Both the position numbers and the translations under genes were made by a program. Shown piece after piece: positions 1-64,000 of a stretch of 64,000 bases of DNA; positions within the stretch are counted from its first letter, which is position 1; each line of letters starts with the position of its first letter. Origin of the DNA: a virus. Location: the IMG/VR virus record IMGVR_UViG_3300027963_000043, positions 62,001-126,000 of that record; one strand, given 5' to 3'. The notes beneath the pieces are model-generated. The model was not told where the DNA came from. It saw only the letters and a program-made list of their open reading frames with translations, and searched no databases.

Positions 1-774
1 ATAAATTTGTACAGATGGATTTACTGTATTCGCATATATACCACTATGAACAGCTGTAAGCCTACTATTATATTCATAAACGCATCCTTCTCCTCTATAT
101 TGGAACGGACATTTTGTTGAAAAAATTGTTCTTGATGGTAATACTAAATTTTCTAAATCTAATATTGTAGCTAATTGATATTGTACTGTATTTTTATTTT
201 CTGCAATTTTTCTATCAATATAATAAATATCTCTTGGTAATTCTATATCATAAATTGATCCATTTGGATTATATGGATTTAATCCTGCGCTAAAATTATT
301 GTGATTTAAATATTTTAAAAAAGTTTTAATTCTTGTGAATTTTGCTCCAACAATATCTCCAAGGGATTCAATTTGCATTCTAATATATTTATAAAAAGAA
401 TTATTAGATTTATCTGGAGAAATATTACTTATTGAAAAAGTTGGAGTTGGTTGAGTACCCGCACTCGAAAGCTCAAAACCTTCAGAAAATATTGGAAATG
501 GATAGTAAAAATTATTTTGAAATTTTAATTGTCCATATTGATATTGACTATTAATGATATTAAATAAATTATAATCATTGTAAACTCTAAATATACCATT
601 ATTAATTGGTTGATCGGTGTTATTATTATTATAATTTTTCGTTTGAGGAGCTATTTCTGATAAATCAATTTCATATAAAATAATTTGTGCGGATGGTGTT
701 AATGAAGATATTTCTGAGTTTATCAGAGTACTTCCGCTTATAATTGCATTAAATGTTTCTAGTGATGTTGGCAT
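1..774 (-). CDS. Minor tail protein L (tail tip), 3' end outside window
   Basis: The frame is open from an ATG at 774 through 258 codons to the window edge, so the C-terminus is missing. The motif CPFQYRGEGC (about residues 222-231) matches the C-terminal cysteine-containing domain of lambda gpL-type tail-tip proteins, where conserved cysteines hold an iron-sulfur cluster. The protein starts one base after the stop of the M-like gene, the same M-then-L order as in lambda. It would form part of the tail tip that joins the tape measure to the host-contact proteins. Family membership rests on the motif, the overall size and the gene order. Confidence 0.75.
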   Translation of the reverse strand, partial: MPTSLETFNAIISGSTLINSEISSLTPSAQIILYEIDLSEIAPQTKNYNNNNTDQPINNGIFRVYNDYNLFNIINSQYQYGQLKFQNNFYYPFPIFSEGFELSSAGTQPTPTFSISNISPDKSNNSFYKYIRMQIESLGDIVGAKFTRIKTFLKYLNHNNFSAGLNPYNPNGSIYDIELPRDIYYIDRKIAENKNTVQYQLATILDLENLVLPSRTIFSTKCPFQYRGEGCVYEYNSRLTAVHSGIYANTVNPSVQIY

Positions 775-775
775 A

Positions 776-1318
776 TTACTGTGGAACCTCGATGAATTCC
801 GCTTTAATAGAATAATTATTATAAGAAACAAAAGATGCGTCCCACTGCAAGCAAATAAATAATGTATTTAAACTAGATGCAGATTTTGCATATACTGTGG
901 GAAGATTGTATATAAAACTCTCAAGAGAATTTCTTGCTCTTAAAAAATGCAATATAGAAACAGTTTCTTTTTCAGATCTATTATCAAATATTAAAGATAA
1001 GTTAATAAGATTATTATTCAATCCAGAAGAAATTCTTTGTTGATAACCATTACCAAAAGCGTTAATTGTTATTTTAGGAGAATTGTTAACAGCAGAACTA
1101 TATGAAGGTTTCCAGAAAAAATTTGGATATAATACTCCATTTAAAAGAATATATCCATCCCATTCAACTTGGAGATTAGAGGTGGTAACTGGATCTTGAT
1201 TTAAATTTGAATCAATGATTGAATAGTAATATTTACTATTACTACCAAGTACTATATCGTACTTATTATAAGTAGGTGCTCCGTTCCAGCTTGAAACTGT
1301 ATCGTAAATACTAGCCAT
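776..1318 (-). CDS. Minor tail protein M (lambda gpM-like)
   Basis: A 180-residue protein. The segment GNGYQQRISSGLNNNLINLS (about residues 89-108), followed by a beta-rich half ending in KAEFIEVPQ, has the pattern of the phage minor tail protein family (lambda gpM: G-x-G-Y-x-Q-R, then a strand about forces on the displacement). It is followed by the L-like gene with one base between them. The start is well supported: a strong Shine-Dalgarno sequence AGGAGGT lies about 10 nt before the ATG, one of the few perfect ones in the window. A GTGTAAA late-type element lies further upstream (1339-1345). It likely acts at the tail tip. Confidence 0.75.
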   Translation of the reverse strand: MASIYDTVSSWNGAPTYNKYDIVLGSNSKYYYSIIDSNLNQDPVTTSNLQVEWDGYILLNGVLYPNFFWKPSYSSAVNNSPKITINAFGNGYQQRISSGLNNNLINLSLIFDNRSEKETVSILHFLRARNSLESFIYNLPTVYAKSASSLNTLFICLQWDASFVSYNNYSIKAEFIEVPQ

Positions 1319-1338
1319 ATACCTTTTACCTCCTATAT

Positions 1339-1361
1339 TTTACACTTAAAAGAGGTGTAAT
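1339..1361. promoter_or_regulatory. Divergent pair of GTGTAA(A/T) late-type promoter elements
   Basis: GTGTAAA reads leftward (1345 to 1339) toward the M-like tail gene and GTGTAAT reads rightward (1355 to 1361) toward the tail-tube-like gene, whose ATG follows 8 nt later. The two copies are only 9 nt apart, and neither has a TTGACA-like box. They belong to the set of GTGTAAW elements described in the findings. Confidence 0.5.
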
Positions 1362-1369
1362 TATAGTTA

Positions 1370-2176
1370 ATGTTTAATGTATATACTATAGAAAATCAGA
1401 ACTTTTATCTAAATGATTCCTTGGTATCTGGAATTAAAAGTTTTAATGTTGGAGTTGATCTTAAAATATCTCCTCAAATATCTATCAATGATTCAATTAA
1501 TTATACAAAAGATGGTTTGCCAATTGCTCAATTTGACTTATCTTACGTATTAAGTGATAGTGATAGATTTTTGCAATATACAGGAATTAATTCATTCTCT
1601 GGCAAAGTTGAATATGGAGATAAATATGTAACATTTACAGATGGATATTTGACTAATTATTCTTTAAATTATAGATTAGGAGAATATCCAATTGTTGATA
1701 TAAAAGGAGTTATTTTTAATTGGCCAGCTTCTCAAATATCATTTACCCCAAAACCAGTAAATTTAAATACATTTAATGTCGGAGATCCATGCTTTATTGA
1801 TACAAATATAGGAATTTTTAATGAAAATAGAGTACAGTCTTTCGTAACTAATATTGATATCAACCGTATTCCTAATTATACTATTGGTAATTATTCACCA
1901 GATACTGTATACATTCAATACCCAATAAAACAAGAACTTTCATTTGATACTAGCGCAAGCGATACTGTATTTGTAACAAATCTTCGTAATTTACCAAATT
2001 CAGGGTATATTAGTCCTGATACTAATCAATACATATCAATAAAAAAATATCAATCTAATTTAAATTTAGCTACGTTTAATTTACCCAATAATATCCTTAC
2101 TAACTTAAATTCTACATTTAGTAACGATAATGAAGCTCAATTTAATCAAAGAAAAGTACTATACCTCCAACCATAA
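1370..2176 (+). CDS. Putative tail tube protein with pseudo-duplicated fold
   Basis: A 268-residue protein with no signal peptide or membrane segment. It is predicted to be mostly beta strand, and its two halves look alike: residues about 5-115 hold VSGIKSFNVGVDLKISPQIS and a strand-rich block, and residues about 155-215 hold VQSFVTNIDINRIPNYTIGN and a PIKQELSF strand. The pattern 'V-x-S-F-x-x-x-I-x-x-x-R-x-P-x-x-x-x-G' followed by a 'P...LSF' strand is what tail tube proteins of many siphophages look like by eye. The gene runs divergently from the tail-tip genes. A GTGTAAT element lies 8 nt before the ATG, so the mRNA would have almost no leader. The virion role is an inference. Confidence 0.45.
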   Translation: MFNVYTIENQNFYLNDSLVSGIKSFNVGVDLKISPQISINDSINYTKDGLPIAQFDLSYVLSDSDRFLQYTGINSFSGKVEYGDKYVTFTDGYLTNYSLNYRLGEYPIVDIKGVIFNWPASQISFTPKPVNLNTFNVGDPCFIDTNIGIFNENRVQSFVTNIDINRIPNYTIGNYSPDTVYIQYPIKQELSFDTSASDTVFVTNLRNLPNSGYISPDTNQYISIKKYQSNLNLATFNLPNNILTNLNSTFSNDNEAQFNQRKVLYLQP

Positions 2177-2218
2177 TTTTTAGATTTTTTATAATATATA
2201 TATTATAATATAGTAAAT

Positions 2219-2719
2219 ATGACATTTAATGACCTACTTAATTCGCCAGTATTTTTTGATACTCTTATTAAGGATGATATATTTTTTAATTCTTTAAAAG
2301 ATAAATTCCCAGAAATTTTAGCAGATCTTACAAGTGCAAGAGACAATCCAAATTGTAGCTGCAAAAATAAAGTACAATCTTATTTACGAAGTTCTTATAA
2401 AAAAGATAAAGAATTTTTCAATGATTTCATTAATATTTCAGAAATTAAAGATCTTATAGAAAAAAATAAAGAAAAATTATCAACTACTTCATATGGAAAG
2501 TTGCCGACTGTAGCATTTCCTCCTGGATCGCCTATGCCATTTACAGAAAAACAGCATTATAATCCAAATTTACCACGTACAATAGGTAGGGTATTTGAGA
2601 TAGGAAAAACAGAAGAAGATTGGCAAAATTTTGTAGAAAAACTTTATGAAGAAAAAATTCTTTTAAGATCATTTTCAATTGTTGAAAAAGAAAATAAATT
2701 AATTGTTTATCTTATTTAA
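2219..2719 (+). CDS. Hypothetical protein, probably virion-associated
   Basis: I do not recognise this 166-residue protein. It begins with a helical acidic and aromatic-rich half (FFDTLIKDDIFFNSLKDKFP), has a CSC motif near residue 46, a proline-rich linker (about residues 95-120, PPGSPMP), then a small alpha/beta end that finishes in a hydrophobic strand. It follows the tail-tube-like gene by 42 nt in the same direction and its stop is one base before the next ATG, so the three genes look like one transcription unit. A TATAAT box at 2204-2209 is 9 nt before the ATG. A tail-assembly or structural role is a guess from position. Confidence 0.55.
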   Translation: MTFNDLLNSPVFFDTLIKDDIFFNSLKDKFPEILADLTSARDNPNCSCKNKVQSYLRSSYKKDKEFFNDFINISEIKDLIEKNKEKLSTTSYGKLPTVAFPPGSPMPFTEKQHYNPNLPRTIGRVFEIGKTEEDWQNFVEKLYEEKILLRSFSIVEKENKLIVYLI

Positions 2720-2720
2720 A

Positions 2721-3017
2721 ATGTTTTATCAATTCTTAGCGTATTTGTTTGCTTGCTTAGGGATAACTTATGCTTGGAGTGATACTGATATAGCAAGACC
2801 TTTTCGTAATTTTATAGCTAGAATACCTTATATCAGAAAACCTTTACTTTGTCATGAATGCTCTAGTTTTTGGATATCTTTAGCTGTTAGTTTTTTTATT
2901 AATCCATTTGATTTATTAACTTATGCTTATTTTAGTAACTTATTGAGTGCTTTTTGTGGATTTTTTATTAATCTTTACTTTGTTAGAAACCAATTAGTAA
3001 AGTATAAAGATTATTAA
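2721..3017 (+). CDS. Small membrane protein with CxxCxSFW motif (DUF1360-like)
   Basis: About 98 residues with two or three hydrophobic segments (residues about 4-20, 52-70 and 72-90) and the motif LCHECSSFW between them. The DUF1360 family of small phage and bacterial membrane proteins has the same layout of a C-x-x-C-x-x-F-W signature ahead of membrane helices; the function of that family is not known. I chose the ATG at 2721, directly after the stop of the previous gene. A TTG at 2703 would extend it back into that gene. Its stop shares the bases TTAA with the stop of the convergent gene on the other strand. Confidence 0.6.
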   Translation: MFYQFLAYLFACLGITYAWSDTDIARPFRNFIARIPYIRKPLLCHECSSFWISLAVSFFINPFDLLTYAYFSNLLSAFCGFFINLYFVRNQLVKYKDY

Positions 3018-3823
3018 TCTTTAATTTTCTTAATTCGGTCTATTAATTCAAACAACTTAACTTTGGGTATATCTGAGATAGAGTTTAAATTTTCTGCATT
3101 ATCAAATTTATCTTTAATTAATCTTTTCTTAAGAGTATCAAAATTTATACCTTTTTCTTTCATAACTTTTTCTAGTAATGATTGAGGAGAGGTTGGATTT
3201 TCATTTATAGATGAAGAATCATCAATGAGTTTTGCATCTCCAAGTTCTTCTTGTGATACAATATTAATCTTTAAAAAATTACGAACACAACGAACAAATG
3301 CTCTATTCTCAGCAATAGCAGCCAAAAAGAATTTAGCAAAACTCTTTGTGTTATTTAAAGTTGCATCAGCAAGAGATTCAAAGACTACTTCTTTTCCACC
3401 AGTTTCATAATTTGGTAACCAAGTAATCCTGCAACTGGTTGCAAAATAATTTTCAGAAGCTGCAACTACTTTATATTCAACGCTAGTATAACCTCTGATT
3501 TGAGCCAGTTCTTTAATTCCACCTAAAAGAATAAGCAAATCTTTATCTTGAAGTTTTGAAACATCTGTTTCTTGAGTTTTTTGACGATTAGGAACAAGAT
3601 GCTCTATTTTAACCATCTTACGCCAATTAATTGTTCCGTCATCATTAAATACATAATTAAGATTATTATCTTCAACAAGACCATATTGGTTTCTGGTCAT
3701 TAATCTTGGAGGTGTAACTTTCGTACTAATTTGCTCTGGCTGACTAGTAACAGTTACTCCTTCAAATAATTCCGAACTACCAATTGAAATCGTATTTTCT
3801 TCTGATTTAATCTTAGGACTCAT
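3014..3823 (-). CDS. Putative single-strand annealing protein (Rad52/Erf-like)
   Basis: A 269-residue protein. The central part (about residues 85-190) has the order ILLGGIKELAQIRGYTSVEY, then a strand-rich stretch with ITWLP, then AAIAENRAFVRCVRNFLKI. The last piece resembles the 'AE-x-R-A-x-x-R-x-x-R' helix of phage Rad52/Erf-type annealing proteins, and the first resembles their substrate-binding core. The C-terminus (about 215-269) is a helical tail that could bind a partner. A separate RecA/UvsX-like recombinase is present at 17026-18168, a pairing common in phages. A TTGACT-N17-TATCAT promoter ends 6 nt before the ATG, so the mRNA should be leaderless. The family call is from motif reading only. 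Confidence 0.45.
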   Translation of the reverse strand: MSPKIKSEENTISIGSSELFEGVTVTSQPEQISTKVTPPRLMTRNQYGLVEDNNLNYVFNDDGTINWRKMVKIEHLVPNRQKTQETDVSKLQDKDLLILLGGIKELAQIRGYTSVEYKVVAASENYFATSCRITWLPNYETGGKEVVFESLADATLNNTKSFAKFFLAAIAENRAFVRCVRNFLKINIVSQEELGDAKLIDDSSSINENPTSPQSLLEKVMKEKGINFDTLKKRLIKDKFDNAENLNSISDIPKVKLFELIDRIKKIKD

Positions 3824-3829
3824 TTAAGA

Positions 3830-3858
3830 ATGATACTATGGATTATATTTTAAGTCAA
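3830..3858 (-). promoter_or_regulatory. Sigma70-like promoter for a leaderless mRNA (annealing-protein gene)
   Basis: Reading leftward: TTGACT (3858-3853), 17 bp spacer, TATCAT (3835-3830), then 6 nt to the ATG at 3823. With a start site about 7 nt past the -10 box, the first base of the mRNA would be at or next to the start codon. The promoter sits inside the end of the glycosyltransferase gene upstream. Confidence 0.75.
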
Positions 3859-5001
3859 CTTAAAAATATGAAAATTATCTGCTTCTTTCCAAAAGTCTGG
3901 ATTATCTATCACTTTATTACCATTACGATTAATCCAATCATATTTGGATGTAAATTTGCCTTTTGATGAGAATAGTGTTCTGCAAGATTTATAATAAAGA
4001 TTATTTATATCTTGTATTTTAGTATCTTCTTTAGTCTTGTGTTTTCTATTAACAATTAAATTATAGTCCATATAGTCTAATTTAAATTTATTTAAAATTT
4101 CTTCTGGTAAAAATGATAAAAGTACATAATTTATTGAGTTATTTTTTAGTAGTTTAACGAAATTAACATCATTATCTTCTTCAATTATATAAATTAATTG
4201 ATTAATATTATTTTTATATTTTTCTATAATATCCTTTTTTATTGGTTTATTTGTAAAGATAATAGTTTTTTTGTGAGAAATTATAAGTTCTAAGGCTTTT
4301 TCATTAAAAAAATAATCCATCCTTACGATTGGATTTTCTACTGGTATTGAGCTTGGGTCTAAAATTTCATCTGGAATAATTTCAAAACTTTTAACATTAA
4401 AATCTATTCCAAAAAATACAGTTTCTGGTATACTATTATATTTTATATTTAGAAGTTGTAAAATTGATTTAGCAATTTCTTCTGGTTTAATTGTATCAAT
4501 AGATTTAGGGTTTTCTACTTGAGAGTAAGATGGTTTTTTATTACCTATTCTTTCGTATCCTTTTAATAAAATATGTTTATTTTTATCTCCAAAATGTGGA
4601 CCTGCAACATTTGGATTGCTTATGCTATAAATTGAAATGATTGGTTTATCGAAATATGAAGCCAAATGAACGCAAAAACTATCCGCACCAAAATGTAGAC
4701 TAGAATTTTCTATTAAATAAGCTAATTGATTTATATCGGTTTGACCTAATAAATTAATAACACCATTTAATGGTTTTTCATCTTTTGTTCCAACTTGAAT
4801 AATATGTATATTTTGTTTAGATAAATATGGATGTATTATTTCTATTACTTCTTGCCAATAAGAATAATTTCTAGAATCATATGGAGTTTGGGCTTGAAGG
4901 GTTATATATTTTTCTAATGGTAATGGGAAAAATTTAGTATAAATAAAAGGCTTATCAATTTTTGAACCAGTATTAGTTGCGTATGTATCTAAAAGTCTCA
5001 T
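3850..5001 (-). CDS. GT9-type glycosyltransferase, C-terminal half, plus extra domain
   Basis: A 383-residue protein. Residues about 20-165 match the nucleotide-sugar-binding half of family GT9 (ADP-heptose:LPS heptosyltransferase type): an ITLQAQTPYDSRNY strand-loop, an HIIQVGT strand, then SSLHFGADSFCVHLASYFDKP. The N-terminal acceptor half of GT9 is absent here but is present at the C-terminus of the gene just upstream (5016-6932), 14 nt away and in another frame. Residues about 185-383 form a second alpha/beta region that I do not recognise. The two genes together could make a split enzyme that transfers a sugar onto a phage glycan. Confidence 0.65.
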   Translation of the reverse strand: MRLLDTYATNTGSKIDKPFIYTKFFPLPLEKYITLQAQTPYDSRNYSYWQEVIEIIHPYLSKQNIHIIQVGTKDEKPLNGVINLLGQTDINQLAYLIENSSLHFGADSFCVHLASYFDKPIISIYSISNPNVAGPHFGDKNKHILLKGYERIGNKKPSYSQVENPKSIDTIKPEEIAKSILQLLNIKYNSIPETVFFGIDFNVKSFEIIPDEILDPSSIPVENPIVRMDYFFNEKALELIISHKKTIIFTNKPIKKDIIEKYKNNINQLIYIIEEDNDVNFVKLLKNNSINYVLLSFLPEEILNKFKLDYMDYNLIVNRKHKTKEDTKIQDINNLYYKSCRTLFSSKGKFTSKYDWINRNGNKVIDNPDFWKEADNFHIFKLT

Positions 5002-5015
5002 TTATTTATGATATA

Positions 5016-6932
5016 TTAATTCAATTCAAATTCTATTTTATCTAAACCATTATGTAGATAATTCAAATTTCTTTGAGTACAAGTATATGGTAAATAAGCA
5101 ATATCAAAATACCCATCATGTTGATTATTGCCTTCTAACCAAATTAAATTATCCATAATTGGATTATACTCTATCCATCTATGGACATACGGATTACCTT
5201 GTAAAATATCTTTGTATTGAGATTTGGTTGCCACATATAGACTATAATCTGGATATCTATTTTTAATAGATTTAAATAATGCAGTACTTAAGAAAATATC
5301 TCCAGAACTTTCTGGCATAACATATATAATTCTACCTTTATCATTTGGGTCAAGTAAATCCTCAAATTTTACTTGCTTTTGATCTTCGCTTTCTTTTAAA
5401 GCTACATTTCTAAAGTAATTTTCAACATCTTGTCTTTTTGCTCCTTTTGATAATTCTGACATCCAATATTGATGTCCAGAATCATTACGATCAATATTTT
5501 TCATTTTTAATATATTATGATACATACATATCAACCATTCTGCATCATCTAAGATATTAGGAATTTGAAAATAAGGATCTTTTTTATCTTCTGAGTTTTG
5601 TTTTATTTGATCCCAATCAATTAATTTTTGATTATCAATAAAATTTTCTATAGTTTTACCAACATTACTAATTGCAAAATTTTTAACAGTCCATTCTCTA
5701 GCTTTTTTACCAATTTCTTTCCTTTGATGAACTGGCATTTTATATACAATATTTAATTGTTTCGCTATTGATTCTGGAAGAGTTGAAGCTTTAATAAATT
5801 CTGTTCCGTGCTCTCTATATTCTATCCAATCTAATGATAATGAGTTTGCTTCTGGTTCGCACATTTCTTCTCCACAAGAATAATTAGTAACTAATGTAAT
5901 TAATTCGGTTAATTTGGCTTCTTGAATGGGTATTTCTTGTCCTCCGCTAGTGAATGGATGACAATAAACATCCATTAAATTATAAATTTCATTCAGTTGC
6001 GATTCTGTTACTCCAAAATGAACATTTGTTGTTGTTTGAGATTTCTTTGATCCGCAAAATTTACAATCTAAATCTTGGCCATTAAAATTTTTAATTTCAT
6101 AATTTCCACAACTTTTACATACGTATGTAGTTAATATTTCATTTGGATTTACGCCAACTTCTTGAGCTAATTTATGAATATTCCATCCTTCTCCCCAGTG
6201 AGTATGTAAAAGAAGATATGTATTTTTAATTTCTGGATTATTTTTTTTCCATAAAGCGTAACCTTGAAGTAAATTTGGAACACTTTTTCTTAATTGATTT
6301 CTGAATACAAAACCAATAACAAATGCATCTTGAGGAATACCATACGTTTTTCTAAGTTGATTTCTATGGAAATCTGATAAACGATAAAAATCTTTATCTT
6401 CTAAAGATCCATGCATAGTTTTTACATGACTATACCCAAGTTTATGGAGGGCTTTGGTAGCGAAACTACTCCAAATCCAATAATTTTTAATTTTAGGAGC
6501 ATTAGTAATTGCGGATTGAAGAATTGGAAGTGAATCTAATGTAGTCCATATTACTGATGAGATTTTATTAAACCAAGGCTTTTCTATAGCAAAATCTACT
6601 CCCCATATATCTTGCACGGCAAAATATACATCTGGTTTTTCTTCATTAATAACTCTATCTAAATAATGTGCCCCGTAACTTGCCATTCTAGCTAAGTTGG
6701 GATCTTTATTTAATTGATCTAATTCTTGCTGAGTATTAGGAAGTGAACCTACTGATTTCCAAGGGGTCTTTTTAAATTCTGGATTATCATAAGTCATTCC
6801 ACAACAATAATGTACTAAATTATATTTATTTGTAGAATATAAATATTTAAGTAAAGATCTAGCATTTCTACCAAAGCCTGTTTTAGCCAAGGCAAAATCT
6901 GTTTGTATTAGAACTTTCTTTTTTCTTTCCAT
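5016..6932 (-). CDS. GT4-family glycosyltransferase with zinc ribbon, fused to the N-terminal half of a GT9 domain
   Basis: About 638 residues. The N-terminal part (to about residue 400) is a GT-B fold enzyme of family GT4: KTGFGRNARSL near the start, and near residue 335 SGGQEIPIQEAKL, the donor-binding E-x-x-x-x-E-A region. Inside it, at about residues 272-295, a CKSCG...CKFCG zinc ribbon is inserted. A linker leads to residues about 535-638, which resemble the start of GT9 enzymes (GDIFLSTALFKSIKNRYP). The GT9 continuation is in the next gene, 3850-5001. I chose the ATG at 6932, which overlaps the TAA of the previous gene (TAATG), over a TTG two codons earlier. Confidence 0.7.
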   Translation of the reverse strand: MERKKKVLIQTDFALAKTGFGRNARSLLKYLYSTNKYNLVHYCCGMTYDNPEFKKTPWKSVGSLPNTQQELDQLNKDPNLARMASYGAHYLDRVINEEKPDVYFAVQDIWGVDFAIEKPWFNKISSVIWTTLDSLPILQSAITNAPKIKNYWIWSSFATKALHKLGYSHVKTMHGSLEDKDFYRLSDFHRNQLRKTYGIPQDAFVIGFVFRNQLRKSVPNLLQGYALWKKNNPEIKNTYLLLHTHWGEGWNIHKLAQEVGVNPNEILTTYVCKSCGNYEIKNFNGQDLDCKFCGSKKSQTTTNVHFGVTESQLNEIYNLMDVYCHPFTSGGQEIPIQEAKLTELITLVTNYSCGEEMCEPEANSLSLDWIEYREHGTEFIKASTLPESIAKQLNIVYKMPVHQRKEIGKKAREWTVKNFAISNVGKTIENFIDNQKLIDWDQIKQNSEDKKDPYFQIPNILDDAEWLICMYHNILKMKNIDRNDSGHQYWMSELSKGAKRQDVENYFRNVALKESEDQKQVKFEDLLDPNDKGRIIYVMPESSGDIFLSTALFKSIKNRYPDYSLYVATKSQYKDILQGNPYVHRWIEYNPIMDNLIWLEGNNQHDGYFDIAYLPYTCTQRNLNYLHNGLDKIEFELN

Positions 6933-7477
6933 TACCAAAGTTCGCTATCTTCTTCTTGATTAGTCGCGCTAACTTCTTTGATTTCTTTTGTTGAATTTTT
7001 AGCTTTTTTAATAGCTTCGATCCGTTGAGTTTCAAATACTGAATTTAAAGAATAAGTTAAAAATTCTTTCAATAATCTTGCTTCATTAAAATAAAAACCA
7101 ATTAAATATGATTGTTTATTTTCTACATTTTGCTTATCTTCCTTATTTACGCTATATGAAAAACCAACTTGTTTTTCATCTCTAATATATGGAGCTAGTT
7201 TAATTTTTGTAATTTGTTTTTCAGAGGTATGGTATGCGGAAAATTCTACATTTCTTTCTAGAGCATCAAGAAGTCCAGCTGCTTCTGTTAATGAAAATTT
7301 AACCTTAACACTTTTATTTGGATTATTTTGATTTTCTGAAAAAGATCCAATCTTCTTGGCTTCATTCCAAGAGCTTTGCTTGATTAATGATCCCCATACG
7401 GAATTATCTTTTGAATTTACGCTGAAACTACAAGCCGTGCCTGTATTCTTACTATTTGGTTTATAAAATGATATCAT
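6932..7477 (-). CDS. Putative single-stranded DNA-binding protein (Whirly/PC4-like pattern)
   Basis: A 181-residue protein. By eye the order of a WNEAKKIGSF strand, VKVKFSLTEAAGLLDAL, an EFSAYHTSEKQITKIKLAPY segment and a GFSYSV strand (about residues 36-110) resembles Whirly/PC4-type ssDNA-binding folds, where K-x-x-F-x-L-x-x-x-E-x-x-x-L is followed by a short strand and an 'F-x-H' turn. A helix follows (about 125-150), and the C-terminus is acidic and ends EEDSELW, like the partner-binding tails of many SSBs. It is next to the replicase gene, and no OB-fold SSB is seen in the window. A TTGACA-N17-TAACAT promoter lies 8 nt upstream. Fold assignment needs a structure prediction. Confidence 0.4.
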   Translation of the reverse strand: MISFYKPNSKNTGTACSFSVNSKDNSVWGSLIKQSSWNEAKKIGSFSENQNNPNKSVKVKFSLTEAAGLLDALERNVEFSAYHTSEKQITKIKLAPYIRDEKQVGFSYSVNKEDKQNVENKQSYLIGFYFNEARLLKEFLTYSLNSVFETQRIEAIKKAKNSTKEIKEVSATNQEEDSELW

Positions 7478-7485
7478 ATTACTTT

Positions 7486-7514
7486 ATGTTACTATGTATA
7501 TTTAGAAATGTCAA
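7486..7514 (-). promoter_or_regulatory. Sigma70-like promoter ahead of the ssDNA-binding candidate
   Basis: Leftward TTGACA (7514-7509), 17 bp, TAACAT (7491-7486), then 8 nt to the ATG at 7477. The -35 box overlaps the last codon region of the polymerase gene, so the gene can be transcribed separately from the replication operon. Confidence 0.75.
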
Positions 7515-10093
7515 TTATTTTTATCTGTCTTTTTTAAATCATTTAATTTCATATAAATTTGATGATCTTGAATAGCTATTAAGTCACCAAATATACAATC
7601 ATCTCTTTTTGAGCCCTTCGCAATAACAATATTTCCCTCTTCAAAAGCTTTATTATTCAATAATTTATTATTCTCGATATTATCATTGAATATTAATACG
7701 CTAATTGAGCTGGTTTCATCTGATATTTTTAACCTTACATATCTAGTTTTCTTTTCATTTTTAGATACGCCAGTATATACTTCTTCTATTTGACCAACAA
7801 ATGCTACTTTGCTATTAACTGGTTCTTGTATAATATCGCTAATATATTTAAGATTTTCTCTCTTCTCTGCAAAGATGTCTCTTAAATTTTTATTATATGT
7901 ATACCCCAAAAGCTTCTTTTCGTAATACCAGTTAGCAAAACTTTCGCTTTTGCTGTTCTGATTATAGATTTCAAGATATGGGGCATATTTTGCTTTGATA
8001 GTATTTAATCTTGTATCTTTAATAACTAAATGATTCTTTTCATCAGTAAACTTGTTAAGATGCTTAATAATTTTAATTAAGTCATAATCAAACTTGTCTG
8101 CGAATGAAATTGAATACTTCTTCTCTTTAGCGGTTAAAATATTCCATAATTGAGCTTCTAATACGATTTTACTTCTAGATTGATTAAAGCCACTTAATGC
8201 TCCTGCTTGAATCAATGAGGACAATACTCCAATATTAAGATTCGCTTCTTCGGCTGCTTGGAAAATTTCAAATTTATTAGAATATTTATTTCTAAAACTA
8301 TTTAATTTTTCAATAGATTTATCACTAATTCCTTTGATAGATAATAAGCCGAATCTAATGTCTTTATGTTCTATTGAGAAATCCATTTCTGATTTAATAA
8401 TATGAGGTGGGAGAAGCTTGATATCAAATTCATGCATTTCTTTTTGAATCTTGGAAATTTCACCAATTGGATCTGGTTCGTTTCTAGTCATTTTTAATAA
8501 AGATAAAAAGAATTGTTGAGGATAATTGAATTTTAAATAAATTGTTACAGCTGCTAAAGCTGCATACGCCAATGAATGACTCTTATTAAATGAGTAGTTA
8601 GCGGAATCTTCTAAAATTTTCCATAGAATTTCTCCTACTTCTTTAGGTATTTTATTTTCTTTAATCTTTGATTCGATCTTCTTTTTCCAAGCTTTAATTT
8701 CTTCCGTTTTCTTTTTACCTACTATTCTTCTTAGAATTTCTGCTTCATCTAAAGTAAATCCGATCTTGTTTGCCATCTTCATCAATTGCTCTTGATACAA
8801 TGCTACTCCACCAGTTTGTTTTAGAATGTCATCAAAGAACGGATGAATACTTTCTGATTGTTGATAATTTGTATGAGCAGCATATTTATCTACGAATTGT
8901 AATGCTCCAGGTCTTGCTAAGGCTAATACTCCACTAAGTTCTTCAAGATTCTTCGGTTTTACTTTTTGGCAAACTCTAAAATTTGTCTCCGCTTCAATTT
9001 GAAATAAACCATGAGGAGATTTTAAATCTTGTAGATTTCTATAGATAGATTCATGATTTAAATCAATATCTTCTACTTTAATACCGATGTTTCTACAAAC
9101 ATCATCTACAACCGACACGCTTCTTAATCCCAAGATATCAAGTTTAATATTAAATAAACTAACCCAATTCATATCAAAACTTGAAACTGGTTCTTTATCA
9201 GAAGAAAATTCTGTTGGACATACTGTTTCTAAATCATAGTAAGAAAGTAGAACTCCTGATGGATGAACTCCTTTATTTTTAATTAAATCTCTTAATTTTA
9301 AAGCAATTCGAAATGTTTCTTTATTCTCATCGCACCAATCTTTAAATTTTTCTACTTCTTCATATGCAGTATTAATATCTTTAACTTGACCGAATACTTT
9401 TGGAATCAAAGAAGATATATTAGTCATTTCCTCTTCCGTCTTTTCTCCAACAATCTTTCCGCATTCTTTAATTAAGAGTTTTCCGCTCAAAGTATTAAGA
9501 GTTAAGATTTTGCTAGTTTTACCTTTAAATTTAGATTCTAAATACTGTAATACTTTTTGACGATTATAATAACAAATGTCCAAATCAACGTCACACATCA
9601 AACTACCATCAAGATATGTTATTTCATCAATAACCTGCTTTTTAGCTCGAATCTTGGATATAAATCTTTCGAAATAAAGGTCATATTTAACTGGATCAAT
9701 TCTAGTTACGCCAACTAGATAAAGAATAAGTGAACCAGCTGCGGAGCCTCTACCGAGTCCAACTGGTATATTATTTGTTTTACAAAAATTAATAACATCC
9801 CATACTAATAAAACATAATCTGTGAATCCTAGTTCTTTTAATGTTTCTAGTTCGTATTTCGCTCTATCAATATATTTCTTATAATCTTTATTATCTTTTT
9901 CTATTTTTAACTCTTTGAAGCCATTTAAAGCTAATGCTCTAAGAAAATCATAATTAGAGACATCTTCGCTAATATTAAGATGCCTTTTTAAAGAACCATC
10001 AATATTAAACTCTGGAAGTCTTACTCCATGCAATCCAAGATCAGTTGTAGTAAATTTGTTACAAAATAACTCGTCTTTTAAAATATTACTCAT
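7511..10093 (-). CDS. dnaE: DNA polymerase III alpha subunit (C-family), lacking its PHP domain
   Basis: About 860 residues. The palm and catalytic motifs are clear: GLGRGSAAGS (about 112-121), the two-aspartate motif CDVDLD (about 167-172, with Cys where bacterial enzymes usually have Pro), GVHPSGVLLS (about 285) and IKLDILGL (about 316-323, third aspartate). The helical region LYQEQLMKMA is present near residue 430, and an OB-fold lies at about 750-850 (VAFVGQIEEVY). The N-terminal PHP domain of normal DnaE (about 270 residues) is missing and encoded separately at 10952-11698. I chose the ATG at 10093, which has GAGGAAG just upstream, instead of one 5 codons earlier. It would be the phage replicase. 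Confidence 0.9.
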   Translation of the reverse strand: MSNILKDELFCNKFTTTDLGLHGVRLPEFNIDGSLKRHLNISEDVSNYDFLRALALNGFKELKIEKDNKDYKKYIDRAKYELETLKELGFTDYVLLVWDVINFCKTNNIPVGLGRGSAAGSLILYLVGVTRIDPVKYDLYFERFISKIRAKKQVIDEITYLDGSLMCDVDLDICYYNRQKVLQYLESKFKGKTSKILTLNTLSGKLLIKECGKIVGEKTEEEMTNISSLIPKVFGQVKDINTAYEEVEKFKDWCDENKETFRIALKLRDLIKNKGVHPSGVLLSYYDLETVCPTEFSSDKEPVSSFDMNWVSLFNIKLDILGLRSVSVVDDVCRNIGIKVEDIDLNHESIYRNLQDLKSPHGLFQIEAETNFRVCQKVKPKNLEELSGVLALARPGALQFVDKYAAHTNYQQSESIHPFFDDILKQTGGVALYQEQLMKMANKIGFTLDEAEILRRIVGKKKTEEIKAWKKKIESKIKENKIPKEVGEILWKILEDSANYSFNKSHSLAYAALAAVTIYLKFNYPQQFFLSLLKMTRNEPDPIGEISKIQKEMHEFDIKLLPPHIIKSEMDFSIEHKDIRFGLLSIKGISDKSIEKLNSFRNKYSNKFEIFQAAEEANLNIGVLSSLIQAGALSGFNQSRSKIVLEAQLWNILTAKEKKYSISFADKFDYDLIKIIKHLNKFTDEKNHLVIKDTRLNTIKAKYAPYLEIYNQNSKSESFANWYYEKKLLGYTYNKNLRDIFAEKRENLKYISDIIQEPVNSKVAFVGQIEEVYTGVSKNEKKTRYVRLKISDETSSISVLIFNDNIENNKLLNNKAFEEGNIVIAKGSKRDDCIFGDLIAIQDHQIYMKLNDLKKTDKNN

Positions 10094-10310
10094 CGTCTTC
10101 CTCTTCATCTTGTTTGTCTATATTATCTATTTCTTTATTGAACGCTGATAATCCAGTCGCTAATATCTTCATCGAAGCTCTATCTTTTAAGCTAAAGAAT
10201 ACATCTGCCTTACCTTGTTTTTTGCCTTTTTGAACAGTGATAAGAAGATATTCTATTCCACCATCTTCTAATTTTTGGATTATATCGTAAATATCGTCTA
10301 GTGATGCCAT
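10086..10310 (-). CDS. Small acidic protein inside the split-replicase operon
   Basis: A 74-residue protein I do not recognise. It has an N-terminal helix (SLDDIYDIIQKLEDGG), then IEYLLITVQKGKKQGKADVF, which reads as two strands with a basic turn, and a C-terminal tail of almost only Asp and Glu (DKQDEEEDDE). It lies between the proofreading exonuclease gene and the polymerase gene, overlapping the latter by 8 nt, so the products are probably made together. A role as a small replisome subunit (for example a bridge between exonuclease and polymerase) is an inference from position only. Confidence 0.55.
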   Translation of the reverse strand: MASLDDIYDIIQKLEDGGIEYLLITVQKGKKQGKADVFFSLKDRASMKILATGLSAFNKEIDNIDKQDEEEDDE

Positions 10311-10311
10311 A

Positions 10312-10950
10312 TTATACCTCTAACTGCCACTTCAATTTATTCCATACTTTTAAATTCAAGTCAAGATCATTAATGGCATCATGAAGTTTTTCATAATCAT
10401 GCTCTATTCCATTTTCTTTTCCTAGGAAAGTCAAAGAACTTTTAACATTCTTTTTTCTAGTATGAAGAATTTTATACTGATATTCTATTAAATTATCTTT
10501 TGAATTATAAGGCATCTCATATTTTATGCCTCTAGCTATCGCGTTTGTATCAATAAACTTATCTACAAGATGATGCCAATTGCAGCCCATATATTTATAA
10601 TACTCTTTTATAAGATAAATGTCAAATCCAAGAGTATTGTGTCCAATAATATAATCTGCATTATCTAGCCAATCTTTAATCGTTGGAAATATTTCTTTTG
10701 GATCAAAACCCTCCTTTTGAACTTTTTTATGATCATATCTTGTAATTCTCGCCGCATCTTGACTTATTTTTAAATCTGTTTGCCATTTTAAATAAAAATT
10801 CTTTTGATCAATTTTCTTATCTCCTTGAACCTTCAGCATCGCAATTTGCCAAGGTAAATTATGACAAAAATTTAAACAAAGATTAAATGTTTCACAATCA
10901 ATAAAAACTAATTTTTTATTTTTATCGTATCTTAAAAGATGTTCGTCCAT
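10312..10950 (-). CDS. DnaQ-like 3'-5' exonuclease (DEDDh proofreading subunit)
   Basis: About 212 residues. The three exonuclease motifs are visible: FIDCETFN (D-x-E) near the N-terminus, IGHNTLGFDIYL (about residue 120) and HDAINDLDLN near residue 190 (H-x-x-x-x-D, the DEDDh pattern). These residues bind two metal ions and remove misinserted nucleotides. The gene lies between the PHP gene and the polymerase gene. I start it at the ATG at 10950, one base after the stop of the PHP gene and behind GGAAGG, rather than at an in-frame ATG at 10989 inside that gene. Confidence 0.85.
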   Translation of the reverse strand: MDEHLLRYDKNKKLVFIDCETFNLCLNFCHNLPWQIAMLKVQGDKKIDQKNFYLKWQTDLKISQDAARITRYDHKKVQKEGFDPKEIFPTIKDWLDNADYIIGHNTLGFDIYLIKEYYKYMGCNWHHLVDKFIDTNAIARGIKYEMPYNSKDNLIEYQYKILHTRKKNVKSSLTFLGKENGIEHDYEKLHDAINDLDLNLKVWNKLKWQLEV

Positions 10951-10951
10951 A

Positions 10952-11698
10952 TTATCTTTTTTCCTTCCAACTTTCAAAGGAAAATTCATTGCTGCTCATA
11001 TGCTCTATATCTGGTTTATTCAATACACTTCTATTATTAATGCATCTAAATGTAAGGTATGTTTTGAAATCTTTTCGATCAGTATAATAAATACTTTTTG
11101 TATTAAAAACTTCTAGTTTATTCTTTTCTGCGAATGATAGCATTTTATCTTTAATAAGAAAATCAAAAGGTAGTTCGTTCTGTTCAATAAATACTACTGG
11201 TTTAGTAAAGTCTATTTGAGGAACGCATATACTATTTTTTAGAGTATTATTGAATATGAAAGAATCATAGAATGGAATACCAATAATTAGATCATCTGAC
11301 CAGTTATTCTTTATTGTTTTATAATCTAGTCTAGGTTCATAATAAAAACCATCTTTTGCGCCAATACTAAATAGTTTAGTTAAAGATTCATAGCCTTTTT
11401 TATTTTTAAAGAAAAGTATAAGTTTTGAGTTTTTAATTCTTGATTCATCAGTTTTATCAGCCATCGATTCTGTAACCGAAATTCTTAATCCATAATTCAA
11501 TTTAATATCATTGTTCTTGCAATTTGTATAAGCTTCAAGAAATGATGACATATTATCCTCTACTAGGAATATCTCTTTTAATTTATTTTGTTTGGCTATT
11601 TGAATAATAGAATCTGGATATTCATCTCTTTCAGACTTATCCTCTAGAGTAAGAATAGATCTTCCTAAAGAATAATGAGATTTAAATAAAGGTATCAT
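10952..11698 (-). CDS. Free-standing PHP domain of DNA polymerase III
   Basis: About 248 residues matching the N-terminal PHP domain of DnaE in order and spacing: IPLFKSHYSLGRSILTL at the start (equivalent to H-x-H-S-x-Y-S in bacterial DnaE), QNKLKEIFLVEDNMSSFLEA, KLNYGLRISV, KLILFFKNKKGYESLTKL and DGFYYEPRLD. The first His of the usual H-x-H metal motif reads as Lys here, so the metal site may be inactive, which fits the presence of a separate DnaQ exonuclease. A TTGATA-N17-TATATT promoter ends 7 nt before the ATG at 11698, which selects that start over a TTG three codons upstream. Confidence 0.8.
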   Translation of the reverse strand: MIPLFKSHYSLGRSILTLEDKSERDEYPDSIIQIAKQNKLKEIFLVEDNMSSFLEAYTNCKNNDIKLNYGLRISVTESMADKTDESRIKNSKLILFFKNKKGYESLTKLFSIGAKDGFYYEPRLDYKTIKNNWSDDLIIGIPFYDSFIFNNTLKNSICVPQIDFTKPVVFIEQNELPFDFLIKDKMLSFAEKNKLEVFNTKSIYYTDRKDFKTYLTFRCINNRSVLNKPDIEHMSSNEFSFESWKEKR

Positions 11699-11705
11699 TT
11701 TTACC

Positions 11706-11734
11706 AATATAACAGGATTTTATAAATATATCAA
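11706..11734 (-). promoter_or_regulatory. Sigma70-like promoter for the split-replicase genes
   Basis: Leftward TTGATA (11734-11729), 17 bp, TATATT (11711-11706), then 7 nt to the ATG at 11698. It would start a leaderless mRNA for the PHP gene and the exonuclease and polymerase genes behind it. Confidence 0.7.
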
Positions 11735-12696
11735 TCTAAAAATTCATCTTTTGAGTCATCAGGAAACTCATTTTTAGCAGAACTAGTTTGAAATTTGGGA
11801 CATCCTTCGTATGTTCGAGTTTCTACTTTAAATCCTTCAATATCTTTAAAATTATCTTCTAGACTAGTTTCTACAACTTCGCCTTTATCATTTACTTTGA
11901 CATAATATTTATATGGATCTTTATATGGGCATTTCCATCCACCAACTTGACACATCCATTTATTCTTAACGCTATCTATTGCAAAATTTGATCTGGCTGA
12001 TTCTTCATCAAACTTATTAACATAATCATTAATATGCTCAAGATAATGCTCGAATCCCTTAATTTGATTATCATCAAATACTAATTCTTGAATTGGTTGT
12101 TTTGGAAATCTAAGAAATAAAAATTTAACAATAGGTTTTAATTTTGGCCATAATTTTTTACTTGCTAGACTGTACATCATAGCTTGAATATTGGCTTCAA
12201 GGTCATCACCCCTAAACTTATATTTGGAGCTTTTATAATCAATTATGTGCATTTCTTTTTTGATTTTAACTGGCTTATCTATAAAACCACGAATATGATA
12301 TTTAGGTTCATCATTCTGAATATTAAAATCATATTCTGGCTTAACTATCTCGCCACCTTCTCCAAAGAAATCATTTTTAAGACCAACCAAAATCATATCA
12401 TTTAATAATTTATAATTGCTTTCGTCTAGTTTGACTTTTAATGATAACTTTTTAACTAGTCTATTTATTCCTTCGTCTCCATCAATTGCATTCTTTTTTA
12501 TTATTCTTTTATAATTTTTAAGGTGTCTTTTATTTAAAAGTAGTTCGAAAACTGTATGGCAAATTGTTCCTCTTAATGCTCCGTCGTTTTGACTTTGTGG
12601 AACTTTGGTATGATAGTTGTTCCAGTAGACCCAAGAACAAGTCTCAAGAGTTTTGATTCTAGAGGCTGATAATACTTTTAAAGATTGTTTTTCCAT
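11731..12696 (-). CDS. PD-(D/E)XK nuclease (RecB/Cas4-like)
   Basis: A 321-residue protein. It opens with LSASRIKTLETCSWVYW, then GTICHTVFELLL (the His motif), GFIDKPV...MHIIDYKSS (the D-x-n-D-Y-K nuclease core, about residues 137-157) and QAMMYSLA (Q-x-x-x-Y motif, about 170). Cysteines near residue 20 and in CQVGGWKC and CPKF toward the C-terminus fall where RecB/AddB/Cas4-type nucleases hold an iron-sulfur cluster. It overlaps the primase gene in the replication operon, so a role in recombination-dependent replication or DNA end processing is likely. Confidence 0.8.
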   Translation of the reverse strand: MEKQSLKVLSASRIKTLETCSWVYWNNYHTKVPQSQNDGALRGTICHTVFELLLNKRHLKNYKRIIKKNAIDGDEGINRLVKKLSLKVKLDESNYKLLNDMILVGLKNDFFGEGGEIVKPEYDFNIQNDEPKYHIRGFIDKPVKIKKEMHIIDYKSSKYKFRGDDLEANIQAMMYSLASKKLWPKLKPIVKFLFLRFPKQPIQELVFDDNQIKGFEHYLEHINDYVNKFDEESARSNFAIDSVKNKWMCQVGGWKCPYKDPYKYYVKVNDKGEVVETSLEDNFKDIEGFKVETRTYEGCPKFQTSSAKNEFPDDSKDEFLD

Positions 12697-13583
12697 TTAA
12701 CTATTTCTTCTTTAGTCATCTCACCAAAATCTTTCTTAGGTGGTAGAGCTATTTTTAGTTGGCTTTTGTCAAAGTATCTACTCAATCTTGCTTGAGTTTT
12801 TTCCGCTGCAATATTTCCAGCGTTATTTTTATTAGAATCATTATTTAAACTTATATAAATCTTTTTTGGATCAAGTTTTAAACAGTAATTTAAAATCGCT
12901 AAACTTAAACTAGTTCCAAATGTAACCAGAGTATTCTTAACTCCAGCTTGCCATAGACTCAACATATCTCCAATGCTTTCGACTAAGATAAGTTCTTTTT
13001 CTTGTTGTATAATTTCTGAGTTGACGAATAATGGATAAACAAACTCTGTTTTCTCACCAATATGCTTCCACTTTATTTTAGATAAATTAGTAATATCTCT
13101 TCCAGAAAATCCTATAATATTATTCTTAGCATTAAAAATAGGAAACACATACCTGTTCTTCATCTTTCCCATTTTTGCAACTCCACCTTTAAAAACTTTA
13201 AGTGTTTCAATATCAACATCTCTTTTGAGCCAATAGGTTTGATCATCTTCTAGTCTAGAAAGGATTTCTGTGTCAAATTTTTTAGAAGATTTTATAAGTG
13301 GTTTTTGAGGTTCTGTTGGGTTTTTAAATGCAAAGTTTTTATTTTTAAGCCATTCTTGAGCTTCGCTTGGGTTTTCTAATTTAAGCGTTAATTTAACTAA
13401 CGAGTTTATGTCTCCACTCATATTCTGTTTGAAGTCAACCCATTTACCAGTATCTTTATAGATTCTTAACACGGAGTCATTATCGCTATCCCTATACAAA
13501 GGTTTAGCTCTAAATTCTTTTCCGCAATCTTTTAATTGATAACCAAGATCAGTTAAGATTTGGTATACATTTAATTCTTCCAT
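12678..13583 (-). CDS. DnaG-type primase with TOPRIM domain, zinc ligands absent
   Basis: A 301-residue protein. The N-terminal region (1-70) looks like the DnaG zinc-binding domain in its strand order (SVLRIYKDTGKWVDFKQNMSGD, G-D, then a helix) but has only one cysteine, so zinc is unlikely. The middle has RYVFPIFNAKNNIIGFSGRD (primase core) and ELILVESIGDMLSLWQAG (TOPRIM glutamate and following motif, about residues 195-215), then ISLNNDSNKN as the second acidic motif. At 301 residues there is no room for a C-terminal helicase-binding domain. It overlaps ThyX upstream and the nuclease gene downstream. It would make RNA primers at the fork together with the DnaB helicase. Confidence 0.8.
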   Translation of the reverse strand: MEELNVYQILTDLGYQLKDCGKEFRAKPLYRDSDNDSVLRIYKDTGKWVDFKQNMSGDINSLVKLTLKLENPSEAQEWLKNKNFAFKNPTEPQKPLIKSSKKFDTEILSRLEDDQTYWLKRDVDIETLKVFKGGVAKMGKMKNRYVFPIFNAKNNIIGFSGRDITNLSKIKWKHIGEKTEFVYPLFVNSEIIQQEKELILVESIGDMLSLWQAGVKNTLVTFGTSLSLAILNYCLKLDPKKIYISLNNDSNKNNAGNIAAEKTQARLSRYFDKSQLKIALPPKKDFGEMTKEEIVKWKNNL

Positions 13584-14227
13584 TCTAAAGCCTCACTTAT
13601 TGTTGGAAATTCTTTGATGAAAATCTTCTTGCATTTTTCCGCAATCATTCTGTGTTCTTTTTGAGTATTTTGTTCTGTTCTCAATTCAATATAATGAATC
13701 CAGCTTCTTAATGAACCTTTCATGTACATTGTAGTTTGAGTCGTTAGGGGTAATATCATTCTTGCTACTTCTTTTGCAACTCCATTTTCAATCATGGTAT
13801 CGTAACAATGTTGAGAAAGCGACAAAGATTCTATTAGAAGTTCATTAACTTTATCATATGCATCTGTATTTGTTTTCATAAGAATTTCGCCTACTTGTCT
13901 ATTCTTATCTCCTTGTAGTCTAAGTTCAATATCTTCAAATTCATTCGCAACACTATATCTTTGACTAAACTCTTGAAAACTAAATGATCTATGTCTAAGA
14001 ATTTGCGCTGCAATCCCTCTGCTAGTTTTAATTTCAACACACATATCAACAAGTTCAAATGGACTCCAATGCTTGTGTTTAATTAAGAATTTTAATAGCT
14101 TTGGAGCAGTTTCAACATTCATCTGATTAGATGGATTGCTGACTCTAGCGCAAAATGCCACCAAATCTTCTGGATTTTTAATTCCTTTGATTTCTGGTTT
14201 TGTAATTGATACTAAGTCTACGTTCAT
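13571..14227 (-). CDS. thyX: Flavin-dependent thymidylate synthase
   Basis: A 218-residue protein with the ThyX signature RHRSFSFQEFSQRY (about residues 78-91). It converts dUMP to dTMP using methylenetetrahydrofolate, FAD and NADPH, and forms a tetramer with shared active sites. Other family features are visible: FARVSNP-like CARVSNPSNQ near residue 27, the K-H-x-S-P-F-E segment (KHWSPFE) near residue 52 and SLRSWIHYIELR toward the C-terminus. It sits between the helicase and primase genes with overlapping ends (4 nt and 13 nt), so it is produced with the replication proteins. Confidence 0.95.
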   Translation of the reverse strand: MNVDLVSITKPEIKGIKNPEDLVAFCARVSNPSNQMNVETAPKLLKFLIKHKHWSPFELVDMCVEIKTSRGIAAQILRHRSFSFQEFSQRYSVANEFEDIELRLQGDKNRQVGEILMKTNTDAYDKVNELLIESLSLSQHCYDTMIENGVAKEVARMILPLTTQTTMYMKGSLRSWIHYIELRTEQNTQKEHRMIAEKCKKIFIKEFPTISEALEWKN

Positions 14228-15708
14228 AATAGTTCTCCGTCATTTGCATTTGCGTCATTAAGTTCGTATTGTTCTCTTTGACGCTCTGCTACATCTGCAA
14301 GTGATCCTCTTTCTTCGATGTTAAAGTTTTGAACATTATAATTTAAATAATTTTGTGACCAGACTTCTTTACCAGTACAATCCAATCTTCTAACCAAATC
14401 TTGGTGACCAGCTGCATCTTTTCCTTGGAATCTGGTTTTAGTAGGAATTAACTTATGAGTTCCAAACGCTTGACCATCAAGAGTAATCTCGTCTAGAGTT
14501 TTTCTTCTAAAGATTGCTACGAATGACGCAAACCATTGTAATCTATCTGAAAGTGAAATCACAGAGCTATCATCCACAACCTCTGAACCTTTTCTATTGA
14601 AACTTTCGCCAGTTCTATTTAATTGCATAGCTGTAATAATTGGACAATGAATTTCTTCTGAAATTCTTTTTAACTTATCAATCTTATCTCCAATTGCTTG
14701 ATGCTCTGCCCAATTTTGGCCTACTTTTTCTCCAGTTAATTTAATATAATCATAAGCAATCATAGCTTGGTTTCCTCTCCCAACTTTAGAAAGATACCAT
14801 CTGCGAATAATAGAGCATACTTGATCAATATTTTTATTTCCTACATGATAATGAAAGTACTCATATTTTTTAACTTTCTCCCAAGCCTCTCTAACTTTCT
14901 TGGTCATTTCTTCATTTTTGCGCCAATTACCAGTTTCAAGATACCAAACTGGAACTCCACTCAAAGATGCAACCATTCTTAATTGAATATCTACGGTTTG
15001 CATTTCAGTATCAAGAATAAGAGTTTTAGTTTTATTTTTAGGATTAATAGAGGTCTTAAAGCAAATATCATTTAACCAAGTTGATTTTCCTTGACCTGGC
15101 CTACTTGCAATGGCATAAATATTACCATTCTTTAAACCACCATACATTCTATTAAATTCAGAATATGGAGTTATAAGTCCAGTATCTTCTTTTGGACTAT
15201 TGCCGATTTCTTCGATAAGATCTTCAACTCCCTCGAAAATATTAATTGGCATATCATTCTCTGAATAAGAAGAGATCTTTTTATTATAAATCTGATCTAT
15301 TTTAGTAATAATAGAATCAAGAGACTCATCTGAATTTTTTGTTACATATTCTTTAAGTTTATCTGCTGTTGAGGAAATCTCTCTTCTAACTCGTAGCTTA
15401 ATAAGTTCCTTGCATGCTTCCATCGTAGCTTCTTGAGTTATTTGGGAAAAGCTTAAATTATCAATATAATCGAATATATTAATCTCATCTTTAAATGAAA
15501 TTCCAAGATTTTTAATCTTTTCAGCTAATAATACTTTATCTACGTTTTCACCTTTATGCTTAATATTCTTGAATATTGAATAAATAGTAGAATGAACATC
15601 GTTATAGAAATCATTCTCTGATAAAAATACATCAATATCTGCAAATAAATCTTGATGCTTTAATAGCCCGCTTAAAACGTGTCTTTCTACTTGTAAAGAA
15701 TAAATCAT
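14224..15708 (-). CDS. dnaB: Replicative DNA helicase DnaB
   Basis: A 494-residue protein. The N-terminal domain (1-130) starts with the DnaB pattern 'E-R-x-V-L-x-G-L' (VERHVLSGLLKH). The RecA-type motor domain has IYAIASRPGQGKSTWL (Walker A, about residues 198-213), TLILDTEMQ (about 230) and AMIAYDYIKL (Walker B), then CPIITAMQLNRTG and a QWFASFVAIFRR region. It unwinds DNA at the fork and recruits primase. It leads the replication operon: ThyX, primase and nuclease follow with overlapping ends. A TTGACT-N17-TATCAT promoter lies 9 nt before the ATG. Confidence 0.93.
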   Translation of the reverse strand: MIYSLQVERHVLSGLLKHQDLFADIDVFLSENDFYNDVHSTIYSIFKNIKHKGENVDKVLLAEKIKNLGISFKDEINIFDYIDNLSFSQITQEATMEACKELIKLRVRREISSTADKLKEYVTKNSDESLDSIITKIDQIYNKKISSYSENDMPINIFEGVEDLIEEIGNSPKEDTGLITPYSEFNRMYGGLKNGNIYAIASRPGQGKSTWLNDICFKTSINPKNKTKTLILDTEMQTVDIQLRMVASLSGVPVWYLETGNWRKNEEMTKKVREAWEKVKKYEYFHYHVGNKNIDQVCSIIRRWYLSKVGRGNQAMIAYDYIKLTGEKVGQNWAEHQAIGDKIDKLKRISEEIHCPIITAMQLNRTGESFNRKGSEVVDDSSVISLSDRLQWFASFVAIFRRKTLDEITLDGQAFGTHKLIPTKTRFQGKDAAGHQDLVRRLDCTGKEVWSQNYLNYNVQNFNIEERGSLADVAERQREQYELNDANANDGELL

Positions 15709-15717
15709 CCTTTATAT

Positions 15718-15746
15718 ATGATACCAAACTAGAAATTAAAAGTCAA
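15718..15746 (-). promoter_or_regulatory. Sigma70-like promoter of the replication operon
   Basis: Leftward TTGACT (15746-15741), 17 bp, TATCAT (15723-15718), then 9 nt to the helicase ATG. The short leader contains AAAGG directly before the ATG, too close for a normal ribosome site. Confidence 0.75.
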
Positions 15747-15749
15747 GTT

Positions 15750-16013
15750 TTAATCTTCTTCTTCTGAATCTTCTTCTTCGTTTTTTCTGGCTATTAAATC
15801 AGTAGTAGCTTCCAAATTAAGTTGATCTATGCTTTGTCCCCATGTATTTAAATAATACAATAAAGCCATAGCATTTATTTGATTATCAAATTTTGTATAT
15901 ACTTGCGGTTCACCTTTATTAGAGAAATTAAAAAGAATATAACCACCAAAACTACATTCATCAATTTGTTTTAAAAGAGAGGCTGGAAAATTAAATTTTT
16001 TTTTATTTGTCAC
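15750..16013 (-). CDS. Hypothetical small protein with acidic tail
   Basis: An 87-residue protein I do not recognise. It has a short helix, a strand pair (GGYILFNFSNKGEPQVYTKF), a helix (INAMALLYYLNTW) and a C-terminal tail EEEDSEEED. The start is a GTG that follows a GTGTAAA element by 8 nt, the late-type layout seen before virion genes. The compact alpha/beta body plus acidic tail resembles the small protein in the polymerase operon in style but not in sequence. Confidence 0.6.
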   Translation of the reverse strand: MTNKKKFNFPASLLKQIDECSFGGYILFNFSNKGEPQVYTKFDNQINAMALLYYLNTWGQSIDQLNLEATTDLIARKNEEEDSEEED

Positions 16014-16021
16014 CAGAAAAT

Positions 16022-16028
16022 TTTACAC
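16022..16028 (-). promoter_or_regulatory. GTGTAAA late-type element
   Basis: GTGTAAA reads leftward (16028-16022), 8 nt before the GTG start at 16013. Its downstream sequence (ATTTTCTG) closely matches that of the element before the second Cys-rich paralogue (ATTTCTT). No -35-like box is seen. Confidence 0.5.
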
Positions 16029-16448
16029 TTAAATAATTAATATTCCGCACTTTTCTTCTATATATTGTGGTGATAGGTTTTTTAAATCGTTTTCGTAGAG
16101 TTCTAAAAACTTAAATCCATTCATTTCTAGCCATTTTTCCTTTTTAACATCTCTTTTTATACTTTGAAGATATTTTAATCTGGAATTGTCGTGAAAGAAC
16201 TTATTAAAGCTCTCATGTTGATCGCCTTGTATCTCAACCGCTATCTTTTTAGTTGCATTTAATAAATCTACTTTAAGCATGCTTCCATAAACTGGAAACT
16301 CCTCATATACAATATGATTTTTCCAGTAAGGATAGAAGAATTGCTTGAATTTAAATTGCAATTTGCTCCTGCATTTTCCATCCCAATTTATTTCATAATT
16401 TCTTACGTTCTTATTAACGAGTTTCCCATTAATATTTAGTAATCTCAT
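16029..16448 (-). CDS. Small PD-(D/E)XK endonuclease-like protein (Vsr/DUF559-like)
   Basis: A 139-residue protein. The core pattern is LKVDLLNATKKIAVEIQGDQ (about residues 76-95: Asp, then E-x-Q) followed by H-E-S-F, a helix with RDVKKEKWLEMNGFKFLELY (about 108-130). That is the layout of small restriction-fold nucleases where the second lysine-like position is Gln. Such proteins in phages act as homing nucleases, mismatch or junction nucleases. It lies one base from the methyltransferase gene upstream. Fold call is fairly secure, function is open. Confidence 0.6.
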   Translation of the reverse strand: MRLLNINGKLVNKNVRNYEINWDGKCRSKLQFKFKQFFYPYWKNHIVYEEFPVYGSMLKVDLLNATKKIAVEIQGDQHESFNKFFHDNSRLKYLQSIKRDVKKEKWLEMNGFKFLELYENDLKNLSPQYIEEKCGILII

Positions 16449-16449
16449 T

Positions 16450-17019
16450 TTAATTTTTAAATAAAAACCAACTTTTCCAAGGCAACTCTTCCTTTGTACT
16501 GTATACTTTTAAAGCGTTTTCTTCTGCAAATTCATCTACTGCTTGCTTAACTCCAAACACAGTAGAATACCATCCGTCATTTCCATTCAAATAATCATGT
16601 CCAGAGAATAAACCATTTTTCTTAAGTTTAGGAAACCATTTAATTAAATCATTTTTTACTGGTTCATAAGCGTGATTTGCATCTATATAAATAAAATCAA
16701 AAAAATTATCTTCAAAAAAATTAACAAATTCATCTGCGTAACCTTTGATAATTCTAACATTTTTAAATGAGTTTGAGATATTAGAGATTGTGTTAATCAT
16801 ATACTGAGCGTGCGTGCCATTATCAAAATTAGATATATCTTGATATTCTGAATTTGATTGTTGATCCCAGCAATCTAGTAAATATAACTTAAGATTACTA
16901 CAATTTTCTAAAATATGTTTAGCAAAAATACCCTGCTGCACTCCAATTTCAATACCATTTCCACTTGGTTTAAGTATTTTAATTAATTCGTCTCTACTTG
17001 ATACATTTTCTAAATCCAT
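16450..17019 (-). CDS. Class I SAM-dependent methyltransferase (Methyltransf_24-like)
   Basis: A 189-residue protein. SAM-binding motif I reads NGIEIGVQQGIFAKHIL (about residues 20-36), motif II LYLLDCWDQ (acidic residue after strand 2), and FDFIYIDANHAYEPVKNDL (about 110-130) is the D-x-x-H-x-Y-x-x-x-x-x-D signature of the cephalosporin-hydroxylase/macrocin-type methyltransferases, which often act on sugars or small molecules. GLFSGHDYL near residue 143 fits the same group. It ends 6 nt before the recombinase gene's stop-side neighbour and may work with the glycan genes. The acceptor cannot be read from sequence. Confidence 0.75.
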   Translation of the reverse strand: MDLENVSSRDELIKILKPSGNGIEIGVQQGIFAKHILENCSNLKLYLLDCWDQQSNSEYQDISNFDNGTHAQYMINTISNISNSFKNVRIIKGYADEFVNFFEDNFFDFIYIDANHAYEPVKNDLIKWFPKLKKNGLFSGHDYLNGNDGWYSTVFGVKQAVDEFAEENALKVYSTKEELPWKSWFLFKN

Positions 17020-17025
17020 AATAAT

Positions 17026-18168
17026 TTATGCTGCAAGTGTATTAATGAATTTATTATAGAAATAGTCTACGATTGATTTATTTTCTTCGAGATAAGATCT
17101 TAGATTATCTATTCCTTGATGCTGCTTCTTAAGCTCTAGATTTACTTTTTTAAGCTCTTCAATGATTTCATCAGAAAAAGTAACCCATGCTCCTTTTGCC
17201 GTAGCAAATTCCCAAGCTAATATTTGATCAATAATTTCATACTCCCTCCAAACCGAAGAGCCATCTTTACGCCCATATTTAATTGGATATTGAATTTTAG
17301 AATTTGTAGATTCATTTGTGGATTTCTTAATAAGAATCTTAACATTATGTCCAATAATTTTATTCTTAACTGGATCATATTTGTCATTTGGTTTTTCAAG
17401 AATAAGGTCTTTATTGAACTTGGGTTCGAATTCAAGAATCCAATTGGCGAAATGCAATAATGCATTTCCACCAGTAGCGGTAGTTTGACGAATGTCCTTA
17501 TTAGCTGCATAGGGATCAAGTTTAATATCAGATCTAACTTGACTAATAAAAATGGCCATATGACCACGCTTAGAAAGAGCAAGAGAAATCTTTTTCATCA
17601 ACATAGATGAAATAACTGCTCCACCAGCAACTTTTGTTGCTTCTGTCATGCTCTTTTGAGAATCACCTTTTGTCATCAAACCGTCTACTGAATCAAGAAT
17701 AAATACGTATCTCTTATTTTCATCATTAGATTGAATGAGGTCTTTCATTAATTCCGAAACAGTTTCAAAAATATTACATTCAAATACGAAACAAGTTCCA
17801 TCAATCCATTCTTTAGGATCAGTTACAAACTTAATTCCAGAACGCTCTTTAATTTCTTTACTTAATCTTCCTTCTGCTTTAAAAAGTAATGCTCTAGAGT
17901 TTTCTACTGTTTTAAGAAAATTCTTTGTTACTTCAAGTGCTTCTGAAGTTTTTCCGCCTTCATTCATCCCAATGAATCTATGTAAACCTGGGCATAAACC
18001 ACCACCTGTAGCTATATCCAGGTTCAAGCTACCAGTTGATACCTTATAATATACTTCATCTTCAAAATTGTAATGGTCTTCCTTATTTTCCTTTAAAAAG
18101 GATAGTAGTCTATCTGATGAGCTTGGACCAGATGATTCAATAATTTCTTCTTTAGATTTTTTTGCCAT
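17026..18168 (-). CDS. RecA/UvsX-like recombinase
   Basis: A 380-residue protein. It has the RecA-core order: VSTGSLNLDIATGGGLCPG (about residues 43-61), Walker A GMNEGGKT (about 68-75), an E-containing strand (ALLFKAEGR), Walker B YVFILDSVDGL (about 153-163), AIFISQVRSD (Q motif) and TTATGGNALLHFA (loop L2 region, about 225-240). Such proteins form filaments on ssDNA and drive strand exchange in recombination and replication restart. The lysine-rich N-terminus and extended helical C-terminus (about 320-380) resemble phage UvsX more than bacterial RecA. A TTGCAT-N17-TATAAT promoter sits 6 nt before the ATG. Confidence 0.88.
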   Translation of the reverse strand: MAKKSKEEIIESSGPSSSDRLLSFLKENKEDHYNFEDEVYYKVSTGSLNLDIATGGGLCPGLHRFIGMNEGGKTSEALEVTKNFLKTVENSRALLFKAEGRLSKEIKERSGIKFVTDPKEWIDGTCFVFECNIFETVSELMKDLIQSNDENKRYVFILDSVDGLMTKGDSQKSMTEATKVAGGAVISSMLMKKISLALSKRGHMAIFISQVRSDIKLDPYAANKDIRQTTATGGNALLHFANWILEFEPKFNKDLILEKPNDKYDPVKNKIIGHNVKILIKKSTNESTNSKIQYPIKYGRKDGSSVWREYEIIDQILAWEFATAKGAWVTFSDEIIEELKKVNLELKKQHQGIDNLRSYLEENKSIVDYFYNKFINTLAA

Positions 18169-18174
18169 AATTTT

Positions 18175-18203
18175 ATTATACCTTTCTTTTTAAACAAATG
18201 CAA
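18175..18203 (-). promoter_or_regulatory. Sigma70-like promoter for a leaderless recombinase mRNA
   Basis: Leftward TTGCAT (18203-18198), 17 bp, consensus TATAAT (18180-18175), 6 nt to the ATG at 18168. An AAAGG inside the spacer would not be in the mRNA. Confidence 0.8.
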
Positions 18204-18208
18204 CTAAA

Positions 18209-18916
18209 TTATTTAAATTCTGGAGCACGACGGCCCCTTGAATTAATATTATTTGGGCCAAGCCCATATACTGAAAATTGTCTTAAACATATTTGAGCTT
18301 CTGGATCCCAATAATGTTCTTCTGTATCTCTTCTAAAGATATGCCATCCGAATTGTCTTCTAAACATAAAGTCTGATACAGCACAATCATAATTCTCTGG
18401 ATATACAAGTCCATTTTTTAACCATTTGCTTTTTGCATGGAAAATTTGTAAATATCCCCAGCCCCAGTCAAAACTTCTCATTTCTAATTTGTAATTAGAA
18501 TCTTTTTCTAGAAATACTTTTGAATAATCTTGATAAGTCTCTAAAACAAACCTTCTAGCACTTATCATCTGGTCGAAATTATCTTTTGATTTTAATTCTG
18601 TAAATATATTATGATAACTTTCTGGCAATAAAGTATCAGCATCTATAATTGTAATAATCTCTGGATCTTTAAGTAAACTCATAGCGTATGTATAAGCTGC
18701 TCCTCGATTAAATTTTGCTGGTTGATTTTGAAAAGTATAAAATTTATCAGTTTTTATTAATTTAAATTTAACATCATTACATATTTCTTCTAATTCATCG
18801 TCTTGATTTGTATCTGTGACCACATATATTTCATCAAAATAATCATAATTATGTTGTTTAAAAATTTTTAAATAATCATTATAGTTTATCGCAGAGGTAA
18901 GGGCTATATTTTTCAT
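18209..18916 (-). CDS. GT-A fold glycosyltransferase (GT2-like)
   Basis: A 235-residue protein. It begins with a strand and an asymmetric acidic loop (EIYVVTDTNQDDELEE), then FNRGAAYTYAMSLL and ITIIDADTLLPESY (about residues 87-100), where DAD is the metal- and nucleotide-sugar-binding D-x-D motif of GT-A enzymes. A W-rich segment (FDWGWGYLQIF) follows near residue 150, and DCAVSDFMFRRQFG supplies the likely catalytic acidic residue. It overlaps the small gene upstream by 4 nt and is the last gene of the glycan island. The sugar and acceptor are unknown. Confidence 0.7.
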   Translation of the reverse strand: MKNIALTSAINYNDYLKIFKQHNYDYFDEIYVVTDTNQDDELEEICNDVKFKLIKTDKFYTFQNQPAKFNRGAAYTYAMSLLKDPEIITIIDADTLLPESYHNIFTELKSKDNFDQMISARRFVLETYQDYSKVFLEKDSNYKLEMRSFDWGWGYLQIFHAKSKWLKNGLVYPENYDCAVSDFMFRRQFGWHIFRRDTEEHYWDPEAQICLRQFSVYGLGPNNINSRGRRAPEFK

Positions 18917-19245
18917 TTTTGTCTTATAAATTCTATTAAACTTTTAGGCTTTTTGCAAATCTTTTTATCATCTTGAACTTTATCGTCTTCCAATTTCACT
19001 GTTTTGATATTTAAATTTAATTTAAATTTCTCGTATTCCGATAATAGAAAAGCCTTACCTTCACTTTTAAGAAACCAAGCTAAAGATGGTAGTTTAAAAT
19101 CTCTTAAATTATCCCAAAATTCAAATTCTTTAAATCTTTTAGTCAATCTTTGACCAATTTTAATCTCTCTTGGCCAGTTTATATTATCTTTTATATGTTT
19201 TTTAATTATAAACTGGCAAAGTTTATGACTATTTATAGTGGGCAT
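18913..19245 (-). CDS. Hypothetical protein in the glycan island
   Basis: A 110-residue basic protein I do not recognise: helical N-terminal half (SHKLCQFIIKKHIKD), a conserved-looking INWPREIKIGQRLTKRF, FWDNLRDFKLPSLAWFL, and a lysine-rich C-terminus ending IEFIRQK. No membrane segment or enzyme motif is seen. The INWPREIKIGQRL stretch could be a DNA- or RNA-binding surface. It overlaps the downstream GT-A gene by 4 nt, and its promoter (TTGTTA-N17-TATAAA) is 6 nt before the ATG. Confidence 0.55.
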   Translation of the reverse strand: MPTINSHKLCQFIIKKHIKDNINWPREIKIGQRLTKRFKEFEFWDNLRDFKLPSLAWFLKSEGKAFLLSEYEKFKLNLNIKTVKLEDDKVQDDKKICKKPKSLIEFIRQK

Positions 19246-19251
19246 TGTGTC

Positions 19252-19280
19252 TTTATAATATAAATTTATAATATTAACAA
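19252..19280 (-). promoter_or_regulatory. Sigma70-like promoter inside the glycan island
   Basis: Leftward TTGTTA (19280-19275), 17 bp, TATAAA (19257-19252), 6 nt to the ATG at 19245. The -35 box overlaps the end of the rmlB-like gene. Confidence 0.6.
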
Positions 19281-20251
19281 GTTTTATTTTTATAATAATC
19301 TATTGTCTTTAGCATACCATCTTGAAATGATGTTTTTGGAAACCAATTTAATTCTTTATTAATTTTAGTGTTATCTATGGCATATCTAAAATCATGACCT
19401 TTACGATCCTCTACGAAAGATATATAATCTTTAGGATTAACATTTAATACTCTACAAATATCATTAATAATGTCTAAATTTGTTTTTTCGCAATTTCCGC
19501 CAATATTATAAGTTTGCCCAATTCTACCATTGTTTACTACAAACCATACTGCTTCGCAATGATCCTCAACAAAAATCCAGTCTCTTATATTTTTTCCGTT
19601 GCCATAAACAGGTATTTTTTTATTGTTTAATATAGAATTAATCACTACTGGTATAAATTTTTCATTATGTTGATTTGGTCCATAGTTATTAGAGCAATTA
19701 GAAATTGTTATTAAACTTTTAAAAGTATGATGATATGCCCTAACTAGCATATCACTGGCTGCTTTGGATGCTGAATAAGGAGAATTTGGAGCATACAATG
19801 TTGTTTCTGTAAACTTTCCTTCTTCACCTAGACTACCATAAACTTCATCGGTAGAAATATGGTGAAACCTAACTTCTGGAAAATCTCTGATAATTTCTAA
19901 AAGATTAAATGTACCTAATATATTAGATTGAATAAATCTTTTGGGATCAGATATTGAGTTATCAACATGAGACTCTGCAGCGAAATGAACTATATGCGTT
20001 ATATTATATTTTTTAAGTATTCTTTTAAATTCTTCTTTAGCTGGAGAGTAGTCTAGTATGTCTAACCAGAAATCATAAAATTTATATTTAGGATTATTTT
20101 CAGTAGATTCTACATTTCTCTTATTTGATGCAGAATTTTTTCTTGTGGTAGTGTCTATATTTATTACGATATCTACTTGACTTTTATCGATTATATACTT
20201 AATAAAATTAGAACCAATAAATCCGAGTCCACCAGTTACCAGAATATTCAT
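19274..20251 (-). CDS. rmlB: NDP-glucose 4,6-dehydratase (RmlB-like)
   Basis: A 325-residue short-chain dehydrogenase-type sugar enzyme. GGLGFIGSNFI at the N-terminus binds NAD; HHISTDEVYGSLG (about residues 130-142) carries the active-site T-D-E triad of the 4,6-dehydratases, and YSASKAASDML gives the catalytic Tyr and Lys. NYGPNQHNEKFIP and RDWIFVEDHC are standard for the family. It converts dTDP- or UDP-glucose to the 4-keto-6-deoxy sugar, the first step to rhamnose and other 6-deoxysugars. It overlaps the Gmd gene by 4 nt. An NRS/ER-like enzyme at 24515-25384 could complete the route to rhamnose. Confidence 0.9.
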   Translation of the reverse strand: MNILVTGGLGFIGSNFIKYIIDKSQVDIVINIDTTTRKNSASNKRNVESTENNPKYKFYDFWLDILDYSPAKEEFKRILKKYNITHIVHFAAESHVDNSISDPKRFIQSNILGTFNLLEIIRDFPEVRFHHISTDEVYGSLGEEGKFTETTLYAPNSPYSASKAASDMLVRAYHHTFKSLITISNCSNNYGPNQHNEKFIPVVINSILNNKKIPVYGNGKNIRDWIFVEDHCEAVWFVVNNGRIGQTYNIGGNCEKTNLDIINDICRVLNVNPKDYISFVEDRKGHDFRYAIDNTKINKELNWFPKTSFQDGMLKTIDYYKNKTC

Positions 20252-21390
20252 GAATAATTTTCAATATCTGATTTTACCATTTTTTCTATTAAATTATCAA
20301 ATGAAATTTTTGGTTTCCAATTTAATTCTTTTCTAGCTTTATCTGAATTTCCAAGAAGAAGTTCTACTTCTGCTGGTCTATAAAATTTTGGATTAATTTG
20401 AATTAATGTTTTTTTATCTTTATTTATAAACATAATATGTTCGCCTTGCCCAATCCATTCTCCATCTATACCAGCGCATTTAAATGCTTTTTCTGCAAAC
20501 TCTTTAATTGTATGGGTTTCATTTGAAGAGAATATATATTCCTTTGGTTCTCCAGAATAGTTTAGATTATATTTATCTTGATTCAACATCATCCAAACTC
20601 CTTCTACAAAATCTTCAGCATCGCTCCAATCTCGTTTGGCTTCAATATTTCCTAATTCAAGTGGTTCAAACTCTTCTTTATTTTTAATTGCTCTATAAAT
20701 TCGAGCTACATTTTTTGTAATTTTTCTAGTAACAAACTCTTCACCTCGTCTTGTGCCTTCGTGATTAAATAACCATCCTTGGATTGCGTATATTCCATAA
20801 GATTCTCTATAAACTTTTACTAATTGTCTAGACGCAGCTTTACTTGCTCCATATGGGCTTCTTGGTTTTAAAGGATGATTTTCATCTTGTGGTGAATATT
20901 GTACATTTCCAAATTCTTCACTAGAACCAGCTTGATATAGTCTGCAGGATGCTTTATATAATCTAATTGCTTCAAGAATATCTAATACTGCAGTTGAATT
21001 TGTATGCCAAGTTTGTCTTGAAAAGTCCCAACTACTTGCCACAAAACTTTGTGCTGCAAAATTAATGAAATAATCTGGTTGTAATTTTTCTACTGTTCTT
21101 GATATAGCATGAGAGTCAGTTAGATCAAAATTAATTAAATGAAATCTATCCGATTTAATGTGTCTAATATTCTCATGATTATAAACGCTAAGTCTTCTTA
21201 CTCCTCCAAAAATAATATAATCTGTATTTTTCAATAAAAAATCTACCATATGGCTTCCATCTTGGCCAGTAACTCCAGTAACAACTATGGTTTTTTTGCC
21301 ATTGATCAATTTGCTTGCATCTTCAATATTTAAGATATTTGAGGTGTCTATTTTTTTCCCGTAATAAGTTTCCTTGAGATTTAAATTCAT
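20248..21390 (-). CDS. gmd: GDP-mannose 4,6-dehydratase
   Basis: A 380-residue protein with the Gmd hallmarks: TGVTGQDGSHMVDFLL (NADP-binding, about residues 38-53), GGVRRLSVYNHENI, AAQSFVASSWDFSRQT (about 113-128), QAGSSEEFG (active-site Ser-Glu, about 155-163) and SPYGASKAASRQLVKVYRE. It converts GDP-mannose to GDP-4-keto-6-deoxymannose, precursor of GDP-fucose, GDP-rhamnose and related sugars. Three fucosyltransferase-like genes in the same island suggest fucose. A TTGATT-N17-TATCAT promoter lies 6 nt before the ATG. Confidence 0.92.
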   Translation of the reverse strand: MNLNLKETYYGKKIDTSNILNIEDASKLINGKKTIVVTGVTGQDGSHMVDFLLKNTDYIIFGGVRRLSVYNHENIRHIKSDRFHLINFDLTDSHAISRTVEKLQPDYFINFAAQSFVASSWDFSRQTWHTNSTAVLDILEAIRLYKASCRLYQAGSSEEFGNVQYSPQDENHPLKPRSPYGASKAASRQLVKVYRESYGIYAIQGWLFNHEGTRRGEEFVTRKITKNVARIYRAIKNKEEFEPLELGNIEAKRDWSDAEDFVEGVWMMLNQDKYNLNYSGEPKEYIFSSNETHTIKEFAEKAFKCAGIDGEWIGQGEHIMFINKDKKTLIQINPKFYRPAEVELLLGNSDKARKELNWKPKISFDNLIEKMVKSDIENYS

Positions 21391-21396
21391 ATAAAT

Positions 21397-21425
21397 ATGA
21401 TATAATGAATTTGGACAAAAATCAA
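21397..21425 (-). promoter_or_regulatory. Sigma70-like promoter for leaderless gmd mRNA
   Basis: Leftward TTGATT (21425-21420), 17 bp, TATCAT (21402-21397), 6 nt to the ATG at 21390. Confidence 0.7.
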
Positions 21426-21434
21426 TATTATAAA

Positions 21435-22154
21435 TTATATTATGATATAATTTGGATTATCTCTGATAACTAAATCAATATCATTATCAATCTTATCTTT
21501 CATGTATATTTTTGATGCGTTACTTAAGAAACCCATCCACCAACTATATGTGCCAAAACTTAATATTAATTTTTTAAAACATACGAATTTTTTTAAAGTA
21601 TCTATCGTAGAACCATTATAAATTTCTACATTTTTAAATTCATTTTGTATTTTTTTAATTGTTGCATGAGTTGGTTCGTCTGATGTAATAATAATTTTTT
21701 CGGGGTTTTCCATTTTAAGGGTATCAATAAAATATTCATCTGGAAGATCCCATTTTTGATTTTCTCGTGAAATATCATCTTTTCTAATATGCATTCCAAT
21801 TGTATTATTTGAAATATTTTCTTTATTTGGGTCTATCTCTTTAAACCATTCTTTTATATTTGTTTTATAATTTTTATAATAATTATACTTTTGAAAATAG
21901 CCTTCTGTAATTATCATTCTGTTATTTTTATTTTTTAATACATTTTCTAACAAATCGTCTTTATATTCATAGCCATATACTATTTCTTGATCATTTGTGT
22001 AAATATTTCCGTTGACTTGTTCTAAGCGTAAATCTTGCAGTAGTGGTAAATTATTAACTAATTTGTAATTAAATTCTTGGGCTATTATTCTCGCAAAACA
22101 ATAAGCAAACATTTGATTGCCTAGTCTACCTGGAGATGGATTTGCGACAACCAT
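21435..22154 (-). CDS. Family GT11 fucosyltransferase-like protein
   Basis: A 239-residue protein. It starts with GRLGNQMFAYCFARIIA (about residues 8-24) and has IGMHIRKDDI (about 144-153), the H-x-R-x-x-D donor-binding motif of family GT11 alpha-1,2-fucosyltransferases, then LILSFGTYSWWMGFLS near residue 200. GT11 enzymes use GDP-fucose. It is the first of two GT11-like genes in the island (the other is 27036-27845), and they differ widely in sequence. Its start is one base from the stop of the next gene upstream. Confidence 0.8.
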   Translation of the reverse strand: MVVANPSPGRLGNQMFAYCFARIIAQEFNYKLVNNLPLLQDLRLEQVNGNIYTNDQEIVYGYEYKDDLLENVLKNKNNRMIITEGYFQKYNYYKNYKTNIKEWFKEIDPNKENISNNTIGMHIRKDDISRENQKWDLPDEYFIDTLKMENPEKIIITSDEPTHATIKKIQNEFKNVEIYNGSTIDTLKKFVCFKKLILSFGTYSWWMGFLSNASKIYMKDKIDNDIDLVIRDNPNYIII

Positions 22155-22155
22155 A

Positions 22156-22947
22156 CTATACTAGCATTTTATTGTAATAATCTTTGTATTGTGCGTTTAT
22201 TTTAGAATTAAATGTGGCATTCCACCAAGGCGGGTCCCAACGACAAAAATGAGAGATAATATTATTATCATTATAATCTGTCCAAAATGACCAATAATTA
22301 TTTGGTATTTGTTGGGCAATTTGAGAATAAATTAAATTTATAATTGGTTGATCTGTTCCATTCTCTACGTGTTTATTTATTTTTTTATATTTTTCGTCTA
22401 AATGATATAGTCTTTGGATTGTGTCTTCTTTTATTATCGACGAGTTATAAAGTAATATTCCTGCATTAAAACCATTTTTATTTATATCCGTTTCTTGAGC
22501 TAGAAGATCATAATCATTTTGATTAGATTCGTTAATTGGACTCCATGTGGTAAAAAATTTTTTAATCGAATTTTTTTCAAAGTCTACAAATAAATTATTA
22601 TTCTCATTTAACAAATCAAATAAACTATCTAATTTATCAAAAATCATTGTATCGCAATCTAAATATAAAATTTTATCCCAATTTTTAAAATATGTTTCAA
22701 AAACGTGATATTTTAAATGATAGGCTCTATCGTAACTTTGTCCACTTGGAGATGAAATTGGAAGGAAAAATATATTATATTTTTCGAGAGCGGGCTTTAT
22801 TTTATCTTCTTTGTTTTTATCATAAATAATACAAATATCAATTTCTCCATGCTTATCTCTGATATTATTGATGTTGTATTTAATATGATTTAAATAATTT
22901 TCGTCTGTGCCAAGAATAATTAATTTTTTCACTTTACAATCCACCAT
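22156..22947 (-). CDS. Family GT8-like glycosyltransferase
   Basis: A 263-residue protein. The motif KILYLDCDTMIFDKLDSLF (about residues 93-111) includes the D-x-D of GT8 enzymes, followed by GFNAGILLYNSSI and GTDQPIINLIYSQIA, then HFCRWDPPWWN near the C-terminus, where GT8 enzymes hold their H-x-x-G-x-x-K/W metal and donor site. The ATG at 22947 lies inside a 30-codon ORF on the same strand (22929-23021), whose TGA overlaps a GTG at 22932; that GTG is an equally possible start. Likely transfers a hexose to a glycan acceptor. Confidence 0.75.
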   Translation of the reverse strand: MVDCKVKKLIILGTDENYLNHIKYNINNIRDKHGEIDICIIYDKNKEDKIKPALEKYNIFFLPISSPSGQSYDRAYHLKYHVFETYFKNWDKILYLDCDTMIFDKLDSLFDLLNENNNLFVDFEKNSIKKFFTTWSPINESNQNDYDLLAQETDINKNGFNAGILLYNSSIIKEDTIQRLYHLDEKYKKINKHVENGTDQPIINLIYSQIAQQIPNNYWSFWTDYNDNNIISHFCRWDPPWWNATFNSKINAQYKDYYNKMLV

Positions 22948-23021
22948 ATATGCTCATCTCTATTTAATTGATAATTATTAGCGGAATTCATTAAATGCTG
23001 TACTGATTCTTTTGTATACAT
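22929..23021 (-). CDS. Short ORF (30 codons), possible gene remnant
   Basis: Reads MYTKESVQHLMNSANNYQLN, then a tail with IWWIVK and TGA. It fills the otherwise empty gap between two glycosyltransferase genes and its stop overlaps a possible GTG start of the GT8 gene (GTGA). I see no known domain. It may be a real leader peptide, or the surviving N-terminus of a lost gene in an island that looks prone to gene exchange. Confidence 0.25.
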   Translation of the reverse strand: MYTKESVQHLMNSANNYQLNRDEHIWWIVK

Positions 23022-23026
23022 AGAAT

Positions 23027-23875
23027 TTATTTTTTATTTATTACTTTTATAACTTTATCTGCACATCCTGTATATGTATAATATTCATTATATATATTTT
23101 TTCCAATATATATTTTTTTCTCTATTTCTTCTTTAGTTATGGATTTAAGTATGTTATCTATATCATCTATATCTTTCGTATCAATAATAACTCCATAATC
23201 ATTAAAATTTATCATATCATTAAATGGAATCCATGGTTTATCGGAAATATATACTGGAATAGAACCATGTTGAAGCGCTTCGCATATTCTAAAAGACGTT
23301 GCTCCATATCCTCTTGGACATAGGGAAAAAATACTTCTAGACATTACATTAGAAAATGCTTCGTAACTTATAGAATTTTCAAATAAATATCCATGCTTAT
23401 TCTTAAGATCGTTATGTAGTTTCTCTCTAATTAAATTATTTCTACCATATATAACGCCTATAAAACTAGCAAAAATATCTTTATTTTGTAATTTTATATT
23501 TGGATTTGGTTGGCAAATTAGTGGAATTGAGTAATTTCCAATACATCCATTTCTTCCTCCTCCACCACCTTGTCCAAAAACATATATATTTTTATATTCA
23601 AATGGATTTATAATACCATCGTCCCATTGAATAATTGTAAAATACTCTTTATTTTTATCTAAAGTATCTAGGAATTTATTAATTTCTGATATATCTTGTT
23701 GGGCATAATCTTTTGAGATATAATAGTTTGTCCAAAAAATTGGTAAATATGTTTTATTTGTTAAACATTTATTTTCTATTAACCAGTTGTAAAAATATTC
23801 TTCAAATATAATTTTATTATTCGGAGGGTATTCATGGTTAGTTTTAACCATAAAAGGTGTTTCTAAAATATTCAT
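23027..23875 (-). CDS. Exostosin-like glycosyltransferase
   Basis: About 282 residues. The C-terminal half has SLCPRGYGATSFRICEALQHG followed by SIPVYISD (about residues 195-222 of the shorter form), the 'P-R-G-x-x-x-x-S-x-R-x-x-E-A-L-x-x-G-x-x-P-V' donor-site signature of exostosin-like (GT47-type) enzymes. The N-terminal half has the acceptor-binding alpha/beta pattern and a glycine run (GQGGGGGRNG). The start is set by an ATGA overlap with the GT32 gene (ATG at 23875); a longer start at 23905 would run further into that gene. Confidence 0.75.
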   Translation of the reverse strand: MNILETPFMVKTNHEYPPNNKIIFEEYFYNWLIENKCLTNKTYLPIFWTNYYISKDYAQQDISEINKFLDTLDKNKEYFTIIQWDDGIINPFEYKNIYVFGQGGGGGRNGCIGNYSIPLICQPNPNIKLQNKDIFASFIGVIYGRNNLIREKLHNDLKNKHGYLFENSISYEAFSNVMSRSIFSLCPRGYGATSFRICEALQHGSIPVYISDKPWIPFNDMINFNDYGVIIDTKDIDDIDNILKSITKEEIEKKIYIGKNIYNEYYTYTGCADKVIKVINKK

Positions 23876-24525
23876 TGCCATGTGCAAGTGTGGAAATGTA
23901 TACAAATTGTTTCTTCTGTAGCGAAAGATTTAATATAATTAATTGATTGCTCGTCAAGATTTCTTACTGAATCTCTTTGACCTCCTGGGAATGGGAAGAA
24001 ATAATTTTTACTTAGGTGTTTAATATTTAATAAAGAATTATTATCATTATAAATCTTATGAATATAATATGGTCCAGTTTTGCTCATCACCATTCCAACC
24101 TCATCTCCATTATCATTTTTTACTACAGGCAGAGTATTAGACAAACCATCAAGAAAATCTTTGCAAATTTTATGGCTCGCTATAGAACCCACGATGCTAT
24201 TCCATGTCTCGTTTTCATTTCCACTACCAATAAAAAAATCATAATTTAACAGTTCGTCAAATTTTTTAATTTGAATAAAATCATAATCCATATAAATCCC
24301 GCCATATTTATTAAGTAATTCAAATCTTAGAATATCAGATTTTGATCCTAGATTTTCAGTTTTATCAAAAAAATCTTTTTGAACTAATTCAAAATCAATG
24401 TTATTATCATTCCATTCTTTAACTTGATAATCACTATTTATTCGTTTGATTTCATTTAATGTAATATCAAATTTCTCTGGTCTTTTATTTCCAAGCCATA
24501 TTAAATGTATAATTTTAGGTATCAT
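23872..24525 (-). CDS. Family GT32 glycosyltransferase (OCH1/capsule type)
   Basis: About 217 residues beginning MIPKIIHLIWLGNKRP, the typical N-terminus of GT32 enzymes. SDILRFELLNKYGGIYMDYD (about residues 72-91) is the family core with the D-x-D metal site, and IHFHTCTWQ at the C-terminus provides the conserved His and Trp. These enzymes add mannose, galactose or related sugars from nucleotide donors. I chose the ATG at 24525, where the family N-terminus begins; an in-frame ATG at 24552 lies inside the preceding gene. Confidence 0.82.
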   Translation of the reverse strand: MIPKIIHLIWLGNKRPEKFDITLNEIKRINSDYQVKEWNDNNIDFELVQKDFFDKTENLGSKSDILRFELLNKYGGIYMDYDFIQIKKFDELLNYDFFIGSGNENETWNSIVGSIASHKICKDFLDGLSNTLPVVKNDNGDEVGMVMSKTGPYYIHKIYNDNNSLLNIKHLSKNYFFPFPGGQRDSVRNLDEQSINYIKSFATEETICIHFHTCTWQ

Positions 24526-25384
24526 TTTTAAATCTACCAATTTCGTTTTCAATGCTAGAATAAATATTTGGTAATTCTAGATTTAATTTTTTAATTTTTT
24601 CTGTAGACAGAACGCAATTACTTCTTCCTACTTTAAAGTTAATTTCATCTTGATTTAGGAATTTCCAGTTTTTATTTTCTAAATTATGTTTTTTAAGAAT
24701 TTCTACGACTTCTTTCGCTGTAATAAATCCTTGATTTGTTACATTATAAATTCCATATTCTGGTTTATTTTTTAAATTAATAAATTTATATATAAATTCG
24801 TTAAGATCATTTATATTTGTTAAGCTATTCTTGTAGCTGATAAGGTTGTCGTATTTTAATATTTTGTCTATATAGTTGCGTTCAGAAGATTTATGTGAAA
24901 ATGGCATTCTTATCCTAAAAATATACGAATTACTATTTTTTAATGATAACTCGCATGCATGTTTGGTTTTGCTATAGAAACTACTTTCTTTATTATAAAT
25001 TCCAAAATTTGGTTCATCTTCTTCTGTATAGTCTTTTTCATATCCAGTATAAACGCATCCACTACTAATATGAATAATTGGTATATTCCAATAAGAAGCT
25101 ATTTCGGTTAAAATAATAGGTAATTTTACATTATATTTCCAGCAAGTTTCTTTATCGTTTTCGCATCCCTCTACATTTGGTCTTCCAGTATATCCAGCGC
25201 AATTTATAATATAATCTATTCGAATGGATTGATTTTTTTGAAGATATTTATTTAAAGTATTAAAATCTAAATAATTTAAATCTTTTTTAGAGTAAATATT
25301 TGATTTTATATCTGATTTAGATATAAAATGTTCATTAAGATTTTTACCTATGTAACCTTTACCCAGTAATAAAATATTTTTCAT
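24515..25384 (-). CDS. NRS/ER-like nucleotide-sugar 3,5-epimerase/4-reductase (or RmlD-like reductase)
   Basis: A 289-residue SDR enzyme. GKGYIGKNL binds NAD(P)H. CAGYTGRPNVEGCENDKETC (about residues 66-85), IHISSGCVYTGYEKDY, then EEDEPNF, FYSKTKHACE (catalytic Tyr-Lys) and RIRMPFS closely follow the order and wording of plant nucleotide-rhamnose synthase/epimerase-reductase, the same enzyme type used by giant viruses to finish UDP-L-rhamnose. A plain RmlD-type reductase is the alternative; the T-G-R-P-N-V-x-x-C-E segment favours NRS/ER. With the RmlB-like enzyme it would give a two-protein rhamnose pathway. It overlaps both neighbours. Confidence 0.75.
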   Translation of the reverse strand: MKNILLLGKGYIGKNLNEHFISKSDIKSNIYSKKDLNYLDFNTLNKYLQKNQSIRIDYIINCAGYTGRPNVEGCENDKETCWKYNVKLPIILTEIASYWNIPIIHISSGCVYTGYEKDYTEEDEPNFGIYNKESSFYSKTKHACELSLKNSNSYIFRIRMPFSHKSSERNYIDKILKYDNLISYKNSLTNINDLNEFIYKFINLKNKPEYGIYNVTNQGFITAKEVVEILKKHNLENKNWKFLNQDEINFKVGRSNCVLSTEKIKKLNLELPNIYSSIENEIGRFKNDT

Positions 25385-26222
25385 ATATATAATCTTCTAT
25401 TGATTTAAACTCTAGGCATCTTTCAAAATTATATTTTATTGCTTCCATTTTAGAGAAATACTGATCTTCTGATAAGTTATTAATGATATTGTTGAATTCT
25501 TCAAAAGAAGAAAATTGTAATATTCCATTTTTATCAAAAATTGATCCTATATTTTTTGCTCCAAGATATATTGGAATTGTGCCTGTAGCAAAACAATTTA
25601 ATATCTTTTCTGTAAAGTATAAATCATCTATATAATTTTCTATTACAATAGAAAACATGTAATCTTTTAATGTTCTGAAAATTGGTAGCCAATTTCCATC
25701 CCCAGGTCCACCTCCACCAAGAAATTTATCTATCTTTGAATTATTTTGAATAGACTCCATTATTTGTAATCTAATAAGATGTAACTGGCACATTTTTTTA
25801 TTTGAAGAAACCATAGAGCATAATTTATTTTTATTATGAATGGCAATTTTACCCTCTCCATGAGGTGTATCTTCTCTACCTTCTATCCATATCCCTCCTC
25901 CAGGTATCCATTTGCAGTTTTCATATTTTTTAATAAAATCAGAGTTGTGAGTAAAAACTTTGTCAAAATATGGCACCGCTGGTTCAACTAATTGATAGCC
26001 TAAAGCCTCAATGCTCCTAGATTCTATTATAAATCCATATGAGTTATTTTTTGAGGTTAATCCATTTTGTATATCTAACATTTTAATATGAGAATAGAAT
26101 GTAGGATTATTCAAATCTTTTAATTCTCTATCCCAAATAATATGTTCTGAATTTCTTCCTGCTACAGAATATTTTTCATGGGCAAAATTACCATCTATTA
26201 AGTTAAAAACTTTTTTGTTCAT
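25359..26222 (-). CDS. Family GT10-like alpha-1,3-fucosyltransferase
   Basis: A 287-residue protein. The C-terminal half holds FSIVIENYIDDLYFTEKILN followed by CFATGTIPIYLGA (about residues 190-222), the signature of family GT10: F-x-x-x-x-E-N-x-x-x-x-x-Y-x-T-E-K, which binds GDP-fucose. A glycine-rich turn (FLGGGGPGDGNWLP) precedes it. The N-terminal half is the acceptor domain and is variable. Third fucosyltransferase-type gene of the island. It overlaps the epimerase gene downstream by 26 nt and ends next to the methyltransferase. Confidence 0.82.
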   Translation of the reverse strand: MNKKVFNLIDGNFAHEKYSVAGRNSEHIIWDRELKDLNNPTFYSHIKMLDIQNGLTSKNNSYGFIIESRSIEALGYQLVEPAVPYFDKVFTHNSDFIKKYENCKWIPGGGIWIEGREDTPHGEGKIAIHNKNKLCSMVSSNKKMCQLHLIRLQIMESIQNNSKIDKFLGGGGPGDGNWLPIFRTLKDYMFSIVIENYIDDLYFTEKILNCFATGTIPIYLGAKNIGSIFDKNGILQFSSFEEFNNIINNLSEDQYFSKMEAIKYNFERCLEFKSIEDYIYEKYFITG

Positions 26223-26996
26223 TTACCAATAAAGTATCAAATTATCTTTATGAGTTAAGGGAAATTCTTGCGCTCTTTTTACATTGAGATTAATTAATTT
26301 TTGCTCTAGCTCTGCTAGCGAATATGAATCAATTCGCCAATCTTTACTTATGAAATTACAGGTTATATATCCATGAGTAGATTTTAGTACCATATTGTTT
26401 AAATAAAACTCTTGAATCGTTCTAGATATTTCAGTGAAAGCGTAATTACTTATAATTAGATCAAATTTTTTATCCAATCTAACAATCTCACTTGGTCTAA
26501 CTACTTTTACATTTTTTACATTTAATTTATTCAAATATTTTTCGGCAAGATTCAGCGATTCATCTAAGTCTACTAAATAGTAGTTTTGAATATTAAAAAA
26601 ATCTGAAATAATTTTACATTGACCACCGTAACCAACGCCAATTTCTATAATATTAAAATCTTCTAAAGAACCACATAATTGCTTTAAATCAGATAATACT
26701 TTTATATATCTTAGTGTTGTTGGAGAAATTTGACCTATTCCATCATAATTAAATACAGCTGGAGAACCATATAGATCATTCTCTTTGAATTTATCTAATT
26801 TTTGAATATATTCTGGAAAATTTATATCCAAATATTCTTTGTACATTTTTCCTTGGTCTTCAGAAACATGCTCCAAAACTTCGGTGTAGTCTGGATTTTT
26901 TCTAAAAAAACTGAAGTAAAGATCATTAATTGCCGCCATTTGGCATGCATTTTTATATTTATGCGTATCGCTTATGCTGCTTTGTAATTGGTACAT
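26223..26996 (-). CDS. Putative sugar O-methyltransferase
   Basis: A 257-residue protein. FNIIEIGVGYGGQCKIISDF (about residues 133-152) is SAM motif I, YYLVDLDESLNLAEKYLNKL the acidic motif II, and FDLIISNYAFTEISRTIQE the post-strand-4 segment. The long N-terminal region with DLYGSPAVFNYDGIGQISPT fits the 'putative sugar O-methyltransferase' group seen in O-antigen and phage glycan clusters. Capping of a sugar chain by methylation is the likely role. A promoter TTGATA-N16-TATAAA lies 6 nt before the ATG. Confidence 0.75.
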   Translation of the reverse strand: MYQLQSSISDTHKYKNACQMAAINDLYFSFFRKNPDYTEVLEHVSEDQGKMYKEYLDINFPEYIQKLDKFKENDLYGSPAVFNYDGIGQISPTTLRYIKVLSDLKQLCGSLEDFNIIEIGVGYGGQCKIISDFFNIQNYYLVDLDESLNLAEKYLNKLNVKNVKVVRPSEIVRLDKKFDLIISNYAFTEISRTIQEFYLNNMVLKSTHGYITCNFISKDWRIDSYSLAELEQKLINLNVKRAQEFPLTHKDNLILYW

Positions 26997-27002
26997 ATAT
27001 AC

Positions 27003-27030
27003 TTTATATTGATTTTTTTATATTTATCAA
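27003..27030 (-). promoter_or_regulatory. Sigma70-like promoter inside the glycan island
   Basis: Leftward TTGATA (27030-27025), 16 bp, TATAAA (27008-27003), 6 nt to the ATG at 26996. Confidence 0.6.
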
Positions 27031-27035
27031 GTATT

Positions 27036-27845
27036 TTATATACTTATCCATTGTTTAGGTATTAAATCTTCTAGGTTCCATGTTCCATTATAAGCTGGCC
27101 CAAGCCAATTTTTAGGAGCTATTACTTTATTGTCTTGATTTAACCAAGCTCCCCACCAAGAAAAACTGCTATTTGCTAGGATATTATTTTTACAGTTCGA
27201 CATCATATACATATCTTCAAATGCATGGTTATTTTCCATATATAAAAAATTTATATGTTTAAATTCATTAAATATATTTTTTGCATAATCAATACTATCT
27301 GAAAAAACTAAATAGTTTGCGCAATTTAATAATTCAAAAGCTTTTCTATAATAATCTTTATTCATAACAGGATGATGATTTTGCCTATAGATATAATCTC
27401 CACATCTTAAATGTACTGAAGAAAAATTTTTATAATCTAAATTATATTTTTTATCTATTTTATCTTTTATTGACTTTTTAAATACAAGTTGCTGTTTTAA
27501 ATCTTTTTCAAAATTAGTGAAATATTTATAAGATTGAAAATAACCTTCTAGGGTTGTAAAATCTGGAGCATTAAATACGTCTTTATTATAAGATATTGCA
27601 TTTCCATCTTCAACTTTATATTTTATTAGATTTATATCTTGCTCCGAAAGAATTTCCGCAGAAATATTATCGAAACAATTTAAAAAATAATGCTGAATTC
27701 TTTTGGTTCCTTCGTCAAAATGCTCTTCTGTTTTTGGTATTTTAATCTGATAATTATTTACTTTGCCTACAGAATAAAGTGCAGCGTATTGAAAAAGTTG
27801 ATTTCCAATCGCTCCATATTTACCTAATTTAACAAATGTTATCAT
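27036..27845 (-). CDS. Family GT11 alpha-1,2-fucosyltransferase
   Basis: A 269-residue protein with full GT11 features: YGAIGNQLFQYAALYSVGK (about residues 9-27), SSVHLRCGDYI (H-x-R-x-G-D, about 140-150), HPVMNKDYYRKAFE, and NSSFSWWGAWLN near residue 228, which is the C-terminal SSFSWWGAWL signature of the family. It transfers fucose from GDP-fucose in alpha-1,2 linkage to galactose-type acceptors. Overlaps the GT25 gene by 4 nt. It is only distantly similar to the GT11-like gene at 21435-22154. Confidence 0.9.
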   Translation of the reverse strand: MITFVKLGKYGAIGNQLFQYAALYSVGKVNNYQIKIPKTEEHFDEGTKRIQHYFLNCFDNISAEILSEQDINLIKYKVEDGNAISYNKDVFNAPDFTTLEGYFQSYKYFTNFEKDLKQQLVFKKSIKDKIDKKYNLDYKNFSSVHLRCGDYIYRQNHHPVMNKDYYRKAFELLNCANYLVFSDSIDYAKNIFNEFKHINFLYMENNHAFEDMYMMSNCKNNILANSSFSWWGAWLNQDNKVIAPKNWLGPAYNGTWNLEDLIPKQWISI

Positions 27846-28540
27846 ACTGGTCGCATTCTATAAAAATTTTCCATTATGGCTTTTCCATAAGTTGCATTTC
27901 CAAGGTTAATATCTGAGAAGCTATCCCTTTGCGTTGCTAAGTATTCATTTGTACAAAATCCTTTATTTTGACTTAAAAAGTGTCTCATAAAAAACCCATC
28001 ATAAGATTCATTTCTTGCTTGCCAATGAATAATATCTAATCCTTCTGGAATATGGCTTAAAATAGGTTTAAAGGCTGATGAGTTATATGATATCGCATGA
28101 GTAGTTAATGCACTTTTAATTCTTAATAAATTTGGACTTACTCTTTCTAGTGGTTCTTTAATTTTTTCATCTGTTACATTCATTCCAAGATAAAATATGT
28201 CCCACTCCTTATCTTTTATTTCATTTACAGATAAGGCTAAATTTGTTATTGGATCATTATGAAATTCTACGTCATCTTCTAAAACCAATACATTTTTTAC
28301 ATTTTCATTATTACAAATTTTTATGATTTCTCTATGGGAAGCTGTGCATCCACAAGCTCTAATATTAATAAATCTAAGTTGTTGAGGTAATTCTCCTATA
28401 AATTTAATTGCATCAAATTTAATTACTTTCTTTTCAATTCCTAGCTTATTGAATTCTTCTAGACATTGTTGCCATTTATCAGTTCTTTCTGGAAGATTAA
28501 TACAGTATATTCTTTCGAAAAAATCAAATGGATTATTCAT
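27842..28540 (-). CDS. Family GT25 glycosyltransferase
   Basis: A 232-residue protein. IYCINLPERTDKWQ at the N-terminus, GCTASHREIIKICNN (about residues 62-76) and VLVLEDDVEFHND (about 84-96, with E-D-D as metal site) define the GT25 family of LPS-type galactosyl and glucosyl transferases. THAISYNSSAFKPIL further down is the usual 'G-x-x-x-Y-x-x-x' region. Overlaps both neighbours (4 nt and 8 nt), so it belongs to one long mRNA. Confidence 0.85.
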   Translation of the reverse strand: MNNPFDFFERIYCINLPERTDKWQQCLEEFNKLGIEKKVIKFDAIKFIGELPQQLRFINIRACGCTASHREIIKICNNENVKNVLVLEDDVEFHNDPITNLALSVNEIKDKEWDIFYLGMNVTDEKIKEPLERVSPNLLRIKSALTTHAISYNSSAFKPILSHIPEGLDIIHWQARNESYDGFFMRHFLSQNKGFCTNEYLATQRDSFSDINLGNATYGKAIMENFYRMRPV

Positions 28541-29423
28541 ATATGAGATGTTTGTGATTTTGTCTATCTTTTTCTAAAATATTTGGAGAAAATTGATAAT
28601 ATGCCTGAGAATTAGTCCATCCTCCATTTTTTGCAGTTAAAAATTCTATAAATTTATTTGTTATATTTAAATCTATAACTTCTAATGGCATTTGAGAAAA
28701 TGGGCTTTTTTTATTTTTTATACTTTCTTGAATTAAAGTATTAGATGATTCTTCTGTTTTCCATTCTGAATTTAAGTTTCCATCGTATGTTGAGACGACT
28801 TTTTGACTTACTGACTTAGCTCCACCCATATAAGAATAATGCCATCCACCATTCTCTATTCTTGGCATGAAATCTTTATCTCTTCTTAATAGTTGAAGGC
28901 CCATGCCAAAAGACAATGTGTTTAAATATTTTAATCCTTCATATTTGCAAGCTACTGTTCCAGTAACATTCTTATTAGTATAGATATTTATATAATGAAC
29001 AAAAAACATTTGATTTAATGCAACAATTGGATATTTTATAATATCTTGAAAAATATTTTTATTTGGAATCTCATCACAATCTGAAATCATAATAATATCT
29101 TCATCTAAAAGATTTAGTTTTTCAATTTGTTCAAATAATCTTATTCTTTGCTCATGTTCTTTCGCCCCAATCTTTGCGTCTGGAAAAAATTTTAACATTA
29201 AAATATCAAATCTTCCATCTAGTTCTATTGGGGAATAAATAATCTTATCTTTAAATTCTTGTAATCTTTCATCTTTCCAAAAAAATAATTCTTTATCTTG
29301 GCCTTGGTGAGTTTTCGTAGCTTCATTAATTACGAAGTAATCTACTGTATCGTATAATTCTTTTATTCTAAGATATGCGATATCTTTTTCATTAAAATAC
29401 ATAAAGGAATCAATTAGTTTCAT
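28533..29423 (-). CDS. Family GT17-like glycosyltransferase
   Basis: About 296 residues starting MKLIDSFMYFNEKD. VDYFVINEATKTHQGQDKEL (about residues 27-46) and IIMISDCDEIPN (about 107-118, D-C-D) match family GT17, known from N-acetylglucosaminyltransferase III and many bacterial and phage proteins of unknown acceptor. QMFFVHYINIY and GGWHYSYMGG are also typical. The ATGA overlap with the GT2 gene sets the start at 29423; a start at 29435 is less likely. Confidence 0.82.
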   Translation of the reverse strand: MKLIDSFMYFNEKDIAYLRIKELYDTVDYFVINEATKTHQGQDKELFFWKDERLQEFKDKIIYSPIELDGRFDILMLKFFPDAKIGAKEHEQRIRLFEQIEKLNLLDEDIIMISDCDEIPNKNIFQDIIKYPIVALNQMFFVHYINIYTNKNVTGTVACKYEGLKYLNTLSFGMGLQLLRRDKDFMPRIENGGWHYSYMGGAKSVSQKVVSTYDGNLNSEWKTEESSNTLIQESIKNKKSPFSQMPLEVIDLNITNKFIEFLTAKNGGWTNSQAYYQFSPNILEKDRQNHKHLIYE

Positions 29424-30256
29424 TGTAGTATCCATTGTTCCGAAGAATCAATTTCATCTAATGAATGATTCAAAATATTTAACCTGTAGAATCTTCTTAT
29501 CAATCTTTCGTTATTAATAAAAAATTTCATATTATTATTAATTGGATTCATTCGCCAATATTCTTTTAATGAATCTAAATTAAATTTTATTCCCAAACTT
29601 TCGCAAAAAGATCTAAATTGTTGCCTTATGCTTTCTTGTTGTTGGTATCTTTCTGGAGTCTTGCCATTATCGTAATAATGAAGAACGCAATGATTTGATC
29701 TTCCATAAATAAAATAATATTTCATATCGCTATCTATATAATGTTTTCTTTGAGATGGTCTTTCCTCCCATGCGAATAATTGTTGATTTTTATTATAATA
29801 TTCGTAAAGATCAATATAGCCACCCCTCATTCCTTGAAGCCCCCAATGTGGACTTCCTTGAAATATCATGTCATCAAAGTACTTAACGAGAAAAGCTTTT
29901 TGTCTATCAACGCAACTATTTACTTTATTCTTTTCTAGAAAATTTTCTATAAAATTACCCAAATTCTTTGCCCAATCTACATTTAATCTTTCGCAACTAT
30001 CTCGAATAACTAACCAATCGCCATTTTGCATTACATTTGCTCTTAAAAAGCCGTTCATTTGAAGATCGTGGTCATTTGACCATTCTCTATTTATAATCTT
30101 TCCTTGACCCTTTCTTTCATTTAATACTTCTAACGTACCATCTGTTGATCCTCCATCTACAAAAATTAACCCATCAAAATATTGATATATGTGTTTAGTC
30201 ATATCGTCAATATTCTGCTTCTCATTTTGAGTAATGCCGCAGAGCCAGATTTTCAC
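29420..30256 (-). CDS. GT2-like glycosyltransferase
   Basis: A 278-residue protein starting with a GTG codon. IWLCGITQNEKQNI, GLIFVDGGSTDGTLEVL (about residues 30-46) and a D-rich strand (GDWLVIRDSCERL, about 78-90) give the GT-A donor site of family GT2, though the usual D-x-D is replaced by R-D-S-C-E. A W- and H-rich C-terminal part (GSPHWGLQGMRGG, RSNHCVLHYY) follows. It overlaps GT17 by 4 nt and starts 11 nt after the gene upstream. Confidence 0.72.
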   Translation of the reverse strand: MKIWLCGITQNEKQNIDDMTKHIYQYFDGLIFVDGGSTDGTLEVLNERKGQGKIINREWSNDHDLQMNGFLRANVMQNGDWLVIRDSCERLNVDWAKNLGNFIENFLEKNKVNSCVDRQKAFLVKYFDDMIFQGSPHWGLQGMRGGYIDLYEYYNKNQQLFAWEERPSQRKHYIDSDMKYYFIYGRSNHCVLHYYDNGKTPERYQQQESIRQQFRSFCESLGIKFNLDSLKEYWRMNPINNNMKFFINNERLIRRFYRLNILNHSLDEIDSSEQWILQ

Positions 30257-30267
30257 AATTTAAAAAA

Positions 30268-31233
30268 TTATACTAGATTATTAAGAAAATGTCCAAGCTT
30301 TTCTGTTTCTTGATTATTATCAATAATTTGTCTTATTACATTAGCGGTTGTATATTGAAGAAAATATCTATAATCTTTGCTTTCGTATAAAGCTTTTAAT
30401 TTAGCTATATATTCATATTCGCTTTCAAAAAATAATGCTGTTACATTTTCAATGCTCCAATGCATTAAGCTTTTATTTTGAATCATTTTACGATGCATTA
30501 GAACTGGCTTACCACAAGCCATACTTTCAATAACTGCTATGCCATATCCTTCTAGATGTTTAATATGTTGAGTTGCAATACTTGATTTTAAACTTTTGGT
30601 TAGTTCTTCTTGAGAACTATTGGCATGATAATGATAATCTATATATGGGGTAATTTGCTGTAGCGCTTTGCTCATATTGTATTCTTGATTGAAATTTTTT
30701 TCGTATTCTGAGATATAAATTCCAACTATATTACCATCTGTTGGTCCATCAAAAGTGCATCTGTCATAATCAATCCAAGGTTTATAATAAAGATGATTTA
30801 CTTTATATTTATTTGCTAATGCATATCCAACATAATCGGCACAAAGATAATTTTTAATAATATAAAATGGATATGCTCCGTCCCAATAATCATTTCCGCT
30901 ATAACAAACTAGTTTGCTAGTATCTTTTAAATACGGCCAAATTTCATTTAATATTTCAAATTGACTTTCAAAACTTGTGATAAATACTACTTCTGGTTTA
31001 ATATCTAATATTTGATCTTTATTTAAAACTTTTACATTTTTATATTGGAATTCAATATCTGCTTTTTCTTGAGTCCAAGATGTATTCCATATCCATTGAT
31101 TAAAGTCTTTGGGTGGAAAATTTGTTGGAATATATTCGTTGCTGGGTAGAATTAAGGTATGACCAAGCTTATGGAATGCTTTTGCTATATTTTTTGTTAG
31201 ATTTAAATGTATATCTGGCCAAAATATGTTCAA
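30268..31233 (-). CDS. GT4-like (GT-B fold) glycosyltransferase
   Basis: A 321-residue protein. The N-terminal part has FWPDIHLNLTKNIAKAFHKL, typical of the acceptor domain, and the C-terminal part has HLEGYGIAVIESMACGKPVL (about residues 225-244), the E-x(7)-E donor-binding motif of GT4-type enzymes. The start is a TTG, and no in-frame ATG is near, so this gene may be translated weakly or from a leaderless mRNA (a TAGTAT box is about 5 nt upstream). It opens the leftward glycan operon. Confidence 0.75.
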   Translation of the reverse strand: MNIFWPDIHLNLTKNIAKAFHKLGHTLILPSNEYIPTNFPPKDFNQWIWNTSWTQEKADIEFQYKNVKVLNKDQILDIKPEVVFITSFESQFEILNEIWPYLKDTSKLVCYSGNDYWDGAYPFYIIKNYLCADYVGYALANKYKVNHLYYKPWIDYDRCTFDGPTDGNIVGIYISEYEKNFNQEYNMSKALQQITPYIDYHYHANSSQEELTKSLKSSIATQHIKHLEGYGIAVIESMACGKPVLMHRKMIQNKSLMHWSIENVTALFFESEYEYIAKLKALYESKDYRYFLQYTTANVIRQIIDNNQETEKLGHFLNNLV

Positions 31234-31271
31234 TACATATACTATTTAAAATATTTTATTTTTCTAAAAAA

Positions 31272-32687
31272 TTATCCACCATTAGGATCTAGTATCGGAT
31301 CCGAATTTTCGGTTACACGGGTTTGGTTCCCACCGTTATTTGGATTACCATCAGTGGTATTAGTGCCTCCAGTTTCTTGTGAAGATCCAACTCTAGTTGG
31401 ATCACTAGTTGATAAGTCGGCATCTTCAGGTATTCTAAGATCTGTAGGAGGAACATATGCTGCTGCTGCTTGTTGAGCAGCAAGTTGTTCATTTTGAAGT
31501 CGAGTTCTCATGTTATTCATTCTTTCTCTAAGTCTAGCCATGAGCTGTTGCATTCTTCCAACTTCAGCAAGGTAATTATTAGGATTAATACCGAGACTAA
31601 GAATTAAATTATTAATAAAAAAACTTCCATTCAAATCTCTGCCAAATCCAAAACTTGCCCCTAAGTTAAATACTCCATCACTTTTTGAATCTATGTTAAA
31701 TTTAAATCTAAAACCTTCAACAGGAAGAACTGGTGGAACTCGAAAACTTCCACCATTTTTTACAACATCCCATATATTTCTAAGAATGCCAGATCCTCCA
31801 TTACCGTTTGCGTCTACAGGAGTTCCTAGCCAATTATCAAAGCTACTGTGACTTCCAACTGGTTGTTGTACGAAAAATTTGTCTATAATATTATTGATTG
31901 TCTGTTCATTTGGTACTTCGTCTATTCTAATCTTAAAAGAGGAGTCGTTTAATTGTACTTGTCCAACGCCTTTTGGCACAGTCCAAATAACAATACATTT
32001 TGCACAAATTTTTGTATCCCATACTCCTGTATTACGTCCTTCTCTCTTTACAGCTGAAACTGATTGAATTCCATCAGGTGAGGTAAGAATTGTAAAATTT
32101 CCTTCTAATGTACTTTTTAAGTAATAATCAAATACATTACTCTGCGCTCCATAGAGTCTAGTAAATGCTTTTTCGAAAAAATCCCTACATTGAAAAATAT
32201 GTGGCCCAGCAAAAAATGGATTTTTTCCATTACATAAATAAAAAGCACCGCAATCATTTAATATACCATCTTTTTCTTCTGCTTTGTTTACAATTGCGAC
32301 AGCAATTCTTTGAATCCAACTTTCAGTAATTTGTTTGTTTGGATAAGCTTCAGCGAATTGTGACATAATTTCTTCAGAAACTATTTGTACAGGTCCTGGA
32401 TGCCATATAGTTTGATCTGTGTATTCTCCCTTAAAAATTTCTTTTATTCTAATATTTTCTGGACTATATTCGTCTCCATCTTTATCAAAATATATTTTTC
32501 CAGCTAACTTTTCTCCACCAGCTTTTGTTTGATAAACAGATATTCCTGTGGCCTCAATTGATATACCATTAGCTGGAAGACCACATGCAAGAACGTCATC
32601 ACATTGATTGCGGTCAATGAATGCAATTTCTTGATTCGATACAATCTCATCCCATCTTTCACATCTTAATCCTATAGGAATAGCCAT
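31272..32687 (-). CDS. Putative virion protein with coiled coil and low-complexity tail
   Basis: A 471-residue protein I do not recognise. Residues about 1-330 are a globular beta-rich region with several cysteines (CERWDE, CDDVLACG, CGAFYLC, CAKC); residues about 385-415 form a coiled coil (MQQLMARLRERMNNMRTRLQ) with an alanine run; the last 50 are Gly/Asn/Thr-rich (GGTNTTDGNPNNGG) and disordered. A GTGTAAA element lies 7 nt before the ATG, the layout used by tail genes in this window. A virion or tail-fibre-associated role is inferred from that promoter type and the size. Confidence 0.55.
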   Translation of the reverse strand: MAIPIGLRCERWDEIVSNQEIAFIDRNQCDDVLACGLPANGISIEATGISVYQTKAGGEKLAGKIYFDKDGDEYSPENIRIKEIFKGEYTDQTIWHPGPVQIVSEEIMSQFAEAYPNKQITESWIQRIAVAIVNKAEEKDGILNDCGAFYLCNGKNPFFAGPHIFQCRDFFEKAFTRLYGAQSNVFDYYLKSTLEGNFTILTSPDGIQSVSAVKREGRNTGVWDTKICAKCIVIWTVPKGVGQVQLNDSSFKIRIDEVPNEQTINNIIDKFFVQQPVGSHSSFDNWLGTPVDANGNGGSGILRNIWDVVKNGGSFRVPPVLPVEGFRFKFNIDSKSDGVFNLGASFGFGRDLNGSFFINNLILSLGINPNNYLAEVGRMQQLMARLRERMNNMRTRLQNEQLAAQQAAAAYVPPTDLRIPEDADLSTSDPTRVGSSQETGGTNTTDGNPNNGGNQTRVTENSDPILDPNGG

Positions 32688-32694
32688 ACTGTTA

Positions 32695-32701
32695 TTTACA
32701 C
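32695..32701 (-). promoter_or_regulatory. GTGTAAA late-type element
   Basis: GTGTAAA reads leftward (32701-32695), 7 nt before the ATG at 32687. No -35-like box is seen upstream, where the tmRNA 3' end begins 24 nt away. Confidence 0.5.
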
Positions 32702-32724
32702 GCGAATTATATAAAAAAGAATAA

Positions 32725-33112
32725 TGGACCCGAGAGGAATTGAACCTCTGTCTTTTAAAAATCTAAATTAAAATACTACAAGTTTAGTTCTTTTTGTTTT
32801 TAGCTCTATATAGATAAAGAACAAACATACTTAGCGATTTTATTTTTAATATTGAATAAAATAAGAATAAAAAAACTTATTATACTCAAACATCTAATTA
32901 CGCAACTATCCAATAGATGTATCATGGTAGTCACGCTGTAGAACTTAGGCTACAGAAGCGGTCATCTCAACTAGAGAAGCTCTTGCAGAGATATGACCTT
33001 TATATTTTGCTGTTTTGGCAGTTAATATAAGTGAAACTTTTTAAGGAGTCCTCGATTCAACCTCCACTTGCATTCTAATTCATTTCTTTAAAATCGAAAC
33101 CAGTACGGGCCC
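32725..33112 (-). ncRNA. ssrA: Transfer-messenger RNA (tmRNA)
   Basis: About 388 nt. The 5' end GGGCCCG pairs with CGGGTCC at the 3' end (seven pairs, one G-U). TACTGGTTTCGATT follows the 5' acceptor strand, the usual tmRNA start, and GAGGTTCAATTCCTC is the T arm. The CCA end is not encoded. The tag frame is open from GCC at 33019 to TAA at 32947-32945: 24 codons starting AKTAKYKG and ending TASVA; a 21-codon tag from GCA is also possible. The TAA lies in the loop of a CTGTAG/CTACAG hairpin, as in known tmRNAs. A GGTCAT/ATGACC helix lies inside the tag region. The RNA would rescue stalled ribosomes and mark the product for proteolysis. Confidence 0.93.
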
Positions 33113-33141
33113 ATTGAGAAAGAACTAACTAATCTTACACA

Positions 33142-33351
33142 TTATAAAGCTTTTAACAGTTTTTGGCAATCTTTTTTATAAACAAAATTAAACTTAATTC
33201 TTGATCCATTTATATCTGAAATTAATTGGGGTATAGCAATACATGGATACTGATCTGGCTTATCATAAATATTCTCATTAGAAATATTATAATACTTTAC
33301 GCATTTACTAGCGTAAACTGACCATCTGGCTTTATTTTTTATAATTTCCAT
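33142..33351 (-). CDS. Hypothetical small protein upstream of tmRNA
   Basis: A 69-residue protein that I do not recognise: lysine- and tyrosine-rich N-terminus (KNKARWSVYASKCVKYYNIS), then YPCIAIPQLISDINGSRIKF and a lysine-rich end. Its promoter (TTGCAC-N17-TATAAT, 8 nt before the ATG) overlaps the promoter of the structured RNA on the other strand. A tmRNA-side GTGTAAG lies just past its stop, so it and the tmRNA may form one leftward unit. Confidence 0.5.
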   Translation of the reverse strand: MEIIKNKARWSVYASKCVKYYNISNENIYDKPDQYPCIAIPQLISDINGSRIKFNFVYKKDCQKLLKAL

Positions 33352-33359
33352 TTCTACTT

Positions 33360-33388
33360 ATTATAAATAAAATTTGACAAAAGTGCAA
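33360..33388 (-). promoter_or_regulatory. Sigma70-like promoter, leftward, overlapping the ncRNA promoter
   Basis: Leftward TTGCAC (33388-33383), 17 bp, TATAAT (33365-33360), 8 nt to the ATG at 33351. It shares 15 bp with the rightward promoter, so RNA polymerase cannot sit on both at once. Confidence 0.65.
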
Positions 33389-33402
33389 ATTTAATATAAT
33401 AT
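33374..33402 (+). promoter_or_regulatory. Consensus sigma70 promoter for the structured RNA
   Basis: TTGACA (33374-33379), 17 bp, TAATAT (33397-33402). The start site would be near 33409. Unlike the other strong promoters here, no start codon follows; about 380 nt without an ORF come next. Confidence 0.75.
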
Positions 33403-33408
33403 AAATTA

Positions 33409-33705
33409 ACATAGTTCCCAATTAGAGCAGTTTGTTGATGTCAAACAATCAACTATCAATCCCTGAGATAGCAATGTCATAAGGGCTGACAACTATTAAA
33501 ACCTTCATTTGTACATAATATGGCTAAAGAAGGAAATGTAGCTATAGGCATCGCAGAATGTAGTGATCGAAGCTACCTCTGATCAATAAGTGCGATGGCC
33601 CTTTTACCGCTGAGATCGCGGTAAAATTTGGAGTCAAAAGAAAAGTTGGATTGATAATACTCAACTTCAGATATATAAAATCTGGAGGTAAAGCCCTTTT
33701 GGATA
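33409..33705 (+). ncRNA. Candidate structured non-coding RNA, family unknown
   Basis: This stretch has no ORF but many nested inverted repeats: a 9-bp hairpin TTTTACCGC/GCGGTAAAA (33602-33610 with 33618-33626, loop TGAGATC), GGCATCGCA with TGCGATGGCC (33547-33555 with 33591-33600), TATGGCTA with TAGCTATA (33519-33526 with 33539-33546), AAGTTG/CAACTT (33643-33648 with 33662-33667), CAGAT/ATCTG (33668-33672 with 33680-33684), GTTGAT/ATCAAC (33434-33439 with 33448-33453), CTATC/GATAG, and a long-range closing helix AAGGGCT/AGCCCTT (33481-33487 with 33692-33698). It has its own promoter, and the next gene has a separate promoter, so it is probably an independent RNA and not a leader. I see no RNase P, 6S, SRP or group I intron core. 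The 3' end is uncertain. Confidence 0.6.
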
Positions 33706-33772
33706 TCAAAGAAAAGTTAAATAATTCAGGAAACTATATTAATATCAAACTTAATTCTTATAGTATTTATTC

Positions 33773-33786
33773 GTGTAATTTATAAT
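33773..33786 (+). promoter_or_regulatory. GTGTAAT element and TATAAT box before the membrane coiled-coil gene
   Basis: GTGTAAT (33773-33779) is followed directly by TATAAT (33781-33786), then 7 nt to the ATG at 33794. No TTGACA-like box is found 16-18 bp upstream of either. Confidence 0.45.
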
Positions 33787-33793
33787 ACATATT

Positions 33794-34756
33794 ATGTTTA
33801 AATATATATTAGGATTATCTGCATTTATTTTAGCTTCGTGTGCTGCATTTTTTTCAATCAAAGGAATAGCTCTTCTTTTTGCGGCTAGCTTTTGGAGCGT
33901 TGGGATAATGGCTGGAAGCTTAGAGATAGCTAAATTAGTAACTGCAAGTTATCTATATAGATGCTGGTATTCAGTTCATGATTTATTGAAGAAATATATG
34001 TTATCTGCAACTATATTGCTTATGTGCATAACAAGTCTTGGTATATTTGGTTTTCTTTCTGATGCTTTTCAGCGTAATTTTTCTCAATACTCTTTAAATT
34101 TAAATAAAATACAAAGTTTAAAATCTCAACAAAATTTCTATATATCTCAAATAGATTTTAATAAAAATAAATTAAAAGATCTTATAGAATTACAAAAAAC
34201 ATATCAAACATCTTTGGATAATGCTGTAAAACAAGATGTTACTACAACTAAAACTACTAGCGGCGGATTTTTTAGTTCAGATAAAACTGAAAAAGTAACA
34301 GATATTAAATTAGTAGAAAGTAAAAATAAAATAGTTGAAGGATCTCAAAGCAATATTAATAATTTATTTTCTCAAATATCAACAGTAACTCTTGATCTTC
34401 AAAATCTAGAAAAACAAAGTTTAGATAATAACCAAGAAATAATGAAGCTTGAAAGCGATAATACCAAAGGTGAAATTGGCACATTTAAATTTGTAGCAGA
34501 TGCATTTGGATTAAAGATAGAAACTGCTGTTAGAATATTTATTATATTAATAGTTATAGTATTTGACCCATTAGCAGTATGTTTGGTTATAGCTTATAAT
34601 TCATTAAATAAACAACAAAATAATCAAGAAATAAAAGAGCAAAAAATAGAAAAAAACTTTCAAAATCCTATAGATAAATTAAATACAATATATAGAAATT
34701 TTAAAAGAGGCACTAAAAAACAACATAACTTAGAGCTAGCAGATCCTAATTTATAG
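33794..34756 (+). CDS. Conserved phage-type membrane protein with coiled coil
   Basis: A 320-residue protein. Three hydrophobic segments lie in the N-terminal 90 residues (about 3-22, 25-45, 68-92), then a long helical, coiled-coil region (about 100-225, many Gln, Asn and Leu), and a fourth membrane segment (about 243-270: IFIILIVIVFDPLAVCLVIA), ending in a basic cytoplasmic tail. The N-terminal pattern (CAAFFSIKGIALLFA, then LEIAKLVTASYLYRC, then ITSLGIFGFLSDAF) is familiar from T4-like marine phages, where the function is not known. The layout would suit an envelope-spanning sensor or inhibitor. It is followed by the Cys-rich paralogues in the same direction. Confidence 0.65.
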   Translation: MFKYILGLSAFILASCAAFFSIKGIALLFAASFWSVGIMAGSLEIAKLVTASYLYRCWYSVHDLLKKYMLSATILLMCITSLGIFGFLSDAFQRNFSQYSLNLNKIQSLKSQQNFYISQIDFNKNKLKDLIELQKTYQTSLDNAVKQDVTTTKTTSGGFFSSDKTEKVTDIKLVESKNKIVEGSQSNINNLFSQISTVTLDLQNLEKQSLDNNQEIMKLESDNTKGEIGTFKFVADAFGLKIETAVRIFIILIVIVFDPLAVCLVIAYNSLNKQQNNQEIKEQKIEKNFQNPIDKLNTIYRNFKRGTKKQHNLELADPNL

Positions 34757-34762
34757 AAAATA

Positions 34763-34769
34763 GTGTAAT
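34763..34769 (+). promoter_or_regulatory. GTGTAAT late-type element
   Basis: GTGTAAT, 7 nt before the ATG at 34777, in the context AGTGTAATATTTCTT. Nearly identical to the element before the next paralogue. Confidence 0.55.
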
Positions 34770-34776
34770 ATTTCTT

Positions 34777-36195
34777 ATGAGTAGCTGTCAAGAATGTACT
34801 GCATGTTATGATCCAGGAATAGAAATAGGATGGATAAATTCTAGTGTAGTAGCAGATGGTTTTTATATGGGTTTTGCTGCATATAAAGCAACACCAGAGA
34901 ACGCTAGAAAACGATGGGCAAATTATACTGAAAAAATAATTAGTTCAGCGCAAGGTCAATCGTATTGTTCGAGTACTTCAGAGGATGATGACTGTCCTGC
35001 TGATACCGACCCAACAACGCCAGGTACACTACCACACTATGCAATGATATATTCTTCAAATTCGCAATATCAAGGAAAACTTGAGTCAACAACTTCATTT
35101 TCAGATATTCAAAATTCAGATGGATCAGTATACACAGAAAAAAATTATAAATGGAAAGAAAGTGATTCATATAATGCTCAAAGTTTTCCTGGACCAGGAT
35201 CTTGCGATGGAAATGGTTGTACTGGTCCTTATGGAATAACTCAAATAGGCAATCCAAGTAGTAGTTATAGTAATAGTGGTTCAGTATCTTATAGAGAAGC
35301 ACCACAAAATACAAGTCCATGTAGTAGTTACTGGCCATATGAACAAAAAGGTTTAAATGTTAGCAAAAGTAATACTTCTCAAGAAAATAGTTATCAAGAT
35401 ATTCCAGACGAAGGTAAATATTGCGATGGATATACTACTAGTCAAACCTTAACAGATGAAAAAGCTAGTTTTAGTTCTCCATCAATTTGTAGTGGCCCAA
35501 ACACAAAGATTAACACGGATACAACTGAAAGTAGTGTTACAATTAGTTATAATACTAATACTTCTTCTAAGACACAAAGCTGTAGCGATTCTTATACATG
35601 TAGTGCTTCTATCTCTTATAGTCTTGAAAATCAATATGATGTATATGAAAAATCATTAACTCTTGCAAAAAATGCATCTGACATAAACATGCAATCTGAA
35701 TTAGGTGGACAGCATTTATGTAATGGATATGGTGGACCTAGATATGGTAACGATTGCGATTTTGGTGTTATTGGTAGCGTTCTTACTCATGTAAATTCAT
35801 TATTAACTGATGAAGAAACAGAACATTATAAATATTATGATATTTATGATGGTTGGGTATATCCATGCAGAATACAATATCAGAACAATAAACCTTATGT
35901 TCAAGTCGCTAAAGATGTTTTTGATAGAGTAGAATCATTTGATATTAAACTATATTTTTATGTTCTTTTAACTGATATAAATCCATGTAATGGTGGAGAA
36001 GAGGGTGAGGATTACGTATCAGTTAAAGAAACGACCATTTCATGTAGCAAAGGAAGTGCATGGAAAACAACTGGAGACCATTACTATTTCTTAGGAGAAG
36101 CACTTACAAGTGATGATACAATGCCTTCTGGAGAGACTCATTATAAAGAGACAAATGTTTGTTATGTTGTAGAAACAATGAATTTTAAAGCTTAA
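34777..36195 (+). CDS. Cys-rich tandem paralogue 1, putative virion or host-contact protein
   Basis: A 472-residue protein I do not recognise. The N-terminus MSSCQECTACYDPGIEIG holds a C-x-x-C-x-x-C cluster, followed by FYMGFAAYKATPENARKR. The middle is Ser/Thr/Tyr/Asn-rich, with repeated motifs of short strands and C-x-G turns, as in phage fibre or adhesin proteins. The C-terminal third (from about 290) is better ordered: VYEKSLTLAKNASDINMQSE, a GYGGPRYG turn and VAKDVFDRVESFDIKLYFYV. It is followed 20 nt later by a paralogue sharing most of these blocks. A GTGTAAT element is 7 nt upstream of the ATG. Confidence 0.6.
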   Translation: MSSCQECTACYDPGIEIGWINSSVVADGFYMGFAAYKATPENARKRWANYTEKIISSAQGQSYCSSTSEDDDCPADTDPTTPGTLPHYAMIYSSNSQYQGKLESTTSFSDIQNSDGSVYTEKNYKWKESDSYNAQSFPGPGSCDGNGCTGPYGITQIGNPSSSYSNSGSVSYREAPQNTSPCSSYWPYEQKGLNVSKSNTSQENSYQDIPDEGKYCDGYTTSQTLTDEKASFSSPSICSGPNTKINTDTTESSVTISYNTNTSSKTQSCSDSYTCSASISYSLENQYDVYEKSLTLAKNASDINMQSELGGQHLCNGYGGPRYGNDCDFGVIGSVLTHVNSLLTDEETEHYKYYDIYDGWVYPCRIQYQNNKPYVQVAKDVFDRVESFDIKLYFYVLLTDINPCNGGEEGEDYVSVKETTISCSKGSAWKTTGDHYYFLGEALTSDDTMPSGETHYKETNVCYVVETMNFKA

Positions 36196-36201
36196 ATTTT
36201 A

Positions 36202-36208
36202 GTGTAAA
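36202..36208 (+). promoter_or_regulatory. GTGTAAA late-type element
   Basis: GTGTAAA, 7 nt before the ATG at 36216, context AGTGTAAAATTTCTT. The near identity with the copy at 34763 suggests the promoter was duplicated along with the gene. Confidence 0.55.
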
Positions 36209-36215
36209 ATTTCTT

Positions 36216-37676
36216 ATGAGCAGTTGTCAAGAATGTACAGCGTGTTATGATCCAGGAATAGAAATAGGATTTATAAATTCTGATATACTTGCAAATGGTT
36301 TTTATATGGGTTTTGCTGCATATAAATCAACACCAGAAAATGTTAGAAAACGATATACAACTTATAATAGTAAAATACAAAGTGAATCTCAATATCAAGA
36401 AAATAGATCATCTTTTAATGGATGTGGAGGTTGTCCACAAGGAGGAAGAAGACCAATGATAAGTAATGGTAATTCAAATTATAATGCAACTCTTGAAGCA
36501 AAGACCATATATAGTGCCGTACAAGAATCAGATGGAGCAGTATACATAGAAAAGAGTTATTCATGGGAAGAAAATGATCAAAGTCAATCTGGAGGTTTTC
36601 CTGGAGGTGGAAGTTGCGTTGGTAATGATTGTACTGGTCCTTACGCAGTTTCTAGTATTGGTAATCCTAGTAGTAACAGCAGCAATAGTGGATCAATATC
36701 TTATAGAGAAGTACCAAAAACTAGTGGACCATGTCTTGGTTTTTGGGATGTTAATCCGTACAAAAGAGTAGGTGAGAAAGTTAAAAAAAGTAATACTTCT
36801 CAAGAAAATAGTTATCAAGATATTCCAGAAGAAGACAGATACTGCGAACCAGTAAAAACAACTAAAATTTTATCAGATGAATTTGCCAAGTTTAGTTATC
36901 CTGCTGTTTGTAGTGGTCCAAACGTAAAAACATCAACAACAACTGATGAAACTAATGTAACAATTAGTTATAAAGAGAATGCTATTGTTTCAAGAAGTGC
37001 CGCAGCTGGATGCACAGATCGCTATGGCCGCGATATACCAGGTAGTTATACTTCCTCTTTTAATTCATCATATTCATGTAACGCTTCTAATATTTCAAGT
37101 GTTGAAAATGAATATGATGTATATGAAAAATCATTATATTTTGCAACAATTGCGTCTGCTATAAATATGGAATCTGAATTAAAAGGAAAGCCTTTATGCG
37201 GAGGATATGGTGGACCTAGATATGGTGATACGGATTATAACGGTATCATAAGTGGTCCTCTTACACATATAAATTCATTATTAACTGACGAAGAAATGGA
37301 TCATTATAAATATTACGATATTTATGATGGTTGGCAATACCCATACAGAATACAGTATCAAAATAAATACTTTTATATTCAAGTTGCTAAAGATGTTTTT
37401 GATAGAATAGAATCTTTTGTTATAAAAATTTATTTTTATGTTCTTTTAACAAATGGTATAAATCCATGTAATGGCGGAGAAGTAGACGAAGATTACATAT
37501 CAATTAAAGAGACATCAATTTCATGTGATGTATCAAACATATGGAGAACAACCGAAGACCATAACTATTTCTTAGGACAACCACTTACAAGTGATGATGC
37601 AATTCCTACTGGAGACACTCATTATAAAAATACAGATATTTGTTACGTTATAGAAACAATAAATTTTAAAGCTTAA
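36216..37676 (+). CDS. Cys-rich tandem paralogue 2, putative virion or host-contact protein
   Basis: A 486-residue protein that is a diverged copy of the upstream gene. Blocks shared almost exactly are the N-terminus (MSSCQECTACYDPGIEIG), FYMGFAAYK, SNTSQENSYQDIP near residue 190, YDVYEKSL, the GGYGGPRYG turn, LTDEE...HYKYYDIYDGW and the C-terminal segment with VAKDVFDR. The Ser/Gly/Cys-rich regions between these blocks have diverged most and differ in length, the pattern expected of surface-exposed, receptor- or antibody-like variable segments. Its stop overlaps the stop of the convergent leftward gene within TTAA. Confidence 0.6.
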   Translation: MSSCQECTACYDPGIEIGFINSDILANGFYMGFAAYKSTPENVRKRYTTYNSKIQSESQYQENRSSFNGCGGCPQGGRRPMISNGNSNYNATLEAKTIYSAVQESDGAVYIEKSYSWEENDQSQSGGFPGGGSCVGNDCTGPYAVSSIGNPSSNSSNSGSISYREVPKTSGPCLGFWDVNPYKRVGEKVKKSNTSQENSYQDIPEEDRYCEPVKTTKILSDEFAKFSYPAVCSGPNVKTSTTTDETNVTISYKENAIVSRSAAAGCTDRYGRDIPGSYTSSFNSSYSCNASNISSVENEYDVYEKSLYFATIASAINMESELKGKPLCGGYGGPRYGDTDYNGIISGPLTHINSLLTDEEMDHYKYYDIYDGWQYPYRIQYQNKYFYIQVAKDVFDRIESFVIKIYFYVLLTNGINPCNGGEVDEDYISIKETSISCDVSNIWRTTEDHNYFLGQPLTSDDAIPTGDTHYKNTDICYVIETINFKA

Positions 37677-37864
37677 CGTTTTATTATTTTAAAATTTTTA
37701 TTTGTACTATCTATTTGACGCACATAATTTTTAGCTTTAGTCAAACCCTCTGGAGAATTATGAAAAACTCCATGAAGAAAATTATCTGATTTACTAATCA
37801 CAGCGTAATACTTATTAGTCTTTTTTTGTTTCTGTTTCTGTTTTTTTATTATTTGCTTTTTCAT
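37673..37864 (-). CDS. Hypothetical small basic protein
   Basis: A 63-residue protein with a Lys/Gln-rich N-terminus (KKQIIKKQKQKQKKTNKYYA) and a second half with a strand-helix pattern (YAVISKSDNFLHGVFHNSPE). It begins inside the end of the SEC-C gene (50 nt overlap, other frame), so it could be translationally coupled. Function unknown. Confidence 0.45.
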   Translation of the reverse strand: MKKQIIKKQKQKQKKTNKYYAVISKSDNFLHGVFHNSPEGLTKAKNYVRQIDSTNKNFKIIKR

Positions 37865-38075
37865 TTGCCGCCTTAATTAAGAAATCTTTTAGAGAATCTC
37901 TAGCTTTTTCACAGAAATCTTGATTTAATTGACCACAACAATTTTTAAATTTTTTACCAGTACTAGGACAAATAGAATTTCTTGGTATTTTTGGATATAT
38001 TCTAACTATTGGGCTAAATTCAGTTGCTCTAGCGTATTCAATTGAAGTTAATTTATCTATATTTTCTTTATTCAT
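37815..38075 (-). CDS. SEC-C zinc-motif protein
   Basis: An 86-residue protein. PRNSICPSTGKKFKNCCG (about residues 32-49) is a SEC-C motif (C-P-x-G-x-x-x-K-x-x-x-C-C), the small zinc-binding unit first seen at the C-terminus of SecA and later in many small proteins. The rest is helical, and the C-terminus is Lys/Thr/Glu-rich. SEC-C domains bind protein or nucleic-acid partners; the target here is unknown. A TTGATT-N17-TATAAT promoter sits 6 nt before the ATG. Confidence 0.75.
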   Translation of the reverse strand: MNKENIDKLTSIEYARATEFSPIVRIYPKIPRNSICPSTGKKFKNCCGQLNQDFCEKARDSLKDFLIKAANEKANNKKTETETKKD

Positions 38076-38081
38076 TTTTAT

Positions 38082-38110
38082 ATTATAATGTATTTATTAG
38101 AATAAATCAA
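38082..38110 (-). promoter_or_regulatory. Sigma70-like promoter for a leaderless SEC-C gene mRNA
   Basis: Leftward TTGATT (38110-38105), 17 bp, consensus TATAAT (38087-38082), 6 nt to the ATG at 38075. The -35 box ends right at the stop of the GMP-reductase-like gene. Confidence 0.8.
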
Positions 38111-39220
38111 TTATTTTCCATGAGCAAATCCCTCGTACATGCTATTTGGACTATTTCTAACTGCTTGTATTGTATTATTCCATAACCCCCCTCGCATATC
38201 TTGTAGATTTCTGAACCCAAGATAACTCATAGAGCTTCTTAAACCATTAGTGAAATCATAAACAATATCTTCAATAGATTTGTTCTCAATAATTGGAATT
38301 AAAGTATTATCTCCTTCTACGAATAAATTCTTTTTAGTTCCATCATATAAATCGTAATCTTCAACAACATCTTGACTAGCCATTCCTCTATATTTGGCAA
38401 ATCTTTTACCATCAATTTCAATGATATTCTCATCATCAACAACATCAGATAGTCCAGCGAAAATTCTTCCACAAATAACAGCATCACATCCACTAGCAAT
38501 AGCTTTAACTAAATCTTTTGGATATCGTATACCACCATCAGCAAGAATACTAGGTCTATGAGATGGATTTGGTTTATCTTGTTTAAATAAATCAACTTGA
38601 GAAAGCTCCCAGTTTCTTACAGCTTTCCAAGCATAATAGTTTCCAGTTAAACTTGGACATCCAATTCCAGTTTTCACTTGAGTTAAACACATCGAACCTG
38701 GACCAATTAAATGTCTAAATCCATCTGCTTTAAGATTAGCAAGTCTATAAACACTTTCTTTAGTTAAAGTATTTCCAACAATAACATCTTGAGAAAATCC
38801 AGCTGTCTTATACCATCTAAGAAAATCTTCTACATTTTTAGCCAAACCATTTGCTGTATCTAAAAAATAAACATTAGTAAAAGTACTAGTAGCTCTAATT
38901 CTTTCTTCTGCATCCTTTAAACCAATAGCAGTAATACAAAAATCACTTTCATCTTTAATAATTTTAGCTTTAGATCTTTGATCATCAACAGACATAAATC
39001 TATGCAATACTCCAGCTGCTCCAAGTTTATTCATTTTAATGCAAGATTTAACTGATGATACAGTATCCATCGGAGAAAGAATAATTGGAATTTTGATATT
39101 GCAATTTCTTGAAATTTTAGTAGTTGTATCTACTTCTTTTCTGGAAGTGATATCTGAAAAATTTGGGAGTAACGAAATATCATCGTAACTTAAGGCTTCT
39201 TTAAATTCTTGTTTTTGCAT
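38111..39220 (-). CDS. IMP dehydrogenase/GMP reductase family enzyme, GMP-reductase-like
   Basis: A 369-residue TIM-barrel protein without CBS domains. LSYDDISLLPNFSDI at the start, IPIILSPMDTVSS (about residues 48-60), and the catalytic loop GPGSMCLTQVKTGIGCPSLT (about 173-192) with the active Cys. The loop wording K-T-G-x-G-x-P follows GMP reductase more than IMP dehydrogenase. ILADGGIRYPKDLVKAIASG and the flap MASQDVVEDYDLYDG follow. GMP reductase makes IMP from GMP with NADPH; IMP dehydrogenase makes XMP from IMP. With the PurA-like gene at 47016, the GMP-reductase direction would shift purines from G to A. Confidence 0.8.
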   Translation of the reverse strand: MQKQEFKEALSYDDISLLPNFSDITSRKEVDTTTKISRNCNIKIPIILSPMDTVSSVKSCIKMNKLGAAGVLHRFMSVDDQRSKAKIIKDESDFCITAIGLKDAEERIRATSTFTNVYFLDTANGLAKNVEDFLRWYKTAGFSQDVIVGNTLTKESVYRLANLKADGFRHLIGPGSMCLTQVKTGIGCPSLTGNYYAWKAVRNWELSQVDLFKQDKPNPSHRPSILADGGIRYPKDLVKAIASGCDAVICGRIFAGLSDVVDDENIIEIDGKRFAKYRGMASQDVVEDYDLYDGTKKNLFVEGDNTLIPIIENKSIEDIVYDFTNGLRSSMSYLGFRNLQDMRGGLWNNTIQAVRNSPNSMYEGFAHGK

Positions 39221-39226
39221 TTATTT

Positions 39227-39255
39227 ATACTAAACCATTCTTTGCAAACAATCAA
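39227..39255 (-). promoter_or_regulatory. Sigma70-like promoter for leaderless GMP-reductase-like mRNA
   Basis: Leftward TTGATT (39255-39250), 17 bp, TAGTAT (39232-39227), 6 nt to the ATG at 39220. Confidence 0.65.
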
Positions 39256-39263
39256 GAAAATAA

Positions 39264-39292
39264 TTGACTTTAAATTAAAAAACATTTAAGAT
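39264..39292 (+). promoter_or_regulatory. Sigma70-like promoter ahead of a micro-ORF and dCMP deaminase
   Basis: TTGACT (39264-39269), 17 bp, TAAGAT (39287-39292), 8 nt to an ATG at 39301. It runs divergently from the promoter at 39227-39255. Confidence 0.65.
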
Positions 39293-39300
39293 ATGATCTT

Positions 39301-39366
39301 ATGCTACAAACATTTATATGCATTATAATAGGAATTGCAATAGCTTTAAAATGGCATTATTTTTAA
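39301..39366 (+). CDS. 21-residue single-membrane-helix micropeptide
   Basis: Reads MLQTFICIIIGIAIALKWHY plus one more Phe, then TAA. Residues about 4-16 are an uninterrupted hydrophobic helix followed by K-W-H-Y, typical of very small membrane peptides. It is placed exactly where leaderless genes begin in this window (8 nt past a -10 box) and its stop is one base before the dCMP deaminase ATG, so it could also be a leader peptide for that gene. Confidence 0.45.
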   Translation: MLQTFICIIIGIAIALKWHYF

Positions 39367-39367
39367 A

Positions 39368-39781
39368 ATGAATAATAGAATATCATTTATACAAGTTGCA
39401 ATTGAAACAGCTAAAATATGGTCAAGTAGATCAGAAGATCCATATAAAAAAGTTGGAGTATGTATTTTAAATAAAGATGGCAGAGTATTATCCGTTGGAT
39501 ATAATGGTTTATTGTCTAAATTTAATATTAACGAAGATTTCTTTAGTGATAGAGATAATAGAAGAAAATATATGATTCATGCAGAAATTAACGCTTTATC
39601 TTTGGTTAAAAGAGGAGATCAACCACATTTACTAGCTTCTACTTTATTGCCTTGCTCAAATTGTGCTACTAATATTGTTGCATATGGAGTTAAAAGTGTG
39701 GTATACTCAGAAGAATATGAGAAGGATTCTACAGCTAAAGAAATATTTAAGTTTTACAATATAGAATTAATTAAAATATGA
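39368..39781 (+). CDS. dCMP deaminase
   Basis: A 137-residue protein. HAEINALSLV (H-A-E, about residues 75-84) and LLPCSNCATNIVAYGVKSVV (P-C-x-x-C, about 97-116) are the zinc and catalytic motifs of the deoxycytidylate deaminase family. It makes dUMP, the substrate of the ThyX encoded at 13571-14227. SRSEDPYKKVGVCI near the start is typical of the phage enzymes. The stop overlaps the ATG of the next gene (ATGA). Confidence 0.88.
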   Translation: MNNRISFIQVAIETAKIWSSRSEDPYKKVGVCILNKDGRVLSVGYNGLLSKFNINEDFFSDRDNRRKYMIHAEINALSLVKRGDQPHLLASTLLPCSNCATNIVAYGVKSVVYSEEYEKDSTAKEIFKFYNIELIKI

Positions 39782-40263
39782 AATATATAATACTATTATC
39801 ATTTATAGCTAATCTTGCAATAGCACAATCGGGAGTGGTATACGAAACCTATAAAACAAGAGGTGGTGGAACAAATGAGTCTCATGGAACAATTTTCAAT
39901 AAACCATTTCAAGAATATAATTATGTTAAAACTGCTAGAGGAATAGAAGTATATCAAACATATAAAACTGGCGGTGGGAACGGAACTAATCAATCTCATG
40001 GAACTATATTTTCTAAACCATTTCCAGAGTATTATATAGTTAATAATAAAATGTATAGAACATATAAAACTGATTACAAATCTACTAATCAGTCTCGTGG
40101 TACAATATTCGCCCAACCATTTGAGGCAAAGAATATTGACCCCAATGTAGATACTAAAGCTTTAAAAGAAAACATACAAACTCAAGTCCGAACTCAACAA
40201 ATTCGCACTGGACAAGATTATCCAAAATATGACGGAACTGGAGATATATCTTATGGAGAATAA
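39778..40263 (+). CDS. Exported protein with three 40-residue repeats
   Basis: A 161-residue protein. MKYIILLSFIANLAIAQS is a signal peptide with a likely cut after AIA or AQS. Then three repeats follow at about residues 22-57, 60-92 and 96-122, each built as Y-x-T-Y-K-T, a Gly/Asn-rich turn, T-N-x-S-x-G-T-I-F-x-x-P-F. The end is basic/polar (TQVRTQQIRTGQDYPKYDGTGD) without repeats. No enzyme motif is seen. Such small repeated export products can be periplasmic or host-surface factors. It sits between dCMP deaminase and dNMP kinase with overlapping or adjacent ends. Confidence 0.55.
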   Translation: MKYIILLSFIANLAIAQSGVVYETYKTRGGGTNESHGTIFNKPFQEYNYVKTARGIEVYQTYKTGGGNGTNQSHGTIFSKPFPEYYIVNNKMYRTYKTDYKSTNQSRGTIFAQPFEAKNIDPNVDTKALKENIQTQVRTQQIRTGQDYPKYDGTGDISYGE

Positions 40264-40266
40264 CAA

Positions 40267-40854
40267 ATGATTGGATTAACTGGAGTAGCTCGATCTGGAA
40301 AAGATACTTTTTATTCTATCTTAAAAAGATATCTAGAAGAAAAGGGAATTAAATCTCAAAGATTAGCTTTTGCTGATGCATTAAAAAATGAACTACATGA
40401 CTTTACTAAAGATAAATTCAAAATAGACTTATTAAATTGCACACCAGAGAACAAAGAAATAGTACGACCACTTATGGTTGCTTATGGTAAATGCAGAAGA
40501 ATTCAAACGGATGGAAAATACTGGACTTCCACAATTCAACCAGAAGTAAATAAATTAATTGCTACTAATATTGTTCCAATCGTAACAGATGTTAGATATA
40601 TAGAATATAAAGATGATGAATATTCTTGGTTGAAATCTCATAATGGTATTTTAATTCATATCTCAAGAAGACTAGATGATGGTTCTTTAATACCTCCAGC
40701 TAATATAGAAGAAAAATCTAACGACAATAAGTTAAAAGCTGTATCTGATGTAACTGTAGTTTGGGAAACTTGTCAAGATGTTAACTTCTTATATGAATTA
40801 ATGCAGAAACAATTAAAAAATGTTTACGAAAAATATTTACAAAATAAAAAATAA
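40267..40854 (+). CDS. Deoxynucleoside monophosphate kinase (T4 gp1-like)
   Basis: A 195-residue P-loop kinase. MIGLTGVARSGKDTFYSIL is the Walker A loop (G-V-A-R-S-G-K-D-T). LAFADALKNELHDF (about residues 35-48) matches the dNMP-binding 'F-A-D-x-L-K' motif of T4-type dNMP kinases, and IVPIVTDVRYIEY (about 98-110) the acidic strand. It phosphorylates several dNMPs to dNDPs, completing dNTP supply with ThyX, dCMP deaminase and NrdAB. Confidence 0.85.
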   Translation: MIGLTGVARSGKDTFYSILKRYLEEKGIKSQRLAFADALKNELHDFTKDKFKIDLLNCTPENKEIVRPLMVAYGKCRRIQTDGKYWTSTIQPEVNKLIATNIVPIVTDVRYIEYKDDEYSWLKSHNGILIHISRRLDDGSLIPPANIEEKSNDNKLKAVSDVTVVWETCQDVNFLYELMQKQLKNVYEKYLQNKK

Positions 40855-40855
40855 T

Positions 40856-41449
40856 ATGAATATAATAACAGACGACATTACTTTGGTAAAGAATATAAAA
40901 GAAAAGAATGATGAAGAAGCATTAAAAGCTTTAATTCAAAAGCATTCGGCTCTTTGCAACTCTTTATATAAAAAATACTCAAACCCCATGATTGCATCTG
41001 GAGTCCATCTTCAAGATGTAATAGATCAAAAAGATTATATAGTATATAAATCAGCAATAACATTTGATGAAAATAAAAAATCTAAATTTTCTACTTGGTT
41101 ATATAACCAAGTAAGATACCAATGCCTTAACTGTATGAATGAAAATAGTCACTACTTAACTCTTGAAACAGATAAATTAAATTATTTGATAGAAAAGAAT
41201 ACTCCAGTTCAAAAAGAATATAAAAATATTAATGAATATATCATGAATATTATTGAATCTTGTTCAGATGAAAGAATACAAAAAATATTTAAAATGCGAT
41301 ATTTGAATGATTCTAATAAAAAAATGTCTTGGAATAAGATAGCTAAAAAATTAAATATAAGTACTCAAACTGCTATTAATATTCATAATAAGGCTATTAA
41401 ATTATTAAAAACTAAAGTCGAGAGTAAAAATTCTTTTGACAAAATATAA
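40856..41449 (+). CDS. RNA polymerase late sigma factor (T4 gp55-like)
   Basis: About 197 residues. A helical N-terminal half with SKFSTWLYNQVRYQCLNCMN (about residues 76-95) reads as sigma region 2 (the F-S-T-W-x-x-x-x-V-R core recognises the -10 element and core polymerase), and a C-terminal helix-turn-helix MSWNKIAKKLNISTQTAINI (about 157-176) reads as region 4. That is the compact layout of phage late sigma factors such as T4 gp55. The natural target would be the GTGTAA(A/T) elements without a -35 box found before virion-type genes. I start at the ATG at 40856, right after the kinase stop; an ATG at 40820 lies inside that gene. Confidence 0.8.
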   Translation: MNIITDDITLVKNIKEKNDEEALKALIQKHSALCNSLYKKYSNPMIASGVHLQDVIDQKDYIVYKSAITFDENKKSKFSTWLYNQVRYQCLNCMNENSHYLTLETDKLNYLIEKNTPVQKEYKNINEYIMNIIESCSDERIQKIFKMRYLNDSNKKMSWNKIAKKLNISTQTAINIHNKAIKLLKTKVESKNSFDKI

Positions 41450-41464
41450 TAAAGGATATACAAT
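41436..41464 (+). promoter_or_regulatory. Sigma70-like promoter for a leaderless mRNA
   Basis: TTGACA (41436-41441), 17 bp, TACAAT (41459-41464), 6 nt (ATAAAA) to the ATG at 41471. The promoter starts in the last codons of the sigma gene. Confidence 0.8.
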
Positions 41465-41470
41465 ATAAAA

Positions 41471-41776
41471 ATGAATAATACAAATCAAAATACAAACAAG
41501 AACCAAAATGAGCTAGGCGCACTTTGGAAGAAGAAGAGCAAAACAGGAATGTCATTCCTATCTGGTTATATCAATGATCATGATGGTCAAAGAATTGATG
41601 TTGTAGTTTTTGCTAATAGTAAAAAGACAAACGAAAAGGCTCCAGATTACAGACTATATGTATCTAAGCCTCTAGATAATCAAAATAAAACTACATCTTC
41701 TACACCAGTAGCTAAAGCTGTTCCAGTTAAAAAGGTTCAACCAGTAATTCAAGAGGATGAAGATGACATCCTATGA
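41471..41776 (+). CDS. Small protein with DUF736-like pattern
   Basis: A 101-residue protein. LGALWKKKSKTGMSFLSGYI (about residues 15-34), then VVVFANSKKTNEKAPDYRLY (about 43-62) is the pattern of small one-domain beta proteins (DUF736-like: G-x-x-x-K-x-S-K-x-G-x-x-F-x-G-x-I ... K-x-N-x-x-A-P-D-Y-R). The last 35 residues are a Pro/Val/Lys linker and an acidic end (EDEDDIL). Similar small proteins are found near replication genes in phages. A leaderless promoter drives it; the GT4 gene overlaps its stop by 4 nt. Confidence 0.6.
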   Translation: MNNTNQNTNKNQNELGALWKKKSKTGMSFLSGYINDHDGQRIDVVVFANSKKTNEKAPDYRLYVSKPLDNQNKTTSSTPVAKAVPVKKVQPVIQEDEDDIL

Positions 41777-42858
41777 GTTTAGCATTTAACTTACCAATAA
41801 ATTCAGTAAGTTTTGGTCAAATATCTACATTAATTCTTAGAGAGTTATATAACTCCAGGGTTAATGTAGGTGTTTTACCTATTGGTAATGTTGATTTATC
41901 TACTCAATCAGATTTAACTCAAGAATTTGGAAACTGGCTACAGCAATCAATTAATTCTTCACTGGAAACTTATAATAGGAAAAACAAGTTATTTAAATTA
42001 TGGCATTTAAATGGTTCATTCGAAAGTTATTCAAACGAACAAGTTCTGCTCAGTTTCTATGAATTAGATCAACCAACAAAAGTAGAATTAAATACTGTAA
42101 AAAATAATCATAAAGTACTTTTCTCATCGAAAGAAACAGTAGAAATATTTAAAAATCTCGGATGCAGTAACGTTGAGTATATACCATTAGCATTTGATAA
42201 ATATAATTTTAATAGAATAGATAAATCATATTTTCTTGATGATAGAATTGTTTTTAATTTAGTTGGTAAGCTTGAAAAAAGAAAGCATCATCTTAAATTA
42301 ATTAAACTTTGGGCTAAAAAATTTGGTAATAATAAAAAATATGCACTACAATGCTGTATTTTTAATCCATTTATGAAGCCAGAGGATCAAAATAATCTTG
42401 TATCCCAAGCTCTGGAAGGTAAAACTTATTTTAATATCAATTTCTTGCCATTCATGGGGCAAAATAAAATTTATAATGATTTCTTGAATAGCGCCAATAT
42501 TGTATTAGGAATGAGTGGAGCAGAAGGATGGGGATTACCAGAATTTCATTCTGTAGCGATGGGTAAACATGCAGTAATAATGGACGCTCATGGATATAAA
42601 TCTTGGGCTAATGATAAAAATTCTATACTAGTTAAACCAAATTCAAAAATTGAATCTTATGACGGGATGTTTTTTAATAAAGGTGCACCATATAATCAAG
42701 GTAATATCTATGATTTTAATGAAGAAGATTTTATAAACGCTTGCGAACTAGCAGTTAAAAAAGTAGAAAATAATAAATTAAATAAAGAAGGACTAAAACT
42801 TCAAGAAGAATTTACATCACAGAAATTGCTAGAAAATATTACTGCTCATTTAAGATAA
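41773..42858 (+). CDS. GT4-family glycosyltransferase
   Basis: A 361-residue GT-B protein. The C-terminal half has IVFNLVGKLEKRKHHLKLIK (about residues 157-176) and GMSGAEGWGLPEFHSVAMGK (about 244-263), where E-G-W-G-L-P-E-F is the donor-phosphate and sugar-binding motif of GT4 enzymes. It is isolated from the glycan island, lying among nucleotide-metabolism genes, as a cargo gene would. Acceptor unknown. Overlaps both neighbours by 1-4 nt. Confidence 0.8.
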   Translation: MSLAFNLPINSVSFGQISTLILRELYNSRVNVGVLPIGNVDLSTQSDLTQEFGNWLQQSINSSLETYNRKNKLFKLWHLNGSFESYSNEQVLLSFYELDQPTKVELNTVKNNHKVLFSSKETVEIFKNLGCSNVEYIPLAFDKYNFNRIDKSYFLDDRIVFNLVGKLEKRKHHLKLIKLWAKKFGNNKKYALQCCIFNPFMKPEDQNNLVSQALEGKTYFNINFLPFMGQNKIYNDFLNSANIVLGMSGAEGWGLPEFHSVAMGKHAVIMDAHGYKSWANDKNSILVKPNSKIESYDGMFFNKGAPYNQGNIYDFNEEDFINACELAVKKVENNKLNKEGLKLQEEFTSQKLLENITAHLR

Positions 42859-43208
42859 TGCCTATATATACCTATATACATCCAGATACAGAAGAGACAC
42901 TAGATGTAGTACAATCAATCCATGATCAACATGTTTATATAGACGAAAAAGGAATAGAATGGAGAAGAGTATTTACTGTTCCAGAAGTTAATACTCATGG
43001 AACCTTAAAAGCCGAAGCAACTGACAAACAATTTTCTGAATATACAAAGAATCAAAAAGGAAAACTTGGCGACCTTTGGGATAGGAGCGCGGAACTTTCT
43101 GAAAAAAGAAAAAAAATTTACGGACAAGACCCAGTTAAAAAGAAATATTATGATAGTTGGAGTAAAAAAAGAAAAGGTCGAGTACACCCTAAAAGCCATT
43201 TGGAGTAA
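42858..43208 (+). CDS. FmdB-like small protein without zinc cysteines
   Basis: A 116-residue protein. MPIYTYIHPDTEETLDVVQS matches the start of FmdB-type small regulators (M-P-x-Y-x-Y) often seen in marine T4-like phages, where C-x-x-C pairs bind zinc; here those cysteines are absent. A charged helical region follows (about residues 60-116), rich in Lys and Glu with SWSKKRKGRVHPKSH. It starts on the last base of the GT4 stop codon and ends 76 nt before nrdA. Confidence 0.65.
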   Translation: MPIYTYIHPDTEETLDVVQSIHDQHVYIDEKGIEWRRVFTVPEVNTHGTLKAEATDKQFSEYTKNQKGKLGDLWDRSAELSEKRKKIYGQDPVKKKYYDSWSKKRKGRVHPKSHLE

Positions 43209-43253
43209 ATTGTTTATAACTTTTTAAAATTTTCTTTCTTTATTTTAAAAAAT

Positions 43254-43284
43254 AATGTAATATAGTTTTTGCACTAGTTACATT
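43254..43284 (+). promoter_or_regulatory. Inverted repeat directly before nrdA
   Basis: AATGTAA (43254-43260) is mirrored by TTACATT (43278-43284), with partial inner pairing (TAG with CTA). The left arm also holds a TGTAAT box (43256-43261), and the right arm touches the nrdA ATG. It could be an operator or an RNA hairpin that controls ribonucleotide reductase expression. nrdA is one of the few genes here whose -10-like box is clearly more than 20 nt from its start. Confidence 0.45.
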
Positions 43285-45546
43285 ATGAATAAAAATACAA
43301 ATGTTAAAAAAAGAAATGGTTCGACTGAAAAGTTTAATATAGAAAAAATAAACAAAGTAATTAACTGGGCAATTGATGGTTATAATGGAGTTAGTTTAAC
43401 TGATATTGAAATTAATGCTAAGATTAATATTCATGACGGAATAAATACTAAAGAGATTCATAATCTTTTAATTGAAAGCGCAGCAAATTTAATTTCAATT
43501 GAAAAGCCAAACTATCAATACGTTGCAGCAAGATTACTCAATTACCAACTCAGAAAAGATGTTTGGAAAGGTAAACATGCTCCAAGATTATCAGAATTTT
43601 TGAATCAAAACATTAAAAATAAAGTTTACGACTCAACTATTTTAAGTCATTACTCAGAAGATGAGATAAATAAAATTGGAGAATTTATTGATCACGATAG
43701 AGATTTTATTTTTACTTATGCTGGAATCAAACAGCTTTGTGATAAATATTTAATCAAGAATAGAACCACTGGCGAAATTTATGAAACTCCCCAATTTGCT
43801 TATATTTTAATTTCAGCTTATGCTTTTGCGAAATATCCATTAGAAACAAGACTTTCTTATGTTAGAAAATTTTATGATGCTATCAGTAAACATAAAATAA
43901 ATCTTCCAACACCAGTAATGGCAGGAGTTAGAACATCTAGCAGAAATTACGCTAGTTGCTGCTTGATTGGGGTAGACGATACAAAAGATAGTATTACAGC
44001 TAGTGCTACTGCGGTCAGTATGGCTACCGCTAATAGATGTGGAATTGGAATTGATGTAAGTAAAATTAGGGCTATTGGGTCTTCTATTAAGAATGGCGAA
44101 GTTGTACATACTGGTTTAATTCCATTTTTAAAAATCTATGAAAGCAGCGTAAAAGCTTGGCAACAGAATGGATTGAGGGGTGGTAGCGCAACTTGCAATA
44201 TTCAATGGTGGCATTATGAAATTGAAGATATTGTTGTATTGAAAAATAATGCAGGAACAGATGATAATAGAGTTCGCAAACTCGATTATACAGTAGGCAT
44301 GAGTAAACTATTTTATGATAGAGTATTAAAGGATGAAGATATTACTTTATTTAATAATGCAGAAGTTCCAGAGCTTTATGATGCATGGGGCACTAAAGAT
44401 TTTGATAAAGTATATAAAGAATGTGAATCTAAAAAATTAAAATTAAAAAAGAAAATGTCTGCTCGTAAACTATTTTCTCTTATTATCAAAGAGAGAGTCG
44501 AAACTGGTAGAATTTATATTTTAAATGTAGACCATGCAAATAATCACGGAGCATGGTTAGATAAAGTTACAATGAGTAATCTTTGCACAGAAGTTATTCA
44601 TCCAACTATTCCATTAAATGATTATCACGATAAAGAAGGTGAAATTGGAATGTGTATTCTTTCGGCAGTAAACATGCTAGAAATAAAAAATTGGCAGGAT
44701 CTTGAAAAGACTTGCGATCTTATCGTAAGATTTCTTGATGAAATCATTGAACTTCAAGATTATTTTAATATTGCTGCTGAAAATTTTGCTAAAAAAAGAA
44801 GAAGCCTTGGAGTTGGAATTACAAATCTTGCAGCTTTCTTAGCTAAAAATGAATTGAAATATAGCTCAGATAAATCATTATCCGTAGTTGATGAGTGGAT
44901 GGAACATTTTCAATACTACTTATTAGAGAGTAGCATCGAATTAGCTAAAGAAAAAGGCAAATGTGAAAAATTTGATAGGACTAAATACGCTAAAGGTATA
45001 CTTCCGATTGATACATATAAAGATAAAGTAGACGAATTAGTTAAAAGAAAATTATCTCTTGATTGGGATAAATTAAGAAAAGATATTAAAGAATTTGGAT
45101 TAAGACATTCTACATTATCTTCTTGCATGCCTTGTGAGAGCAGTTCCGTAATTCAATGCTCTACAAATGGAGTTGAACCTATTCGTAGTCTTATAACATA
45201 TAAAACTAGCAAAATGGGTAAACTTCCAGTTATGGTTCCAGGAATTGGAAAATATGACGAGAATTATGAATTAGCTTATGATCTAAAAGATAATACTGGA
45301 TTACTTAAAATTAATGCAGTAATTCAAAAATATATTGACATGGCTATATCAACTAATGTATACTACAACTATAGTCATTATGAAAACAATATTCTTCCAG
45401 ACGCAAAGGTTATGAAAGAGCTTATTTATGCTTATAGCCTTGGATTGATTAGTTTATATTATAATAATACAGATGATGGCGATAAAGAGCAGTCTTTAAA
45501 TCAAAAAGAAGATAAAGATTGTTCAAGTGGTGCGTGTAAACTATAA
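43285..45546 (+). CDS. nrdA: Class Ia ribonucleotide reductase, large subunit
   Basis: A 753-residue protein. N-terminal ATP-cone-like region (KKRNGSTEKFNIEKINKVIN), YASCCLIGVDDTKDSI (about residues 228-243, the first active-site Cys), GIGIDVSKIRAIGSSIKNGE (about 252-271), WQQNGLRGGSATCNIQWWH, NLCTEVIHP (about 433, N-x-C-x-E active-site radical Cys and Glu), and a C-terminal C-x4-C (DCSSGACKL) that passes electrons from thioredoxin or glutaredoxin. It reduces NDPs to dNDPs together with NrdB, 3 nt downstream. An inverted repeat lies in front of the gene. Confidence 0.95.
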   Translation: MNKNTNVKKRNGSTEKFNIEKINKVINWAIDGYNGVSLTDIEINAKINIHDGINTKEIHNLLIESAANLISIEKPNYQYVAARLLNYQLRKDVWKGKHAPRLSEFLNQNIKNKVYDSTILSHYSEDEINKIGEFIDHDRDFIFTYAGIKQLCDKYLIKNRTTGEIYETPQFAYILISAYAFAKYPLETRLSYVRKFYDAISKHKINLPTPVMAGVRTSSRNYASCCLIGVDDTKDSITASATAVSMATANRCGIGIDVSKIRAIGSSIKNGEVVHTGLIPFLKIYESSVKAWQQNGLRGGSATCNIQWWHYEIEDIVVLKNNAGTDDNRVRKLDYTVGMSKLFYDRVLKDEDITLFNNAEVPELYDAWGTKDFDKVYKECESKKLKLKKKMSARKLFSLIIKERVETGRIYILNVDHANNHGAWLDKVTMSNLCTEVIHPTIPLNDYHDKEGEIGMCILSAVNMLEIKNWQDLEKTCDLIVRFLDEIIELQDYFNIAAENFAKKRRSLGVGITNLAAFLAKNELKYSSDKSLSVVDEWMEHFQYYLLESSIELAKEKGKCEKFDRTKYAKGILPIDTYKDKVDELVKRKLSLDWDKLRKDIKEFGLRHSTLSSCMPCESSSVIQCSTNGVEPIRSLITYKTSKMGKLPVMVPGIGKYDENYELAYDLKDNTGLLKINAVIQKYIDMAISTNVYYNYSHYENNILPDAKVMKELIYAYSLGLISLYYNNTDDGDKEQSLNQKEDKDCSSGACKL

Positions 45547-45549
45547 TCC

Positions 45550-46614
45550 ATGAAAACAGTATTAAATTTTAAAAATATAGATACAACTAAACAACCATTA
45601 TTTCTTGGTGAAGACCTTAACCTTCAAAGATATGATCGTTTTAAGTATCCAATATTTTTTGAATTATTTAAAAAGCAAAATGAAAACTTCTGGTGGCCTC
45701 ATGAAATAGCATTAGGAAAAGATAGAAGTGACTATAAAAATTTAACTGACACAGAAAGATTTGTATTTGATAGCAATCTAAGATTCCAAACTCTCGGGGA
45801 TAGTATGCTTTCTCGCAGTATTCATTCATTAAAAGATTATGTAAGTAATCCAGAACTTGAGATATGCATGAATACTTGGGCGCAATTTGAAGGTATTCAT
45901 AGTTATTCTTATTCTTATCTCTTAAATAATGTTTATCCAGATGCTACTAAATTTTTCGATAGTATTATGGAAGATAAAGAAATTACAAGCCGCGCTGAGT
46001 TGATTAGAAATAATTTTGATAAAATTCTTGGAGATGATGAAAAGAAAGATCCCAAACAAAAGATTTTTGATGCTATTCTTTCTATTAATGTAATGGAAGG
46101 ACTCGTATTCTATGTTTCCTTTGCCTGTTCTTTTTATTTTGGATACAGAGGTAAGATGGAAGGCAATTCTAAAATTATTAAATTTATTCAGCGAGATGAA
46201 GCATTACATTTTGCAGTTAGTCAAAATTTACTTAAAATCTTAAGAGAAGAAGATAAAGAGGGTTTTACAAGTATAGTAAAGAAAAGTGAAGACAAGATTT
46301 ATGCTTTCTATGAACAAGCAGCCAAAAATGAAAGCGAATGGTCTAAATATCTATTCAGCAAAGGTAGTCTACTTGGTTTAAATGCAGAAGTTTTAGATGG
46401 TTACTCTAAATGGCTATGCGATTCTAGGCTTAGAAGCCTTGGATATAAAAAGATATTTAATCAAAAAGATAATCCTATATCTGGATGGCTTGATAGTTAT
46501 TTAGATAGTAGCAAAGTACAGGTGGCTCCTCAAGAAACAGAGATTTCTAGTTACAAAGTTGGAGCAAGGAAAACTGATATATCTGATGATGATTTTGGTG
46601 ATTTAAAGCTATAA
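45550..46614 (+). CDS. nrdB: Class Ia ribonucleotide reductase, small subunit
   Basis: A 354-residue protein. The metal ligands and radical Tyr are visible: FWWPHEI near residue 41, ERFVFDSNL, then FEGIHSYSYSYLL (about residues 115-127, E-x-x-H and the Tyr four residues after the His), SFYFGYRGK and FIQRDEALHF (about 210-219, E-x-x-H). It generates the tyrosyl radical needed by NrdA. The C-terminal peptide ends DDFGDLKL, the acidic aromatic tail that docks into NrdA. Together with NrdA it forms an operon with only 3 nt between them. Confidence 0.95.
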   Translation: MKTVLNFKNIDTTKQPLFLGEDLNLQRYDRFKYPIFFELFKKQNENFWWPHEIALGKDRSDYKNLTDTERFVFDSNLRFQTLGDSMLSRSIHSLKDYVSNPELEICMNTWAQFEGIHSYSYSYLLNNVYPDATKFFDSIMEDKEITSRAELIRNNFDKILGDDEKKDPKQKIFDAILSINVMEGLVFYVSFACSFYFGYRGKMEGNSKIIKFIQRDEALHFAVSQNLLKILREEDKEGFTSIVKKSEDKIYAFYEQAAKNESEWSKYLFSKGSLLGLNAEVLDGYSKWLCDSRLRSLGYKKIFNQKDNPISGWLDSYLDSSKVQVAPQETEISSYKVGARKTDISDDDFGDLKL

Positions 46615-46630
46615 TATCTATTCAATTAAT

Positions 46631-46637
46631 GTGTAAT
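46631..46637 (+). promoter_or_regulatory. GTGTAAT late-type element
   Basis: GTGTAAT, 7 nt before a GTG start at 46645. No TTGACA-like box upstream. Confidence 0.5.
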
Positions 46638-46644
46638 TATCTAT

Positions 46645-46977
46645 GTGAATCTAGATATTACAGCATTATTTAATATAATATTGGCAGCCTTATCATTTTT
46701 AGGTGGATGGTTATTTACTAGAGTTTTTTCTCTTTTCGATAAACAAGAAAATCTAATGAAAGAAATTAATGATAAAACTTTTAGCGATTTTATAACTTTA
46801 AGGAAAGAAATGGAAGCCGAAGGTAGAAAACATCAACAAGAAATATCAGATTTGGCATTAAAAATTTCAACTACTTATGTTACAAAAGAATCTTTTGATG
46901 ATTATTTTGATAGGATAGAATCTAAACTTGATCGTAATTTTGACATAATACAAGAGCATTTAATAAATAAAAAATAA
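46645..46977 (+). CDS. Small membrane-anchored coiled-coil protein (holin- or spanin-like layout)
   Basis: A 110-residue protein beginning with GTG. One hydrophobic segment (residues about 6-26: LFNIILAALSFLGGWLFTRV) is followed by a charged helical region (30-110) with heptad-like spacing (FITLRKEMEAEGRKHQQEIS). This layout is common among phage membrane proteins linked to lysis (holins, spanins), but no family motif decides it. The GTGTAAT element 7 nt upstream suggests late expression, which fits lysis or assembly. Confidence 0.55.
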   Translation: MNLDITALFNIILAALSFLGGWLFTRVFSLFDKQENLMKEINDKTFSDFITLRKEMEAEGRKHQQEISDLALKISTTYVTKESFDDYFDRIESKLDRNFDIIQEHLINKK

Positions 46978-46979
46978 TC

Positions 46980-47008
46980 TTTACATTATTTTAATATATT
47001 AGTATCAT
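46980..47008 (+). promoter_or_regulatory. Sigma70-like promoter for leaderless purA mRNA
   Basis: TTTACA (46980-46985), 17 bp, TATCAT (47003-47008), 7 nt to the ATG at 47016. Confidence 0.7.
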
Positions 47009-47015
47009 ATTATTG

Positions 47016-47945
47016 ATGGTTAATTATGTAGATATTATCTTCGGATTAGCATGGGGAGACGAAGGAAAAGGAAAAATAAGTAATGCTATTAGCAAAAATT
47101 ATGATATTGTTTGCCGTTGGAATGGTGGTCCAAATGCAGGTCATACAGTTTATCTCAATGATAAAAAATATAAAACTCATATTATTCCTTGTGGAGTTTT
47201 CCAACATAAACTTAGCATCATTGGCCCAAACTGCGTTATCAATATTGATAAATTTTTCGATGAGATAGATTATCTTAAAAAAGAAGGATTTGATACCTCA
47301 TTAATTAAGGTAAGTCCAAAAGCCCATATTATTACAGAAAGACATATTCAATATGATCTTAAATTTTTAAAACCAAAACTTGGCACAACAGGTCAAGGTA
47401 TCGCTCCATGCTATTCTGATAAAGCATTAAGAATTGGAAAGATTGCTAAAGATTATTTAGATAAAAAATATATTTGGGATGGAGAGCTAAATGGAAATAT
47501 TCTTTGTGAAGGTGCTCAAAGTTTTTGGCTAGATATAAATTATGGAGATTATCCTTATGTCACAAGTAGTGAAACTTTGCCATATTCCTCTTGCTCTTTA
47601 GGATTTAGTCCTAAAAAAATTAGAGATATTATAGGAGTAGCAAAAATTTATGATACCAAAAGTGGCGTTGATCCTCTTTTTTCAGAATCGTTATGGAATG
47701 ATGAGGATCTCAATAGAATCATAGAGCTTGGTAAAGAATTTGGGTCAACTACTGGCAGAAAAAGAATAGTGAACTGGCTAAGATTAAATCATTTAAAACA
47801 AGCTATAAAAATTTCTGGTACAAATAAATTGATTATAAATAAATGCGATATTTTGCAAGATATTAATAAATATAAAATTATAACAGATGATAAAAAAGGT
47901 CCAAGTCATATTGATTTTATTGATTTTAATTCCATGAAAGAATAA
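47016..47945 (+). CDS. purA: Adenylosuccinate synthetase, short phage form
   Basis: A 309-residue protein, shorter than the roughly 430 residues of bacterial PurA. GLAWGDEGKGKISNA (about residues 10-24) keeps the catalytic Asp, WNGGPNAGHTVY (about 34-45) the active-site His, LCEGAQSFWLDINYGDYPYV (about 167-186) and STTGRKRIVNWL (about 245-256) the IMP-binding segments. It makes adenylosuccinate from IMP, GTP and aspartate. The Asp in G-D-E-G-K-G is kept, unlike the PurZ enzymes that make diaminopurine nucleotides. Start at the ATG at 47016, 7 nt after the -10 box; a TTG one codon earlier is unlikely. Confidence 0.85.
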   Translation: MVNYVDIIFGLAWGDEGKGKISNAISKNYDIVCRWNGGPNAGHTVYLNDKKYKTHIIPCGVFQHKLSIIGPNCVINIDKFFDEIDYLKKEGFDTSLIKVSPKAHIITERHIQYDLKFLKPKLGTTGQGIAPCYSDKALRIGKIAKDYLDKKYIWDGELNGNILCEGAQSFWLDINYGDYPYVTSSETLPYSSCSLGFSPKKIRDIIGVAKIYDTKSGVDPLFSESLWNDEDLNRIIELGKEFGSTTGRKRIVNWLRLNHLKQAIKISGTNKLIINKCDILQDINKYKIITDDKKGPSHIDFIDFNSMKE

Positions 47946-48010
47946 ATAGTAAATGAATTGAAAGAGTATTCCGAAATAATATTCTCTGGAAATAAATCTT
48001 CAATTTAATA

Positions 48011-48017
48011 GTGTAAA
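48011..48017 (+). promoter_or_regulatory. GTGTAAA late-type element
   Basis: GTGTAAA, 7 nt before a GTG start at 48025, in the context AGTGTAAACTATTGC. Confidence 0.5.
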
Positions 48018-48024
48018 CTATTGC

Positions 48025-48240
48025 GTGAGTAACCAAAGTGAAGCTTTAGCTATCTGTTCTGAATTTGCAGAAGAATACGGAATTGATTCAAAAGATAACA
48101 ATAAAATAATAGTTTATATGAAAAGCGAATATATCAATGAATTAAAAAATATGCTTGAAAATAAAAACTATAAATTAAAATCTTTTCAAGTATACGGTGA
48201 TGAAGCAATAGTGTATTTTATTCCTAAAAAAAGAAAATAA
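48025..48240 (+). CDS. Hypothetical small alpha/beta protein
   Basis: A 71-residue protein I do not recognise: a helix (QSEALAICSEFAEEYG), a strand (KIIVYMK), a helix (SEYINELKNMLENKNY) and two strands (KLKSFQVYGDEAIVYFIPKK). The GTG start lies 7 nt after a GTGTAAA element. It ends directly before the tRNA-Thr gene on the other strand. Confidence 0.55.
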   Translation: MSNQSEALAICSEFAEEYGIDSKDNNKIIVYMKSEYINELKNMLENKNYKLKSFQVYGDEAIVYFIPKKRK

Positions 48241-48314
48241 GAGCCAGAAATCGGATTTGAACCGATGACCTACGGTTTACAAAACCGTTGCACTACCGCT
48301 GTGCTATTCTGGCT
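48241..48314 (-). tRNA. tRNA-Thr (anticodon TGT)
   Basis: Acceptor AGCCAGA (48314-48308) pairs with TCTGGCT (48248-48242), discriminator C. Anticodon loop TTTGTAA between ACGGT and ACCGT gives TGT. The T arm reads ATCGG TTCAAAT CCGAT. CCA is not encoded. The 5' end overlaps the last 11 bases of the nucleotidyltransferase gene, whose TAG stop is inside the tRNA. Confidence 0.92.
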
Positions 48315-48783
48315 TAATTAAAGTTGGCGAATGCTGTGGAATTTCTATCATACTTTGGTCATTCTTCATTTTTTCTAAATCCGCTGTTCTTCGCCTTAAT
48401 TCACTAGAAGAATAAATATGACCACGTTTATGATAATGAAGCTCAATTCCATTTTTAATGCAATAATCTTTTCCAGTAAAATCTCTATTTAAATATTCTT
48501 CGCTTAAAAATCTTATATCTATTTTTTGAGTCATTATTAATTGAAGTAAATCGAATTCCGTACTATATACTAATATTTCATCCACATATTTACAAGCTTG
48601 CAATTGAACATATCTTTCGTATATGCTTTGAATTGGTTTATTTTTAACTCCTGGCCTATCAATTGTTGGATCTACTTGTAGTGCGACTTTTAAATAATCA
48701 CACAAATCCCTTTCCATTTTAAGCATTGTTACATGACCAGCATGAAGCAGATCAAAACTGCTGCAATTAAAACCTATTTTCAT
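48304..48783 (-). CDS. Cytidylyltransferase-like nucleotidyltransferase (TagD/RfaE-type)
   Basis: A 159-residue protein. FNCSSFDLLHAGHVTML (about residues 4-20) is the nucleotidyltransferase H-x-G-H motif with its Rossmann start, and YSSSELRRRTADLEK (about 123-138) the S-S-T/S-E-x-R-x-R phosphate-binding motif. Members such as TagD and RfaE join CTP or ATP to a phospho-sugar or glycerol phosphate. It could supply an activated precursor for the glycan genes. The TAG stop lies inside the tRNA-Thr gene. Confidence 0.8.
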   Translation of the reverse strand: MKIGFNCSSFDLLHAGHVTMLKMERDLCDYLKVALQVDPTIDRPGVKNKPIQSIYERYVQLQACKYVDEILVYSTEFDLLQLIMTQKIDIRFLSEEYLNRDFTGKDYCIKNGIELHYHKRGHIYSSSELRRRTADLEKMKNDQSMIEIPQHSPTLIKPE

Positions 48784-48794
48784 AATATATTATA

Positions 48795-48823
48795 TTGACT
48801 TTATTATAAAAATTATATATTAT
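48795..48823 (+). promoter_or_regulatory. Sigma70-like promoter for a leaderless mRNA
   Basis: TTGACT (48795-48800), 17 bp, TATTAT (48818-48823), 6 nt to the ATG at 48830. Confidence 0.7.
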
Positions 48824-48829
48824 ATTAAT

Positions 48830-49036
48830 ATGAGGTTAATATTGTCATATATTTTATATTTTATTGGTGATATTATAAGCAGAACACTTATGTTTTGGGG
48901 TTATGGATTTAAATTTTATAATAAAATAATGCTTTGGAGCGTTGATTTAGATCAGGAAGGAAAAATTTGGAAACATGTTAAACCAAAAAAAACAAGGAAA
49001 AAGAAAAATGTTAAAAAAAATTCTAGAATTCATTGA
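48830..49036 (+). CDS. Small conserved phage-type membrane protein
   Basis: A 68-residue protein. The first 25 residues are hydrophobic (LILSYILYFIGDIISRTLMF), then WGYGFKFYNKIMLWSVDLDQ and a lysine-rich tail (KPKKTRKKKNVKKNSRIH). The run 'L-x-Y-x-x-G-D-x-x-S-R ... Y-x-K-x-M-x-W-S-x-x-L-D' occurs in other phages, with no known function. The next gene starts inside it in another frame. A promoter 6 nt upstream points to a leaderless mRNA. Confidence 0.65.
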   Translation: MRLILSYILYFIGDIISRTLMFWGYGFKFYNKIMLWSVDLDQEGKIWKHVKPKKTRKKKNVKKNSRIH

Positions 49037-49298
49037 TGGAGTTTTTGAGGAAGAAAAAGAGCAACCAGTATTAGGTACTCTTTATAAAATCAAAGGCGAA
49101 GTTTTGCCATTTAGATATATTAGATTTACTAACGAAGTTTACTCAAATAAACCAGTATACCACTTCAAACATCATCAATTAAAACAATATAAATTCAATG
49201 ATCTTTCTAAAGTAGAAAGAAAAGCCAATAACGAAGAAGTGAGAATATATAATCTAATAAAAGATCATGTAAATGAAGTTGCAGAGAATAATGATTAA
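49008..49298 (+). CDS. Hypothetical protein, translationally coupled to the membrane protein
   Basis: About 96 residues: LKKILEFIDGVFEEEKEQPV at the N-terminus, then LGTLYKIKGEVLPFRYIRFT as strands and a helical end (KVERKANNEEVRIYNLIKDH). The ATG at 49008 follows AAGGA by about 10 nt; an ATG at 48975 in frame would lie further inside the preceding gene. The overlap of 29 nt suggests coupling. Function unknown. Confidence 0.6.
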   Translation: MLKKILEFIDGVFEEEKEQPVLGTLYKIKGEVLPFRYIRFTNEVYSNKPVYHFKHHQLKQYKFNDLSKVERKANNEEVRIYNLIKDHVNEVAENND

Positions 49299-49305
49299 TT
49301 TTTTT

Positions 49306-49375
49306 GCCTAGTAACTCAATGGTAGAGTGTTTCCCTGTTAAGGAAGTGGTTCTAGGTTCAAATCCTAGCTAGGCA
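49306..49375 (+). tRNA. tRNA-Asn (anticodon GTT)
   Basis: Acceptor GCCTAGT (49306-49312) pairs with GCTAGGC before discriminator A at 49375. Anticodon loop CTGTTAA between TTTCC and GGAAG gives GTT. T arm CTAGG TTCAAAT CCTAG. About 70 nt, slightly short, mainly in the D arm. CCA is not encoded. It is followed 3 nt later by a second tRNA. Confidence 0.92.
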
Positions 49376-49378
49376 GAT

Positions 49379-49464
49379 GGAACGATGGCTGAGTGGCCTA
49401 AAGCAGAAGTTTACTAAACTTCCGAGGTTAATTCCATCCGTGGGTTCGAATCCTACTCGTTCCG
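49379..49464 (+). tRNA. tRNA-Ser with unusual anticodon ACT
   Basis: Acceptor GGAACGA (49379-49385) pairs with TCGTTCC, discriminator G at 49464. Anticodon stem GAAGT/ACTTC encloses TTACTAA, giving anticodon ACT for codon AGT. The long variable arm (GAGGTTAATTCC) makes it a class II (Ser) tRNA, and the T arm is GTGGG TTCGAAT CCTAC. Bacterial tRNA-Ser for AGY codons normally has GCT; A at position 34 is rare and may need editing to inosine. Confidence 0.88.
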
Positions 49465-49473
49465 AAAATATCA

Positions 49474-49500
49474 TATTTGCTAACAAGAAAATGCCAAATA
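49474..49500. repeat. Single intergenic copy of the 27-nt TATTTGC...GCCAAATA repeat
   Basis: TATTTGCTAACAAGAAAATG, then CCAAATA. The ends TATTTG and CAAATA are inverted, so the element can form a stem or a two-fold protein site. It lies between tRNA-Ser and the promoter at 49506-49534. Three more copies lie in tandem at 50725-50817 inside a coding region. Confidence 0.7.
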
Positions 49501-49505
49501 TATAT

Positions 49506-49534
49506 TTGACAAAATAACAATATCCATATATAAT
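49506..49534 (+). promoter_or_regulatory. Perfect-consensus sigma70 promoter for a leaderless mRNA
   Basis: TTGACA (49506-49511), 17 bp, TATAAT (49529-49534), 8 nt to the ATG at 49543. It is the closest match to the bacterial consensus in the window. The 27-nt repeat ends 5 nt upstream. Confidence 0.85.
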
Positions 49535-49542
49535 ATAATAAT

Positions 49543-49836
49543 ATGAATAAAATTAAAACACTAGTATTAATTGCACTATTTTGTGCATCTTTAGGAATCG
49601 CTGATTCTGGAACTCAAACAGAATCCACACCAGTAGCAGATGGTTTTCTATCTGCTGGAGATCTTGTAATTGTTCGTCCAATTTCTACCGCAGTTACTAT
49701 TGGTGCTTTTGGAATTTTCGCAGTAGTCGCACCATTTACCGAAATGGCAGGATGCACAGAAGAAACTTATGAAGGTCTTGTAGAGAAGACTGGCAAGTTT
49801 TCTTTTGATCGTGATCTTGGCGATTTTACAAAATAA
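49543..49836 (+). CDS. Exported or membrane protein with signal peptide
   Basis: A 97-residue protein. MNKIKTLVLIALFCASLGIA is a classic signal peptide with cleavage after GIA or IAD. A second hydrophobic segment (residues about 45-66: VIVRPISTAVTIGAFGIFAV) could span the membrane. The rest is acidic/polar (CTEETYEGLVEKTGKFSFDR). The consensus promoter suggests high early expression of a protein that acts in the host envelope. Family unknown. Confidence 0.65.
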   Translation: MNKIKTLVLIALFCASLGIADSGTQTESTPVADGFLSAGDLVIVRPISTAVTIGAFGIFAVVAPFTEMAGCTEETYEGLVEKTGKFSFDRDLGDFTK

Positions 49837-49853
49837 TACTTACTAATTAAAAT
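49825..49853 (+). promoter_or_regulatory. Sigma70-like promoter for a leaderless methyltransferase mRNA
   Basis: TTTACA (49825-49830), 17 bp, TAAAAT (49848-49853), 6 nt to the ATG at 49860. The -35 box overlaps the last codons of the exported-protein gene. Confidence 0.6.
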
Positions 49854-49859
49854 CTACTT

Positions 49860-50462
49860 ATGAAAACCTATATTCAAATAGGCAGTAATAAGGGAAATGA
49901 TGATTTCCAAAGAATAATAGAATTTCTAGAAGAAAAGTCTAGAATTATTCTTATTGAACCAAACTCTTCTTTAATAGAAGATTTAATAAAAAATTATCAA
50001 AATCTTATTAAAAAAAATATTGTAATAATTTGCAATAAAGCAATTTCTATTAAAAATGAAATAACAAAATTATATTTGTACGATTCCTGTGAACATTCTT
50101 CTCTTATTAAAAGAAAATCACACATAATACCAAAAAGAGAAATAAATATAGAATCAATAACTTTTGAAGAGTTATGCAAAATTTACAATATAAATGAAAT
50201 AGAACTTCTTTTAATAGATACAGAAGGATTAGATTATGAAATAATAAATTCCATAGATTTCTCTAAAATATCAATTAAAAAATTAATTTTTGAAAAATGG
50301 AATTATCATAATGATGATCTTAATGAAAAATATAAAACTGGAGAAGATTTCCTTGAAAAAGAAATCAAAGAAAAACTACAAAAATTATATCATTGGAATA
50401 CTATAAATATGGGTGGAATGACTAATTACGAATTGACAAAAATTTCAAATATAAAAGTATAA
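49860..50462 (+). CDS. FkbM-family methyltransferase
   Basis: A 200-residue protein. YIQIGSNKGNDDFQRIIEFL (about residues 4-23) is the SAM-binding loop in FkbM style (G-x-N-x-G), IILIEPNSSLIEDLIKNY (about 30-47) the E-P-N motif, and LLLIDTEGLDYEIINSIDF (about 116-134) the D-T-E-G-x-D-x-x-I signature. FkbM enzymes O-methylate sugars and other hydroxyls, which fits the glycan genes. Independent promoter upstream; not linked to the main glycan island. Confidence 0.82.
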   Translation: MKTYIQIGSNKGNDDFQRIIEFLEEKSRIILIEPNSSLIEDLIKNYQNLIKKNIVIICNKAISIKNEITKLYLYDSCEHSSLIKRKSHIIPKREINIESITFEELCKIYNINEIELLLIDTEGLDYEIINSIDFSKISIKKLIFEKWNYHNDDLNEKYKTGEDFLEKEIKEKLQKLYHWNTINMGGMTNYELTKISNIKV

Positions 50463-50464
50463 AC

Positions 50465-50492
50465 TTGACATAGTTTATATATTGAATATCAT
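50465..50492 (+). promoter_or_regulatory. Sigma70-like promoter for a leaderless mRNA
   Basis: TTGACA (50465-50470), 16 bp, TATCAT (50487-50492), 6 nt to the ATG at 50499. Confidence 0.75.
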
Positions 50493-50498
50493 AGTCTT

Positions 50499-50822
50499 AT
50501 GAGCAAAGAATTATTTCTTGAATGTGATTGTTATTCAGAAGGCGTTAAATTCAATTATGACAATGAAGATGGACTCTTATACATCTCTCTTTATCAAAGA
50601 GGATTCAAACCAAGAACTAAAACTTGGCGTGAAAAGCTAAGATGGATTTGGCAAATAATTATTAAAGATGTGCCTTATGATGATGAAGTTATTATCTCAA
50701 AAAATAAAATTCAACAATTAGCCGTATTTGCTAACGAGATTTCGCCAAATAAGACCGTATTTGCTAACGAGATTAAGCCAAATATAGTCCTATTTGCTAA
50801 CGAGATTTTACCAAATATATGA
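50499..50822 (+). CDS. Small protein ending in three FANEI repeats
   Basis: A 107-residue protein. The first 70 residues form a compact domain (LFLECDCYSEGVKFNYDNED, LLYISLYQRG, WREKLRWIWQIIIKDVP). The C-terminus is three 11-residue repeats, each x-(V/L)-F-A-N-E-I-x-P-N-x, encoded by 33-nt direct repeats that hold the 27-nt inverted element. A small gene follows with an ATGA overlap. I do not recognise the N-terminal domain. The repeats may have been captured from the DNA element, since an extra copy lies in non-coding DNA. Confidence 0.6.
   Translation: MSKELFLECDCYSEGVKFNYDNEDGLLYISLYQRGFKPRTKTWREKLRWIWQIIIKDVPYDDEVIISKNKIQQLAVFANEISPNKTVFANEIKPNIVLFANEILPNI
50725..50817. repeat. Three tandem copies of the 27-nt TATTTGC...CCAAATA element
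   Basis: Copies at 50725-50751, 50758-50784 and 50791-50817, period 33 nt. Each begins TATTTGCTAACGAGATT and ends CCAAATA, so the ends are inverted (TATTTG/CAAATA). They differ only in 3-5 bases in the middle and 6-nt linkers. Read as protein they give the FANEI repeats. A fourth, intergenic copy is at 49474-49500. Confidence 0.8.
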
Positions 50823-50995
50823 ACGAAAAAAGTCCAAATAATGGTGCTGGAAAAGGAGATAAGCCAAGAAATTGTTTCTCTAATAGGTTTAAAGAAAACT
50901 ATGATAGCATAAACTGGTCAGACGAAAAAGATAAGTCGTTGATTAAAAAAGAATTAAAAAACAAAGATCGTTCATCTACATATATTTACAGATGA
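50819..50995 (+). CDS. Small GKGDKPR-motif protein
   Basis: A 58-codon gene linked at both ends by ATGA overlaps: its ATG overlaps the TGA of the previous gene and its TGA overlaps the ATG of the next. It reads MNEKSPNNGAGKGDKPRNCF, then a segment with FKENYDSINW. The run G-K-G-D-K-P-R followed by F-x-x-N-Y-D-x-I is a pattern I know from other short phage proteins of unknown role. Position between two overlapping genes gives the strongest support. Confidence 0.75.
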   Translation: MNEKSPNNGAGKGDKPRNCFSNRFKENYDSINWSDEKDKSLIKKELKNKDRSSTYIYR

Positions 50996-51369
50996 CAGAT
51001 TTTAAAAGAGTTTTAGAAAATCGTGCAAGTTCTTCATACATAGCAGAATACTCTGCTCCAAAGATTGAACTTGCTGATCTTGATAAACTACAACAACTTA
51101 GAAATTTAAATCTAAATAAAAAAATAGAAACTCGTTTAGAAGAAATTAAAGCAGAGTATGATGCGTTAGTTTCTTTACACGAATGGAATAATTTTGTTGA
51201 TAGTTTTGATTGCAGAATAGAGTGTGTTATTGGTCAAGATTATTATTTGTATGAAACAGAAGAAGGTAGAAAATTTCTTTCTATTATCCATCCAGATGAC
51301 TTCACAATAAAGTATAAGTATCACGGAGCAACAAGGTTAAATAGTTTTGGATTCTTTGAAAAAGTTTAA
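50992..51369 (+). CDS. Hypothetical protein in an ATGA-linked operon
   Basis: A 125-residue protein I do not recognise. It has an N-terminal helix (DFKRVLENRASSSYIAEYSA), a coiled-coil-like helix (KLQQLRNLNLNKKIETRLEE) and a C-terminal region with strands (CRIECVIGQDYYLYETEEGR, then FLSIIHPDDF). It starts inside the stop of the previous small gene. Its stop is 35 nt before the UV endonuclease start and lies in that gene's promoter. Confidence 0.6.
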   Translation: MTDFKRVLENRASSSYIAEYSAPKIELADLDKLQQLRNLNLNKKIETRLEEIKAEYDALVSLHEWNNFVDSFDCRIECVIGQDYYLYETEEGRKFLSIIHPDDFTIKYKYHGATRLNSFGFFEKV

Positions 51370-51398
51370 TTGACAAGTTTGACAATATATATTATATT
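51370..51398 (+). promoter_or_regulatory. Sigma70-like promoter for leaderless UV endonuclease mRNA
   Basis: TTGACA (51370-51375), 17 bp, TATATT (51393-51398), 6 nt to the second ATG of the ATGATG at 51402-51407. The first T of the -35 box is the end of the previous stop region. Confidence 0.7.
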
Positions 51399-51404
51399 TG
51401 AATG

Positions 51405-52304
51405 ATGCGAAAAGGAGTTTGCTGTATTGTTTTAAGTCTAGCTGAACAAGATAATCCTATCAAGTTCAATACTATGACTTATGCTCGTTTCTCTGCTATG
51501 GCTAGGAAAGAAGCTCTTTCTACCCTATCCTCTAGAATATTAAACAATATGATTGTTACATATCAATATATCAAATATTGTGCCGACCATAATCATACTT
51601 ATAGAATTTCCTCTGACCTATTTCCTCTTATTACTTATGATAAAGCTAATGTATCATTACAAGATTTACCAGACTACGAGAGAATAGTAAATCAATTTAA
51701 TAATATCAAGAATCTAATTGAATCCAAGAACGCAAGAGTTTCTTGTCATCCTAGTGAATTTAATGTTCTTGCAAGTGATAACGAAAATGCAATCACTAAA
51801 ACAATCAAAGAATTAAATCATTATGGTTGGTTTATGACGCAAATTGGTTGCCCACTAAACTATAATGCACCTATGAATATGCACATACATAATTCCAAGG
51901 GCAATCTAAATGATATAGTTAAAAAATTTATGAGTAACTTTCAAAGACTATCAGATGATGTGAAGTCTAGATTAGTAATAGAAAATGATGATAAAGACAC
52001 TTGCTGGTCAGTTAAGAAACTTATGAAGCATTTTCATTCTATTTCTAATATTCCTATTACTTTTGATTATCTTCATCATAAATGTCATCCAGATAATCTA
52101 TCAGAGGAACAAGCATTTCATCTTGCACGAATTACTTGGGGTAATCATACTCCATTATTTCATTATTCAGAAAGTATTGATGGTCATAAAAATCCTAGAA
52201 AACACGCTGATTATGCAAAAAACTTGCCAAATACTTATGGATATGATAATATAGATATTGATTTTGAATTAAAAATGAAAGAACAATCTTTTGCAAAACT
52301 ATGA
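51405..52304 (+). CDS. UV damage endonuclease UvdE
   Basis: About 299 residues. MRKGVCCIVLSLAEQDNP, TYRISSDLFPLITY (about residues 60-73), SCHPSEFNVLASDN (about 114-127), MNMHIHNSKGN, LVIENDDKD (about 186-194), ITFDYLHHKCHP (about 212-223) and LFHYSESIDGH are the metal-binding TIM-barrel strands of the UvdE/UVDE family. It nicks DNA 5' to UV photoproducts and other distortions, so it would protect phage DNA from light damage. The promoter spacing favours the second of two adjacent ATG codons as start. Confidence 0.9.
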   Translation: MRKGVCCIVLSLAEQDNPIKFNTMTYARFSAMARKEALSTLSSRILNNMIVTYQYIKYCADHNHTYRISSDLFPLITYDKANVSLQDLPDYERIVNQFNNIKNLIESKNARVSCHPSEFNVLASDNENAITKTIKELNHYGWFMTQIGCPLNYNAPMNMHIHNSKGNLNDIVKKFMSNFQRLSDDVKSRLVIENDDKDTCWSVKKLMKHFHSISNIPITFDYLHHKCHPDNLSEEQAFHLARITWGNHTPLFHYSESIDGHKNPRKHADYAKNLPNTYGYDNIDIDFELKMKEQSFAKL

Positions 52305-52537
52305 ATAAATGGCATCGTAAAGGCAAAATCCAAGAACAAGTAGAAAAAGAATTTCAACAGAATCATTGGATGAGTTTTTGTAAAATAAATAATCCAGATT
52401 TATACAATAAAGAATTACAAAAAGTAGTTCATAATCGTTTTATAGGTATTCGTGGGAACACAAGTTCTTTTGGCAAAACTTATAAAGGTCATAGTATAGC
52501 CAGAGCAAACAGAAAAAATTTTTTTTACGGAAATTAA
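52301..52537 (+). CDS. Hypothetical basic small protein
   Basis: A 78-residue basic protein, ATGA-linked to the UV endonuclease gene. MNKWHRKGKIQEQVEKEFQQ, then NHWMSFCKINNPDLYNKELQ and a C-terminal NTSSFGKTYKGHSIARANRK. No recognised domain; basic composition suggests nucleic-acid binding. Could serve as a small partner of the UV endonuclease. Confidence 0.55.
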   Translation: MNKWHRKGKIQEQVEKEFQQNHWMSFCKINNPDLYNKELQKVVHNRFIGIRGNTSSFGKTYKGHSIARANRKNFFYGN

Positions 52538-52566
52538 CTCAATAATACAAAAAACTTTTTTAACTT

Positions 52567-53409
52567 ATGAAAAATAAAGATAAATTAAAAGCAATTTTTC
52601 CTAATCCACAAGATATATTTAAAATGTTTCATATTGATTTTGATACTGGATATATATATTTAAGAAAACCTTGGGATAACAACATAGAAAAAAGAGTAGG
52701 CAGATCAACAACAGATAATCTTTATACAAGAGTTAATGTTAATTGCCCACATTTAGATCATATTTTTAAAAGAGGATATACAGATGTTCTTGCTCATAGA
52801 TTAATATATTATGCCCATACTGGACACTTACCAGAAAAGGTAGATCATAAAAGAAAAGATGTTGAATATCTGGATGCAATTTCTAATTTAACAGCATCAG
52901 ATTCTATACATAATAGATGGAATACAAAAAAAGTAAATAGAAAAAGATTATCGTCAGAGCAAAGAATCGACAATTCTCCATCGGCTTACAAACAAAGAAA
53001 CGCACAACAATACAGAGGAGTTTATGTTGCTTATGGTTATTATTGGGCTAGATTTGATGGTAAAATAATTAATGAAAATGGATTTATTCACGAAATACTT
53101 GCGGTAAATTGTAGAAACAAACATCTTAAAAAAGAATTTATTAAAATGTATGGTTCTTTAGATAATTTTCCAGAAAATGCTTTAGATATTATAGATGAAC
53201 AAGAATTATTTTTAGAACAAATGAGTCAAGAAGCTATTGAAAAAACTTCCGAATATCAAGAAGAACAAAAAGTAATAAAAACAGAAATGAAAAAAAAATC
53301 AGATATGGCATCTCAAAGAAAATTAAAAAAACAAGAATTTTTAAAAAATAAAATATCAGTTAAAGTAGAGGATGACCCATTTGATTGTATAGGTAAATAT
53401 GACCCATAA
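52567..53409 (+). CDS. HNH endonuclease-like protein
   Basis: A 280-residue protein. LAHRLIYYAHTGHLPEKVDH, then KRKDVEYLDAISNL (about residues 77-112) fits the HNH_3-type core: H-R-L followed by a glycine turn, V-D-H, about a dozen residues and N-L with a downstream N-R-x-N. A second region with QYRGVYVAYGYYWARF (about 143-158) may be a DNA-binding AP2-like module, common in phage homing endonucleases. The C-terminal 100 residues are charged coiled-coil. As a selfish homing element it would sit freely between other genes, as here. Confidence 0.75.
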   Translation: MKNKDKLKAIFPNPQDIFKMFHIDFDTGYIYLRKPWDNNIEKRVGRSTTDNLYTRVNVNCPHLDHIFKRGYTDVLAHRLIYYAHTGHLPEKVDHKRKDVEYLDAISNLTASDSIHNRWNTKKVNRKRLSSEQRIDNSPSAYKQRNAQQYRGVYVAYGYYWARFDGKIINENGFIHEILAVNCRNKHLKKEFIKMYGSLDNFPENALDIIDEQELFLEQMSQEAIEKTSEYQEEQKVIKTEMKKKSDMASQRKLKKQEFLKNKISVKVEDDPFDCIGKYDP

Positions 53410-53488
53410 GGTATATGAAATGTTTATAGTGATTTTAGGCGTGATAGCTAATATCGTGCTTATAATTAATGCTATTCATCATTGGTAA
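53399..53488 (+). CDS. 29-residue single-membrane-helix micropeptide
   Basis: Starts with an ATG overlapping the last codons of the HNH gene and reads MTHKVYEMFIVILGVIANIV, then LIINAIHHW, stop TAA. Residues about 9-24 are an uninterrupted hydrophobic helix ending in an H-H-W. An inner ATG at codon 8 is possible. It is a second micropeptide of the same size class and type as the one at 39301-39366, though the sequences are not alike apart from the Lys/Trp/His-containing end. Confidence 0.4.
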   Translation: MTHKVYEMFIVILGVIANIVLIINAIHHW

Positions 53489-53495
53489 TTAATTT

Positions 53496-54404
53496 ATGAA
53501 CAAAAAAAATTATTTGTATATAATTATTCCGTATTTTAATTTTTTTAATTTCAACAAACCTAAAGAAAATTTAATTAGTTTCATAAATAATAATAAATTT
53601 AACGACAAAGTAAAATTAATTATAAGTGAAGGAGTTTATGGAGAAAATAGCTTGGATATTAAATCGAACAAAATTTTTAATCATTTAAAATTTAAATTAA
53701 AAGATATTCTTTGGGCAAAAGAAAATTTAATTAATTTAGCAATCAAAAACTTGCCTAACGACTGGGAATATGCAGTATGGTGTGATAAAGATATTTTATT
53801 CAATAACAACGATTGGGTTGAAAAATCAATACAGAAATTAAAAAATTCAGACATAATCCAACCTTGGGATAGAGTTTTTTTACTAGAAGAATCGCAAAGA
53901 CACATACCAAATAAAAATAATAAATTATTATGGTCAGAAAGTATATTATTTTTAAAAAAACAAAATATACCCAATCACGCACATTGTGGAATGTCTTGGG
54001 GAATTAATAGAAATTTTTATGAGAAAATAAATAAAATATTAGATTGGCAAATAGTTGGACAAGCAGATGTAACATTTGCATTTTGCTGTGGACTAAAAGA
54101 TAAGCAAAAATTATTGAGTTTCGCAAGAACAAAATCTATGGGTGAGATGTTATTAGATTACTCAAAAAATTTTAATGATATTAAATATGATTATATTGAA
54201 AATAATATATATCACCTTTTTCACGGAAATTTAAAATGTAAAAATTATTTTTCAAGACAAGAAATACTATCAAAATATAACTATAATCCATACGAAGATA
54301 TTTACTATGATAGTAATGGAGTTTTATGCTTAACTAAAAAAGGCAAAAGAATGAGCGATGATATTAAAGAATACTTCTTTAATAGAAATGAAGATGATAA
54401 ATAA
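53496..54404 (+). CDS. GT-A-like glycosyltransferase, paralogue A
   Basis: A 302-residue protein. YLYIIIPYFNFFNFNK is the first strand and loop, VKLIISEGVYGENS the next, and WEYAVWCDKDILFNNNDW (about residues 90-107) carries D-K-D, a D-x-D-like metal site. CGMSWGINRNFYEKIN and VTFAFCCGLKDK follow, then HLFHGNLKCKNYFSRQEILS with a conserved His-Gly. It shares this order with 55118-56059 (paralogue B). The call as a glycosyltransferase rests on the D-x-D and fold pattern. Acceptor unknown. Confidence 0.6.
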   Translation: MNKKNYLYIIIPYFNFFNFNKPKENLISFINNNKFNDKVKLIISEGVYGENSLDIKSNKIFNHLKFKLKDILWAKENLINLAIKNLPNDWEYAVWCDKDILFNNNDWVEKSIQKLKNSDIIQPWDRVFLLEESQRHIPNKNNKLLWSESILFLKKQNIPNHAHCGMSWGINRNFYEKINKILDWQIVGQADVTFAFCCGLKDKQKLLSFARTKSMGEMLLDYSKNFNDIKYDYIENNIYHLFHGNLKCKNYFSRQEILSKYNYNPYEDIYYDSNGVLCLTKKGKRMSDDIKEYFFNRNEDDK

Positions 54405-54412
54405 ATTTAAAA

Positions 54413-54440
54413 TTGACAAAAAATAAATAAAAGATAATAT
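54413..54440 (+). promoter_or_regulatory. Sigma70-like promoter for a leaderless mRNA
   Basis: TTGACA (54413-54418), 16 bp, TAATAT (54435-54440), 7 nt to the ATG at 54448. It directly follows the stop of the upstream glycosyltransferase-like gene. Confidence 0.7.
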
Positions 54441-54447
54441 ATAGTAT

Positions 54448-55095
54448 ATGGGTATGTTTAATTATATCAAAGTCGAGCAAGACTTACCTCTTAATGATGA
54501 GTTGAAAGCTCTTGATATTGACTTTAAGAAAGAAGAATTTCAAACAAAAGAATTAGAAGAAAGCCTTATGTCTACTTATATTATCCGTGATTATAGATTA
54601 TTTGAATTAAAAATAACTAGCCATTGGGAAGATAATCCAGATTATGTAAAAGATGGCAGTAGATTTGGTGAATTTTTTAATAAGAATAAATTGGTAAAAG
54701 ATAGTGAAGAAGAAGTTTTTAGAGATGATTATACTGGCACATTTACTTTTGGTGCTTACATCTCTGGCAAAACCAAGGAAAGCTATGATTACTTTCCAGA
54801 CTGGAAATGCGTTGTAGTCCAAGGTTTATTAACAGAAATATCCTTAATTAAGCCCATAGAAAAAAATTCATCTTGTCAAAGAATAGAGGCACAAGAATCT
54901 TTTATGAAAGAAATAGAAGATCACGAAAGAAAAATGAAATGTCCAGTTTATAGTTTTTATTTTAAATATTATGTTAAGACTATGAATCTAGTTGAATGGA
55001 AACTTTCTATTGGGATTGTCAAGATTATTAATTTTTTGAATTGGCTACAATGGAAAGGCGTAAGAAAAGTAATAAGGATTTTAACGCCAAGATAA
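54448..55095 (+). CDS. Hypothetical protein with possible C-terminal amphipathic or membrane helices
   Basis: A 215-residue protein I do not recognise. The N-terminal region starts MGMFNYIKVEQDLPLNDELK, and the middle is strand-rich (YTGTFTFGAYISGKTKESYD). The last 50 residues have long amphipathic or membrane helices (FYFKYYVKTMNLVEWKLSIG, VKIINFLNWLQW) with basic residues. It is flanked by the two paralogous GT-A-like genes and has its own leaderless promoter. A membrane-linked role with the flanking enzymes is possible. Confidence 0.55.
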   Translation: MGMFNYIKVEQDLPLNDELKALDIDFKKEEFQTKELEESLMSTYIIRDYRLFELKITSHWEDNPDYVKDGSRFGEFFNKNKLVKDSEEEVFRDDYTGTFTFGAYISGKTKESYDYFPDWKCVVVQGLLTEISLIKPIEKNSSCQRIEAQESFMKEIEDHERKMKCPVYSFYFKYYVKTMNLVEWKLSIGIVKIINFLNWLQWKGVRKVIRILTPR

Positions 55096-55117
55096 TTCAG
55101 CATATCATTAAAATTTT

Positions 55118-56059
55118 ATGAATGATGAAGATTATCTATATGTTATCATACCTTATTTTAATTTTATTGATTTTAAAATTTCAGAAGAAAATTTATCACA
55201 TTTTATAAATAAAAATAATTTCACAAATAAAGTTAGATTAGTAATAAGCGAAGGAGTTTATAATAAGAAATTAAATATAAAATCTAATTTAATCTTTAAG
55301 CATCTAACATTTGACATTAAAGACCCAATTTGGTTAAAGGAAAATTTAATCAATTCAGCAATTAAACATTTACCTAACGATTGGAAATATTTATTATGGT
55401 GCGATAAAGACATTTTATTTACTAACTCTGATTGGATAGAAAATTCTATTGAAAAATTAAAAAATTGTGATGTTATTCAACCTTGGAACAAGGTATTTTT
55501 TTTAGAAAAAGGAGAAACAGATACAACAAAATGCTCACAGCAATCAGTAAATTATAAAGAAAGCATTTGTTCTGTAAAAAAACAAGGTATAAATAAAGAT
55601 GGTCATACTGGTATGGTTTGGGGAATTAATAGAGATTTCTATAATAAAATAAATAAAATAGCAGACTGGTATATTATAGGTTCTGGAGATGTCGCTTTTG
55701 CTTATTGTTGTGGATTACATAATGAGCGTTATTCATTATTTCAAACAAAAGATATGGAAGTTATGTTATCGAATTATATTAAAAATTTCAATAATATTAA
55801 AATTGATTATGTAGAGCAATCAATATATCATATCTATCACGGAAAAAGAAACAATAGGCAATACTCTCGAAGAATGGGCTATTTATTAAAAAATAAATAC
55901 AATCCTTCAAAGGATATTTTTTATGACGAAAATAATATTTTAAATCTAACAAAAGATGGAGAAAGATTCCGAGATTATCTTCAAAAATATTTTTTCTTTA
56001 GAGATGAAGATGATGCTTTAGCTTGGAACTTTATTCATAAAGAAGAATTTAATTGGTAA
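55118..56059 (+). CDS. GT-A-like glycosyltransferase, paralogue B
   Basis: A 313-residue protein clearly related to paralogue A (53496-54404) across its length: DYLYVIIPYFNFIDF, VRLVISEGVYNKK, LLWCDKDILFTNSDW (D-K-D), a GHTGMVWGINRDFYNKIN segment, DVAFAYCCGLHNE and SIYHIYHGKRNNRQYSRRMG. The C-terminus is longer and ends HKEEFNW. Probably a duplication followed by divergence with gene 54448-55095 inserted or kept between. Function as for paralogue A. Confidence 0.6.
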   Translation: MNDEDYLYVIIPYFNFIDFKISEENLSHFINKNNFTNKVRLVISEGVYNKKLNIKSNLIFKHLTFDIKDPIWLKENLINSAIKHLPNDWKYLLWCDKDILFTNSDWIENSIEKLKNCDVIQPWNKVFFLEKGETDTTKCSQQSVNYKESICSVKKQGINKDGHTGMVWGINRDFYNKINKIADWYIIGSGDVAFAYCCGLHNERYSLFQTKDMEVMLSNYIKNFNNIKIDYVEQSIYHIYHGKRNNRQYSRRMGYLLKNKYNPSKDIFYDENNILNLTKDGERFRDYLQKYFFFRDEDDALAWNFIHKEEFNW

Positions 56060-56090
56060 TTAAATTTAATAATTATGTTATAATATAAAA

Positions 56091-56282
56091 ATGAACAAAA
56101 AACCTCATATTCTTAAAGTAAAAGAGCAAGATGGATACCAATACATTGAGTTGCCAGATTCTTTAATTAAAAAGATGGGATGGAAAATCGGTGATACGAT
56201 TAATTGGCACGATAATAAAGATGGAACTTTTTCTTTAATCAAAATCGCAAGTCCCTCTAAATCAAAAAAAAACAAAATTTGA
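56091..56282 (+). CDS. AbrB/MazE-like swapped-hairpin DNA-binding protein
   Basis: A 63-residue protein. YQYIELPDSLIKKMGWKIGD (about residues 16-35) followed by TINWHDNKDGTFSLIKI is the AbrB/MazE/SpoVT swapped-hairpin pattern (x-I-x-L-P-x-x-x-x-K-x-x-G-x-x-x-G-D-x-I). These dimers bind DNA as transition-state regulators or antitoxins. No toxin partner is seen beside it. A TATAAT box (56079-56084) is 6 nt before the ATG, giving a leaderless start; a weak TTGGTA lies 20 bp upstream of it. Its last codons lie at the promoter of the ligase gene. Confidence 0.7.
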   Translation: MNKKPHILKVKEQDGYQYIELPDSLIKKMGWKIGDTINWHDNKDGTFSLIKIASPSKSKKNKI

Positions 56283-56307
56283 CGAGTTGGTTAGTCCAGT
56301 ATATACT
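56279..56307 (+). promoter_or_regulatory. Sigma70-like promoter for leaderless ligase mRNA
   Basis: TTGACG (56279-56284), 17 bp, TATACT (56302-56307), 6 nt to the ATG at 56314. It decides the ligase start: a TTG at 56287 would sit inside the promoter spacer. Confidence 0.75.
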
Positions 56308-56313
56308 GGAAGT

Positions 56314-57426
56314 ATGAAGCTACCTACAATTTATAAAAAGACTAAAACTGGCAAAGTCCAAGAATGGACTATTGAAGTTAAAGGAAATCAATACCGCACA
56401 ATTTCTGGTCAAACAGATGGTGAGAAGATTACTAATAATTGGAGTGATTGTGATATTAAAAATGCTGGCAGATCAAATGCTACTACTCCAGAAGAACAAG
56501 CAATTAAAGAAGCAGAAGCTAAACGCAAGAAGAAGTTAGAATCTGGTTACTTTGAATCCATCAAAGATATTAACAAGGTTCAATACTTTGAGCCAATGCT
56601 TGCTCAAAAGTATGAAGATCACGAAATTAATTATCCAGTTTATAGCCAACCTAAACTTGATGGTATTCGTTGCATCGTAACAAAAGATGGAATGTTTAGC
56701 AGAAATGGCAAGAAGATTATTTCTGCACCACATATTCGCCAGAATCTAGATTTATTCTTTAAAGATTATCCTAATGCAATTCTTGATGGCGAATTATATT
56801 GTGATAAGTTTGCTAATGATTTCAATAAAATTTGTTCTCTTGTAAAAAGAACTAAACCTACCGATGAAGAACTAGAAGAAAGTGCAGATAGTATTCAGTA
56901 TTGGGTTTATGATGCTCCTAAAATCGGTTTATTAAATGAAAAAGATTTATTCTATGAGAGATATGAAGCATTTTCCAATGCCCTTACTAAAAGAAAATAT
57001 ACAAGTATCGTTGTTGTCACTACCTTAAAAGTAAATAACGAAAAAGAACTTACTGAATCTTACGAAATGTATATGGAAAATGGATACGAAGGTCAAATGG
57101 TTAGACTTAACAGACCTTACGAGAATAAGCGTAGCAAGTTTCTTCTTAAAAGAAAAGAGTTTATGGATGCAGAGTTTATTATCAATGGAGTTAAAGAAGG
57201 CGAAGGCAACCGCAAAGGAACTGCTGGCTATATGGAATTTACAAATGCACAAGGTAAATATTTTAAGAGTAATATCAAAGGTGATTTTGGTTATCTTAAA
57301 GAGCTTTACAAACAAAGAAATGAATTAGTGGGCAAGAAAGCTACTATAAAATTCTTCAATTATACACCAGATGAAGTGCCAAGATTTCCCTATGTGATTG
57401 CTATTGACAGAGATAGCTACGAATAA
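56314..57426 (+). CDS. ATP-dependent DNA ligase
   Basis: About 370 residues. Motif I QPKLDGIRC (about residues 112-120) carries the lysine that is adenylated. Motif III LDGELYC (about 157-163), motif IV YEGQMVRL (about 262-269), then KFLLKRKEF (motif V) follow, and an OB-fold region is at the end (ELVGKKATIKFFNYTPDEVP). A non-standard N-terminal segment (1-90) with KTGKVQEWTIEVKGNQYRTI and a helical linker precedes the core and looks like a WGR-like module. The start is the ATG at 56314 defined by the promoter, not a TTG at 56287. It seals nicks during replication and repair. Confidence 0.92.
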   Translation: MKLPTIYKKTKTGKVQEWTIEVKGNQYRTISGQTDGEKITNNWSDCDIKNAGRSNATTPEEQAIKEAEAKRKKKLESGYFESIKDINKVQYFEPMLAQKYEDHEINYPVYSQPKLDGIRCIVTKDGMFSRNGKKIISAPHIRQNLDLFFKDYPNAILDGELYCDKFANDFNKICSLVKRTKPTDEELEESADSIQYWVYDAPKIGLLNEKDLFYERYEAFSNALTKRKYTSIVVVTTLKVNNEKELTESYEMYMENGYEGQMVRLNRPYENKRSKFLLKRKEFMDAEFIINGVKEGEGNRKGTAGYMEFTNAQGKYFKSNIKGDFGYLKELYKQRNELVGKKATIKFFNYTPDEVPRFPYVIAIDRDSYE

Positions 57427-57434
57427 AATATTAT

Positions 57435-57463
57435 TTGACATCATTTTAAATTTAATTTAAATT
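57435..57463 (+). promoter_or_regulatory. Sigma70-like promoter for leaderless rIIA mRNA
   Basis: TTGACA (57435-57440), 17 bp, TAAATT (57458-57463), 6 nt to the ATG at 57470. Confidence 0.7.
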
Positions 57464-57469
57464 CAATAT

Positions 57470-59668
57470 ATGAAATTAATCGAAAAACCAATCAATGTAG
57501 TCGAGTCCGATAGTTTTGAATCCGTAAGTTTCGGAATCAAACAATCTGGACTTCCTTATATCTTTAACATCCTTCGCAATCAGTTGTATTCCAACAAACC
57601 TCTCGCAGTTTTGCGTGAGATTACTTGTAATGCACAAGACGCTAACATCGAAGCTAAAAGCAAGCGTCCGATTGAGATTAAACTTCCTACCAAACTTGAC
57701 CCTACTTTAACTATCAGAGATTTTGGTAATGGTCTTTCTGCTGATGATATTAAGAATCTTTATTGCTACTATGGTGAATCTACCAAACGCAATAGTAATT
57801 CTGCTATTGGATATTACGGCATTGGAAAATTTGCACCATTTAGCTATGGTGATAACTTTGTTTTGATTTCTTATCACGATGGCAAGAAAACTACTTACAA
57901 TGCTTTTATTGATGAAACTAAAATTGGCAAGATCGTTAAGCTCAAGGAAGAAAAATCTTCCGAGCCTACTGGCGTATTAATTTCTGTTCCAATCAAAGAA
58001 GAAGATACAGAAACCTTCTTGTCTACTGCAAAAGAATTGTTTAAATATTTCAAGAACAAGCCAATTATCAAAGGTGCAAGAAAAGAAGATTTGTCAGAAA
58101 TCTATGATCGCACACCAGTATTTAAAGGTAATGGTTGGGCTTATTATAATACCTCTAGCTATGGTAGAGAATCTGTTGCGATTATGGGAGTTGGTTATCC
58201 TATCGAAACTAGCGATGTGCAATTCAAAGAAGATTCTGATGAGCAAAGTATTTGCTCTCAAGGATTTGAAGTCGAGTTTGAGCTTGGTGAACTTGACATT
58301 ACTGCGAGTCGTGAGAATCTAGAATATACTGAAAAGACTAGAAAAGCTATCAGAGATAAATTCCGTAAGATCAAGAAGGAGATGGCAGAGTGCATCTCTC
58401 AACAATTTAAAGATTCCACAAACATCTATGATGCGAAAGCTCTTTATAATGAAGTCTTTGGAACTTATGGCAGTTTGGGTTATATTGTTCGTAATGCTTT
58501 GAGCAACAAGGTCACTTGGAACAGCAAAACTATTACTGATAATCATATTGATTTCAATGATAAGATTGGCAAGATGATTGAGAACGGCAAATTGACTTCA
58601 AAGTTTTATCAAAAGTCTCGCAGAAGCACAAAATTAAATTCAGAGAATGAAGCAAAAAGGATTCTTTGTGAAAAGACACATAAAATCCTAATCAATGATA
58701 CTGGTTCAGCTATGGGAGTAACTCATCGTCTTGCTACTCTTTGGAATGAATTAGGAGACAAGATTGATGGTGCTTATGTATTTACATTCGTAGATCAAGC
58801 AACGAAAGATTCCTTTAACAAGGAACTTGGTATTGTTAATGAGAATTATTTGAATCTCTCTGATTATGAGAAGATTACAATTCAGAAGATTAATTCTGGA
58901 ACTAGCGTTGTAACCAGTAAGAATCCAAAACATTCCTCTCAAATCTTTAAGTTTAAGCGTAAAGATGCTACGAATTGGGGAACTAATTCTAATAATTGGG
59001 AGACTATGGCTATGGATTTAGCAAATGATACTGCTATCTATGTAGAGATCAGCAACTTCCAAGCTCAAGGCAAAGAACACGAATTTAGAAATGGAACTTT
59101 AAAAGAAATTCTTGAGAAGTATGAAGAACTTACTGGCGAGAAACTTCCAGAAATTTATGGAATCAAATCTAAAACTTTTGAATCCAAGAAAAAGATTATT
59201 AATAAAAATAAAAATCTTACAAGCCTCTGGAAACATCTTGAAGATGGAATCCGCAAGGAGTATTCTAAACTATCACAGCAAATCACAGACAAGAATCATT
59301 GGGATAAACATAATAGAGAAGATGATAACTTTAGTGATATTACTCAAAATATGCACAAGAAAGAGTTGCACGAACTTATTGAGAATGAAAATTCAGAGTT
59401 TGCACAATATTTGAGTGCGGTTATGTTCTATGCAAAATCGAACTTCAAGAAGGTTGGCGAAGCTCTTGAGTTTTTAAAATTGGCTGAAATTGATATTAAA
59501 TTCGATCAAGTCAATCCAACTTATGATTTGGATACTCTATTAAAGAATGTCCAAAGCAGATATGAAATGCTCGGTGCATTTATCCCTCATATCAGTATGT
59601 GGGAAATCAACGAAAAGCATAAAATGATAAAGATTGTAAATTATATAAATCTTATTGACAAAAACTAA
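57470..59668 (+). CDS. rIIA: rIIA-like GHKL ATPase
   Basis: A 732-residue protein. The GHKL/Bergerat ATP-binding signature is clear in the first 130 residues: LREITCNAQDANIEAK (E-x-x-x-N-x-x-D-A, about 44-59), LTIRDFGNGLS (D-x-G-x-G, about 80-90) and GYYGIGKFAPF (about 113-123). This and the position before an rIIB-like gene match T4 rIIA, a membrane-associated protein that affects lysis timing, superinfection and growth in lambda lysogens. The long C-terminal half is helical and variable. Confidence 0.88.
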   Translation: MKLIEKPINVVESDSFESVSFGIKQSGLPYIFNILRNQLYSNKPLAVLREITCNAQDANIEAKSKRPIEIKLPTKLDPTLTIRDFGNGLSADDIKNLYCYYGESTKRNSNSAIGYYGIGKFAPFSYGDNFVLISYHDGKKTTYNAFIDETKIGKIVKLKEEKSSEPTGVLISVPIKEEDTETFLSTAKELFKYFKNKPIIKGARKEDLSEIYDRTPVFKGNGWAYYNTSSYGRESVAIMGVGYPIETSDVQFKEDSDEQSICSQGFEVEFELGELDITASRENLEYTEKTRKAIRDKFRKIKKEMAECISQQFKDSTNIYDAKALYNEVFGTYGSLGYIVRNALSNKVTWNSKTITDNHIDFNDKIGKMIENGKLTSKFYQKSRRSTKLNSENEAKRILCEKTHKILINDTGSAMGVTHRLATLWNELGDKIDGAYVFTFVDQATKDSFNKELGIVNENYLNLSDYEKITIQKINSGTSVVTSKNPKHSSQIFKFKRKDATNWGTNSNNWETMAMDLANDTAIYVEISNFQAQGKEHEFRNGTLKEILEKYEELTGEKLPEIYGIKSKTFESKKKIINKNKNLTSLWKHLEDGIRKEYSKLSQQITDKNHWDKHNREDDNFSDITQNMHKKELHELIENENSEFAQYLSAVMFYAKSNFKKVGEALEFLKLAEIDIKFDQVNPTYDLDTLLKNVQSRYEMLGAFIPHISMWEINEKHKMIKIVNYINLIDKN

Positions 59669-59690
59669 AAAAGGAGAGAAAATACAAAAA

Positions 59691-60611
59691 ATGAAAATAC
59701 CATATATATTAACAGATCGTAGTCTTACTATCGTTCTTAACGATGAGCCAAAGACTATCACTAGCGAAAATCCAGTTTGGAATGACGCTATCACCGCAAT
59801 CAGAGAAGGAAGGTTTAGCGATCTTCCAGATATTCTCGACAAGAGCAAAGCTATTGCACGATTCTCTCACGGCAAAATTGAAGTCCGTGATGGTCTTGTA
59901 ACTTATGCTGGCGAAGAAATTCATAATATTGTTGTAGATAGAATCTTGAACTTTATTAAGAATGGTTTGCCTTATGAGCCTCTTGTTAAGTTTCTTGATA
60001 AGCTAATGGCAAATCCTTCTCGCAGAGCAGTAAATGAGCTTTACAAATTCTTGGAGCATAAGAAAATGCCTCTCACACCAGATGGCGATTTCCTTGCATA
60101 TAAGAGTGTTAGATCAGATTTTACTGATTGGTATAGTGGCAAACATAATTTTGCTATCGGCCAAGTCCGTGAGATGGCAAGGAATCAAGTTTGCGATAAT
60201 GCAGATGTTGGTTGCTCTGCTGGTTATCACGCTGGGTCAGAAGAATATGCAAAGAGTTTCAATGGTGGTGGTAATCTTGTGATAGTTAAGATTAACCCTG
60301 CTGATGTTGTATCTGTTCCAACAGATTGCGAATGTCAGAAACTTCGTGCTTCTAAATTAGAAGTTGTTGCATTATATCGTAAATCTCTTGACAAAGAACT
60401 TTATGATATTGCTTATGGAAACTTTATTCATCCATATCGTCCAGAAGCTATCGAGGCTATGCAAGAAATGTATGATGTAGACCCCGATGATGATATTTAT
60501 GGTGATGAAGATGAGGAAGATGATGTTCCTAGTTGGGGAACTGATGGCACACTTAAAACTAATTATCACAATAAGCGTGACCCTCATACTGGAAGATTTA
60601 TCAAGGGATAA
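59691..60611 (+). CDS. rIIB: rIIB-like protein
   Basis: About 306 residues. VKFLDKLMANPSRRAVNELY (about residues 104-123) and FLEHKKMPLTPDGDFLAYKS with VRSDFTDWYSGKHN, then CSAGYHAGSEEYAKSF (about 184-199), are the features shared by rIIB-like proteins of T4-like phages, including the H-x-G-x-x-x-Y core. The C-terminus is acidic and then basic (DEDEEDDVPSW, DPHTGRFIKG). The start is the ATG at 59691, preceded by AAGGAGAG; an earlier in-frame start at 59655 lies inside rIIA. Works with rIIA at the membrane. Confidence 0.88.
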   Translation: MKIPYILTDRSLTIVLNDEPKTITSENPVWNDAITAIREGRFSDLPDILDKSKAIARFSHGKIEVRDGLVTYAGEEIHNIVVDRILNFIKNGLPYEPLVKFLDKLMANPSRRAVNELYKFLEHKKMPLTPDGDFLAYKSVRSDFTDWYSGKHNFAIGQVREMARNQVCDNADVGCSAGYHAGSEEYAKSFNGGGNLVIVKINPADVVSVPTDCECQKLRASKLEVVALYRKSLDKELYDIAYGNFIHPYRPEAIEAMQEMYDVDPDDDIYGDEDEEDDVPSWGTDGTLKTNYHNKRDPHTGRFIKG

Positions 60612-60853
60612 TGAAGTTAGGCTTGCACATTGATTGGTGCATAGGGAGATGGTTTGGTAGGAACAATAATCTTGAGATTAGAGTTACCCTACCGACCATC
60701 TCTCTCGGTTTTAAAAAAGAAGATGATGATAAATGGTTTGGATTTAAATTCAATTTAAGAACAGACATATCATTTGAATCATACGAATACGGAAAAATAT
60801 TTACCTTGATTTTATTTGGATTTGGAGTTAAAGTAAGCAAGTTTAATTTATGA
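60611..60853 (+). CDS. Hypothetical small beta-rich protein
   Basis: An 80-residue protein starting with MKLGLHIDWCIGRWFGRNNN, then many alternating hydrophobic strands (IRVTLPTISLGFKKEDDDKW, FGFKFNLRTDISF) to the end. Overlaps the rIIB stop by 1 nt and the next gene by 4 nt. The strand pattern suggests a small beta-barrel or clamp. Function unknown. Confidence 0.6.
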   Translation: MKLGLHIDWCIGRWFGRNNNLEIRVTLPTISLGFKKEDDDKWFGFKFNLRTDISFESYEYGKIFTLILFGFGVKVSKFNL

Positions 60854-61047
60854 GTGAAGAAGATAATTTTAATTGTAAAGCTGGAAATCAGTTGAGAGAT
60901 ACTTTATATAAAGATATATTAAGGTATGCTCAAGAAAGCGATATGACAGCTTATCAAGTTATTGGCGTTTTAGAATCATTGAAGTTTGATTTATTAAACG
61001 CTATGAGAAATGCACATATAGAAGAAGGAGATGAAGATGAAATCTAA
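60850..61047 (+). CDS. Hypothetical small helical acidic protein
   Basis: A 65-residue protein: SEEDNFNCKAGNQLRDTLYK, then DILRYAQESDMTAYQVIGVL (a helical pair), and an acidic end (EEGDEDEI). It overlaps the next gene's ATG by 11 nt. Function unknown. Confidence 0.6.
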   Translation: MSEEDNFNCKAGNQLRDTLYKDILRYAQESDMTAYQVIGVLESLKFDLLNAMRNAHIEEGDEDEI

Positions 61048-61243
61048 TCGTGGTCGTAAAAAAGGTTCGTTTTGTTTTTCAATGGTAACATTGAGTGAAC
61101 TTAATAAAGTATTGAAACAAGATGCGGTAGTTATCGTATCAAAGAAATTCCTCGACAATTTAAATATAAAAGGAATTGAAAAGGAAGTCAATACTAAAAC
61201 ATATAATAGTTTAGAGCAAAGCATTGATTTTCAAGTAGTTTAA
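61037..61243 (+). CDS. Hypothetical small basic protein with RGRKKG start
   Basis: About 68 residues: MKSNRGRKKGSFCFSMVTLS, then ELNKVLKQDAVVIVSKKFLD and a polar end. The basic start suggests nucleic-acid binding. A Shine-Dalgarno GGAG lies 6 nt before the ATG at 61037; an ATG two codons earlier is too close to it. Function unknown. Confidence 0.55.
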   Translation: MKSNRGRKKGSFCFSMVTLSELNKVLKQDAVVIVSKKFLDNLNIKGIEKEVNTKTYNSLEQSIDFQVV

Positions 61244-61252
61244 ACAAACTTC

Positions 61253-61281
61253 TTGATTACAAAACAAAACCCTTGTATAAA
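61253..61281 (+). promoter_or_regulatory. Sigma70-like promoter for a leaderless RuvB-like gene mRNA
   Basis: TTGATT (61253-61258), 17 bp, TATAAA (61276-61281), 7 nt to the ATG at 61289. The -35 box is itself a TTG codon in frame, which makes the gene look longer than it is if TTG starts are allowed. Confidence 0.75.
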
Positions 61282-61288
61282 AAGATAT

Positions 61289-62221
61289 ATGACAAAAGAT
61301 AATTTTTCAGAAATTGTTGGACAAGAAAAGACAAAGGGTAAAATTAATTTTCTCCTAGAGGGATTTGAGCAAACAAGAATTATGCCTCATCTTCTTTTCG
61401 TTGCTCCAAGAGGATGCGGTAAAACTCTTATCGCTCAAAAAACAGCTAATCTAATGAATAGACAGAAAACTCTGATTGTTAATTGTTCTACGATCAAGAA
61501 TGTTAAGAGTTTCTTTAATCAGATTATGCTTCCTTATGTTGCAGATAAAGATATTACTATTATTTTTGATGAAGCTAGTGAATTACCAAGAGATGTTACG
61601 ATGGCACTTCTTACTATTTTAAATCCTAATTCCACTAATCAGAATGAATTTAGTTTTGAAGATGGAACTTATACCTTTAGATTCAATCAAAATTCTTTTA
61701 TCTTTTGCACAACAGAAGCTCAAAAGATTTTTCACGCACTTCTTGATCGTCTTTATAGAATTGATCTTCAAGATTATTCTTACATTGAATTAGGCAAGAT
61801 TATCTCTGGAAATTTGTCCACTAAAAAGCAAAAGATTAATGATTCAATTATTAGCGAAATAGCTAGTGTTTGCCGTGGTAATGCTCGACAAGCTCAATCT
61901 ATGGCAAATCAAATCTCATCTTATTTGGCTAGTAAAAAATCCAATGAATTGACTAAAGAAGGCTGGGAAGAAATTAAAAGCAAACTATCCATTTATCCTC
62001 TTGGCCTTTCAGAAATTGAACTTAATGTAATTAAAATTCTCAAAGAACACGGAGAAGTCAGACTAACTAACCTTTCAGCTAAAACTAATCTTACCAGAGA
62101 TATGTTGCAGAAAAATGTTGAAATATATCTTGTTCGTAATAGTTTAATTGAAATTCGTCCAACTGGTAGAGCATTAACTAAAAAAGGTAGCGATTATCAT
62201 ACAGAACATTTATCTAAATGA
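61289..62221 (+). CDS. RuvB-like AAA+ ATPase
   Basis: About 310 residues. FSEIVGQEKTKGKINFLLEG at the start, Walker A LFVAPRGCGKTLIAQKTANL (about 37-56), Walker B ITIIFDEASELP (about 90-101), a sensor-1-like FIFCTTEAQKIFHALLDRLY and an R-finger region, then a C-terminal winged-helix (EVRLTNLSAKTNLTRDMLQK), the layout of RuvB, the Holliday junction branch-migration motor. Clamp-loader ATPases are the alternative, but the winged-helix end and short length favour RuvB. Start at 61289 is fixed by the leaderless promoter. Confidence 0.8.
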   Translation: MTKDNFSEIVGQEKTKGKINFLLEGFEQTRIMPHLLFVAPRGCGKTLIAQKTANLMNRQKTLIVNCSTIKNVKSFFNQIMLPYVADKDITIIFDEASELPRDVTMALLTILNPNSTNQNEFSFEDGTYTFRFNQNSFIFCTTEAQKIFHALLDRLYRIDLQDYSYIELGKIISGNLSTKKQKINDSIISEIASVCRGNARQAQSMANQISSYLASKKSNELTKEGWEEIKSKLSIYPLGLSEIELNVIKILKEHGEVRLTNLSAKTNLTRDMLQKNVEIYLVRNSLIEIRPTGRALTKKGSDYHTEHLSK

Positions 62222-62418
62222 AAAATCAAAAAGTTAAAACTACAAAAGGAACTCCTATGGAAGTATTAAGCTATGATAGTAATATTAAAATGTTTTATTG
62301 TTTTGTGCCTCATCTAGATATGACACTAACAATTCACCCTTCTGCTCTTGACTTAAATGAGAAAGAGTTAGATAATCTAAAAATGGAGATGTTACAAAAT
62401 GAACAAAAAAATAATTGA
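62218..62418 (+). CDS. Hypothetical small protein
   Basis: A 66-residue protein: MKNQKVKTTKGTPMEVLSYD, then KMFYCFVPHLDMTLTIHPSA and an acidic helix. ATGA overlap with the RuvB-like gene. The strand-helix pattern is compact, and the function is unknown. Confidence 0.55.
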   Translation: MKNQKVKTTKGTPMEVLSYDSNIKMFYCFVPHLDMTLTIHPSALDLNEKELDNLKMEMLQNEQKNN

Positions 62419-62593
62419 TAAGATTGATTTGGTAATTGAAGATATTTTTAATCTTCAAGAACTAATTGACTTTGATACATCTGATTCTAGCGAATACGAT
62501 TTAGATTCAGTAGTAAGTGTATTAGCTGAAATTCGTGGTAGAGTTTCAAATCAAGAGGAGGAAGTAGAAAGAATTGATCTAAAACAACTATGA
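62399..62593 (+). CDS. Hypothetical small acidic helical protein
   Basis: A 64-residue protein: MNKKIIDKIDLVIEDIFNLQ, then a helix pair and SNQEEEVERIDLKQL. Overlaps the previous gene by 20 nt and the next by 4 nt. Function unknown. Confidence 0.5.
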   Translation: MNKKIIDKIDLVIEDIFNLQELIDFDTSDSSEYDLDSVVSVLAEIRGRVSNQEEEVERIDLKQL

Positions 62594-62838
62594 ACTTACA
62601 TCCTAAAATTAAAATGATTGCAGAGGAGTTTGGCGAATCCTATGAATGGATTGCTGGCGATGAGAGCTTGTTTATTAAGGTTGGTAATCATTTCATAGAT
62701 ATTGTAAAGGAAAGATTAAAAACTTGCAATCTAGAATTTGTGGAAGCTCAACAAAAAAACGATCATACTTATCTTTGGTTTCGTTCACCAGAAGAAAATG
62801 AAGCAGTTTATGATTTTGATGATGAGGATGAACAATGA
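62590..62838 (+). CDS. Hypothetical small alpha/beta protein
   Basis: An 82-residue protein: a helix (HPKIKMIAEEFGES), a strand pair (LFIKVGNHFIDIVKERLKTC), a hydrophobic strand (YLWFRSPE) and an acidic tail (YDFDDEDEQ). Overlaps the previous and next genes by 4 nt each. Function unknown. Confidence 0.55.
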   Translation: MNLHPKIKMIAEEFGESYEWIAGDESLFIKVGNHFIDIVKERLKTCNLEFVEAQQKNDHTYLWFRSPEENEAVYDFDDEDEQ

Positions 62839-63167
62839 ATATTTATGTTACTGGATATAATTGGCTTGCAAAAGTAGACATTGATTCAAAAAAAATAGAT
62901 CAAGCCGATTGGTATAACGAGGCTTGCACAAGAGCAGTAGAAAGTGTTCTAGATCAAGAAGAAAAAGAAGGAGTTGATTTAAAAATTCAAGATTATGAAG
63001 ATTTTGGCCTTGGAGTTATTCTCTTGACTTGGGACGAAAAGAATAGTAAAAATGAAGATCAACATAGAGTTCTTTTAACGAGTAATGTTCTTGCTAATGC
63101 TGGTCGTTGGGAAGAATATAAATTTGTAAAAGACTATGAAGAAAAAGCAAAGGAAGAAGGATTATGA
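62835..63167 (+). CDS. Hypothetical protein
   Basis: A 110-residue protein: MNIYVTGYNWLAKVDIDSKK, a helix (EACTRAVESVLDQEEKEG), a strand (LGVILLTWDEKNSK) and a helical end. Overlaps both neighbours by 4 nt. The pattern suggests a compact alpha/beta domain; function unknown. Confidence 0.55.
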   Translation: MNIYVTGYNWLAKVDIDSKKIDQADWYNEACTRAVESVLDQEEKEGVDLKIQDYEDFGLGVILLTWDEKNSKNEDQHRVLLTSNVLANAGRWEEYKFVKDYEEKAKEEGL

Positions 63168-63511
63168 AACATAAAATATTTTGGGAAAAGAATAGCAGAG
63201 TTAAGGGTGTTGTCCCATCTGCACAAATTATCAATAAAACATCTACGGATAAATTTCCTTGTGATGCAGTAACTATTCGTATGTATAATATTAATGATAA
63301 AAACCCAACGGCAACCGCATATTTTTATGGAAAAGAAGCTCAAGGAAGCTCTTGGAATGGAAGCAATTATACTTATGCCGAAACTAAATTAATGGTTACT
63401 TTTGATAAAGATAAAGAAGGTTATAGTTTTAATGGTGGAGTTAAATCATTTTCTTTACAAGACATTAAAGAAGTGTTAGATTCAGTAAGAGAAACATTAA
63501 ACAAATTATGA
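63164..63511 (+). CDS. Hypothetical protein
   Basis: A 115-residue protein: strand-rich N-terminal half (FPCDAVTIRMYNINDKNPTA, AYFYGKEAQGSSWNGSNYTY), then LMVTFDKDKEGYSFNGGVKS and a helix at the end. The beta-rich body with Gly/Asn turns is not recognised. ATGA overlaps link it to its neighbours. Confidence 0.55.
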   Translation: MKHKIFWEKNSRVKGVVPSAQIINKTSTDKFPCDAVTIRMYNINDKNPTATAYFYGKEAQGSSWNGSNYTYAETKLMVTFDKDKEGYSFNGGVKSFSLQDIKEVLDSVRETLNKL

Positions 63512-64000
63512 GTCAAAAACAAACATTTGAAGAATTGATGCGATCTTTTAGATTTCACAAGAATCCTATTTTAAACTGGTTTCTAGGTGAAGTCAGTTAT
63601 TACTTTCATACTTATCTTAATGTTAAGTGGGGATTAAAGAATAAATTTCAAAGATTAATTCGTGGATATTCTGATAGTGATTGCTGGAATCTTCCTCAAG
63701 CTATCGCAAAGTTTATACTTCCAAGAATCAAGCATCTTCGCAAAAACTATAATAGCCTTGCTAATCGTCATCATTTAGTTATGGATGGTAAGATTGTGCC
63801 TTATGTTGGAGAGCAAGATAATTTTGAATTTAATGAAAAACTTGGATGTTATAAAGATAAAACAACGGGCTTGGAAATTTCCCTAGATCAAAAAGAATAT
63901 GAGTATATTTTAGATGAAATTATCTTTGCACTCCAAACTATTGTTGATGAAGATGATATTAATGTAAGTCTAGAAGAAGTTTATGAGGTTTATCCAAAAG
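63508..64000 (+). CDS. Conserved phage-type protein of unknown function, 3' end outside window
   Basis: Open from the ATG at 63508 (ATGA overlap with the previous gene) through 164 codons to the window edge. FRFHKNPILNWFLGEVSYYF, a helix-rich part, and GYSDSDCWNLPQAIAKFILP (about residues 52-71) are visible. The G-Y-S-D-S-D-x-W-x-L segment is common to a group of short phage proteins of unknown role. The missing end prevents a full call. Confidence 0.65.
   Translation, partial: MSQKQTFEELMRSFRFHKNPILNWFLGEVSYYFHTYLNVKWGLKNKFQRLIRGYSDSDCWNLPQAIAKFILPRIKHLRKNYNSLANRHHLVMDGKIVPYVGEQDNFEFNEKLGCYKDKTTGLEISLDQKEYEYILDEIIFALQTIVDEDDINVSLEEVYEVYPK

Follow-up and report, generated by a model that had tools for sequence, protein, structure and literature searches.

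The question raised by this locus is what an uncultured phage encodes in a stretch free of open reading frames beside its tmRNA gene. The window analyzed comprises 64,000 nucleotides (positions 62,001 to 126,000 of IMG/VR record IMGVR_UViG_3300027963_000043). An earlier note, made from the letters alone, had proposed a new structured RNA at 33374-33705 within a gap of 430 bp. The gap was real, although it measured 442 bp between the flanking open reading frames (33352-33793), and the RNA proper was found to occupy 33409-33717 on the forward strand, ~309 nt. The structured-RNA reading was supported, and the refutation tests that were run did not refute it. With a probability of roughly 0.85, the comparisons described below point to an independent phage gene whose product is a structured noncoding RNA of ~310 nt that acts in trans, the founding member of a family outside Rfam.

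Relatives were gathered with exact DNA patterns taken from conserved stretches and with nhmmer. At an E value of <1e-10, 72 loci were obtained, which after merging of overlapping loci corresponded to 62 distinct IMG/VR records, the window's included. These yielded 47 distinct full-length sequences, with identities down to ~67%, in three groups: A (n = 33, including the window), B (n = 5), and C (n = 9). Members of groups B and C were first detected with the group A profile, at E values of ~1e-20 to 1e-31. Within group A, identity to the window copy was 89 to 97% for the RNA, ~81 to 95% for the tmRNA, and ~80 to 92% for a 69-residue reading frame located between them. Outside these records, blastn against GenBank phages gave only chance matches for group A at E ≤ 10 and none for groups B and C at E ≤ 0.1, and a two-motif pattern with a gap, intended for deeper homologues, returned no new members. 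An exact 19-mer scan of 84,980 species gave no credible match; the single match, in Aquiflexum, was judged to be due to chance (family profile E = 0.48 over 21 positions). The neighboring and replication proteins of the phage likewise had only distant cultured relatives. Five contigs (L069, L172, L173, L174, and L193) were observed to stop within the RNA, as would be expected if assembly had broken in sequence common to co-occurring strains.

The conserved unit was 307 to 319 nt long in all 47 full-length sequences, with sharp edges at ACAUAG on the 5′ side and AAAGAAAAGUU on the 3′ side. The promoter TTGACA-N17-TAATAT recognized in the earlier note was present and ended 6 nt upstream of the RNA in the window. 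Its spacer was exactly 17 nt in all 54 copies with enough upstream sequence, and since TTGACA and a -10 box preceded the conserved ACAUAG by 6 to 10 nt in 54/54 readable copies, transcription very likely begins where conservation does. No terminator-like site was found 3′ of the RNA in the window, the only sequence searched for one, and the 3′ end was therefore placed by conservation. Covariance model R1 detected a single copy in the window and likewise a single copy across its source record; seven other records that gave a full-length match also had just one.

Many other TTGACA-N16-18-TAnnnT boxes in the window were seen to hug start codons, with the ATG ~4 to 10 nt after the -10 box (e.g., 49506+, 51370+, 54413+, 57435+, 10625-, and 7514-); judged by this spacing, mRNAs from such boxes would be leaderless or nearly so. 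A weak match to sigma-70 region 4 was also noted at 40820-41449 (E = 1.8e-4, below the Pfam cutoff), and a sigma-like factor may thus be among the phage's own products.

Folding energy alone was mildly unusual (z of about -2.1, with 2 to 3 of 100 shuffles equally good) and thus unimpressive, and the case for a fold therefore rests on comparison. The sequences were aligned with MAFFT from sequence only, group A separately and then all 47, with helix P0 and pseudoknot PK3 added in the test of all 47; the structure scored was drawn with these same sequences in view. In group A, 99.5% of pair cells were standard and 14 pairs had changed on both sides, a result equaled by 0/500 shuffles. Across all 47 sequences, 93.4% of 3,557 pair cells were standard, against at most 49% when partner strands were slid, and both-side changes were found in 43 pairs (349 cells), again matched by none of 500 shuffles. 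A tree-aware null was written for this analysis, in which the substitutions on a FastTree tree were redistributed among columns. It gave four significant pairs in each alignment (P3b, P4, and P8 in group A; P3b, P4, P7, and P8 in all 47) and none outside the structure. RNAalifold, run with no structure supplied, recovered P0, PK1, P6, P7, and P10. Homologues with compensatory changes in the helices listed by the earlier note were thus obtained from 61 other phage records.

A single fold was common to groups A, B, and C, consisting of P0, P1, P2, P3, P4, P6, P7, P8, and P10 with three pseudoknot contacts (Table 1), and groups B and C built this plan helix by helix with their own sequences. P0 was paired in 47/47 sequences, with both-side changes in three of its four pairs (A, GUUC/GAGC; B, GCUU/AAGC; C, GCCU/AGGC). 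P1 was changed to AUUGAU/AUCAAU in L030 and had separate versions in B and in C. P3 displayed the compensatory changes AUAG/CUAU to AUGG/CCAU and UGUC/GACA to CGUC/GACG, and the closing pair of P4 occurred as C-G, U-A, or A-U and was significant under the tree-aware null, with four compensatory pairs within B and four within C. The helix GGCATCGCA/TGCGATGGCC with one bulged G, described previously from the window, was recovered as P6 (97.6% paired; CAUCGCA/UGCGAUG, UAUGGCA/UGCCAUA, and UACAGCA/UGCUGUA). P7 was paired in 98.9% of cells, with one significant pair, and occurred as GAUC/GAUC, GGUC/GACC, AGGUA/UACCU, and AGAGG/CCUCU. The 9-bp hairpin of the earlier note (33602-33610 with 33618-33626) was also found, 8 bp of it being kept family-wide as P8. 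This helix was 96.3% paired, with both-side changes in 7/8 pairs, two significant pairs in group A, and almost wholly different sequence in B and C. P10 was 96.2% paired in group A, and an equivalent hairpin was present in B and C, where the cross-group alignment was poor.

The inverted repeats that had been described as nested were present as helices, but not all were nested, because three contacts cross. In particular, the AAGGGCT/AGCCCTT pairing exists but does not close the molecule; it forms PK1, a pseudoknot between the hairpin loop of P3 and a 3′ strand. PK1 was paired in 99.4% of cells, with both-side changes in 4/7 pairs across the groups (A, AAGGGCU/AGCCCUU; L115, GAAGGCU/AGCCUUC; L113, UAGGCU/AGCCUA; C, GAAGACU/AGUCUUC). 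PK2 was 97.4% paired (GUAGC/GCUAC, GUAGG/CCUAC, and GUGGC/GCCAC). PK3, which has just 4 bp and is the weakest pseudoknot, was 98.9% paired (A, CCAA/UUGG; B, CCUA/UAGG; C, UCUA/UGGG). In group A, P2 had 9 bp, all paired in every sequence, with two double changes, and in B and C different helices of 13 to 14 bp stood in the same place. P2 and the pseudoknots varied mainly between groups rather than within them; the covariation of P2, PK1, PK2, and PK3 came mainly from a few deep branches, and none of these elements reached significance by itself under the tree-aware null.

Table 1. Positions in the window of the RNA gene, the elements of its fold, and the adjacent genes
Feature	Position	Strand	Description
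Phage tmRNA	32725..33112	-	ARAGORN and RF00023 (111.8 bits); tag AKTAKYKGHISARASLVEMTASVA
69-aa ORF between tmRNA and RNA	33142..33351	-	No family match; dispensable neighbor
Promoter of the RNA	33374..33402	+	Sigma-70 type, TTGACA-N17-TAATAT; read directly and in homologues
Structured noncoding RNA	33409..33717	+	Conserved block of ~309 nt; ends taken from sharp conservation edges
Hairpin P0	33414..33430	+	33414-33417 with 33425-33428, GUUC/GAGC; found by RNAalifold
PK3, 5′ strand	33418..33421	+	P0 loop CCAA with UUGG, 33701-33704 region; alignment A2 columns 10-13/315-318
Hairpin P1	33434..33453	+	33434-33439 with 33448-33453, GUUGAU/AUCAAC
P2, 5′ strand	33454..33462	+	Partner 33648-33656
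Hairpin P3	33468..33496	+	P3a 33468-33471/33493-33496; P3b 33475-33478/33488-33491; loop holds PK1 strand
PK1, 5′ strand	33481..33487	+	AAGGGCU, pairs with AGCCCUU 33692-33698
Hairpin P4	33502..33533	+	33502-33506 with 33529-33533
PK2, 5′ strand	33538..33542	+	GUAGC, pairs with GCUAC 33572-33576 in P7 loop
Stem P6	33547..33600	+	33547-33555 with 33591-33600, one bulged G
Hairpin P7	33565..33584	+	33565-33568 with 33581-33584; holds PK2
Hairpin P8	33603..33625	+	33603-33610 with 33618-33625
Twin unpaired motif, copy 1	33630..33646	+	GGAGUYAAAAGAAAAGU, near-invariant in all 47
P2, 3′ strand	33648..33656	+	Partner 33454-33462
Hairpin P10	33665..33687	+	33665-33672 with 33680-33687
PK1, 3′ strand	33692..33698	+	AGCCCUU, pairs with 33481-33487
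Twin unpaired motif, copy 2	33701..33717	+	GGAUAUYAAAGAAAAGU, conserved 3′ edge; invariant except Y in all 47
320-aa protein gene, outside RNA unit	33794..34756	+	RNA adjoins other genes elsewhere; TATAAT just before ATG

The RNA was then compared with known families. In agreement with the expectation of the earlier note, no Rfam family matched it: with Rfam 15, the window copy and two divergent homologues (L169 and L115) gave no match above chance even at E ≤ 10, and in a cmscan of the window at gathering thresholds the RNA was unmatched, only the neighbor at 32725-33112 being scored, as tmRNA. The best subthreshold candidate, Termite-leu RNA (RF01730; 33637-33715), reached 16.6 bits and E = 1.1 against a gathering score of 51 and was attributed to chance, as was CRISPR-DR57 in L169 (E = 0.97, under the gathering score). 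The absence of an RNase P, SRP, 6S RNA, or group I intron core, remarked on earlier from inspection, held for all three representatives at E ≤ 10; these resemble the new RNA in length and in being standalone or compact structured RNAs, and group I introns differ further in that no interrupted gene is present at the new RNA. The tmRNA (RF00023), an adjacent gene in the same genomes, is similar in size and has several pseudoknots, but the new RNA is without a tRNA-like acceptor, CCA end, or tag reading frame. The pairing changed on both sides, the promoter of its own, and the several genomic contexts together mark a new RNA family, and by these comparisons it is a new RNA class not in Rfam. The looser notion of a large structured phage RNA of unknown function is not new.

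That notion is exemplified by GOLLD and ROOL, which phages carry close to tRNA islands and which assemble into protein-free homo-oligomers (PMC12286853). Like the new RNA, GOLLD is a large structured phage or prophage RNA with pseudoknots whose function is not known, and it lies near tRNA genes; ROOL is phage-borne, has multiple pseudoknots, and is without a known protein partner. The analogy drawn in the earlier note holds in concept only: neither Rfam model matched, and ROOL (659 nt in the solved example) and GOLLD (>800 nt) are each more than twice as long as the new RNA (PMC12286853). A unit of 307 to 319 nt in 47 sequences also falls short of the ~800 nt or more, with a conserved 3′ domain, that defines GOLLD, and the neighbor is a tmRNA rather than a tRNA array. 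An RNA-only homo-oligomer of this kind, in which kissing loops would hold a self-assembled particle together for use late in infection, would suit a phage-borne, pseudoknotted, promoter-driven RNA close to another RNA gene, and the kissing contacts found may form either within a molecule or between molecules. It is nevertheless considered unlikely, given the length and given that all three pseudoknots can be closed within one molecule. Palindromes in the P4 loop, a candidate dimer site, were no commoner than in shuffled loops, although this says little about a nanocage such as that of GOLLD.

Similarly improbable is a decoy or inhibitor RNA directed at host defense or host RNA polymerase, in the manner of 6S RNA or of RNA anti-defense. 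The host-type promoter is compatible with early transcription, and the fold is kept while some helices change sequence fast, but no 6S RNA or CRISPR-repeat match rose above chance. More doubtful still is a ribozyme or self-processing RNA with reaction sites at or beside the twin AAAGAAAAGU motifs. The compact pseudoknotted fold with invariant unpaired stretches would fit, as would the lack of an obvious terminator, by which the 3′ end may arise by processing; against this, no Rfam ribozyme was matched at E ≤ 10, and no conserved flanking sequence of the kind needed as a substrate was present.

The 320-residue protein gene downstream is co-directional in the window and begins 76 nt past the RNA, an arrangement that would be expected of a cis-regulatory leader such as a riboswitch or attenuator. 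In most group A and C loci, by contrast, the following gene runs on the other strand, with its end ~10 to 35 nt from the RNA. The gene that follows varies from contig to contig and in most cases converges on the RNA 3′ end, with no constant co-directional gene; the RNA is therefore not a leader, in line with the earlier note's view that it is not simply one. The note's observation that the downstream gene has a start-proximal promoter was borne out by the -10-like TATAAT just before the ATG. The gene also occurs without the RNA upstream: a search with the protein returned 21 loci, and apart from a locus nearly identical to the window region, eight of these contained the RNA, at 90 to 94% identity over the matched stretch and in differing positions relative to the gene. 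A leader function is thus very improbable. A protein-coding, degenerate, or antisense gene has a negligible probability: an antisense reading frame of 55 residues is open in many group A sequences, but 1- to 2-nt indels shift it within A, it is absent from B and C, no frame is open across all groups, and because frames break while pairing is kept, with substitutions that preserve pairing and not reading frames, the RNA is not a degenerate gene. A short tag-like sense reading frame from the ATG near 33521 was also discarded, since it meets an early in-frame stop (ATG GCT AAA TAA) in L020.

The 320-residue protein itself had no Pfam or PHROG match; remote homologues are encoded by jumbo phages, a Microcystis phage, and Pelagibacter phage Mosig. 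The last also carries a tmRNA, and model R1 detected no copy of the RNA in it. Farther downstream, 34777-36195 and 36216-37676 encode tandem paralogous proteins beginning MSSCQECTACYDPGIEIG, the first with no Pfam or PHROG match; both genes are preceded by AGTGTAA and then TTTCTTATG.

The identity of the other neighbor as a tmRNA, noted earlier, was confirmed by ARAGORN and RF00023. A tmRNA was also present in 31/32 RNA-bearing records examined. In group A and C loci that include it, the two genes are mostly head to head, ~100 to 900 nt apart and usually ~300; in L020, L037, and L210 the gap is just 109 to 122 nt, and the intervening 69-residue reading frame was unmatched in these three and in L045. 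The link is not obligatory, because in group B the tmRNA lies ~7 to 16 kb from the RNA, in differing orientations, and in L006 and L174 the distance is 2 to 4 kb. Group B contigs (L115, L197, L080, and L113) have kept an A-like tmRNA (~90% identity to that of the window in L115 and L197) but have a divergent RNA (~67% in L115) several kilobases away, which suggests that the RNA has been exchanged or relocated as a unit. Complementarity between the RNA loops and the tmRNA was no better than in shuffles, and a literature search for phage tmRNA with a companion structured RNA returned nothing relevant. The tag peptides of these tmRNAs are unusual, being AKTAKYKGHISARASLVEMTASVA in the window and AKxAKLKGSFSLRVSHxKxxLIAA in group C.

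For the preferred reading, a self-standing trans-acting RNA, the comparisons across records demonstrate a separate unit with its promoter, its structure, and its frequent pairing with tmRNA. From these we infer a stable molecule that works in trans and whose twin motif is bound by a partner. Host-type RNA polymerase would start the transcript at or near A33409. Hairpins P0 and P1 would form, followed by the long-range stem P2 around P3, P4, P6-P7, and P8 and then by hairpin P10. Three crossing locks would be added, joining the P3 loop to the 3′ strand (PK1), an upstream strand to the P7 loop (PK2), and the P0 loop to the 3′ end (PK3), and these contacts, PK1 and PK3 especially, would draw the 5′ and 3′ ends together. 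The near-invariant A-rich single strand present in two copies (..AAAGAAAAGU) would likely provide protein-binding or tertiary docking sites. As to function, our best guess, a tentative one, is a trans-acting structural RNA or ribonucleoprotein of a tmRNA-linked module. A partnership of the RNA with the phage tmRNA, serving translation or the metabolism of RNA during infection, is likewise conjecture, held no more firmly. Somewhat less probable is a phage RNA machine of a new class, either an RNA catalyst or a particle that self-assembles or acts on ribosomes, which would be unlike any family in Rfam, form a module with tmRNA, and be placed elsewhere in group B.

GOLLD and ROOL are large phage RNAs whose function is not known and which proved surprising once their structures were solved. 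The RNA described here is a separate, smaller class, and its fixed promoter, covariation-backed fold, and three pseudoknots make it practical for SHAPE, cryo-electron microscopy, and genetics, while the alignment of 47 sequences and the covariance model allow others to seek it in cultured systems. The frequent head-to-head pairing with tmRNA is a tangible lead and could help to explain the presence of tmRNA in phages.
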